From an uncultured Verrucomicrobiota bacterium (lineage in GTDB: Bacteria > Verrucomicrobiota > Kiritimatiellia > RFP12 > UBA3636): 34,438 nucleotides of DNA. Positions within the stretch are counted from its first letter, which is position 1; the number at the start of each line of letters is the position of its first letter. The translations under genes were made by a program, and so were the position numbers. The notes beneath the pieces are model-generated. The model did no database searches. It saw nothing but the letters and a program-made list of their open reading frames with translations, and was not told the origin of the DNA. Shown one piece after another: positions 1 to 34,438 of the stretch. The stretch covers positions 1-34,438 of the forward strand of contig CAMOSH010000017.1 of the NCBI GenBank assembly GCA_946624575.1, given 5' to 3'.

Positions 1-97
1 GCCATTCCGCCATCACCATCTCGTCAAAGGGGATGACAAAGTTTGGTCACACCCCATCCGCCGATTTTCATTGCATTCCACCCCTCAAATGTTTATC

Positions 98-121
98 ATT
101 CCGCCCGTAGTTTCAATTTGC
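98..121 (-). repeat. single copy of the core repeat motif, minus orientation
   Basis: Read on the minus strand this gives GCAAATTGAAACTACGGGCG followed by GAAT, matching the core of the 76-bp array units near 30.8-31.2 kb. The bases after the core (GGAATGATAA) also match the end of that array at about 31.23 kb. It is isolated here and in the opposite orientation to the other copies. The rest of 1-245 shows no gene I can support. Confidence 0.75.
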
Positions 122-245
122 AATCCCTGGTCCGCACTGCACTCCTCCAGCGCCCATTGCCAATCCTGTATCGGTTCTCGTCGCATTGCCATCCCTGCGC
201 CAAAACACCTTTTCCAGACCCAGCACCCCTATCGCAACAATAGCC

Positions 246-1520
246 ATGAAACGCACTCGCTCCCTACCGTCCAGCAAGTCAGAATCAAGACGATTGTCCG
301 CAATTCCGGCTCCACGCTCCAAGAGACTGCGCCCGGGTTCGGCACCACCCAACGCCGCCATCGCATCCCTCGAAAGGATCACCGCGCTTTTTCGGTTGCC
401 GCTTGTTTCCGGAGCTGGCGCTTTTTTGGCCGTCGAATCGGTGTTGAACATCCTGAACTCCCGAGCGGCAAAAAAGATTTGCGCCGAGAGACAGTCCAGA
501 ATAGCCGTGGCAAGAAAACGCTTCGTGGCCCGCGTTATTGAAATCGCCGCTGCCGACTCATGGGACAACGCCGCTTACGAAGAAGCGGTGTCGGAATTCT
601 CCGCCGCCAGGGCGGAGGAAAAAGGGACCTGGGAGTCCAACCGCGCACTCGCCGCACACCAACGTGCAAAACTACGCCGAGAAAAGGCTTGGTCTCTATG
701 GATAGACGAATTCTTTGGCGAAGTCATGCAACTGCTTGGTGCCTACACGGTTCATCCCGATTGCAAAACCCCAGTGGTGGAAATCATCGAGAAGGGGCTT
801 GAATCGCTTGGAGACACGCTGGACATCCGTCGCCGCATTCGCAACGGATCCATTGGGAAAATGGAACTGGAAAACTTGCTTCATCCACCCCACGCACCTG
901 GGGAACGCCATCGCGCGCGCAAGGGCGCTCCGATCCGGAGGCTATGCTCGCGTTCGCTGTTGGCGCCGCCGGATCCGGCAATGATTATTGCTGGGTGGAA
1001 AGCGACGCGCGGGCACGGAAAAGTTGCGGAAAAGATTAGGCTGGGATCACTTTTGCTGGACGCCGAATCATCTGTTGACAGCAGCCTCATCCGCGACCGG
1101 AATGGTGAAATCGTCGGTCGTAAGCCCGGACTCAAGGGCTGGCTCGAAACCAACTGCCCACAGCTCATGCTCCACTACGGATCTCTGATGCGATTTCGCA
1201 GACTCGCCGCCGCATTCCGCGAAGAACATGGGATTAGCGATCCGGTCCCTGCGACCGCACTTCTGGAGAATCCGAAACCGGAAGCACATCAGGACAATGT
1301 GGAGAGACATCTGTCCGAAGCCGGTCGTAGAAAAATTGACGAAGCGCGCAAAAAGGCCGCCGAACTTCTTGCAGGCGCTAACGGCAGGACCGCGACAGCG
1401 CTTGAACGACTCCTAGCCGAACGCAAGGAGCAACGAGAGGAAATATACGAAGCCGCGCGGGAAGCCGTTAGATTGGCGAGGCTACGACGGCTTGACACAA
1501 AAGGAAGCGTGACAGCATAG
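246..1520 (+). CDS. hypothetical protein, helical, unrecognised family
   Basis: The open frame encodes about 424 residues from the ATG at 246. The track start at 186 is a TTG, and neither start has a clear ribosome binding site, so the true start is uncertain and could be further in. I do not recognise the family. The N-terminal ~50 residues are basic and Ser/Pro/Arg-rich. The middle and C-terminal parts are rich in Ala, Arg and Glu and look alpha-helical or coiled-coil. The most protein-like block is near residues 250-340 (GLKGWLETNCPQLMLHYGSL, then FRRLAAAFREEHGI), which reads like a small folded domain. No signal peptide or membrane segment is visible. It stands alone, pointing rightwards, and is followed by the 67-bp repeat array. 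Codon usage looks plausible for a real gene, but it may be an accessory gene of its own lineage. Confidence 0.6.
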   Translation: MKRTRSLPSSKSESRRLSAIPAPRSKRLRPGSAPPNAAIASLERITALFRLPLVSGAGAFLAVESVLNILNSRAAKKICAERQSRIAVARKRFVARVIEIAAADSWDNAAYEEAVSEFSAARAEEKGTWESNRALAAHQRAKLRREKAWSLWIDEFFGEVMQLLGAYTVHPDCKTPVVEIIEKGLESLGDTLDIRRRIRNGSIGKMELENLLHPPHAPGERHRARKGAPIRRLCSRSLLAPPDPAMIIAGWKATRGHGKVAEKIRLGSLLLDAESSVDSSLIRDRNGEIVGRKPGLKGWLETNCPQLMLHYGSLMRFRRLAAAFREEHGISDPVPATALLENPKPEAHQDNVERHLSEAGRRKIDEARKKAAELLAGANGRTATALERLLAERKEQREEIYEAAREAVRLARLRRLDTKGSVTA

Positions 1521-1561
1521 ACAACAAGACGGCGAGCGAAAACAGGACAAGACAACAAAGC

Positions 1562-1896
1562 GAGAACTAAATTGACACTACGGTCGGAATAAAACTGGTA
1601 AGCGAAGGCGCGGGATCAACGGCAGGGGGAGAACTAAATTGACACTACGGTCGAAATAAAACTAGTAAGCGAAGGCGCGGGATCAACGGCAGGACGAGAA
1701 CTAAATTGACACTACGGTCGGAATAAAACTGGTAAGCGAAGGCGCGGGATCAACGGCAGGGCGAGAACTAAATTGATACTACGGTCGGAATAAAACTGGT
1801 AAGCGAAGGCGCGGGATCAACGGCAAGGCGAGAACTAAATTGACACTACGGTCGGAATAAAACTGGCTAGTAAAGGCGAGGGATGAACGGCAGGGG
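1562..1896 (+). repeat. tandem array of five 67-bp units
   Basis: Units start at 1562, 1629, 1696, 1763 and 1830, exactly 67 bp apart. Four are nearly identical and the last is diverged in its second half. Each contains TTGACACTACGGTCGGAAT (TTGATACTACGG in unit 4), which is clearly related to the core TTGAAACTACGGTCGGAAT of the 76-bp array near 31 kb. The rest of the unit (AAACTGGTAAGCGAAGGCG and following) differs from that array and lacks its large hairpin. No protein is evident: 67 is not a multiple of three, so no long repeat ORF forms. Confidence 0.93.
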
Positions 1897-2068
1897 CCGG
1901 TTCATGCCGGCAAGTCATGGGCTTGCAACAGGCCTGGGGTGCCGTTTTACGCATAACGGTCGAATCCAAACCACCAAGCCGGCAACCCGGATTCGCAGAA
2001 ATGAACATCTGTCCATAGAAAATTGAACTTGCTCTGATTGTTTATTCTGTCGGTCTAGCGTTTCTGTT
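1897..2068. other. gene-free spacer between two repeat arrays
   Basis: No coding frame I trust lies here. The start carries a short inverted repeat (GCCGG-TTCAT-GCCGGC) followed by CCGGCAAGTC, a string that also occurs at the unit boundary of the 76-bp array. A second weak inverted repeat (CCGTT...AACGG) lies near 1940. Otherwise I see nothing recognisable. Confidence 0.5.
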
Positions 2069-2500
2069 CTAGGCCGATCCGACATCCAAGGAGGATGGTC
2101 GTTTCGGTTTGATGCGGCGACGATGGCAGAGCGTTTCGCTCTAGGCCGATCCGATATCCAAGGAGGATGGTCATATCGGTTTGATGCGGCGGCGATGGCA
2201 GAGCGTTCCGCTCTAGGTCGATCCGATATCCAAGGAGGATGGTCGTTTCGGTTTGATGCGGCGGCGAGGGCAGAGCGTTGCGCTCTAGGCCGATCCGATA
2301 TCCAAGGAGGATGGTCGTTTCGGTTTGATGCGGCGGCGATGGCAGAGCGTTCCGCTCTAAACCGATCCGATGTCCAAGAAGGATGGTCGTTTCGGTTTGA
2401 TGCGGCGACGAGGGCGGGGCGTTGAGCTCTAGGCCGATCCGACATCCAAGGAAGATGGTCGTTTCGGTTTGATGCGGCGGCGAGGGCGGAGGTGGAAAGC
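2069..2500 (-). repeat. tandem array of six 72-bp units with a conserved hairpin
   Basis: Units start at 2069, 2141, 2213, 2285, 2357 and 2429, each 72 bp, with a partial seventh start (CTCTAG) running into the rsmI stop codon. Most units contain a perfect 6-bp stem, AGAGCG-NNN-CGCTCT, whose loop varies (TTT, TTC, TTG) while the stem is kept; the last copy is degraded. The strand is given as that of the adjacent rsmI gene. Because 72 is a multiple of three, ORFs stay open on both strands (24-residue repeats such as SDRPRAQRSALAAASNRNDH). Differences between units are often non-synonymous in those frames, so I treat the ORFs as by-products. Confidence 0.93.
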
Positions 2501-2501
2501 T

Positions 2502-3218
2502 CTAGTCCGGCTCGTCAGTGCCATCGTCGGCGGAGTGTTTTTCCCGCTGTTTTCCGGCGACGACGACCACTATTTCGCCTTTGGGCGGGGACGCCAGAAA
2601 CTTTTTCGCCAGCGCGTCAAGCGTTCCACGTTCAACGCGTTCGAATTTTTTCGTGATTTCCAGACAAACCGCAGCCTGCCGGTCTGCGCCCAGCACCTGC
2701 GCAGCCGCTTCAAGGGTCTTGCCGATTCGGAACGGGGATTCGTAGAAAATCAGCGTGTGGACACTTTCAGACTCCGCTTCAAAAAAACGCCGTTCGGGTC
2801 CGGGCTTGCGCGGCGGAAATCCAAGAAAAGTCCAGCTGGAAGTCGGCAGTCCGGACAACACAAGAGCGGCAACGGCGGCGCAAGGCCCCGGTTCCACCGT
2901 GACCGGAATGCCTTCTACCACGGCGTCGCGAACGAGCCGAAAACCGGGATCAGAGACGCAGGGCATGCCGGCGTCGGTGCAAAGGGCCACATCGCGACCT
3001 TCGCGCAGAAGCCGGAGTATCTTTTCGCCCGCACTCCGCTCCTGACCTTCGCGATACGAGAGCATCATTTCCGGCCTCGGAATCCCGAAATGAGCCAGAA
3101 GCTGCCATGTGCGCCGGGTGTCCTCGCAGGCGACGACCGACGCGCCCCTGAGCGCCTCAAGCGCCCGCGGTGGCATGTCGGAAAGATTTCCGATCGGAGT
3201 TGCTACCAGATGAAGCAT
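2502..3218 (-). CDS. rsmI: 16S rRNA (cytidine(1402)-2'-O)-methyltransferase RsmI
   Basis: RsmI transfers a methyl group from S-adenosylmethionine to the ribose of C1402 of 16S rRNA in the ribosomal decoding centre. The protein of about 238 residues begins MLHLVATPIGNL, the family's usual opening, which fixes the start at 3218 rather than the track's upstream start. Further tetrapyrrole-methylase-fold motifs are CEDTRRT near residue 33, DAGMPCVSDPG near 80, a Gly-rich EPGPCAAVAALVLSGLP loop near 107, and FYESPFRI near 160. The length is within the family range. The TAG stop lies in a CTCTAG string that matches the unit boundary of the adjacent 72-bp array, so the array abuts or has replaced the original gene end. 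The upstream gene on the same strand ends 268 bp away. Confidence 0.95.
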   Translation of the reverse strand: MLHLVATPIGNLSDMPPRALEALRGASVVACEDTRRTWQLLAHFGIPRPEMMLSYREGQERSAGEKILRLLREGRDVALCTDAGMPCVSDPGFRLVRDAVVEGIPVTVEPGPCAAVAALVLSGLPTSSWTFLGFPPRKPGPERRFFEAESESVHTLIFYESPFRIGKTLEAAAQVLGADRQAAVCLEITKKFERVERGTLDALAKKFLASPPKGEIVVVVAGKQREKHSADDGTDEPD

Positions 3219-3232
3219 TGACGGTTTGAGAG

Positions 3233-3424
3233 TTAAATTCTGAAGACAGTCCACGCGGCAAGCGTCACGTCCCGCCAATACCGACCCACGGGGCCGCCGG
3301 GATTCCACAATGCGACGCTGCCGCAGAGCCCCGCGGGAACGCTGCGGTTCTCGGCGTCGCACGGCATCGCGGAAAACATGAATGCCGTCGGGTCAGGACT
3401 TTTCGGGATGTACGCCAGACTCAT
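3233..3424 (-). CDS. possible small ORF, 63 residues, unrecognised
   Basis: An ATG at 3424 opens a 63-residue frame (MSLAYIPKSPDP to AAWTVFRI) between the zinc-ribbon gene and rsmI. It has a weak GGAAG string 13 nt upstream of the ATG. The composition is protein-like, with several aromatic residues, but I recognise no family. The same frame stays open upstream into the 3' end of the neighbouring gene, so it could be chance or the tail of a decayed gene. It is listed because it is the only candidate in the 268-bp gap. Confidence 0.22.
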   Translation of the reverse strand: MSLAYIPKSPDPTAFMFSAMPCDAENRSVPAGLCGSVALWNPGGPVGRYWRDVTLAAWTVFRI

Positions 3425-3486
3425 GGAGCGAAGCTTCCGACCGATGGTGACATGATTTCGCGAACGCGGGCATTCCGCCACGCGAC

Positions 3487-4347
3487 TCAGGCAATGGGAC
3501 GGGTGCCGCGGCATCCGGCGGCGTATTCCGAGCAACCCCAGAACGCCTCTCCAGTGTCGCGTTTCACGCGCTTGCGCATCGGAGCGCCGCATTTCGGGCA
3601 ACGAGGCGGCTTTCCGTCGGCCGGAGCGGCGGCGGCCGGAGCTCCGGGACGCTTGGACTGGGCCACGCCACCGCCTGCATTGGGGAAGCCGGAAACCGCC
3701 GATGAAAGTCCCTCCATGCGGGCGGCCGCGGCATCGGCGGCGTCTTCGCCGGAATCCGACGCCCCGCCCGGGCGAAAACGTCGCGGAGAGACGCCGCGAA
3801 GCGACAGCAGGCGCAGAAGCGTGGCCGCGCGCAGACGCTCGAGCAGAAGCAGCGCCACATTCGCCGAATCCGGCGCCGAAGCTCCGCTGGCAAGCCAGCG
3901 GTCGTATTCGCGAAGGGTGTCCTCTACGGCCTGAAGCCGGGCGCGAATCGGATCCGACGACGCGCGCGGGCGCGGCGGCTGCACATCGGACGCCTCAGAC
4001 GCTTCCTCCCACGTCCAAGGCAGGCAACCGGACGCCGCGAACCACAATTCGACATCAGAGCGCAGGACACCTTCGCGGCCAAGGGCGCGCTCCAGAAGCA
4101 CCGGTTCACCCGGCTCGCCGGCCGCCGCGCGCGCAAGCGCGGACGCCGCCTCCCGCGCCGCCTCGTCAAGCCGGGCCGCGAAACCGCCATTGGGATCGAA
4201 CGACGGCGGCAGCTTTTCGGCAAAGCGCTTGAGCGCCACGCGAGTCACGAGCGCAAACACGGCAAGGACGCCTGGGCGGGTTGAAATTTCGACTGCGGAG
4301 GCGTCTGCGGCGCGGACGGACACCGGTGGTGGCAAGTTGTCGTTCAT
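3487..4347 (-). CDS. helical protein with C-terminal topoisomerase-type zinc finger
   Basis: The protein has 286 residues. Its C-terminus (CPKCGAPMRKRVKR...FWGCSEYAAGCRGTRPI) is a four-cysteine zinc finger of the kind found at the end of type IA DNA topoisomerases, but no topoisomerase catalytic domain is present. The N-terminal ~220 residues are Ala/Arg/Glu-rich and helical, with a central disordered-looking Pro/Ser stretch. This layout resembles proteins annotated as four-helix-bundle (S23-type) with a suffix domain in PVC bacteria; that match is from memory and tentative. A nucleic-acid-binding role is inferred only from the finger. The start at 4347 is an ATG with a convincing TTGCAT-17-TAGAAT promoter about 35 bp upstream, so the gene is probably transcribed alone or with rsmI. 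Confidence 0.8.
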   Translation of the reverse strand: MNDNLPPPVSVRAADASAVEISTRPGVLAVFALVTRVALKRFAEKLPPSFDPNGGFAARLDEAAREAASALARAAAGEPGEPVLLERALGREGVLRSDVELWFAASGCLPWTWEEASEASDVQPPRPRASSDPIRARLQAVEDTLREYDRWLASGASAPDSANVALLLLERLRAATLLRLLSLRGVSPRRFRPGGASDSGEDAADAAAARMEGLSSAVSGFPNAGGGVAQSKRPGAPAAAAPADGKPPRCPKCGAPMRKRVKRDTGEAFWGCSEYAAGCRGTRPIA

Positions 4348-4380
4348 GGTCTGTAGAGGATTGCAGATTACGACTCGCGG

Positions 4381-4409
4381 ATTCTACCATCGCATCCCCC
4401 GACATGCAA
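4381..4409 (-). promoter_or_regulatory. putative sigma-70-type promoter of the zinc-finger protein gene
   Basis: On the minus strand TTGCAT and TAGAAT are separated by 17 bp, ending about 34 bp before the ATG at 4347. The -10 form TAGNAT recurs before recA, cysS and the acyl-CoA dehydrogenase gene. Confidence 0.5.
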
Positions 4410-4467
4410 GAACAATCAGCCGCCGCGCCGCGCAGTTCCCGACCACGGCGCGCCGCGCTCCGGCTCA

Positions 4468-4503
4468 GGCTTCCGGCGCAGGTCGCCGCCTGCGCCGAAA
4501 GCC
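4468..4503 (-). terminator. strong hairpin after the alpha-galactosidase gene
   Basis: GGCTT-C-CGGCGCAGG and CCTGCGCCG-A-AAGCC form a stem of 14 pairs with one mismatch and a 6-nt loop, about 65 bp past the stop codon of the minus-strand gene. No T-rich tract follows on the minus strand, so it may be a transcript-end stabiliser or attenuating hairpin rather than a classical intrinsic terminator. Confidence 0.4.
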
Positions 4504-4566
4504 CGCGCAAACCGGAAAGCGCGATTCCCCGAAAACGGAGAGTATGTTAGGCGAACGGCCGGCCCG

Positions 4567-6825
4567 CTAGACTGCGGTGAACTCGACCACGATCGAATCG
4601 TCGCCCGGCCCGAGATAGAAGGGCACGCCATCGGCGGCAATGGCGTCGCCACCGAGAACGACGCCTTGCAGACCGCGCAGATGCGTCGCCTTGCCTTCCT
4701 CCTCAAGATTGACCTCCTCCACCCTGTAGCGGCGCGCGGGGTCGAGACCGGAGAGGCGCAGCGGATCCGGCGCGCCTCCGCGGCAGCGGCGGTTCTGACC
4801 GTAGACGAACGCCACGGCGCGACGGCGATCTTCGGAAACGTACGCGAGCGCGGCGTGGTCGCCATCGTACGGCGACGCGATGCGGTACAGATCGCCACGC
4901 TGAACCACGGGGCGCAGGCGCTTGTACGTCTCGACTCCGCGCTTCGCGAACGCGATCTCCTCCGGGGACATGTTCTTCGGGTGCAGCTCAAAGCCGAGGC
5001 GACCGCTCATCGCGACGTCGAAGCGGAACTTGAGAGACGCCGTGCGGTTCGTCTGGTGGTTGGGAACGGCCGTCACGTGCGCGGCCATGCAACACGCCGG
5101 ATAGAACTGGCCCTCGCCCCACTGGATGAAGACGCGCTGCTGGGCGCAGCTGTCATCGGAGCCCCAGAACTCGTCGGCGTATTCAAGGAAACCGTACTCG
5201 CAGTGAGCCCCGCCCGAGGAGCAGGCCTGGAAGACGATTTCCGGATGCGCGGCGCGGAGGCGCGCGAAAAGACCGTATACGCCGCGCGTGTAGTCGAACC
5301 AGAGATTGCCCTGCTTTTCCGGACCAAGATACGCGGAGCCGACGTTCATGAAATCGGCGTTTGCGTCCCACTTGATGTAGGAGAGAGAGCCGATCTGGCG
5401 GATCGTCCCGTCGATTATGCGGAACACCTCGTCGCACACGGCGGGATTCGCCATGTCGAGAACGACCTGGTCGTCGCCGCGGCCCTTGCGAACTGGACGA
5501 CCGGGCTCCTGCAGGAACCAGTCGGGATGAGCCTCGATCAATTCGCTCCTGGTGTTCGCCATCTCAGGCTCGAACCAGAGACCAAACTTGAGACCGCGCT
5601 TTTTCGCCTCCTTGGCCAGAGCGGCCAGGCCGTTGGGAAGCTTGGCGGGATTGACGAACCAGTCGCCGAGACCGACCTTGTCATTGTCGCGCGCGAACTT
5701 GCCGCGCCCGAACCAACCGTCGTCGACGACGAAAAGCTCGCCGCCAAGCGCCTTGGTGCCGTCCATCATGTCGTGCAGCTTCGCCTCGTCGAAGTCAAAA
5801 TAGGCACCCTCCCAGGCATTGAGGAGGACGTCGCGCTCGCCGGGGTGCGGCAGGCGATGGAGACGCGCCCAACGGTGCAAGGCGCGCGTCGCCGGCCCCT
5901 TGCCGGCGCCGGACCACGTGAACACGAATTTCGGAAGCTCGATCAACGCGCCAGCGTCGAGAATGTACGGGCCGGAAAGGTTCGCGGCGCCCGCATTGAA
6001 CTGAAGCTCGTGAGTGGCCAGGTGCCGGAACGAGATCGCCCAGGCGCCGCTCCAGCAAAGCGCCCCGGCGAAGACCCGGCCGGACTCCTCGGAAGCGGGG
6101 CTGTCGCCAAGGGAAAGGAAAAACGCGGGATTGTTCTCCCAGGCGTCGCGGACACCGCTCGTCGAACCGAGGCGAAGCTCCTGGCAGCACTTGACTTCGC
6201 ATTCGGAGACGTTCGCCTCGTTGGCCCAGGCGCCGCCCAGCGACAGCACGTGGAAGCGCTCCGCCAGGTTAGCGAGGGAGAAGCCGAAGGAATCCATGCG
6301 CGAAAGCGCGACGGGGCCATCCTCGCCGTTGGTTATTTCGACCCAGGACTCGAAGACGTCGCAGTCGGCCCACGCGCGGAAATGCTGAACCGCGCAAAAA
6401 CCCGTATGCGCGGAATCGGCGAGTTCGAGCGCGACATGGCGCGACGCGCCGCCCTCGGGGATCTCCGACGCGCGAACGCACTTCCAGCAGACCGAGCAAT
6501 TGCCGTCGACGTGACGCACCTGGATGGCGCCGCGCTTTTCGGACTGGTTGGATTTCGACGCAGGGCCGCGGCTCGACCCGAAAGCGGGATAGGTCTCGTC
6601 CGTCGGGATGCCAAGATCGGTGCCGACATCCGGGCGCACCGCCGCAAGCGCGGCGAAGTCAGCCGGACGTGCGGCCTTCGCGCCGAGGTGGGCGAAAGTC
6701 CACACATCACCGGATTTGGCCAGGACGAGCGACGAATTCGGGGTCTCGAGGGAGATCAGGGTGCCGCGAATCGCGGCAGGAGCCTTCGCCGCGGTCCGGG
6801 AAGCGGCCTTCTTGCGGGATTTCAT
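4567..6825 (-). CDS. alpha-galactosidase, GH36-type
   Basis: The enzyme hydrolyses terminal alpha-1,6-linked galactose from raffinose-type sugars or galactomannan fragments. The 752-residue protein has an N-terminal beta-sandwich region to about residue 330 and then a GH-D clan barrel. VVDDGWFG lies near residue 366 and GLWFEPEM near 415. KWDANADF near 485 carries the nucleophile Asp of the KWD motif. CSSGGAHCEYGFLEYADEFWGSDDS near 535-560 carries the acid/base Asp. A C-terminal beta domain follows. No signal peptide is seen (the start is MKSRKKAASR), so it is probably cytoplasmic and acts on imported oligosaccharides. The start at 6825 is preferred because a near-consensus promoter lies 62-90 bp upstream of it and inside the longer track ORF. 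No transporter or sugar regulator is adjacent. Confidence 0.92.
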   Translation of the reverse strand: MKSRKKAASRTAAKAPAAIRGTLISLETPNSSLVLAKSGDVWTFAHLGAKAARPADFAALAAVRPDVGTDLGIPTDETYPAFGSSRGPASKSNQSEKRGAIQVRHVDGNCSVCWKCVRASEIPEGGASRHVALELADSAHTGFCAVQHFRAWADCDVFESWVEITNGEDGPVALSRMDSFGFSLANLAERFHVLSLGGAWANEANVSECEVKCCQELRLGSTSGVRDAWENNPAFFLSLGDSPASEESGRVFAGALCWSGAWAISFRHLATHELQFNAGAANLSGPYILDAGALIELPKFVFTWSGAGKGPATRALHRWARLHRLPHPGERDVLLNAWEGAYFDFDEAKLHDMMDGTKALGGELFVVDDGWFGRGKFARDNDKVGLGDWFVNPAKLPNGLAALAKEAKKRGLKFGLWFEPEMANTRSELIEAHPDWFLQEPGRPVRKGRGDDQVVLDMANPAVCDEVFRIIDGTIRQIGSLSYIKWDANADFMNVGSAYLGPEKQGNLWFDYTRGVYGLFARLRAAHPEIVFQACSSGGAHCEYGFLEYADEFWGSDDSCAQQRVFIQWGEGQFYPACCMAAHVTAVPNHQTNRTASLKFRFDVAMSGRLGFELHPKNMSPEEIAFAKRGVETYKRLRPVVQRGDLYRIASPYDGDHAALAYVSEDRRRAVAFVYGQNRRCRGGAPDPLRLSGLDPARRYRVEEVNLEEEGKATHLRGLQGVVLGGDAIAADGVPFYLGPGDDSIVVEFTAV

Positions 6826-6886
6826 TTTTGTCTTCGGTATTGGATTTGCCTGCGTTCGCCGGGCGCATTTGCACGCGGCGGGCGGG

Positions 6887-6915
6887 ATTATCGCCCCGCG
6901 TTCACGCCATGTCAA
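6887..6915 (-). promoter_or_regulatory. near-consensus promoter of the alpha-galactosidase gene
   Basis: On the minus strand TTGACA and GATAAT are separated by exactly 17 bp. The predicted transcript would have a leader of about 55 nt before the ATG at 6825. This is the best sigma-70-type match in the window. Confidence 0.6.
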
Positions 6916-6942
6916 TCGTTTCGCACAGCGCCAGGCGGATTG

Positions 6943-6971
6943 TTGCAATTTGCCAGGGGAACGGGCAGAAT
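6943..6971 (+). promoter_or_regulatory. putative promoter of the YqiA-like gene
   Basis: TTGCAA and CAGAAT are separated by 17 bp, about 40 bp before the ATG at 7011. It lies back to back with the alpha-galactosidase promoter in the 185-bp divergent region. Confidence 0.4.
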
Positions 6972-7010
6972 CGCGCGCATGGACGCGACAAAACACCCCC
7001 ACTCCTTGTC

Positions 7011-7619
7011 ATGAAGAAAATCCTGTACCTGCACGGATTCGGATCGTCGGGATCGAGCGGCACCGTCGGACTGCTACGACGCGAATTCTGGGAAAAAGTC
7101 GATCCGGCGCACCGCGCAACGGTGCTGGCGCCCGACATTCCGGTCGATCCTGCGGTCGCCTTCCCGATGCTGGAGGCGCTTGCCTACGACGAAATGCCGG
7201 ACCTGACGATCGGCACGTCCTTGGGCGGCACGTACGCGCAGCAATTGCGGGGATTCGTCCGTATCTGCGTGAATCCGTCGTTCTGGCTGTCGAAGAAATA
7301 CGACATACTGCACGTGGGCAAACACAAATGGATGAGCCGTAGGAGCGACGGCGAGACTGAATTCCACATCACGAAGGAAATCATAGCGCACTATCAGGAA
7401 ATGGAGGCGCATCAGTTCGACGGCGTGACGGACGACGACCGGACGCTTTGCCACGGACTGTTCGGCGACGAGGACACTGTCCTTTCGGCGCTGACGCGAC
7501 CGGAATTCGAGCGGCATTACCCTGGAATGTCGCGCACGTTTCACGGCGGGCATCGCCTCAACGACCACGTCGTCACGCACACGCTGCTGCCGTTCATCCA
7601 GGAACTTGGGCTGCTTTAG
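7011..7619 (+). CDS. YqiA-like alpha/beta-hydrolase (esterase)
   Basis: This 202-residue protein has the compact alpha/beta-hydrolase layout of the YqiA/UPF0227 esterase family. MKKILYLHGFGSSGSS at the N-terminus supplies the oxyanion loop. GTSLGG near residue 68 is the nucleophile elbow with the catalytic Ser. GDEDTV near 153 is a likely acid-residue turn, and HGGHRLNDH near 180 supplies the catalytic His. The physiological substrate is unknown; family members hydrolyse short acyl esters in vitro. No signal peptide is seen. The ATG at 7011 gives the canonical family start, whereas the longer track ORF reads through the divergent promoter region. Its last 26 bp overlap the 3' end of mfd on the other strand. 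Confidence 0.82.
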   Translation: MKKILYLHGFGSSGSSGTVGLLRREFWEKVDPAHRATVLAPDIPVDPAVAFPMLEALAYDEMPDLTIGTSLGGTYAQQLRGFVRICVNPSFWLSKKYDILHVGKHKWMSRRSDGETEFHITKEIIAHYQEMEAHQFDGVTDDDRTLCHGLFGDEDTVLSALTRPEFERHYPGMSRTFHGGHRLNDHVVTHTLLPFIQELGLL

Positions 7620-10600
7620 CGACGGCGGAAACGAGGCGAAGCGCAGAGGCGAGCAGTTCGTCCGGAGCGCGACCCGCAAGCTCGGGAATCGCGCCGGCGG
7701 CGCGCAGCGGCGCTTCGCCGCGATACATGAAAATCCGGTTTGTGCCGGATTCGGCGCGGATGCGCGAGATGCCGCGTTCCGCGGCCAGGATGCGCAGACG
7801 CGCGGTCGCGTAGAGGCGGCGGGCCTCCTGCGGTGCTGCGCCATAACGATCGGTCACATCCGAAACGAAGGCGTCGAGCTCCGCCTCCGACGAACATTCC
7901 GCCAGGCGGCGGTGGAAATCGATGCGCGCCGAATCGCCGGAGACGTATGACTCCGGGAGAAAAGCGGGCGCACAGCCGCCGCCGTCGCCCGGATTGGCGG
8001 AAAGGAACGGCAAATCCAGCTCCACGTCCACCAGCAGCGGCGGCGCCTCGCCGCGCAGCTTGGCCACGGCGCGCCGCAACAGCTGGCAGTAGAGCCGGAA
8101 GCCAACGGCGGCAATGTGGCCGCTTTGTTCCGCGCCGAGCAGATTGCCGGCCCCGCGCAATGCGAGGTCGCGCATGGCGAGCGACACACCGCATCCCAGT
8201 TCCGAAGCCGCCTCCAGGGCCTCCAGGCGCTGGCGGGCGTCGCCAGTGACGGCACCGCCGTCCGGAACGAGGAAATACGCCCAGGCCTGGACGTCCGAGC
8301 GCCCGACGCGACCGCGCAGCTGATAGAGGTCGGCCACGCCGAAGCGGTCCGCCCTCTCCACGATTATCGTGTTGGCGCGCGGCACGTCGATGCCGTTTTC
8401 CACAATCGTGGTCGAAAGGAAAAGATCCTGCCTGCCCTCGGCAAATTCGATCATGGCGGCGGCGGTTTCGGCGGGCGGCAACCGGCCATGCCCCATTCCG
8501 ATGCGCAGACCCGGGAACAACTGCCTGAGCTGCCCCGCCACAAGAGGCAGCGTGGCCACGCGGTTGTGCAGGTAGAAGACCTGCCCGCCGCGCGCGAGTT
8601 CGCGCCCAATGGCCTCGCGCAGGATGTCATCGGACTTGGCGGCCACGCGGGTGCGAATGGGGACGCGCCCCGGCGGCGGCGTCCGGAGCAGCGACAGATC
8701 GCGCGCTCCGACGAGCCCGAGATACAGCGAGCGCGGGATGGGGGTGGCGGAAAGAGAAAGTACGTCCACCATCTCGCTGCGCTCCTTGAGACGTTCCTTC
8801 TGCCTGACGCCGAAGCGCTGCTCCTCGTCCACCACCAGGAGGCCGAGATCCTTGAACACGACGCGTTCGGAAAGGATGCCGTGAGTGCCGACGACGATGT
8901 CGATGGCTCCGGATGCGAGCCCCCGCTCGACCTTGGCGCGGCGGGAATCGGACTCGGTGGAGGAATGCAGCGCGATCGTGACCGGCCAAGGGGCGAAACG
9001 GTCGCGGAAAAGCGAGTAATGCTGCTGCGCCAGGACGGTCGTCGGCACCAGGACCGCCACCTGACGGCCCTGCATGGCACTGATGAACGCCGCGCGCATG
9101 GCGATTTCCGTCTTGCCGTAGCCGGCGTCGCCACAGACGAGGCGGTCCATGGGGTGCGGGCTTTCCATGTCCTCGCGCACCTGCCGTATGCATTCGGCCT
9201 GACCCGGAGTCTCGCGGTGCGGGAAAGACGCCTCGAACTGCGCGAGCCATGGCGTTTCGTGGGCAAACGGGCGCCCGGGCAGAGTCTTGCGGCGCGCCTG
9301 GCGGTTGAGCATTTCGGCGGCCAGGCGCTCAATTGACCTGGCGGCCGCGGCCTTCTGCGCCGCCCAACGCTTTGAGCCTATTTCGTGCAGGACAACGGTC
9401 AATTCGTCGCCCGCGCCGGAATAGCGCGAAACGAGATTCGCGCGTGACAGCGGCACGTGTAGAATGGATCCGCCGGCATATTCGATGACCAGGGTTTCGC
9501 GCGACTTTCCGGCGATTTCGAGGCGATCCGTGCCCAGATACCGCCCGATGCCGTACTCCTCGTGCACCACGTAGTCGCCGCGCTGGATCGTTTCGAGAAT
9601 GCGGGAGGCCAGCGCCTCGGCGGCGGCGGAAGAGCCAGCAGCGTCGGAGTCGGCGCCGGAGTCGGCGGGACGGTCGAACGCGGCGGCGGGCATGGTGGCG
9701 TCGAGCGCAGCGGCTATGCCAACTCCAAGGGAACCGCCGCCGCCAGAAGCTGGGCCGTCCGCTTCGCGCGGAGCGCGGCGGGCGGCGGCGCGCTTTGCCA
9801 CGCCGAACACATCCGCCTGCGAAAGCCAAATTTCGCCAGGGGCTGCGGTCTGGCCACCGGTTGAAATCGCGAAGCCGCCGGATATCGGGCGGGCGCGCAA
9901 ATCGGCCACTGCGTAGAGAGCCGCGGCGGACTCGCGCAGATTGGCGACCGCGCCGTCGGTATCTGCCCAGACGTGTACGATCGCTCCGGCCACCGCGCAC
10001 CTTGCGGCGCACGAAACGACAGCGGCGCGGCGCGCCTCGGCGGCATCCGGATCGATCCAGTCGCCGGATGCAGCCATGTCGGCAGTGAGACCCGGTAGCG
10101 AAAACACGTCGACGAACGGCAGCCTGGCGCGCATTGCGCCGACGGGCTCCGGAAGGCCGAGAAAGAGCTGCCTGAAGCCGCGACCGCCAAAGAATGCGCG
10201 CGCCTCGGCGGCGGCGGGATCCGAAGCGGCCTCCGGCGCAGTCCAAAGCACGCACGCGCCGTCCGGGAGCCGCTCGTGCAGCAGTGCGCCCAGGTCGTCC
10301 GGCGGCCGCATGGGCGGGACGACGAGCGAATCGATGCGTCGGCTCGAACGCTGCGTCGACGGATCGAAAGTGCGGATCGAATCAACCTGGTCGCCGAAGA
10401 ATTCGACGCGACTCGGCACGAGCGCGGCGGTCGGCCAGACGTCAACCACGCCGCCGCGCGACGCAAAGACGCCAGTTTCATAGACTTCTGGGGCGCGGCG
10501 ATATCCGGCCGCCGCGAGCCAGCCGCAAAGCCCTTCGGGGCCGTCGGGCGCGGCGCCGCCATCGGGAGGCGCGGGCGCGGCGCCGCTTTCAAGCCTGAGC

Positions 10601-11031
10601 GACCTCGCGAGCATCTGCGCGGGATCGACGCACCGCTGCGGCAGAGCGCCGGCGCAGGTAGCGACAACGAGGGACACCGGCCGGTCACGGCCACGCGCGG
10701 AAAGCGCGGCCATCGCCCGGATGCGCGCCGCTTCGCACGCGGGGGACGCGGCGGCGTCCTCCGATGACATCGGGAAGACGCGAAGCGAGTCGCCTGGACC
10801 AAGCATGGCGGCAGCATCAGCGCCAAAGCTCTCCAGTTCCGCCGCTCCGGACGCGACTACCAGAACGCACGGGACGCGAACGTCGCGGGCAATGGCGACG
10901 GCAAGTGCGGCGGTTCCGGCGCCTGGCGGCGTGGCCGCGCCGGCCATGGGCCAGGCCGGCGCAAGCGCGTCGCGCAGCGCCTGCGCCGCCGCGCCGGAAA
11001 GGGCTTCCGCAGTGCCGCGCCCAGCCGTCAT
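7594..11031 (-). CDS. mfd: transcription-repair coupling factor Mfd
   Basis: Mfd displaces RNA polymerase stalled at DNA lesions and recruits UvrA for nucleotide excision repair. At 1145 residues it is full length. The N-terminal UvrB-like module (to about 400) includes YETGVFASRGGVVDVWP near 184. An Ala/Gly-rich linker at about 412-470 is longer than usual. The RNA-polymerase-interacting domain shows GDYVVHEEYGIGRYLG at 485-500. The translocase has Walker A GDAGYGKTE near 634, DEEQRFG near 735 and SATPIPR near 761. A C-terminal D7-like region completes it. The ATG overlaps the stop of the upstream heptosyltransferase gene by 4 bp, indicating translational coupling. It is the last gene of a long minus-strand run and converges on the yqiA-like gene. 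Confidence 0.97.
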   Translation of the reverse strand: MTAGRGTAEALSGAAAQALRDALAPAWPMAGAATPPGAGTAALAVAIARDVRVPCVLVVASGAAELESFGADAAAMLGPGDSLRVFPMSSEDAAASPACEAARIRAMAALSARGRDRPVSLVVATCAGALPQRCVDPAQMLARSLRLESGAAPAPPDGGAAPDGPEGLCGWLAAAGYRRAPEVYETGVFASRGGVVDVWPTAALVPSRVEFFGDQVDSIRTFDPSTQRSSRRIDSLVVPPMRPPDDLGALLHERLPDGACVLWTAPEAASDPAAAEARAFFGGRGFRQLFLGLPEPVGAMRARLPFVDVFSLPGLTADMAASGDWIDPDAAEARRAAVVSCAARCAVAGAIVHVWADTDGAVANLRESAAALYAVADLRARPISGGFAISTGGQTAAPGEIWLSQADVFGVAKRAAARRAPREADGPASGGGGSLGVGIAAALDATMPAAAFDRPADSGADSDAAGSSAAAEALASRILETIQRGDYVVHEEYGIGRYLGTDRLEIAGKSRETLVIEYAGGSILHVPLSRANLVSRYSGAGDELTVVLHEIGSKRWAAQKAAAARSIERLAAEMLNRQARRKTLPGRPFAHETPWLAQFEASFPHRETPGQAECIRQVREDMESPHPMDRLVCGDAGYGKTEIAMRAAFISAMQGRQVAVLVPTTVLAQQHYSLFRDRFAPWPVTIALHSSTESDSRRAKVERGLASGAIDIVVGTHGILSERVVFKDLGLLVVDEEQRFGVRQKERLKERSEMVDVLSLSATPIPRSLYLGLVGARDLSLLRTPPPGRVPIRTRVAAKSDDILREAIGRELARGGQVFYLHNRVATLPLVAGQLRQLFPGLRIGMGHGRLPPAETAAAMIEFAEGRQDLFLSTTIVENGIDVPRANTIIVERADRFGVADLYQLRGRVGRSDVQAWAYFLVPDGGAVTGDARQRLEALEAASELGCGVSLAMRDLALRGAGNLLGAEQSGHIAAVGFRLYCQLLRRAVAKLRGEAPPLLVDVELDLPFLSANPGDGGGCAPAFLPESYVSGDSARIDFHRRLAECSSEAELDAFVSDVTDRYGAAPQEARRLYATARLRILAAERGISRIRAESGTNRIFMYRGEAPLRAAGAIPELAGRAPDELLASALRLVSAVAKAAQVPG

Positions 11032-12047
11032 CGGCGAGCACCCTCTCCCGCCAGCGCCCGCAGCACGGCTTCAGCGACGCGCTCCGGGGAAACCGACGCC
11101 AGCGCGGCGACGGCTTCCGGGTCGTCTCGCGCGATCGCACGAGAGACGCGCACCCCTTCGGCGCGCACCACTGTCGCGGCGCGTCCCACGGGACCAGTTT
11201 TGTCTGGATCGGTCTTGCCGAACACCGCCACGACCGGAACGCCGGCGGCGGCGGCCAAGTGCATTCCGCCGCTGTCGTTGCAGACCACGCAGTCGCAGAA
11301 GGCGAGCGCGGCGGCGAATTCCGCTAACGAAGTGCGGCCGCAGGCGTCGGGCGCGCCAAGCGCGGAGGCAAGGTCTGCGCACGTGCGCTCCTCGCCGCGG
11401 CCACCAAACACGGCGAAGCGGACGGCGGGCAATTCGCGGCGGATGATTTTCGCGGCGTCGGCGAAACCTGGCCAGCGCTTGGACGGCCCGCGCGCAGCTC
11501 CGGGGACCAGCCCAACCAGCGGGGCGCCAGACGCCGTGGCGGGGGCGATGCCAAGACGTTCCAGAAGATCCGGCGCGGCGGGCGGGGAAAATCCGCAGTC
11601 GCCCCGCAAGTCGCATTCCGGAGAGCCGCACAGAATCTTCGCGTATTCGAGCGCCTGGTGCATTTTCGCCTCCGCCGGGGAAAAGCGCACCGCTTCCCCG
11701 ACGAGGATGCGGCGCGCGACGGAGCGCGCGGTGCCGCGAATGCGGCGGCGCGGGATTCCCGAGAGGCGCACCACGAGCGCCGAACGAATGGAATTGGGCA
11801 GAAGAAACGCCCTGGCGAACCGAAACGAGCGCAGACGGCGCGCCGCCGCGAGCATTTCCCCCTTCGGAAAGGCAACCACCGAATCAACGGAGGACACCGC
11901 GCCCCAGAACGACGCAAGGCCCGGCCGGCAGAAAATGCAGATGGAGGAGTCCGGACGCTCGCGGCGAAGGCGGCGCAGACCTGGCAGGGCCATCACGGCG
12001 TCGCCGAGCCAGTTCGGGGAAACCACAAGAAGGGAATCTTTCGTCAT
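11028..12047 (-). CDS. GT9-family heptosyltransferase (WaaF-like)
   Basis: The 339-residue protein is a glycosyltransferase family 9 enzyme, the family that adds heptose from ADP-heptose to the LPS inner core on the cytoplasmic face of the inner membrane. Typical landmarks are PNWLGDAVMALPGLRRLR at residues 11-28, a central VGLVPGAARGPSKRWP before the nucleotide-binding half, and NDSGGMHLAAAAGVPVVAVFGKTDP near 257. These are closest to heptosyltransferase II, but the acceptor cannot be assigned from sequence alone. The ATG overlaps the preceding gene's stop by 4 bp, and its own stop overlaps the mfd start by 4 bp. Together with rfbA and the DUF2723-like gene upstream it suggests an envelope polysaccharide theme in the minus-strand run. 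Confidence 0.88.
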   Translation of the reverse strand: MTKDSLLVVSPNWLGDAVMALPGLRRLRRERPDSSICIFCRPGLASFWGAVSSVDSVVAFPKGEMLAAARRLRSFRFARAFLLPNSIRSALVVRLSGIPRRRIRGTARSVARRILVGEAVRFSPAEAKMHQALEYAKILCGSPECDLRGDCGFSPPAAPDLLERLGIAPATASGAPLVGLVPGAARGPSKRWPGFADAAKIIRRELPAVRFAVFGGRGEERTCADLASALGAPDACGRTSLAEFAAALAFCDCVVCNDSGGMHLAAAAGVPVVAVFGKTDPDKTGPVGRAATVVRAEGVRVSRAIARDDPEAVAALASVSPERVAEAVLRALAGEGARR

Positions 12048-12706
12048 TGCACGTCGCTCCGTGGCGGACCGTCGGGAAAAGAAACGGCAGGTGGCGGCGG
12101 CAGCTCGGAATTGGCTGGAACCGGTGGATCGTCATCCGCCGCGGGCGGGGCTTCGTCAACCGCGAGCTCCCGAAGTTCGGCCCAGCCGACTGGCGCGGTC
12201 TCCTCGGCCGGCGCCACGCCCAGCGCGACCGGCGGCAGGGCGCGCCTTTCGCGCGCTCGCATCGAAAGCAGTGCCGCCAGCACCGCGGCCACAAGCACAA
12301 TTGCGGCGGCGCGCGACACGCCGCGGTGATGCAACCAGAGCCACCCGGCTACTGGATGCCGCATGGTGAAAACCACGACGCGGGCACGCCTTGGCGAAAA
12401 CCCGCGCGGCGGGACCCCGAGCGCCGGATCATGTGCGCGAAGCCAGTTTTCGATTCCTGCAGCCCCGTGAAGGGGCTGCAGGGCAGGTGGGGAGCCATGC
12501 TGCGGGGTTCCTGCGGCCCCGTGAAGGGGCTGCGGGGCAGGTGGGGAGCCATGCTGCGGGGTTCCTGCGGCCCCGTGAAGGGGCTGCAGGGCAGGTGGGG
12601 AGCCATGCTGCGGGGTTTCTGCGGCCCCGTGAAGGGGCTGCGGGGCAGGTGGGAAGCCATGCTGCGGGCTGGCGGGGAGATTGTTTTTGCCGGGATCCTG
12701 GTTCAT
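12044..12706 (-). CDS. putative membrane partner (anti-sigma-like) of the ECF sigma factor, with N-terminal repeats
   Basis: The 220-residue protein follows the sigma factor with a 4-bp ATGA overlap, the usual arrangement of an ECF sigma gene and its membrane-bound regulator. Residues ~15-85 are four 18-residue repeats (QHGSPPALQPLHGAAGTP-like) encoded by 54-bp DNA repeats. A basic segment follows, then one membrane helix at about 132-150 (RAAAIVLVAAVLAALLSMRA) and a Pro/Ala/Glu-rich tail of about 70 residues. I see no HxxxCxxC zinc anti-sigma motif and no ASD-like fold, so the anti-sigma role rests on gene order and topology only. The start is firm because of the overlap. The repeat region probably represents an insertion into an originally shorter cytoplasmic N-terminus. 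Confidence 0.7.
   Translation of the reverse strand: MNQDPGKNNLPASPQHGFPPAPQPLHGAAETPQHGSPPALQPLHGAAGTPQHGSPPAPQPLHGAAGTPQHGSPPALQPLHGAAGIENWLRAHDPALGVPPRGFSPRRARVVVFTMRHPVAGWLWLHHRGVSRAAAIVLVAAVLAALLSMRARERRALPPVALGVAPAEETAPVGWAELRELAVDEAPPAADDDPPVPANSELPPPPAVSFPDGPPRSDVQ
12454..12669 (-). repeat. in-frame coding array of four 54-bp palindromic units
   Basis: Units begin at 12454, 12508, 12562 and 12616, each 54 bp. Each carries GCAGCCCC-GTGAA-GGGGCTGC, or the same with one base changed (GCGGCCCC), an 8-bp stem around a 5-nt loop. Read on the minus strand the hairpin encodes QPLHGAAG. The array lies inside the N-terminal part of the anti-sigma-like gene, and the related hairpin recurs in the neighbouring PP-loop gene. 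Confidence 0.93.
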
Positions 12707-13269
12707 CGCAAAGCCCCCTTTCGCGCAAGATGCGCGGCTAGTTTTTTCATCGCTTCGTGCAAAAGATAGCCGACGGTGCCTTCGGGAATGCCCGTGAGGT
12801 CCGACATTTCGCGGTAGGAAAGGCCCTCGTAGACCTTTAGGGCAACAAGCTGGCGCTCGCGCGCGGGCAGAAGGCGCAACGCTTCCGCGGCCTCCGCCGC
12901 GGCGTCCGGAACGCCGCCGTCGCCGCCCTGGCCGGGCGCCGGGGGAACGTGCTCAGAAATGCGCTCGGCGCTGCGTTCGTGCAACGCCGCGCGACGCGCG
13001 GCACCGCGCACCGAATCGACGGACAGATTGTGCACGGTCCGGCGCAGCCAGGCCCGGATGGCGGCGGACGGCTCGAAGGAATCGCCGCGCCATTCGCGGG
13101 AGAGCCTGATGAACGCCTCCTGCACGAGGTCGCGTGCTTCCTCGCGATTTCCCGAAAGGCGCGCGCCTAGGGAGACAAGTTCGCCGCCGTATTCGGCGAC
13201 CAGGCGCTCAAAGGCGTCGCGCCCCCCGCCCGTGTCACCGGAATGCCGTCTGCCGTCGCCGCCGTTCAC
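12703..13269 (-). CDS. ECF-family RNA polymerase sigma factor
   Basis: The 188-residue protein has the two domains of an extracytoplasmic-function sigma factor. Region 2 is at about residues 20-85 (FERLVAEYGGELVSLGARLSG...ARDLVQEAFIRL), which binds the -10 element. Region 4 is at about 128-180 (LPARERQLVALKVYEGLSYREMSDLTGIPEGTVGYLLHEAMKKL), with a helix-turn-helix for the -35 element. A Gly/Pro-rich linker joins them. The start is a GTG at 13269, 27 bp after the previous stop; the first 18 residues are low-complexity, so a later start is possible. It overlaps the putative membrane regulator by 4 bp. Its targets are unknown. Its place among envelope genes suggests an envelope-stress role, which is inference. 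Confidence 0.93.
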   Translation of the reverse strand: MNGGDGRRHSGDTGGGRDAFERLVAEYGGELVSLGARLSGNREEARDLVQEAFIRLSREWRGDSFEPSAAIRAWLRRTVHNLSVDSVRGAARRAALHERSAERISEHVPPAPGQGGDGGVPDAAAEAAEALRLLPARERQLVALKVYEGLSYREMSDLTGIPEGTVGYLLHEAMKKLAAHLARKGALR

Positions 13270-13296
13270 GCCCGTCCCGCGGAAACCCGCATTGCG

Positions 13297-14559
13297 TCAG
13301 ACCATGAACTCCGCGAACGCGTCGCGAGAACCAGGCTCGACGGAAAACTCCTCCGGATGCACGGCCGCAAAAAGCTGGCGCACGACGATCCGGCCGACGC
13401 CCCTGGAGTCGGAATACGCCGCGACAAGAGCCCTTATGGACGGAAGGTCGCCCTCGACGGGCCGCACGGCCAGCGCGGTGGGACCGGGCACGTTCACGGA
13501 GCGCAGCGTGGCGTCGCCGCCGCGCAGCGCGGTGCGAAGAAACTCGTTGTCGGCGCGGTCGCGCCCAAGCACGACGAGGGTTCCGCCTGGGAAGCGGAAA
13601 TGACGGCCGTGGTTGCAGGCCTCGACAAGCCGCGCGTCGCCAAGTCCCTCGTGTTCCATGAGATTCTTGAGGCGGCGGCAGTAATTCGGCTCCGTGAGCT
13701 TGCATCCACCCGCGGGCGACGGATAGTCGCGTATGCCGTACTTGACGGCCAACGCCATTTGCGGCTTGCGGTTGCGGCCTTGCAGATCAAGCAGGCGCGA
13801 GCGGTCGACAAGTCCTTCGCGCTCCGGTGCGGTGGGGTCCAGGAGCTTTGCGGAAAGCGGGCGCAGCAGGTGGTCGCCGGCGCCGGAGAGGTTGCGCACC
13901 CGGTTGAGAGGGCCGCGCTGCTGCGACATTGGGCGCTGCCCGAGCACTTCGCCAGTGGCCACGAAGTCGAATCCATTCTCCTGCGCGTACTCCCAGGCGC
14001 GCCCGATCATCCGCGCATGGCAGTCGATGCACGGATTCAGGCACGAACCGAAACCTGACGGCGGATCATGCAGCAGCGCGAGAATGTCGGCCGTGAAGTC
14101 TAGCACATGGTGCTTGAAGCCTAGGCGCCGACACGCGCGGGCTGTGCCTTCCGGATTGGCGTAGAACGGAGAGGCGAAGGACACCGCTTCCGCCTCGACG
14201 CCCTGTTCGCGCAGAACGCACAGGCACAGCAGTGAATCCAGCCCGCCCGAGCAAAGGCAGAGGGCGCGGGCGGGGCCTGCGGCCCCGGATCCTGCAGCCA
14301 CGTGAAGGGGCTGCAGGGCAGGTGGGGAACTGGGCTGCTGGGCAGGTGGGGGAGGCGCAGATCCTGCAGCCCCGTGAAGAGGCTGCTGGGCAGGTGGGGA
14401 ACTGGGCTGCTGGGGAGGCGCAGATCCTGCAGCCCCGTGAAGAGGCTGCTGGGCAAGTGGGGAACTGGGCTGCTGGGGAGGCGCAGATCCTGCAGCCACG
14501 TGAAGGGGCTGCGGGTCAGGCTGGGAGCCGGGCGACTGGAAATCTGGTTCTTGGTGCAT
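13297..14559 (-). CDS. PP-loop ATPase, tRNA-thiolase-like (MnmA/ThiI-related), with repeat-derived N-terminus
   Basis: The ATG at 14559 gives 420 residues; the track start at 14571 is a TTG. Residues 1-95 are Pro/Ala/Gln-rich repeats (QPLHGAAGSAPPQQPSSP) encoded by palindromic DNA repeats. The folded domain begins at about 98 with the ATP-pyrophosphatase P-loop SGGLDS (104-109), then the F-x-SPFYANPEGTAR block. A cysteine cluster GSCLNPCIDCHARM (C173, C177, C180) recalls sulfur-handling or iron-sulfur tRNA thiolases. LNRVRNLSGAGDHLLRPLSAKLL and SPAGGCKLTEPNYCRRL follow. It is most like the distinct bacterial/archaeal PP-loop group often annotated as MnmA- or ThiI-like. The modified base or substrate is not determined. 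It lies 27 bp upstream of the sigma-factor gene and 42 bp after the TPR-protein gene. Confidence 0.75.
   Translation of the reverse strand: MHQEPDFQSPGSQPDPQPLHVAAGSAPPQQPSSPLAQQPLHGAAGSAPPQQPSSPPAQQPLHGAAGSAPPPPAQQPSSPPALQPLHVAAGSGAAGPARALCLCSGGLDSLLCLCVLREQGVEAEAVSFASPFYANPEGTARACRRLGFKHHVLDFTADILALLHDPPSGFGSCLNPCIDCHARMIGRAWEYAQENGFDFVATGEVLGQRPMSQQRGPLNRVRNLSGAGDHLLRPLSAKLLDPTAPEREGLVDRSRLLDLQGRNRKPQMALAVKYGIRDYPSPAGGCKLTEPNYCRRLKNLMEHEGLGDARLVEACNHGRHFRFPGGTLVVLGRDRADNEFLRTALRGGDATLRSVNVPGPTALAVRPVEGDLPSIRALVAAYSDSRGVGRIVVRQLFAAVHPEEFSVEPGSRDAFAEFMV
14289..14540 (-). repeat. in-frame coding array of four palindromic units (63-72 bp)
   Basis: Units start at 14289, 14361, 14424 and 14487, so the spacings are 72, 63 and 63 bp. 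Each has the hairpin GCAGCC(C/A)C-GTGAA-G(G/A)GGCTGC. On the minus strand it reads PLHGAAG or PLHVAAG. The hairpin is shared with the 54-bp array 1.8 kb away, but the flanking unit sequence differs. All lie within the N-terminal extension of the PP-loop protein. Confidence 0.92.
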
Positions 14560-14601
14560 GATTACGGACAAATTGTCTAATTTGTTGGCTGTTGGCAGCG
14601 A

Positions 14602-17600
14602 TTATTTCCGCCCACGCAGATCGGCGCGCAGTTCGTTGTAGAAGGCAAGATCCTCGTTGCGGAAACGAGTGTCGATCCGCTCGGCGGCGTCGAGGATTTC
14701 CGTGGCCGCGTCGCGGTCGCCGACGACGAAGCGGGCGCGCGCCAGGTGCAGATGTATCACGGGGTCGTTGGAATTGATGCGAATCGCCTCCTCGAACGCC
14801 TCCACCGCCTCGTCGTTGCGCCCCATCGCAAGCAGCGCCAGCCCGCGCGTGTCCATCACGTTGTACAGGTCGCCGCGCATGGAAAGCGCCTCGTCGGCGA
14901 GTTTGAGCGCGGAGGAAATGTCGCCGAGCAGGTACTTGGCGTAGGCCAGGTCGCCGCGCGGAAGCGGGCTTTCCCATGCGGCGGCGGACCTTTCCAGAAA
15001 CGCCACGGCCGACGAGACGCTCGCGGCACGCAACGCGAGCGAACCGAGGATGTAGTTGCCAAAACCATGGTCCGGCACGAGGCGCAGGAGTTCGCGCGCG
15101 TGCCTGCCTGCCGCGCCGGAATCGTTTAGGACGTAATCCAGGCGCAGAAGCTGCTCGATGATCGACGGATCGCCCGGCGCCGACTTGTCCGCCAAGTCGA
15201 ATTCGTCGCGAGCGGAGCGCCAGTCCTTGTCCATCATGAAGAGCGACGCCTTGGCGATCGCACCCTGGCGGGTGCGGGCGGCGGCGGTTTCGCAAAGGCG
15301 TCCGGCCAGATCGTTCAGGCGGCGGCGGATTTCGGGGCGGCGCTCGTCGGCCACGGCGGAATGCACGTGCACGAGCGCCGTGAAAAGCGCAAAAGCGGAC
15401 TCCGGGTCGTTCAGGTTCTCGCGGAAGCGCAGTTCGGCCTGCGCCGCGGCCTCTTCTGGCTTGCCGGCGACGAGAAGCAGCTGCGTCCTGAACGGAAACA
15501 GCTTTTCAGGAGCCACGCCAAGTTCGGCCAGCCTGTCCAGGACTTCGCCGACGCCATCCGGACGGCCATCAGAGAGGCGCGCCGACGCAAGGCCGAAGAG
15601 CGACTGGATGTCATCGGGGTTGCGCTGAAGGGCGTCGAGCCACGTTTCCTCGGATTTTCCGAAATCGCCACGCTGCGCGTGGATCGCGGCCAGCATCCTC
15701 AACAGCGGAGTCTTCGCGGATTCGTCGGAGTCGCGCAGCGCCGAATCGATCGTGCCCACGGCCAGAGCTGTCTGGCCGGTCATCGCCCACGACCAGCCAA
15801 GCGCCGCAAACGCCTCAGGACTCGTCACGTAGCCCTGCGAACGCGAAAGCTCCCAGATCTGGAGCGGGCGACGGAGCTGGGCGCGGAATTCGTCAAGCTC
15901 CTTGCGCACGGACTCGCGCTCCTCCTCCATGTGTTTGTCGCGAAGCGCGGTAAAGAGATTGAGCATGGCCGAGATGTTCTCCGGGTCGAACTGGTGCACC
16001 ATGCGCCACAGGGCGAGCGCGTCGGCGTCACGGCCGGCGCCGTCCAGGTACCAGGCCAGGTTGTTGCCAACGAACGAGAGGCGCCTGCGGACGGTCTTGG
16101 AAAGCGCGACCGTGGCTCGGTTGGCGGAGAGGTCGGCCCGGTCGAGGTCGGGGCCGATTCCCGATATGAACTCGGTGTACGCCGCGAGATTGGCCATGAT
16201 CGGATCGGGACCGGGCTCGGAAAGCGGATTCAGACGCGGAGCGGACTCCGGCGCGCCCAGAAACACCAGTCCTCGCGGATAGATGCGCCAGGGACCAAGG
16301 TTCCACAGGTCCGGGAACCATGTCAGCGCCACCCGTTTCCCGGCGTTCGTAGAATTGCCGATGAACTCCTGGAGGAACGAAAAGGCGCCGAGGTCGAGCG
16401 CGTTTTCCAGCGCGGGGTCTTCCAGCGAGCGGCGGAACAGCTTGCGGGTTGCGGATCCGGAAGCCTCCGACAGGTCGAGGATTTCCAGCGGAAGGTCGAG
16501 TTCGCGAGCGCGCAAACGATAAACAGAAGAAAAGAGGGAGTCCGTCACGACGATGTCGCGGCCGTTCATGCTGCCAAGCACGGCGTCCACGTAAGTGCGC
16601 AGGAACTTCGAGGCGGACGCGTCCGCCTCGTCCAGCCCGAAGGCGCCAATGCGAAAAAGCACAAGCGCGCAGAGTGCGAGCACAACGCCACGCAGGAACT
16701 TGCTCAGCACCGGATGATACCCGCCGGACGGCGCGGTGGCGTCGCCGCCGATGTCGACATCATCGTCCGCGTCCGCGGGCGCAGGAGCCGGCGCCGGGGT
16801 CGGGGCGGCAGCAGGCGCGGCGGTCGGTGCCGGGGTCGAAGAAGGCACCGAGGTCGAGTCGGCATCGCCGTCCGAACCGAGAGATTCCTCCCTTTCGGTC
16901 GGCAGCGTGGAATTGAAGAACAGGATCTGCAGCAGAGCGACGACGACGCAGTACGCGAAAGAAATCGCCGAAAGGGCGTAGGCGGTGACCTGTTCCGGCT
17001 GGAATCCGAGCAGGCCCCAAGGCGAATAGCGCGAGCCAAAGAGAACCATCAGCGTCGCCGCGAAAATGGCCAGATTCATCGCAACGACGGCTGGGGAGCG
17101 ATCGGGCGAGGAGAGGGAAAAGCGCCCCACCAGGACGCACGCGAAGAACGGAAGCACCGTCATGCATCCGATGATCAGCCAGTGCGGGCGGGTCATGGCG
17201 GCGATGGAACCGCCAAGTAGCGGCTGCACGAAGCGCACAAGCACCCAGATGCTGCCGTCGTAGTTCATCAGCTCGTAACCGGGGCCGTTTTTGAATGCGG
17301 TCACGCAAAGCCATGCGGACAGGACGAAAGCCGTTAAGAACGCGAGCGGCGGAACGAGCAGGCCGATCCAGGCCGGGCGCCGCGAGACGAGCGCTCCGTA
17401 CAGCCACAGCACCGCCATGGCCGGAAGAAACTGTATCGCGGTGACGCTCTGGGTGCAAAGCGCCCCGTACAGGCCGAGGGCCCAGACCGACAGACCGAGG
17501 CGGTCCTCGGCCGCGCCACGCATCAGCAGCCACGCCGCGACGACCAGCGGCAGCAGATAGAACGCATACGACTCAACGCGCGTGGACGCGATCCAGAACG

Positions 17601-18096
17601 GCGGCGAAAGCGCAAGCGCCACCGCGGCCACAATCCCGCCCAGGCGCGGCAGCGCGGCGGCGTGGTATGCGCCGTCCTCCACTGCCTCGCGGACGTACGC
17701 GCCGTCCATCAGGGCCTGGAATGCGCCCTTGGCGAAAAGAAACACCGCGCCAAGCGTGAACGACGACACGAAAATCGCGGCAATCGTCGCGGCGCGGGCG
17801 CCTCCCAGCGGCACGAAAAGCCGCAGAAATGCGACAAGCGCCTGGTTGGAGGGAGTCGGCAGCGGCACCGCGCCGGTCACGACGCAGGTAAGATCCGCAG
17901 AGGAACCCGGAAACGCCCACAGCGACGAAGTGCAAAGATACACGATCGCGAACACCGCCGAAACCGCAAGAGCCAATATCCAGTCGGCGCGCGTCGAGAG
18001 CGGCGGAGGCGGCGGCAGTTCGTCGCCTGTGTAAATGGTGGCGGCGCTTCCGGGTTCGGGCGCTCCGGATGCCAGGAATCGGCTCAACTTCGACAT
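14602..18096 (-). CDS. DUF2723-like multi-pass membrane protein with C-terminal TPR repeats
   Basis: The 1164-residue protein has about ten membrane segments between residues 38 and 395 and one more at about 465-485. An Ala/Pro-rich linker (APTAAPAAAPTPAPAPAPAD) lies at about 420-442. The large soluble part that follows contains TPR repeats, clearest at about 690-900 and at 1060-1150 (RGLALLAMGRNDEAVEAFEEAI). The N-terminal block after the first helix (PGSSADLTCVVTGAVPLPTP) resembles the PGDSGEL...HPPGYP region of DUF2723 proteins, a GT-C-fold family related to protein mannosyltransferases. A lipid-linked glycosyl or mannosyl transferase role is therefore possible but unproven. The start at 18096 is an ATG. 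It follows rfbA by 59 bp and precedes the PP-loop gene by 42 bp. Confidence 0.75.
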   Translation of the reverse strand: MSKLSRFLASGAPEPGSAATIYTGDELPPPPPLSTRADWILALAVSAVFAIVYLCTSSLWAFPGSSADLTCVVTGAVPLPTPSNQALVAFLRLFVPLGGARAATIAAIFVSSFTLGAVFLFAKGAFQALMDGAYVREAVEDGAYHAAALPRLGGIVAAVALALSPPFWIASTRVESYAFYLLPLVVAAWLLMRGAAEDRLGLSVWALGLYGALCTQSVTAIQFLPAMAVLWLYGALVSRRPAWIGLLVPPLAFLTAFVLSAWLCVTAFKNGPGYELMNYDGSIWVLVRFVQPLLGGSIAAMTRPHWLIIGCMTVLPFFACVLVGRFSLSSPDRSPAVVAMNLAIFAATLMVLFGSRYSPWGLLGFQPEQVTAYALSAISFAYCVVVALLQILFFNSTLPTEREESLGSDGDADSTSVPSSTPAPTAAPAAAPTPAPAPAPADADDDVDIGGDATAPSGGYHPVLSKFLRGVVLALCALVLFRIGAFGLDEADASASKFLRTYVDAVLGSMNGRDIVVTDSLFSSVYRLRARELDLPLEILDLSEASGSATRKLFRRSLEDPALENALDLGAFSFLQEFIGNSTNAGKRVALTWFPDLWNLGPWRIYPRGLVFLGAPESAPRLNPLSEPGPDPIMANLAAYTEFISGIGPDLDRADLSANRATVALSKTVRRRLSFVGNNLAWYLDGAGRDADALALWRMVHQFDPENISAMLNLFTALRDKHMEEERESVRKELDEFRAQLRRPLQIWELSRSQGYVTSPEAFAALGWSWAMTGQTALAVGTIDSALRDSDESAKTPLLRMLAAIHAQRGDFGKSEETWLDALQRNPDDIQSLFGLASARLSDGRPDGVGEVLDRLAELGVAPEKLFPFRTQLLLVAGKPEEAAAQAELRFRENLNDPESAFALFTALVHVHSAVADERRPEIRRRLNDLAGRLCETAAARTRQGAIAKASLFMMDKDWRSARDEFDLADKSAPGDPSIIEQLLRLDYVLNDSGAAGRHARELLRLVPDHGFGNYILGSLALRAASVSSAVAFLERSAAAWESPLPRGDLAYAKYLLGDISSALKLADEALSMRGDLYNVMDTRGLALLAMGRNDEAVEAFEEAIRINSNDPVIHLHLARARFVVGDRDAATEILDAAERIDTRFRNEDLAFYNELRADLRGRK

Positions 18097-18155
18097 TGCG
18101 GCTGTGCGGGAACGAGATGGTGGAAATGGAGTCGGGAAATCGGCGAAGCGGCGGT

Positions 18156-19094
18156 TCAGCGATCCGGCGATCCGGCGATCCGGCGGTTCGAGGATTCGAC
18201 GGATCTCGGCGTCGGACCCTCGTCGCCGTCAGCCAGTCGCACGAGATAGCGACCGTAGTCGTTTTTGTCCATCGCCTCGCCGAGAGAGCGGAGTTTTTCG
18301 CGGGATATCCAGCCGTTGCGCCAGGCGATCTCCTCAAGACAGGCGATTTTCATCCCCTGGCGGTTCTGGATGGTTTCAACGAAATTGGACGCCTCCAGCA
18401 GCGACGCGTGCGTTCCCGTGTCCAGCCACGCGATGCCGCGTCCCAGCGGATTCACGCCCAGGCGCCCCTCGCGCAGGTACATCAAGTTTAGGGTCGAGAT
18501 CTCGAGTTCGCCGCGGGCGCTGGGGCGGACGCGGCGGGCCTTCTCCACGACGTCCGGTCCGTAGAAGTAGAGGCCGGGCACCGCCCAGTTGGACTTCGGA
18601 TGCGCCGGCTTTTCCTCGATGTCGATGGCGACACCGTCCTCGTCAAAGGACACCACGCCGTAGCGCTCCGGGTCGCTTACGCGATAGCCGAAGATTCTGG
18701 CACCGCCGTCCCTGACCGCATGCGCCGCCGCGCGCAGTGCGCGCTGAAGTCCGTCGCCAAAGAAGATGTTGTCGCCAAGGACCAGGGCGCAAGGCGAGCC
18801 GCCGATGAAATCGGCGCCTATGAGGAAAGCCTGGGCAAGGCCTTCTGGACGCGGCTGCTCGGCGTAGCTGAGACGCAGGCCGAAGGACGAGCCGTCGCCC
18901 AGCAGGCGTCTGAAGAGAGGCAGGTCGTCCGGAGTCGAGATCAGCAGCACGTCGCGTATGCCGGCCATCTGGAGTACCGACAGCGGATAGTACACCATAG
19001 GCTTGTCGTACACCGGCAGCAACTGCTTGCTGACGGCGCGCGTGATCGGATGCAGGCGTGTGCCGGCCCCTCCGGCGAGGACAATTCCCTTCAT
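18156..19094 (-). CDS. rfbA: glucose-1-phosphate thymidylyltransferase RfbA/RmlA
   Basis: RmlA makes dTDP-glucose from glucose-1-phosphate and dTTP, the first step towards dTDP-rhamnose and other dTDP-sugars. The 312-residue protein starts [19 protein letters not shown], the nucleotide-binding loop. [28 protein letters not shown] with the Mg-binding Asp, [20 protein letters not shown] and [12 protein letters not shown] follow in order. The track start upstream is rejected because this Met gives the canonical N-terminus 4 bp after the fmdB-like stop. The protein runs roughly 20 residues past the usual end; that tail ([14 protein letters not shown]) is partly encoded by an 8-bp tandem repeat. 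The other rml genes are not in the window. Confidence 0.95.
18161..18184 (-). repeat. three tandem copies of an 8-bp unit in the 3' end of rfbA
   Basis: GATCCGGC is repeated three times without interruption just inside the rfbA stop codon. Because 8 is not a multiple of three, gain or loss of one unit would change the last residues and the stop position. Confidence 0.85.
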
Positions 19095-19098
19095 GGCG

Positions 19099-19350
19099 TC
19101 AGTACTGCCTTTCGTATTCGCCCTTTCCAAGGCGCTTGAGCTTCGTGAACCCGGCCGCGCGTGCGCGGTCGTCGAGATTGGACTGGCTGAAGCCGACGGA
19201 CACGGGCGCCGGGACGCGCCGCACCGGAGCGCCGCAGTCCGGGCACTTCTCCAGCGGCTTCTCGCGAAGGGACTGGATCAACTCGAACGACGAGGCGCAT
19301 TTCCGGCAGCCCTTTTCACCGTCGCTCACCTGATAGACGTAGATTGGCAT
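19099..19350 (-). CDS. FmdB-family zinc-ribbon protein
   Basis: The small protein of 83 residues begins [10 protein letters not shown] and has two cysteine pairs, CRKC near residue 15 and CPDC near 36, forming a zinc ribbon of the FmdB/CxxC-CxxC-SSSS family. The C-terminus ([16 protein letters not shown]) is basic. Members are annotated as putative regulatory proteins, but their biochemical role is not established. The Met at 19350 is chosen because it is the conserved family start; GAAAGGG lies about 9 nt upstream. It lies 13 bp after the hypothetical gene and 4 bp before rfbA, so the three are probably cotranscribed. Confidence 0.85.
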
Positions 19351-19363
19351 GGAGGATTCCCTT

Positions 19364-19996
19364 TCAAAGCGGAACAAACGCTACGACGAGGCGCGCGACG
19401 ACGTCGCCCCTGCGGCGGACGACCTTCGAGCGCGAAGCGGACTTGCCGCCAGCCGCGACGCGCCTTTCGACGGTGGCCGGGGCGCGCAGCTCGACCGCGC
19501 GCTCGCCGCCGCGCGCGAGAAGTTCGTCGTCGAAAATCAGACTGCCCTCGCCCAGAATGCCCGGCTCGACCCCGGCCAGGACCGCGCCAATGGCGTCCAG
19601 CGGAGCCGCCGCCACCTTGCCGACGGACTTGGCTGGCGCCGCCGCCTCCACAATGTCGCCAAGCGCGACCGCGGCCGCCTTGGCGGCGGCGGCGAGAGCC
19701 TTGGCCACGGCGTCCGCCGCAAGCGGCACCGAAACGCGGAAAGTGACCGCGCTCGGGAGCTGGAGACTCTCCTTGAAAAGCGCGGCGTCGATCCAGTCCT
19801 CCGGCGCATAGGAACGCGCGGCGCCTTCGACCTCGACCTTGCGCGCGACGATGCGCTGCTGGTACGTGTAGCGCGGCCAGTGCAGCACCGACGTGAGCGT
19901 GTGGGCCGTGGTCTTGCGCAGGGCGGAGGCGGTCCCCTTGTCGAAAAATTCGATTTTCACGAGATGGGCTTCGACTAGTCGAGTTTTTTCGGCCAT
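19364..19996 (-). CDS. hypothetical protein, Ala/Val-rich, unrecognised
   Basis: The 210-residue frame starts at an ATG with a strong ribosome binding site (GGAGGACCTGTC-ATG). It is tightly packed between fabH and the fmdB-like gene, so it is very likely a real gene. Residues 1-75 look like a compact folded region with aromatic residues (KIEFFDKG, LHWPRYTYQQR, APEDWIDAALFKES). The middle is Ala/Val-rich and helical with no clear membrane segment. The C-terminus is Arg-rich (KSASRSKVVRRRGDVVARLVVAFVPL). I recognise no family or catalytic motif and assign no function. Confidence 0.7.
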   Translation of the reverse strand: MAEKTRLVEAHLVKIEFFDKGTASALRKTTAHTLTSVLHWPRYTYQQRIVARKVEVEGAARSYAPEDWIDAALFKESLQLPSAVTFRVSVPLAADAVAKALAAAAKAAAVALGDIVEAAAPAKSVGKVAAAPLDAIGAVLAGVEPGILGEGSLIFDDELLARGGERAVELRAPATVERRVAAGGKSASRSKVVRRRGDVVARLVVAFVPL

Positions 19997-20073
19997 GACA
20001 GGTCCTCCAGTTTGTTTTGGTCAGATTGTCGCGCCCCGCCGCGGCACTGGCGCCGACGCGGGGGGATTTTTCG

Positions 20074-21078
20074 CTACAGGCCCCAGCGCACAACGCCGGC
20101 CGCCCAGGTGAGCCCCGCGCCGAACGCAACGAAAAGCACGTTGTGCCCGGGACGGATGCGCCCGTCGCGCACCGCTTCGTCGAGCGCGACCGGGATCGAC
20201 GCCGCCGTGGTGTTGCCGGTGCGTTCGATGTTGGCGACCACCTTTTCCATCGGCGCGTCCATGCTCTTGGCGACGGCCTGGATTATGCGCATGTTGGCCT
20301 GGTGCGGCACGATCCAGTCGATGTCGGAAGTGGAAAGCCCCGCTTCCTTGACGGCCCTGGCCGCGATGCCGGCCATGTTGCGCACCGCATACTTGAAGAT
20401 CGTGTGCCCGTCCATCCGGACGAATCCGCGGCGCGCGGCGAGGGTTTCGGGGCTTGCGGGCAGCGCGGAGCCGCCTGCCTCGATGTTGAGCAGCGGCCAG
20501 AGCGAGCCGTCGGTCCCGGTGCAGGTGGCGAGTATCCCGTTTTCGGAGCCGCCTTCAGCCGGCTGGACGACGGCTGCGCCGGCGCCGTCCCCGAAAAGTA
20601 TGCACGTGGTGCGGTCCTGCCAGTCCGTGATGGCGCTCATCTTTTCTGCGCCCACCACAAGCACCTTGCGCGCCGCGCCGGAGCGCACGTACTGCCGCGC
20701 CACGTCAAGCGCGTACAGGAAACCGGAGCAGGCGGCCAGCACGTCGAACGCGGTCGCGTTGACGAGACCCAGCTTCTCCTGCACCAGGCACGCGGTCGCC
20801 GGAAGCGGCTTGTCCCCGGAAATCGTCGCCATCACGAGCAGATCGATGTCCTCCGGGGCCGCGCCTGCGGCCGCGAGCGCCCTCCGTCCCGCCTCGGCCG
20901 CCATGTCGCTCGTGTTTTCGCCGGGGGCCGCGATGTGGCGGCCGCGTATGCCGGTGCGTGGATAGATCCATTCGTCCGACGTGTCCACCATTTTGGACAA
21001 ATCGTCGTTGGTGAGGATTTTTTCCGGCAGATACGAGCCGGTGCCGGCTATTGCGGCGCGGATTGGAACGGGATTCAT
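20074..21078 (-). CDS. fabH: beta-ketoacyl-ACP synthase III FabH
   Basis: FabH condenses an acyl-CoA primer with malonyl-ACP, starting type II fatty acid synthesis. The 334-residue protein has DEWIYPRTGIRGRHI near residue 35, the catalytic Cys in AACSGFLYAL (C117), His in VPHQANMRII near 255, and Asn in ERTGNTTAASIP near 285. FGAGLTWAAGVVRW closes the C-terminus. The Met at 21078 (MNPVPIRAAIAGTGSYLPEK) is the family-like start and follows the plsX stop after a single base (TGAGATG), so the two are probably translationally coupled. No ribosome binding site is obvious, which fits coupling. Confidence 0.96.
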   Translation of the reverse strand: MNPVPIRAAIAGTGSYLPEKILTNDDLSKMVDTSDEWIYPRTGIRGRHIAAPGENTSDMAAEAGRRALAAAGAAPEDIDLLVMATISGDKPLPATACLVQEKLGLVNATAFDVLAACSGFLYALDVARQYVRSGAARKVLVVGAEKMSAITDWQDRTTCILFGDGAGAAVVQPAEGGSENGILATCTGTDGSLWPLLNIEAGGSALPASPETLAARRGFVRMDGHTIFKYAVRNMAGIAARAVKEAGLSTSDIDWIVPHQANMRIIQAVAKSMDAPMEKVVANIERTGNTTAASIPVALDEAVRDGRIRPGHNVLFVAFGAGLTWAAGVVRWGL

Positions 21079-21079
21079 C

Positions 21080-22129
21080 TCAAGTCGTTGCGTCGTCGCG
21101 TTGTCGCGCCGTCGCGTCGTTGCGCTGTTGGTCGAGGCGGGCCAGGTTTTCCGTGATTTTTTCCGCGACGCGGCTGCGGACGCATTCCGCGGAAACGCGG
21201 ATTGCATGGTAGATCGCGGTGTGCGAAGAAGCGCCGTGCGTGATGATCACGGTGCCGTTGACACCAAGCAGCGGCGCCCCGCCGTACAGCTCCGGATCCA
21301 TGACTTTCTTCAAGTCGCGGACCGCGCCGCGCAGCAGCAGCGCCCCGAGCACGCGCAGCGGATTGCGCGTGAACGCCCGCCTGAGCATCGTGGAAATCCC
21401 GCGAGCCTCGCTTTCTATCGTCTTGAGCACCACGTTGCCGACGAAGCCGTCCGCGACGCAGACGTCCATTTCGCCCTTGAACAAGTCGTGGCCCTCGACG
21501 TTGCCGACGAAGCGTATCAGCGGGTTCCCGGACAGCAGCTCGTGAGTCTCCTTCGTGACGGAGTTGCCCTTTTCGGCCTCGGTGCCTATGGAAAGCAGGC
21601 CGACGCCCGGCGAGGGCAGTCCCATCACGGCCGAGGAGTAGATGCTGCCCATCACGGCGAACTGCTCCAGCTCCTGCGGGGAGCAATCGACCGTGGCGCC
21701 CATGTCGAGCAGAAGATACGGCTTGCCAACCGTTGGCAGGATCGTGCCGATGGCGGGGCGCTTGAGGTAGCGGACGCGCCCAACGAAGAGCAGCGCCGCC
21801 GCCACCATGGCACCTGTGGAGCCCGCGGAAAGGAACGCATCCGCCTCCTTGGCGCGCAGCATCCGCATTCCGCGCACAATCGACGAGTCGCGCTTGGCGC
21901 GAACCGCCTGGGCCGGCGCTTCGTCCATCGAGATGGACTGGGAGGCGTGAACGACGCGCAACGAGTCGGACTCGGCCGCCTTGTTGGCCGCGAGCTGCGC
22001 GCGGACGGCGTCCTGGTCGCCGATCAGGATTATCTCCAAATCGGGCCACGCGCGCGAGGCCTCGACGGCCCCGCGCACAATCTCACGGGGGGCGAAATCC
22101 CCCCCCATTGCATCGACGGCGATGCGCAT
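21080..22129 (-). CDS. plsX: phosphate acyltransferase PlsX
   Basis: PlsX converts acyl-ACP to acyl-phosphate, the donor used by PlsY for the first acylation of glycerol-3-phosphate in phospholipid synthesis. The 349-residue protein begins MRIAVDAMGGDFAP, the hallmark N-terminus. FLSAGSTGAMVAAALLFVGR near residue 98, DMGATVDCSPQELEQFAVMG near 142, VADGFVGNVVLKTIES near 220 and the YGGAPLLGVNG block near 290 follow. The last ~18 residues (LDQQRNDATARQRDDATT) come from a simple-sequence GTCG/GTTGC-rich stretch and are not typical of the family. The operon order rpmF-plsX-fabH is a common bacterial arrangement. Confidence 0.96.
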   Translation of the reverse strand: MRIAVDAMGGDFAPREIVRGAVEASRAWPDLEIILIGDQDAVRAQLAANKAAESDSLRVVHASQSISMDEAPAQAVRAKRDSSIVRGMRMLRAKEADAFLSAGSTGAMVAAALLFVGRVRYLKRPAIGTILPTVGKPYLLLDMGATVDCSPQELEQFAVMGSIYSSAVMGLPSPGVGLLSIGTEAEKGNSVTKETHELLSGNPLIRFVGNVEGHDLFKGEMDVCVADGFVGNVVLKTIESEARGISTMLRRAFTRNPLRVLGALLLRGAVRDLKKVMDPELYGGAPLLGVNGTVIITHGASSHTAIYHAIRVSAECVRSRVAEKITENLARLDQQRNDATARQRDDATT

Positions 22130-22208
22130 GGTCGTCACCGTGACCGGCGGCCACGCGCCACGCGCCGGGAAAGAACCGCTCGGCGCCGGTCGGGGCCGCC
22201 CGCCGTCT

Positions 22209-22394
22209 TCAGGACTCGGAATCGATCGTGAGCACCTTGCGGCCGCGGTACATTCCGCAGGCCGGGCAGGCGTGGTGCGCCTGAACGGGGGCGCCGCAGG
22301 AGGGGCAGACCGACGTAGTCGCCACATCCGCCTTCTTCTGCGCCTTGCGCATGCGGATCTTCATTTTCGATTTCTTGCGTTTCGGGACTGCCAT
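22209..22394 (-). CDS. rpmF: 50S ribosomal protein L32
   Basis: This 61-residue zinc-containing protein of the large ribosomal subunit has the conserved opening MAVPKRKKSK, then a CPSCG...CPACG zinc ribbon (CxxC-N9-CxxC) and the ending YRGRKVLTI. A clear AGGAG ribosome binding site lies 9 nt before the ATG. It is flanked by yceD and plsX, the usual neighbours, with 80 bp to plsX. Confidence 0.97.
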   Translation of the reverse strand: MAVPKRKKSKMKIRMRKAQKKADVATTSVCPSCGAPVQAHHACPACGMYRGRKVLTIDSES

Positions 22395-22468
22395 TTTCTA
22401 TGACTCCTGCTCTTTTTGGGTTGTTTGTTCGGGGTTTGTGATTCCGGGGGCGCCTGTTTTCGTGAGTC

Positions 22469-22921
22469 TTACCCCCGGGAAAGTGCATCAAGCGCGGCCC
22501 AAGGGCCCGCCTGGCCTTCGCCATCGCCTTCGCCTGCCGCCGGCGCGATCGCCGCCGGCCCGGGACAGTTTTCGGAGCAAATCGGATGGTTTGGCAGGGC
22601 CAGAAGGATAGTCTCGCGCAATTCGGAAGTCAAGTCCGCCTCGACCTGGTCGGGGCCGACTCGCATCGACACCGCGAATCCGTCGCCGTATTCGCGGGAA
22701 AGAGGCCCGCCGCACCGGCAGCAGACGCCCTCGAAAAGCGCGCTGGCGCTCCCGGTGCAGACCAGCTCCTCGCCAAGCAGACGCGCCTCCACGTGCCAGC
22801 GCATCGGACCCGCGGGGCGCACAACGTCCCGTTCGGTGTAAGGCCAGACGAGCGTCTCGACGGGGTCTTCCCCGTCGAACGTCGCCCCGTCGGGGCCGAT
22901 TTCGGAAAGAAGCAGCTTCAT
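22469..22921 (-). CDS. YceD/DUF177 family protein (23S rRNA accumulation)
   Basis: The 150-residue protein belongs to the YceD (DUF177) family, which affects 23S rRNA accumulation and usually precedes rpmF, as here. The recognisable block is LLGEELVCTGSASALFEGVCCRCGGPLSREY (about residues 48-80) with the CxxC pair, followed by EADLTSELRETILLALPNHPICSENC. The two cysteine groups could bind zinc. The C-terminus is Gly/Ala-rich and probably disordered. The ATG at 22921 is 49 bp after the acyl-CoA dehydrogenase stop. Confidence 0.85.
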   Translation of the reverse strand: MKLLLSEIGPDGATFDGEDPVETLVWPYTERDVVRPAGPMRWHVEARLLGEELVCTGSASALFEGVCCRCGGPLSREYGDGFAVSMRVGPDQVEADLTSELRETILLALPNHPICSENCPGPAAIAPAAGEGDGEGQAGPWAALDALSRG

Positions 22922-22970
22922 GTGCGCGCCACGCGCTAGTTTTTCACGGCCGCCGCGAACGGCGCGCCCG

Positions 22971-24140
22971 CTAGATCCGCCCGGACGCGGCTTCCTTCAC
23001 CAGGGCCTTGCCGATGACGTCGCGCTGAATCTGGTTCGTGCCCTCGTAGATCTGCGTGATCTTCGCGTCGCGCATCATCTTCTCGACCGGGTATTCCTTC
23101 ATGTAGCCGTATCCGCCAAGCGCCTGCACCGCGTCGGTTGTCACGGACATCGCCATGTCCGACGCGAAGCACTTGGCCATGGCGGAAATCTTGGAGACGT
23201 CCTTGAAACCGGCGTCCATCGCGCGGGCGCAGCGGTAGACGAGGGCCTTGGCCGCCTCGACGCGCATCGCCATGTCAGAAAGCATGAAGAGGTAGCCCTG
23301 GTTGGCGCAAAGGGGCTGGCCGAACTGCCTGCGCTCGCGCGAGTACTTCACGGAGCACTCCAGCGCCGCCTCGGCGATTCCCAGCGCCTGCGCCGCCACG
23401 GACGGACGGCTCTGGTCGAGCGTCTTCATCGCCACGAAAAAGCCGCGGCCACGCCCCCAGATCAGGTTTTCCTTCGGCACGCGGCAGTTCTGGAACACCA
23501 GCTCGCGCGTCGCGCTGGCGCGGATGCCCATCTTGTTCTCCTTCTTGCCGAAGGTGAAGCCGGGCGTCCCCTTCTCGACGATGAAGAACGACGCGCCGCG
23601 CGCACCGCGCCCGGGATCGGTCATCGCGCAGACCGTGTAGATGTCGGCCTCGCCGCCATTGGTGATCCACTGCTTGGTGCCGTTCAGGACATAGCAGTCG
23701 CCGTCCTCGACGGCCGTGGTGCGCACGCCGGCGGCGTCCGATCCCGCATTGGCCTCGGTGAGCGCGAACGCGGCGATCGTTCCCTGCGCGATGCGCGGCA
23801 GATACTTCTTCTTCTGCTCGTCGTTGCCGCAGAGCAGGATCGGCAGGGTGCCAAGCGCGGTGCCGAAGAGCGAAAGCGCGATTCCGGCGCAGTACTTGGA
23901 AAGCTCCTCAACCGCCACAACCATGTCCATCGTGTTCCCGCCCATGCCGCCGAATTCCTCTGGAACGAAAAGCCCGAAAAGCCCGGCGTCGGCGAATTCC
24001 TTCGCGATGTCGGTCGGGAAAATACCCTCTTCGTCGTACTTTTCGCGGACGGGAAGTATCTTCTTTTCGCCTATTTCGCGGCAGGTGTTGCGGATTTCGA
24101 GCTGAAGCTCGGTGAGGTCCAGATCGGCGAGCGAGTCCAT
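22971..24140 (-). CDS. acyl-CoA dehydrogenase
   Basis: This FAD-dependent enzyme oxidises acyl-CoA to 2-enoyl-CoA, passing electrons to an electron-transfer flavoprotein. The 389-residue protein has the full fold: a helical N-terminus, AFALTEANAGSDAAGV near residue 122 (FAD/substrate loop), CYVLNGTKQWITNGGEADIYTV near 148, and a C-terminal ALGGYGYMKEYPVEKMMRDAKITQIYEGTNQIQRDVI. The Glu of YEGTNQIQR is the usual catalytic base of short-chain members. Substrate chain length cannot be read with confidence. The start at 24140 (MDSLADLDLTELQLEIRNTC) is family-like and is preceded by a TTGAGA-17-TAGCAT promoter. It lies directly upstream of yceD-rpmF-plsX-fabH. Confidence 0.93.
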   Translation of the reverse strand: MDSLADLDLTELQLEIRNTCREIGEKKILPVREKYDEEGIFPTDIAKEFADAGLFGLFVPEEFGGMGGNTMDMVVAVEELSKYCAGIALSLFGTALGTLPILLCGNDEQKKKYLPRIAQGTIAAFALTEANAGSDAAGVRTTAVEDGDCYVLNGTKQWITNGGEADIYTVCAMTDPGRGARGASFFIVEKGTPGFTFGKKENKMGIRASATRELVFQNCRVPKENLIWGRGRGFFVAMKTLDQSRPSVAAQALGIAEAALECSVKYSRERRQFGQPLCANQGYLFMLSDMAMRVEAAKALVYRCARAMDAGFKDVSKISAMAKCFASDMAMSVTTDAVQALGGYGYMKEYPVEKMMRDAKITQIYEGTNQIQRDVIGKALVKEAASGRI

Positions 24141-24186
24141 TGCTGTGCGTTTCTGTTTGTCTGTTTCGGAAATGCGGTTGCGCCGA

Positions 24187-24215
24187 ATGCTAGCACAACC
24201 CCGCCCTTTTCTCAA
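24187..24215 (-). promoter_or_regulatory. putative promoter of the acyl-CoA dehydrogenase gene
   Basis: On the minus strand TTGAGA and TAGCAT are separated by 17 bp, about 46 bp before the ATG at 24140. It may also drive yceD-rpmF-plsX-fabH downstream. Confidence 0.5.
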
Positions 24216-24264
24216 TCCGCCAGAACGCCAGGACGAGACGCGGGACGCGCCGCTAGCGGCGGAA

Positions 24265-25485
24265 CTAGCGGCGGAAAGCGCCGGGCGGGCGCCCGAACGC
24301 GGCGCGCACCGCGCGCGAAAAGTGGCTCGCGCCGCAGAATCCGCAGCGTGCGGCAATCTCGTCCAGGGGAAGCGTGGTGTTTTCCACCATGGACAGACCG
24401 TCGCGCAGACGCTGGGCGCGCAGCACGTCGCGCAGCGGCCGCCCGAAATGCCGCCGCGCCTTCTCTTCGAGCGTCCGCGCCGACACTCCCATGGAGCGGG
24501 CCACGTCCTTGATCTTCGGGGCGCCCTGCGCGTCCTGCACGCGGCGCAGGGCCGCGAAAGCGCGCGCCAGCACGGCGTCGTCCGTGGCGAGCGCGTCTGT
24601 GGAGGCGCGCGTGACGATCCTGGCGTCGGCCATCCGGACCAGGCGCCGCACGCCGGGGCTTCCCTCCATGAGCGCTTCGAGGGTTTTCGCGCACAGGCGG
24701 CCGGTCGCGCGGCCGTCGAGCGCGATGGACGAGAGCGCCGGAGTGCCCGTCTCGCAGATGATTTCGTCGTTGTCGGTTGATAGCACGGCTATGTCGCGCG
24801 GCACCGAAAGACCGAAGTCGAGGCACGTGGAGAGGATCTGCTGGCCGCGGAAGTCCTTCACCGTGTAGAGGGCCGTGGGACGCGGGAGCGCGGCGAGCCA
24901 GCGCCCCAGGCGCGGCTGCTCGGCGGCAAAGTCTCCGGCTTCGACCTCGGTCAGGTCTGGATACGTTGCGCACCGGAAGCCGAGCGCGGCCAGATGACCG
25001 GCAAAGCCGTCGCGGCGTCCGTCAGACCAGTCGGCCGGGCGCGGAGCGCCGACAAACGCGAACGACCTGTAGCCGCGCTCCACGAAGTAGTCCGCCGCCG
25101 CGCGGCCGAGGTCGCGCTGGTCGCGAATCACGAATGCGCAGCGCCGGGGAGGGGTCTTCCGCCCCGCAGGCGGATGTATGAAGACCGCCGGAACGCCAAG
25201 TCGGGCTATGCGGAGCACGTCGCCAGCGCTCGGCGACAGCGAAATCGCCCCCGCGCAGCCCCACTTGTCGATTCGCCGCAGACCCTGTGCCGCGACGTCG
25301 CCAGTTATGAGATGGAAAAGCCAGGGGCCACGTTCGCGAGCATACTCGAGCACCCCTTCCAGAATCTGCCGGTGCGAGAAATTCGCCGTCGGAATCGTGA
25401 CGAACACGTGCGGCATGGCGCCGGGTTGCCGATGCGCGGAATCCGGTGTCCCATGCTCAAATCCCTTGACGTCGCCCTTGTCCAT
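24265..25485 (-). CDS. XylR-type AraC-family transcriptional regulator
   Basis: The 406-residue protein has a LacI/periplasmic-binding-protein-like sensor domain (about residues 26-285) followed by an AraC-type double helix-turn-helix domain (about 300-405). The sensor includes HVFVTIPTANFSHRQILEGVLEYARERGPW at its start and IAVLSTDNDEIICETGTPALSSIALDG, typical of the XylR subgroup that senses sugars. The C-terminus has IKDVARSMGVSARTLEEKARRHFGRPLRDVL and LDEIAARCGFCGASHFSRAVRAAFGRPPGAFRR. The ligand is unknown and no sugar operon is adjacent. The ATG at 25485 is used, but Met24 at 25416 is closer to the domain start; neither has a clear ribosome binding site. It lies 72 bp after the ferredoxin gene. 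Confidence 0.9.
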   Translation of the reverse strand: MDKGDVKGFEHGTPDSAHRQPGAMPHVFVTIPTANFSHRQILEGVLEYARERGPWLFHLITGDVAAQGLRRIDKWGCAGAISLSPSAGDVLRIARLGVPAVFIHPPAGRKTPPRRCAFVIRDQRDLGRAAADYFVERGYRSFAFVGAPRPADWSDGRRDGFAGHLAALGFRCATYPDLTEVEAGDFAAEQPRLGRWLAALPRPTALYTVKDFRGQQILSTCLDFGLSVPRDIAVLSTDNDEIICETGTPALSSIALDGRATGRLCAKTLEALMEGSPGVRRLVRMADARIVTRASTDALATDDAVLARAFAALRRVQDAQGAPKIKDVARSMGVSARTLEEKARRHFGRPLRDVLRAQRLRDGLSMVENTTLPLDEIAARCGFCGASHFSRAVRAAFGRPPGAFRR

Positions 25486-25557
25486 AGAAAACGCGGCGCC
25501 CCCGCGCGGAGTCCGCGCGGAGGCGCACCATGGCCGGAATGCCGACCGCGCGCGGGA

Positions 25558-25731
25558 CTATTCGGCCTTGATGGCGCCGGTGGGGCATGCGCCTTCGCAG
25601 GCTCCGCAATCGACACAGAGGGCCGAATCGACCTTGCACTTGTCGCCATCCTGGGAGATGGCCTGGACGGGGCAGATGTCCTTGCAGGCGCCGCAACCGA
25701 CGCAGGTTTCCGCTTCAATGACGTGTGGCAT
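25558..25731 (-). CDS. 2[4Fe-4S] ferredoxin
   Basis: This 57-residue bacterial-type ferredoxin has two cluster motifs, CVGCGACKDICP near residue 10 and CVDCGACEGACP near 39, each supplying four cysteines with the typical cross-over pattern. It is a small cytoplasmic low-potential electron carrier, common in anaerobes. The start is MPHVIEAETC at 25731, with AAAGGAATC 7-13 nt upstream as ribosome binding site; the long track ORF upstream is spurious. A TTGCCT-17-TAACAT promoter sits about 86 bp upstream. Its redox partner is not evident in the window. Confidence 0.95.
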   Translation of the reverse strand: MPHVIEAETCVGCGACKDICPVQAISQDGDKCKVDSALCVDCGACEGACPTGAIKAE

Positions 25732-25816
25732 GGAATTTGATTCCTTTCGCTTTTGGTGGTGCGGGCGGCGCCTGGGCGGCAGGCCCGGAGACCGGCGGCG
25801 CTCGACACGGACGTGA

Positions 25817-25845
25817 ATGTTAGCGGGCACGCCCTTGTTAGGCAA
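25817..25845 (-). promoter_or_regulatory. putative promoter of the ferredoxin gene
   Basis: On the minus strand TTGCCT and TAACAT are separated by 17 bp. The expected leader is about 80 nt. Confidence 0.45.
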
Positions 25846-25882
25846 GACAAATCCGCCGCGGCCAGACGCGCGCCAAACCACC

Positions 25883-25900
25883 GCGGGACGCGCGTCCCGC
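25883..25900. promoter_or_regulatory. perfect 18-bp palindrome in the ferredoxin-recA intergenic region
   Basis: GCGGGACGCGCGTCCCGC is an exact inverted repeat without a spacer. It lies about 38 bp upstream of the ferredoxin -35 and about 77 bp upstream of the recA -35. It could be an operator or simply a GC-rich hairpin. The whole 352-bp region 25732-26083 contains only this, two promoters and the recA ribosome binding site. Confidence 0.4.
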
Positions 25901-25976
25901 TGCGCGCTTGCGGAACACGGAGCGCGGCCGCAGCTCGCGAAAACCGGACCTGGCGCGGGGCGTCGAAAAATTTGCC

Positions 25977-26006
25977 TTGATTCCGGGACGGGACGGATGG
26001 TAGAAT
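25977..26006 (+). promoter_or_regulatory. putative recA promoter
   Basis: TTGATT and TAGAAT are separated by 18 bp. The predicted transcript has a leader of about 70 nt before the ATG at 26084. I see no recognisable LexA box nearby, though LexA sites of this group are not known to me. Confidence 0.5.
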
Positions 26007-26083
26007 TTTGCCACATCCGTTTCCCGTGGCACCACTGCCGCGGAGACCGCTTTTCAAATACGCAAAACAGAGGAAAAAAGACA

Positions 26084-27124
26084 ATGGCAAAGAAGCCGGA
26101 AGCAACGGGCTCATCCGCTCTCGATTCGGTTCTGGCGCAGATTCGCAAGGAATTCGGCGAAGGCGCAATCATGAAGCTCGGCGAAGTCGAGACCCAGAAG
26201 GGGGTCCAGGTGATCTCCACCGGCTCGTTCGGTCTGGATCTCGCGCTGGGAGTGTGGGGGCTGCCGCGCGGGAGGATCGTGGAGCTGTACGGCCCCGAAA
26301 GCTCGGGCAAGACCACGCTCGCGCTGCACGTGATCGCCAATGCGCAGAAGGCCGGCGGCATGGCCGCGTTCATCGACGTGGAGCACGCGCTCGACCCGCA
26401 GTACGCCGGCCGCATCGGCGTCGACCTGGACAACTTGCTCGTGGCTCAGCCCACGACGGGCGAGGAGGCGCTCAACATCGCCGAGTCGCTTGTCAGGTCC
26501 GGCGCGCTGGACGTGGTGGTCGTGGACTCGGTGGCGGCGCTCACCCCAAAGGCCGAACTGGAGGGCCAGATGGGCGACAGCCACGTCGGCATCCAGGCGC
26601 GTCTGATGAGCCAGGCAATGCGCAAGCTCACGGCGCTGCTCGACACGACAAAGACGCTCTGCATCTTCACAAACCAGATACGCGAGAAGATCGGCGTCAT
26701 GTTCGGCAACCCGGAAACCACACCCGGAGGCAGGGCGCTCAAGTTCTACGCGTCCGTGCGCCTCAACATCTCGCGCATCGGCGCCATAAAGAACGCGGCC
26801 GGCACAATGATTGGCAACCGCACCCGCGTAAAGGTGGTCAAGAACAAGGTCGCGCCGCCCTTTACCGAGGCAGAGTTCGACATCCTGTACGATCGCGGCA
26901 TCTGGTGGGCCGGTTCGCTGCTGGAGGCGGCGATCAAGCAGGGGCTTGTCGTCAAGCGCGGCTCATGGCTCAGCTACGGCACCGACCAGATCGGCCAGGG
27001 GTCGCAGGCCGCCGCGCAGTTCCTCGAAGACCACAAGGACGTTGCCGACAAGCTCGCGGCGCAGATGCGCGGCGAAGTGCCCTCGACTCCCGCGTCCGCG
27101 CCAGAAGGCGGAGACAAGAATTGA
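26084..27124 (+). CDS. recA: recombinase RecA
   Basis: RecA forms filaments on single-stranded DNA for homologous recombination and promotes LexA self-cleavage. The 346-residue protein is full length. Walker [10 protein letters not shown] is at 70-78, [12 protein letters not shown] near 94, [24 protein letters not shown] near 142, and the L2-region [32 protein letters not shown] near 205. The C-terminus is short ([14 protein letters not shown]). The ATG at 26084 has an AGAGGAAAAAA ribosome binding site. The stop TGA overlaps the TTG start of ftsH, so the two are probably cotranscribed, which is an unusual neighbour for recA. Confidence 0.98.
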
Positions 27125-29466
27125 GCAACGACACGCCCCCGCCACCCGTGCCGCCCGCGCCGCCGCAGGACAATCCGGCCGGCGGCGCCACTCCCCCGCC
27201 ATGGCAGCCAGGGCCGCCACCTGCGCCGTTCAAGACGTCGCAAGACGACGACGCGGGAAAATCCGGCGAAGAAACATCAGCCGCAGACGGTTCCGCCGAT
27301 GGCGGCGACAAGACGCGCAACGCCCGCAAAGCACCAGACTCGGACGGGGAAAAGGGCGACTCTTCCGGCGAAGAGCGCCCTGGTCGGCGCGCCGGCGGCC
27401 AGCCGCGCGGCTCTTCATGGGGCGGCATGGCCGCTCTGCTTCTAATCGCCGCCATTGTCTGGGGATTTTTCTGGAACGACGGAACCGGGGCCGACAGCCC
27501 GCGCGACATCGAGTATTCTCCTGACTTCGTGATGCTCGTCAATTCGGGCCTGGTCCGGAAAGTGGAGATAGTCCGAGGCGACGGCCTTTGTCAGATCCGC
27601 GGCACCGTGGCCGGTGAAAATCGAACCGGCAATCAAGGGGACGGCGGAATCCAGTCCGCCGAACCATCCTCCGTCCCGCGCGAAGGCGAAAAAGACGGCG
27701 CCTCGTCGTCGCAAGTCATCGCCTCTCCAGCAAAGGCCGACCTCCGGGCGGCCCGCAACGGGGCGGCGGAATCCAGTCCGCCGCACATCGGCGAGGGCAC
27801 CGTCGCCACATCGCGCGTCGACGGTCAGGACGCCGTCGCCACACTTGCCGACGTCATCGCCTCCAAATACCCCACGGGCACCAAATTCCGGGTGCAGGCG
27901 CGCGCGTCAGACGACCTGGAGCGCTTTTTACTCGCCAACGGCGTCTCCTACGACTGGAAACAGCAGGATCCGCGCATCACGTTCATCCTCGTCCAGATAC
28001 TTCCGTCGCTGGTTTTCTTCGGCCTTGTCTACTGGTTCTTCTTCAGGAGAATGGGCGGCCGCGACGGGCTCGGCTTCGGCAAGAGCCGCGCACAGATGGT
28101 CGTGCCAACCGGACAACAGCGCGTCACGTTCAAGGACGTGGCCGGATGCGACGAGGCGAAGGAGGATGTGGTCGAGGTAGTGGAATACCTCAAGAATCCC
28201 GGAAAATTCGGGCGCCTGGGCGGCAAGATGCCGCGCGGCATCCTGCTTTCCGGACCTCCCGGCACCGGCAAGACGCTGCTGGCCAAGGCCATCGCCGGAG
28301 AGGCGGACGTGCCGTTCTTCTCGATAAGCGGCTCGGATTTCGTCGAGATGTTCGTCGGCGTCGGCGCAAGCCGCGTCCGCGACATGTTCGTGCAGGCGAA
28401 AAAACAGTCGCCGTGCCTTGTTTTCATAGACGAAATCGACGCCGTCGGGCGCCGGCGCGGCGCCGGCATCGGCGGTGGGCACGACGAGCGCGAACAGACG
28501 CTCAACGCGCTGCTCGTGGAGATGGATGGATTCGGCACCAACAGCGGCATAGTGGTCATCGCCGCGACCAACCGGCCCGACGTGCTCGATCCGGCCCTGC
28601 TGCGCCCCGGACGCTTCGACCGACAGCTCGTGGTTGACCTGCCCACGATGGAGGGGAGGCTCGAAATCCTGAAAGTCCATGCCGCGAAGGTGAAACTGGC
28701 ACCCGGAACCGACCTGTCCAAAATCGCGCGCGGGACGCCGGGTTGCTCCGGAGCGGACCTCGCGAACATCGTCAACGAGGCCGCGCTCGTGGCCGCGCGC
28801 GCGGAAAAACCGGGCGTGGACGAGGACGACTTCGAGGCCGCGCGCGACAAGGTCCTCTGGGGCAAGGAGCGCCGCAGCCACGCGATGGACGAGGAAGAAA
28901 AACGCCTCACCGCCTACCACGAAGCCGGGCACGCCGTGTGCGCCGTCCTGGAAAAGCATGCCGACCCGGTTCACAAGGTGACCATCATTCCGCGCGGCAT
29001 GGCGCTTGGGCTGACGGCGTTTCTGCCCAAGAAGGACAGGACGCACTACTCGCGTTCGCAAATCCTCGCCGACCTCGTGGTCTCCATGGGCGGTCGCGCC
29101 GCCGAGGAGGTTTTTCTGGACGACGTCTCCACCGGCGCCCGCCAGGACATCAAGCAGGCCACGGCCCTGGCCCATTCCTTCGTTTGCGACTGGGGATTGA
29201 GCGAGGTCCTCGGGCCGCGCGCCTACGGCAAGAACGAGGAACTCGTGTTCCTCGGCGCGGAAGTCAACCGCACCCAGGACTACGGCGACGAGGCGGCACG
29301 CAAGATCGACGAAGAGGTGGACGGGCTGATCCGCGACGCGCACTCCAAGGCGCTGGCGCATCTGCGCGGCAACCGTTCCGCGGTCGAGGAGCTCGTCCGG
29401 AGACTGTTGGAAAAGGAGACCGTGGACGGCTCCGAAGTGGAGGCGATCGTGCGTGGCGGCCTTTGA
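27121..29466 (+). CDS. ftsH: ATP-dependent zinc metalloprotease FtsH
   Basis: FtsH is the membrane-anchored AAA+ protease that degrades misfolded and regulatory membrane or cytoplasmic proteins. I place the start at the TTG at 27121 (TTGA overlap with the recA stop, GGAG 9 nt upstream), giving 781 residues. Domains: an unusual ~100-residue Pro/Gly/Asp-rich cytoplasmic leader; TM1 at about 103-117; a periplasmic domain with a low-complexity insertion at about 165-226; TM2 at 288-308; Walker A GPPGTGKT at 378; Walker B FIDEID at 435; SRH region [19 protein letters not shown] at 484; zinc site HEAGH at 600. A start at ATG 27427 would remove the leader. The end overlaps gspF by 14 bp. Confidence 0.96.
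27636..27663 (+). repeat. hairpin element inside ftsH, copy 1
   Basis: GGCGGAATCCAGTCCGCC preceded by CAAGGGGAC matches the hairpin part of the 76-bp array unit (GGCGGTCTCCAGACCGCC), with changed bases at both stem ends that keep base pairing. Here it is read as DGGIQSAE. Confidence 0.75.
27759..27784 (+). repeat. hairpin element inside ftsH, copy 2
   Basis: The same 18-bp hairpin as copy 1, preceded by GCAACGGGGCGGC, an even closer match to the array context (GGCAAAGGGGCGGC), and followed by GCACATC as in array unit 4. It is read in a different frame from copy 1, as GAAESSPP. Confidence 0.78.
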
Positions 29467-30778
29467 GTACAGGGCCAAGTCCCGTGACGGCCAGACCCGC
29501 TCGGGAACCGTAGACGCGGCCGATCGCCGCGCCGCGCTGGCCGCCGTCGGCCGACTGGGGCTGCTGCCAATAAGCGTTGCCCCGGCCGGCGCCGCCGGAA
29601 AGGCTGGCGGGCGCGGCGCCGCCAGACACGACAGGCGCGCCGGCGCGAAAACCGGAGGAAGCCCCCGCCGTGACGAACGTTCGGGCGCGAAGCCACGCGG
29701 CGGCGGGCTCCGCCTTGCTCGCCCGGGCGTCATGTCGGCGCGCGAACGGCTGCTTTTCACAAGCGAGCTGGCGGATCTGCTGGAGGGCGGCATGACCCTG
29801 GGCGCCGCGCTTTCCGCGATCGCCCGCCGCGGGGACGGCGCGGAGTCCGGTCCCGAGGCGATCGTCGCGAAACTCCGCGATTCCATCGTCGAGGGATCCA
29901 GCTTTTCCGAAGCCCTCGCCCGCTTTCCAAAGGCTTTTTCGCCAGTGTACGTGAACATGATTCGCGCCGGGGAGGCCTCCGGTGCGCTGACCGACGTGCT
30001 GCGAAGGCTCCTTGCGCACGACGAACGCACTTCCGCGATGCGCTCGAAGATCGTCTCTGCGATGGTGTATCCGGCGATCGTGCTGTGCATGGGCGTTGGC
30101 GTCGCAATATTCGCCATGACGTACATACTGCCGAAATTCCAGACCATTTTCGACCAGATGGGGCCTGACGGACTGCCGCCAATGACAAAGGCACTGCTTG
30201 GCATGAACGACTGGGCCAAGGCCAACTGGATTGTCGTGGTGGCGCTTGCGGCGGGCGGGTTCTTTCTTTTCCGGCGCTGGACCGCGACGGAACGCGGGCG
30301 GCTGGCATGGGACGGCTTCAAGCTGCGCGCCCCGCTCGTGCGCGGCATCGTCGCCAGCGCCGTCTATGCCAATTTCGCCAGCACGCTGGAGTCCCTCATG
30401 CGAAACGGGGTGCCAGTGCTGCGCGCACTGGAACTCACGGCGCAGACAGTCGGCAACGCCGTCGTCGGCGCGGAACTGCTCAATGCGCGCGACCGCGTGA
30501 CGGACGGCACGTCCATATCCGGCCCACTGGAGCAGGGCGGCGTGTTTCCGCCAACGGTAATCGACCTGATTTCCATCGGGGAGCGCACGGGCGACATGCC
30601 GGCAGCGCTTTCCCACGTGGCGAAGCGCTACGAAAGCGAACTTGAAAAGAACATACTGGTGTTCACGACGGCGCTCGAACCTATCATGATATGCGCGGTG
30701 GCCGGAATCATCGGCTTCATCGCAGTCTCGATCATGCAGGCGGTGCTCAGCGTCACCAGCGGCATGAACCTGAACTGA
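29453..30778 (+). CDS. GspF/PilC-type inner-membrane protein (type II secretion or type IV pilus)
   Basis: The 441-residue protein is the polytopic platform protein of type II secretion or type IV pilus machines. It has the two repeated GspF domains: FTSELADLLEGGMTLGAALSAI to about 215, and ANFASTLESLMRNGVPVLRALELTAQTVGN from about 305. Membrane helices are near 195-215 (IVSAMVYPAIVLCMGVGVAIFAMTYILP), 260-277 and 405-425. An Arg/Gly-rich linker sits at about residues 45-92. The start is the GTG at 29453, with GGAGG 9 nt upstream; it overlaps the ftsH end by 14 bp. No other secretion genes are in the window, so the system it serves is unknown. Confidence 0.9.
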   Translation: MAAFEYRAKSRDGQTRSGTVDAADRRAALAAVGRLGLLPISVAPAGAAGKAGGRGAARHDRRAGAKTGGSPRRDERSGAKPRGGGLRLARPGVMSARERLLFTSELADLLEGGMTLGAALSAIARRGDGAESGPEAIVAKLRDSIVEGSSFSEALARFPKAFSPVYVNMIRAGEASGALTDVLRRLLAHDERTSAMRSKIVSAMVYPAIVLCMGVGVAIFAMTYILPKFQTIFDQMGPDGLPPMTKALLGMNDWAKANWIVVVALAAGGFFLFRRWTATERGRLAWDGFKLRAPLVRGIVASAVYANFASTLESLMRNGVPVLRALELTAQTVGNAVVGAELLNARDRVTDGTSISGPLEQGGVFPPTVIDLISIGERTGDMPAALSHVAKRYESELEKNILVFTTALEPIMICAVAGIIGFIAVSIMQAVLSVTSGMNLN

Positions 30779-30811
30779 CCGCCACCCGGCGCAATCGGCA
30801 ATCATGCGTCA

Positions 30812-31233
30812 GCAAGTCCCGCAAACCGCAAATTGAAACCACGGGCGGAATAGTTCCGGCAAAGGGGCGGCGGTCTCCAGACCGCCGGCAAGTCCCGCAA
30901 ACCGCAAATTGAAATCACGGGCGGAATAGTTCCGGTAAAGGGGCGGCGGTCTCCAGACCGCCGGCAAGTCCCGCAAACCGCAAATTGAAACTACGGTCGG
31001 AATAGTTCCGGCAAAGGGGCGGCGGCCTCCTGACCGCCGGCACATCCCGAAAAACCGCAAATTGAAACCACGGGCGGAATACTTCCGGCAAAGGGGCGGC
31101 GGTCTCCAGACCGCCGGCAAGTCTCGCAAACCGCAAATTGAAACCACGGGCGGAATACTTCCGGCAAAGGGGCGGCGGCCTCCTGACCGCCGGCAAGTCC
31201 CGCAAACCGCAAATTGAAACCACGGTCGGAATG
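30812..31233 (+). repeat. tandem array of 76-bp units (five full, one partial) with two hairpins each
   Basis: Units start at 30812, 30888, 30964, 31040, 31117 and 31193; spacing is 76 bp, once 77. Each contains the core AAATTGAAACCACGGGCGG. A small stem CGGAA-TAG/TAC-TTCCG and a larger hairpin GGCGGTCTCCAGACCGCC follow; two units carry GGCGGCCTCCTGACCGCC instead. The sixth unit ends after the core. The array fills most of the 535-bp gap between gspF and cysS; I see no gene in it. Confidence 0.95.
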
Positions 31234-31273
31234 ATAATGTGCCAGTGAGGGGAAGATGGCGGCGAGGCGGCGC

Positions 31274-31303
31274 TTGCCGCGGGCGGGCGTGGCGTGGTAG
31301 TAT
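31274..31303 (+). promoter_or_regulatory. putative cysS promoter
   Basis: TTGCCG and TAGTAT are separated by 18 bp, the same spacing as the recA promoter. The -10 ends only 10 bp before the ATG at 31314, so the transcript would be almost leaderless. Confidence 0.42.
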
Positions 31304-31313
31304 CGGCGGCGTC

Positions 31314-32723
31314 ATGCAATTGAAGTTCTACAATTCCCTCACGCGGCGGCTTGAACCGTTCGTTCCGCTGGAACCTGGCCGGGCGGGGCTGTACACCTGC
31401 GGCCCCACCGTCTACAACTTCGCGCACGTCGGAAACTTCCGCGCGTACGCGTTCGAAGACATTCTGCACCGCACCCTCGAATACGCCGGCTACAAGCTCG
31501 TGCACGTGATGAACCTCACCGACGTGGACGACAAGACTATCCGCGGGTCGCGCGCGGCCGGAGTTGATCTCCGCGACTGGACGCGCCAATACAAGGACGC
31601 GTTTTTCGAGGATTTGAAGACTCTCGGCATCGCGCCGGCGACCGTCTACCCCGCCGCCACGGATCACGTGCCGGAGATGATCGCGCTCATTGAAAAGCTC
31701 GTCGAGCGCGGAGTCGCGTACAAGGCTGCCGACGGCTGCGTGTACTTCTCCGTTGCGAAGTTCCCCAGCTACGGCAAGCTCGCGCATCTGGATTTTTCAG
31801 GGATGCGCAGCGGGGTGCGGATTTCCAACGACGAATACGCCAAGGACTCGGTTGGCGACTTCGCGCTGTGGAAGGCGTGGGACGAGGCTGACGGCCCGGT
31901 GAAGTGGGATTCGCCATGGGGCCCTGGCCGCCCTGGCTGGCACATCGAGTGCTCCGCAATGAGCATGAAGTACCTCGGCGAAAGCTTCGACCTGCACACC
32001 GGCGGCATCGACAACCTCTTTCCGCACCACGAGAACGAAATCGCCCAGGCGGAGGCCGCCACTGGCAAGCCGTTCGTCCGCTGCTGGATGCACTGCGCCC
32101 ACCTGCGCGTCAACGGCGAGAAGATGTCCAAGAGCCTCGGCAACTTCTACACGCTGCGCGACTTGCTGGCCAAGGGCTGGAGCGGGCGCGAGATACGCCA
32201 TGTCCTCGTGGCGGGCCACTACAGGCAGCCGCTGAACTTCGCGTTCGACACGCTTTCCGCAGCCCGGGTCGCGCTTTCGCGGATTGACGACTTCTCCCGC
32301 CGCATGGAGGAACTGGCCTCCGCGAAGGGCGCCGCCGCGCCGGCGGGACAATCGCCGGACTGGCCGAACCGCCACGTCGCGGCGTTCGAGGACGCGCTCG
32401 CCGACGACCTCAACACCCCGCTCGCGTTCGCGGCGGCGCATTCGCTCGTGAACGAAGGCAACCGCCTCGCCCAGGAAGGCACGGCCACTCCGGCGGACGC
32501 CGCCGCTGCGCTCGCGGCGCTCGCCAAGATGGACAGGGTGCTCGGCGTCCTGTCCCGCCCGGCGGACCAAATCCCGGAGCAGCTCCAGGCATTGCTGGAT
32601 GCGCGCGCCGCCGCGCGCACGTCGAAGAACTGGGCCGAAAGCGACCGTCTGCGCGACGAAATCGCCTCTCTCGGCTGGAGTGTCAAGGACACCAGGGACG
32701 GGCAGAGGGTCTCGAAATGCTAG
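31314..32723 (+). CDS. cysS: cysteinyl-tRNA synthetase
   Basis: CysRS charges tRNA-Cys with cysteine. The 469-residue class I synthetase has MQLKFYNSLTRRLEPFVPLEPGRAGLYTCGPTVYNFAHVGNFR at its start, with the zinc Cys in YTCGPTVY and HVGN as the HIGH-type motif. WHIECSAMSMKYLG near 215 and HTGGIDNLFPHHENEIAQAEA near 233 hold the other zinc and active-site residues. KMSKSLGNFYTLRDL near 272 carries the KMSKS loop. The C-terminal helical domain is complete (NWAESDRLRDEIASLGW). The Met at 31314 is the canonical start; no ribosome binding site precedes it. The stop overlaps the dedA-like gene by 7 bp. Confidence 0.97.
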   Translation: MQLKFYNSLTRRLEPFVPLEPGRAGLYTCGPTVYNFAHVGNFRAYAFEDILHRTLEYAGYKLVHVMNLTDVDDKTIRGSRAAGVDLRDWTRQYKDAFFEDLKTLGIAPATVYPAATDHVPEMIALIEKLVERGVAYKAADGCVYFSVAKFPSYGKLAHLDFSGMRSGVRISNDEYAKDSVGDFALWKAWDEADGPVKWDSPWGPGRPGWHIECSAMSMKYLGESFDLHTGGIDNLFPHHENEIAQAEAATGKPFVRCWMHCAHLRVNGEKMSKSLGNFYTLRDLLAKGWSGREIRHVLVAGHYRQPLNFAFDTLSAARVALSRIDDFSRRMEELASAKGAAAPAGQSPDWPNRHVAAFEDALADDLNTPLAFAAAHSLVNEGNRLAQEGTATPADAAAALAALAKMDRVLGVLSRPADQIPEQLQALLDARAAARTSKNWAESDRLRDEIASLGWSVKDTRDGQRVSKC

Positions 32724-33397
32724 ACGCACTCGCCTCGCATCTGGAATCTGTCGCCGCGCTGGCGCCGAACTGGGGCCTGGCGCTCGTGTTCGTGTTCATG
32801 GCGATCGAGAGTTCGTTCATTCCGTTTCCAAGCGAAGTGGTGATGATACCAGCCGGATTCCTCGCCTTTCGCGGGGAAATGACGCTTGGCTCGCCATGGC
32901 CGGACGCCGCGCTTGCGCTTCTGGCCGGGACGCTCGGCTCCCTGCTGGGCGCATTCGTGAACTACTGGCTCGCGATTGCCGTTGGCCGCCCGTTCCTCCA
33001 CAAGTACGGCAAATGGTTCTTCCTTGACGAGAAGACACTCGACCGGGCGGAGGAGATATTCCGCCGCTACGGCGACGCGACCACGTTCGTCTGCCGTCTG
33101 CTGCCCGCGATTCGCCAGCTCATTTCGCTGCCAGCCGGGCTTGCGCGCATGCCGAAGGGGCGGTTTGCGTTCTTCACGGCGCTCGGCGCGGGGTTCTGGA
33201 ACCTCGTGCTGCTTTCGGCCGGCGCCGCGATCGGTCACGGCACCAGCGAACTGACATACGCCGAACTCGTAGTCGAGGGCAAGCGCATGGTCTCCGCGCA
33301 CGGCGTCTGGATCGCGCTTGCCGCCGCCGCGATCATCGCGCTGTGGTGGGGCGTTTCGAGCGCCGTCAAGCGTTCTGGCGACAAAACAACGCCATAG
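32717..33397 (+). CDS. DedA-family membrane protein
   Basis: The 226-residue protein belongs to the DedA (SNARE-associated/VTT) family, proposed lipid flippases or proton-dependent transporters of the inner membrane. Typical elements are MAIESSFIPFPSEVVMIPAGFLA near residue 28, GTLGSLLGAFVNYWLAIAVGRPFLHKYG near 75, and FRRYGDATTFVCRLLPAIRQLISLPAGLARMPKGRF near 115, with the conserved Arg in the R-LP-IR motif. About five hydrophobic segments are visible. The ATG lies inside the end of cysS with an AGAGGG ribosome binding site, so expression is coupled to cysS. Confidence 0.92.
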   Translation: MLDALASHLESVAALAPNWGLALVFVFMAIESSFIPFPSEVVMIPAGFLAFRGEMTLGSPWPDAALALLAGTLGSLLGAFVNYWLAIAVGRPFLHKYGKWFFLDEKTLDRAEEIFRRYGDATTFVCRLLPAIRQLISLPAGLARMPKGRFAFFTALGAGFWNLVLLSAGAAIGHGTSELTYAELVVEGKRMVSAHGVWIALAAAAIIALWWGVSSAVKRSGDKTTP

Positions 33398-33398
33398 T

Positions 33399-33404
33399 TA
33401 TAAT
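33399..33404 (+). promoter_or_regulatory. putative -10 element before the DUF58 gene
   Basis: A perfect TATAAT hexamer ends 6 bp before the ATG at 33411. The -35 position (TGGCGA, 17 bp upstream) is poor. If used, transcription would begin at or next to the start codon. Confidence 0.35.
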
Positions 33405-33410
33405 TCAATC

Positions 33411-34352
33411 ATGTCCGCGCCGCCTTCCGCACCGTCGTTCCTGCGCTGGCTGCCACCAGGCGCGGCCGCGACGCTCGGCCGCTGCGAATTTTCGTGCAGG
33501 AACCCGATGGACGGCTTTCTCGTAGGCCGCCACCGCAGCGCGAAGAAGGGTGCCTCGGTGGAATTCGCCGACTACAGACAGTATCTTCCAGGCGACGACA
33601 TCCGCTCGATCGACTGGAAGGTGTACGCGCGAAAGGACCGCTACTACATCCGCCAAACAATGGCCGAGACGAACGTCCGCGCGATGCTCTGCCTCGACTG
33701 CTCCGGCTCAATGGCGTATCGCGGCGAACTGGCCGCGCGCGGCGCATCGGGGAGACCGCTTTCGAAGTTCGACTACGCGCGCCACCTGCTGGCCGGATTC
33801 GCCTCGGTGCTTGGCGGTCAGCAGGACGGATTCGGATTTGCGTCATTCGACGACCGCGTTCGCGAATATCTCCCGGCGAAAGCCGGAAAAGGGCAGCTTT
33901 TCAGGCTACTGAGAGCGCTTGACGAATCCAATTGCGGCGGCGTCACCGACGCTGCGGCGGCGCTCGACGAAATCGCGGAGCGCCTTCCGCCGCGCGGCGT
34001 AATAGTCGTGGCGAGCGACTTTCTCGGGGACCTGGGGCCGATTCTCAAGGCATTGCAGCACGTCCGCTGGCGGCGGCACGAACTTGTTGTTCTCCACGTG
34101 CTCGCCGAAGAGGAACTGCGCTTCCCGTTCACTTCGTTCACCCGGTTCCGCGATCTGGAGGGCGCTGGCGACACCGAACTCGATCCCAAGGCCGTCCGCG
34201 CCGACTACCTCGACAAGGTTTCCGCGTTCGTGAAGGCGCTGCAGGACGGCTGCAGCGGCATGCGCGCGGACTACGTGCCCTTTTCGACCGCGGCGCCCTG
34301 GGACAAATCGCTATCAGGATGGTTCTTCCGTCGCGCCACCGGCGCCAGGTAA
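33411..34352 (+). CDS. DUF58 domain protein (von Willebrand factor A-like)
   Basis: The 313-residue protein has the DUF58 signature GASVEFADYRQYLPGDDIRSIDWKVYARKDRYYIRQT at about residues 46-82, followed by a von Willebrand A-like fold with the metal-site motif LDCSGSMAY near 93 and VIVVASDFLGDLGPILKAL near 198. DUF58 proteins usually work with a MoxR AAA+ ATPase and other VWA proteins in assembly of envelope or metal-containing complexes. No MoxR gene is in the window; the next genes lie beyond its end. The Met at 33411 is preferred over the track start, which lies in the dedA-like gene. No ribosome binding site is visible. Confidence 0.9.
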   Translation: MSAPPSAPSFLRWLPPGAAATLGRCEFSCRNPMDGFLVGRHRSAKKGASVEFADYRQYLPGDDIRSIDWKVYARKDRYYIRQTMAETNVRAMLCLDCSGSMAYRGELAARGASGRPLSKFDYARHLLAGFASVLGGQQDGFGFASFDDRVREYLPAKAGKGQLFRLLRALDESNCGGVTDAAAALDEIAERLPPRGVIVVASDFLGDLGPILKALQHVRWRRHELVVLHVLAEEELRFPFTSFTRFRDLEGAGDTELDPKAVRADYLDKVSAFVKALQDGCSGMRADYVPFSTAAPWDKSLSGWFFRRATGAR

Positions 34353-34367
34353 ACGGATTGTCGGCGC

Positions 34368-34383
34368 GGTGCCTCATGGCACC
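34368..34383 (+). terminator. hairpin after the DUF58 gene
   Basis: GGTGCC-TCAT-GGCACC is a perfect 6-bp stem with a 4-nt loop, 16 bp after the stop codon and directly abutting the next repeat copy. There is no T-tract. Confidence 0.35.
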
Positions 34384-34438
34384 TGAAACCACGGGCGGAA
34401 TAGTTCCGGCAAAGGGGCGGCGGTCTCCTGACCGCCGG
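34384..34438 (+). repeat. single 76-bp-type repeat copy, cut by the window end
   Basis: TGAAACCACGGGCGGAATAG and the rest of the unit, including GGCGGTCTCCTGACCGCC, match the array near 31 kb. The copy starts at TGAAAC; the usual GCAAAT in front is replaced by the preceding hairpin, which marks a possible junction. The unit or array may continue past the window. Confidence 0.9.

Follow-up and report, generated by a model that had tools for sequence, protein, structure and literature searches.

A REP-type hairpin and a non-palindromic, essentially genus-specific repeat combined in a 76-bp tandem array of an uncultured Verrucomicrobiota bacterium

A tandem array of 76-bp units next to cysS of an uncultured Verrucomicrobiota bacterium is very probably a locally amplified BIME-like unit, i.e., a piece of a mobile repeat of the REP/BIME kind. 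Every unit combines two dispersed repeats, called module A and module B in the following. Three congeneric species each carry tens of genomic copies of module B, a REP-type hairpin that comes in two subtypes forming inverted pairs. The element is of a known kind (REP/BIME), and its odd part is the one non-palindromic component, module A.

The array is located in the window, i.e., the whole stretch of 34,438 nt that was analysed, which is contig C17 of the draft genome G000 (3.95 Mb, 92% complete; referred to as own genome). For the range 30812-31232, TRF on the window reports a period of 76 with 5.5 copies and 92% matches, and the direct repeats agree. The five full units are 76-77 bp long each and are followed by a partial sixth one. 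With module B counted as 18 bases and module A as 22, the period is given by 18+19+22+17 = 76 bp. Each unit has a single module B, all of them in direct orientation, and module A separates one B copy from the next (Table 1). The array is flanked by a gene with a T2SSF domain (type II secretion protein F-like, here gspF-like; 29453-30778, + strand), whose stop codon lies 34 bp ahead of the array, and by cysS (31314-32723, + strand). Searching phage and plasmid collections with the array gave no match. The window also holds a 72-bp array (2068-2491, about 6 copies) that lacks both modules, as well as 54- and 63-bp tandem arrays (12454-12668 and 14288-14525), which contain the palindrome CCTGCAGCCCCGTGAAGGGGCTGCAGG and lie within or next to coding frames.

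Table 1. Features of the array and related repeats (positions in the window).
Feature	Position	Strand	Description	Basis
76-bp tandem array	30812..31233	+	5 full units, starts 30812, 30888, 30964, 31041, 31117	TRF + direct repeats
Partial unit 6	from 31193	+	terminates with module A core	
Module B (REP), unit 1	30864..30887	+	GGGGC head + hairpin, T-A type	pattern scans
Module B (REP), unit 2	30940..30963	+	T-A type	pattern scans
Module B (REP), unit 3	31016..31039	+	inner pair broken (C.A)	pattern scans + fold
Module B (REP), unit 4	31093..31116	+	T-A type	pattern scans
Module B (REP), unit 5	31169..31192	+	inner pair broken (C.A)	pattern scans
Module B copy in ftsH-like frame	27643..27660	+	A.G mismatch beside A-T pair	
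Second module B copy in ftsH-like frame	27765..27782	+	sequence identical to 27643 copy	
CGGAA-TAG-TTCCG, unit 1	30846..30858	+	proposed hairpin; also 30922-30934, 30998-31010	
CGGAA-TAC-TTCCG	31075-31087 and 31151-31163	+	proposed hairpin, TAC loop	
Module A core, unit 1	30830..30851	+	AAATTGAAACCACGGGCGGAAT	pattern search
Module A core, unit 2	30906..30927	+		pattern search
Module A core, unit 3	30982..31003	+		pattern search
Module A core, unit 4	31059..31080	+		pattern search
Module A core, unit 5	31135..31156	+		pattern search
Module A core, unit 6	31211..31232	+	then unique GATAATG	
Lone module A copy	98..119	-		pattern search
Period-67 array	1569..1858	+	5 copies; common with 76-bp array: module A only	
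Further A-B part of 76-bp unit	34384..34438	+	98% identity; ended by contig end	

The original prediction described the array as having two conserved hairpins per unit and took loop variation with stem retention as a sign of selection on RNA or cruciform structure. The array is real, and its units do carry CGGAA-TAG-TTCCG (units 1-3) or CGGAA-TAC-TTCCG (units 4-5) as described. A GGCGG...CCGCC hairpin is found in 5/5 units, and for unit 1 its DNA fold has z = -4.5. The inner bases TCT/AGA assigned to this hairpin are present in units 1, 2 and 4, while units 3 and 5 read GGCGGCCTCCTGACCGCC, i.e., they show a C.A mismatch at the inner pair, and the fold drops two inner pairs. These changes are distributed according to a dimer pattern, in which units 2-3 were copied as 4-5: TRF also gives a period of 153, and units 4 and 5 share the change from TAG to TAC alongside the alternating T/C change, as expected from a dimer duplication. 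Since this pattern accounts for both the loop difference (TAG/TAC) and the stem difference (T/C), these represent one or two events, not independent ones. Based on a hand count of variable sites within the array, stems vary at 1/26 positions compared to 10/50 elsewhere (Fisher p = 0.086), and the first hairpin (CGGAA/TTCCG) taken singly yields p = 0.34. Stem-selective conservation is not demonstrated by the array alone.

In the CGGAA/TTCCG hairpin, CGGAA belongs to module A, whereas TTCCG is carried only by the 76-bp unit and near copies of it; other module A copies run on as GGTGAAAC, GATAA, etc. The presence of CGGAA is thus explained by module A and lends no support to a hairpin, such that CGGAA-TA[GC]-TTCCG is not supported as a structure.

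The picture is different for module B, whose consensus is GGGG(A/C)GGCGG(T/A)CTCCAG(A/T)CCGCCG and which occurs singly or as inverted pairs and is also part of many tandem arrays. We scanned three genomes (own and the sister genomes G001 and G006) in an unbiased manner, i.e., with head, left arm, loop and one outer G fixed but inner base and right arm left free. Exact copies of head and left arm number 81 in the own genome, 72 in G006 and 26 in G001, compared to 0-1 for the control. With one mismatch allowed, the module B pattern was matched 0-3 times per genome in the 8 other members of the genus that were searched, and no more than 5 times in other relatives. Among the first 150 of the 179 places, the inner pair is T-A in 73 and A-T in 73 cases, next to C.A (2), A.C (1) and T.G (1), i.e., pairing is kept in 146/150, while the exact right arm CCGCC is found in 145/150. 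Both C.A copies among these 150 are units 3 and 5 of the 76-bp array, which thus provides half of the four exceptions.

The covariation test over all genome copies that had been suggested was approximated by a G-test over all column pairs, using 118 left-anchored copies (one per locus and orientation). Out of 435 column pairs, the inner pair shows the top association (G of 168, next 72), and the pair outside of it ranks third. Here, regions were drawn from full-pattern matches, and the unbiased pairing count is the one from the right-arm-free scan. The strength of the association largely reflects the existence of two subfamilies, and independent compensations are uncountable from this signal; beyond the two subtypes they are few, the next pair changing from G-C to A-T in 3 copies. 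The two subtypes are arranged in a strict manner, i.e., close inverted (+,-) pairs are unlike in type in 33/34 cases while direct neighbours are alike in 29/29. Within called gene frames we find 91 of 167 B copies, where the calls come from a simple codon-usage gene finder that may take GC-rich arrays for genes; by these calls, module B is not cleanly confined to intergenic DNA. With regard to the two copies in the ftsH-like gene, the described AAT/AGT is right for the A-T pair, which is retained, but not for the adjacent one, which is A.G mismatched (both read GGCGGAATCCAGTCCGCC); the TC/GA given for 34.4 kb is correct. Both ftsH copies are in frame, ahead of the AAA domain, and the palindrome GGCGAGGGCACCGTCGCC follows the second. 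In summary of the covariation question, module B pairing is conserved family-wide, for which the 76-bp array is poor evidence, and the two-hairpin claim is retained for module B only.

Module B is termed REP-type and not a GTAG-class REP, i.e., its head reads GGGG(A/C) instead of the GTAG/GTGG that marks most described families. In some REPtrons, binding or cutting tolerates altered heads (PMC8266576), and some RAYT subclasses are flanked by atypical structures (PMC6006769). With REP elements and their RAYT genes (PMC2817692, PMC8266576), module B shares a short, GC-rich hairpin that is preceded by a G-rich head on the 5' side and repeated tens of times in a genome, complementary stem changes as reported by Nunvar et al. 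2010, and, in G001, a Y1/HUH transposase gene with inverted REPs on both sides. The differences are the head, the host (an uncultured Verrucomicrobiota genus) and the window's own assembly, in which no cognate RAYT gene was found. When compared to BIMEs and REPINs (PMC3116915, PMC6006769), module B likewise forms inverted pairs of two related types, similar to the related types Y, Z1 and Z2 that E. coli REPs combine in such pairs (PMC6006769), and ordered tandem clusters that take in flanking sequence. Alternating orientation and two REP types are thus seen family-wide but not in the 76-bp array itself, whose units each contribute one B copy in the same direction, separated by the non-palindromic module A.

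The candidate RAYT gene of the sister genome G001 is found at C95:22569-23387 (- strand). Its product matches Pfam Y1_Tnp over cut-off (E=1.5e-7), and its sole NCBIfam match is NF047646 (REP-associated tyrosine transposase; E=4.8e-16) with 59 bits against a cut-off of 80 bits, the frame being cut by the contig end. A PDB match to TnpArep 4er8 (E=1.2e-4) is also observed, and the HVH and YIxxN motifs can be seen in the sequence. Inverted B pairs are located downstream of the gene, and the start of one is located upstream, where the contig ends; i.e., G001 shows a Y1 transposase gene between inverted copies of one REP, as in a REPtron. Neither the own genome (92% complete, many contigs ending in repeats) nor G006 (87% complete) showed a RAYT gene flanked by B copies. 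The own genome does have two Y1 transposase genes (G000:C217 and G000:C82), which sit among other palindromes (families GTGGCGACGACG...CGTCGTCGC and GGGGCGCTGCTGCGCAGCGCTCCCC) and were therefore rejected as mobilisers of B; their setting makes further REP/RAYT systems likely. The B mobiliser of the own genome is thus missing, lost or in the unassembled part.

RAYT genes between inverted REPs and pairing-preserving stem changes are established (PMC2817692), and TnpA-REP acts on single-stranded REPs, with stem mismatches that lower or abolish cutting in one system (PMC8266576). Given that module B is a REP adjacent to a gene for a RAYT-type HUH transposase, the proposed 'RNA or cruciform' is not the preferred interpretation, and a folded single DNA strand seems the likelier selected form.

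Module A is given by AAATTGAAACYACGGKCGGAATGRT. Written as AAATTGAAACYACGGKCGGAAT and allowing for up to 3 mismatches, it has 78 matches in the own genome, while the reversed control pattern has none. When aligning one copy from each of 36 loci, information is high across about 25 positions (a 22-25 bp block, extended by GRT) and near zero in the flanks. Outside of called genes we find 80/81 copies, and no bias toward promoters or gene ends was seen. At 2 mismatches, 70 copies are observed in the own species, 8, 2 and 2 in three genus members, and 0 in other relatives searched. Outside the genus, 84,980 species as well as viral contigs gave a few further single exact matches, nearly all without the AAA start, which look like chance. 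Module A is thus essentially genus-specific. About 10 arrays share module A alone; with the exception of one related pair, spacers from different arrays differ about as much as shuffled sequence does (0.29 against 0.26). This recurrence in arrays with unrelated spacers is what makes module A the odd component. Two loci (G000:C93:14229-14411 and G000:C199:5703-5839) are pure 23-bp head-to-tail A arrays of 8 and 6 copies, respectively, in which one base links neighbouring copies. A third dispersed repeat, AATTGTTCACAAATCGCAATTG-like, is often found beside module A (28 matches in 10/57 own-genome stretches searched).

The combination of both modules is not restricted to the 76-bp array, i.e., independent loci show the same fixed spacings (B-19-A and A-16 to 18-B). 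At one locus, a block of 278 bp in the own genome, which includes A and a pair of B copies, corresponds to 15 bp in G001, with flanks that are 98% identical. This block also holds the third repeat (AATTGTTCACAAATCGC-like) and is therefore a mosaic and not a minimal element. An orthologous A array differs in its number of units, namely 5 in the own genome, 3 in G001 and 2 in G006. For the 76-bp array, we sought an empty site in relatives, which have other genes before cysS such that the locus is not comparable. Many G000 contigs break within A or B copies (e.g., at 34384-34438 of the window); these repeats thus interrupted the assembly, and the copy numbers are to be read as minimum values.

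In the mechanism we propose, a RAYT would recognise the folded single strand of the B hairpin and cut next to it, which would spread B together with the intervening sequence, and selection on the transposase substrate would keep the B stem paired. The tandem copies would have arisen after insertion, either by unequal exchange or slippage or by repeated transposase-mediated reinsertion, partly in a dimer step. The array itself would be without a specific regulatory RNA role because the apparent cysS promoter lies downstream of it.

The latter point bears on the reading of the array as a structured RNA or as a transcription signal (secretion gene mRNA 3' end, attenuator or terminator) with hairpins kept for RNA function. 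The short distance to the gspF-like stop codon, at which REPs are known to affect mRNA ends, and the stable B hairpin of unit 1 agree with it. We nevertheless hold it to be highly improbable. No Rfam family has a match in the window at gathering thresholds, which also dismisses a known RNA family as identity, and the + strand of the array shows no intrinsic terminator. Folds of whole units as RNA are unexceptional (z of -1.7 and -0.8), the stems are weakened in 2/5 units, and the B hairpin is found at many unrelated loci in both orientations. By eye, a -10-like element (TAGTAT/TAGAAT) is visible about 15 bases before the cysS start (31293-31313), also in G001, G005 and G007, which suggests that the array is not part of the cysS transcript; on the + strand of the array itself, no match to a sigma-70 promoter was found. 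A generic REP effect on the upstream mRNA 3' end is possible. A CRISPR was considered and rejected as well: ATTGAAAC resembles a common CRISPR repeat end, but whole units repeat, and spacers are 92-96% alike within two arrays of the window.

Arrays that share a common core have been described for human minisatellites (VNTR). A neutral minisatellite, i.e., an array produced by slippage or unequal exchange in repeat-rich intergenic DNA, with hairpin conservation due to recent duplication only, would be in line with the dimer pattern, with the presence of several other unrelated arrays in the window and with the non-significant difference between stems and the rest at only about 10 variable sites. 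It leaves the dispersed, type-paired and RAYT-linked B family as well as the fixed A-B spacings elsewhere unexplained, and is very unlikely as a full account, while it is probably true for the amplification step. We give somewhat more room, as a possible though rather doubtful alternative, to selection on module A instead of the hairpins, where A would be the putative target of a protein that recognises its sequence, such as a regulator, a nucleoid protein or a nickase, and arrays would form around it. The sharp information block, the almost exclusively intergenic position and the sharing of A by arrays with near-random spacers speak for this. On the other hand, a copy number that is high in one species, low in three and zero in other relatives is unlike a housekeeping site and makes a mobile or amplifying repeat likelier, and no preference for promoters or gene ends was seen. 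An unlikely but related idea is that module A promotes tandem duplication of its neighbours, e.g., when nicked or protein-bound, with or without a REP. It would then be the counterpart of a minisatellite core, which the unrelated spacers around one short core and the species-dependent unit number at an orthologous site resemble; in contrast to VNTRs, module A is bacterial, intergenic, 22-25 bp long and essentially genus-specific.

With the amplified BIME-like unit as the preferred reading, an uncultured Verrucomicrobiota genus gains a REP/RAYT-type system whose head (GGGG) is non-canonical and whose two subtypes are mutually pairing. Furthermore, a covariation claim from a single tandem array can mislead, as half of the exceptions to family-wide pairing sat in this very array. 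Finally, module A provides a testable case of one short sequence that is common to many unrelated bacterial tandem arrays.
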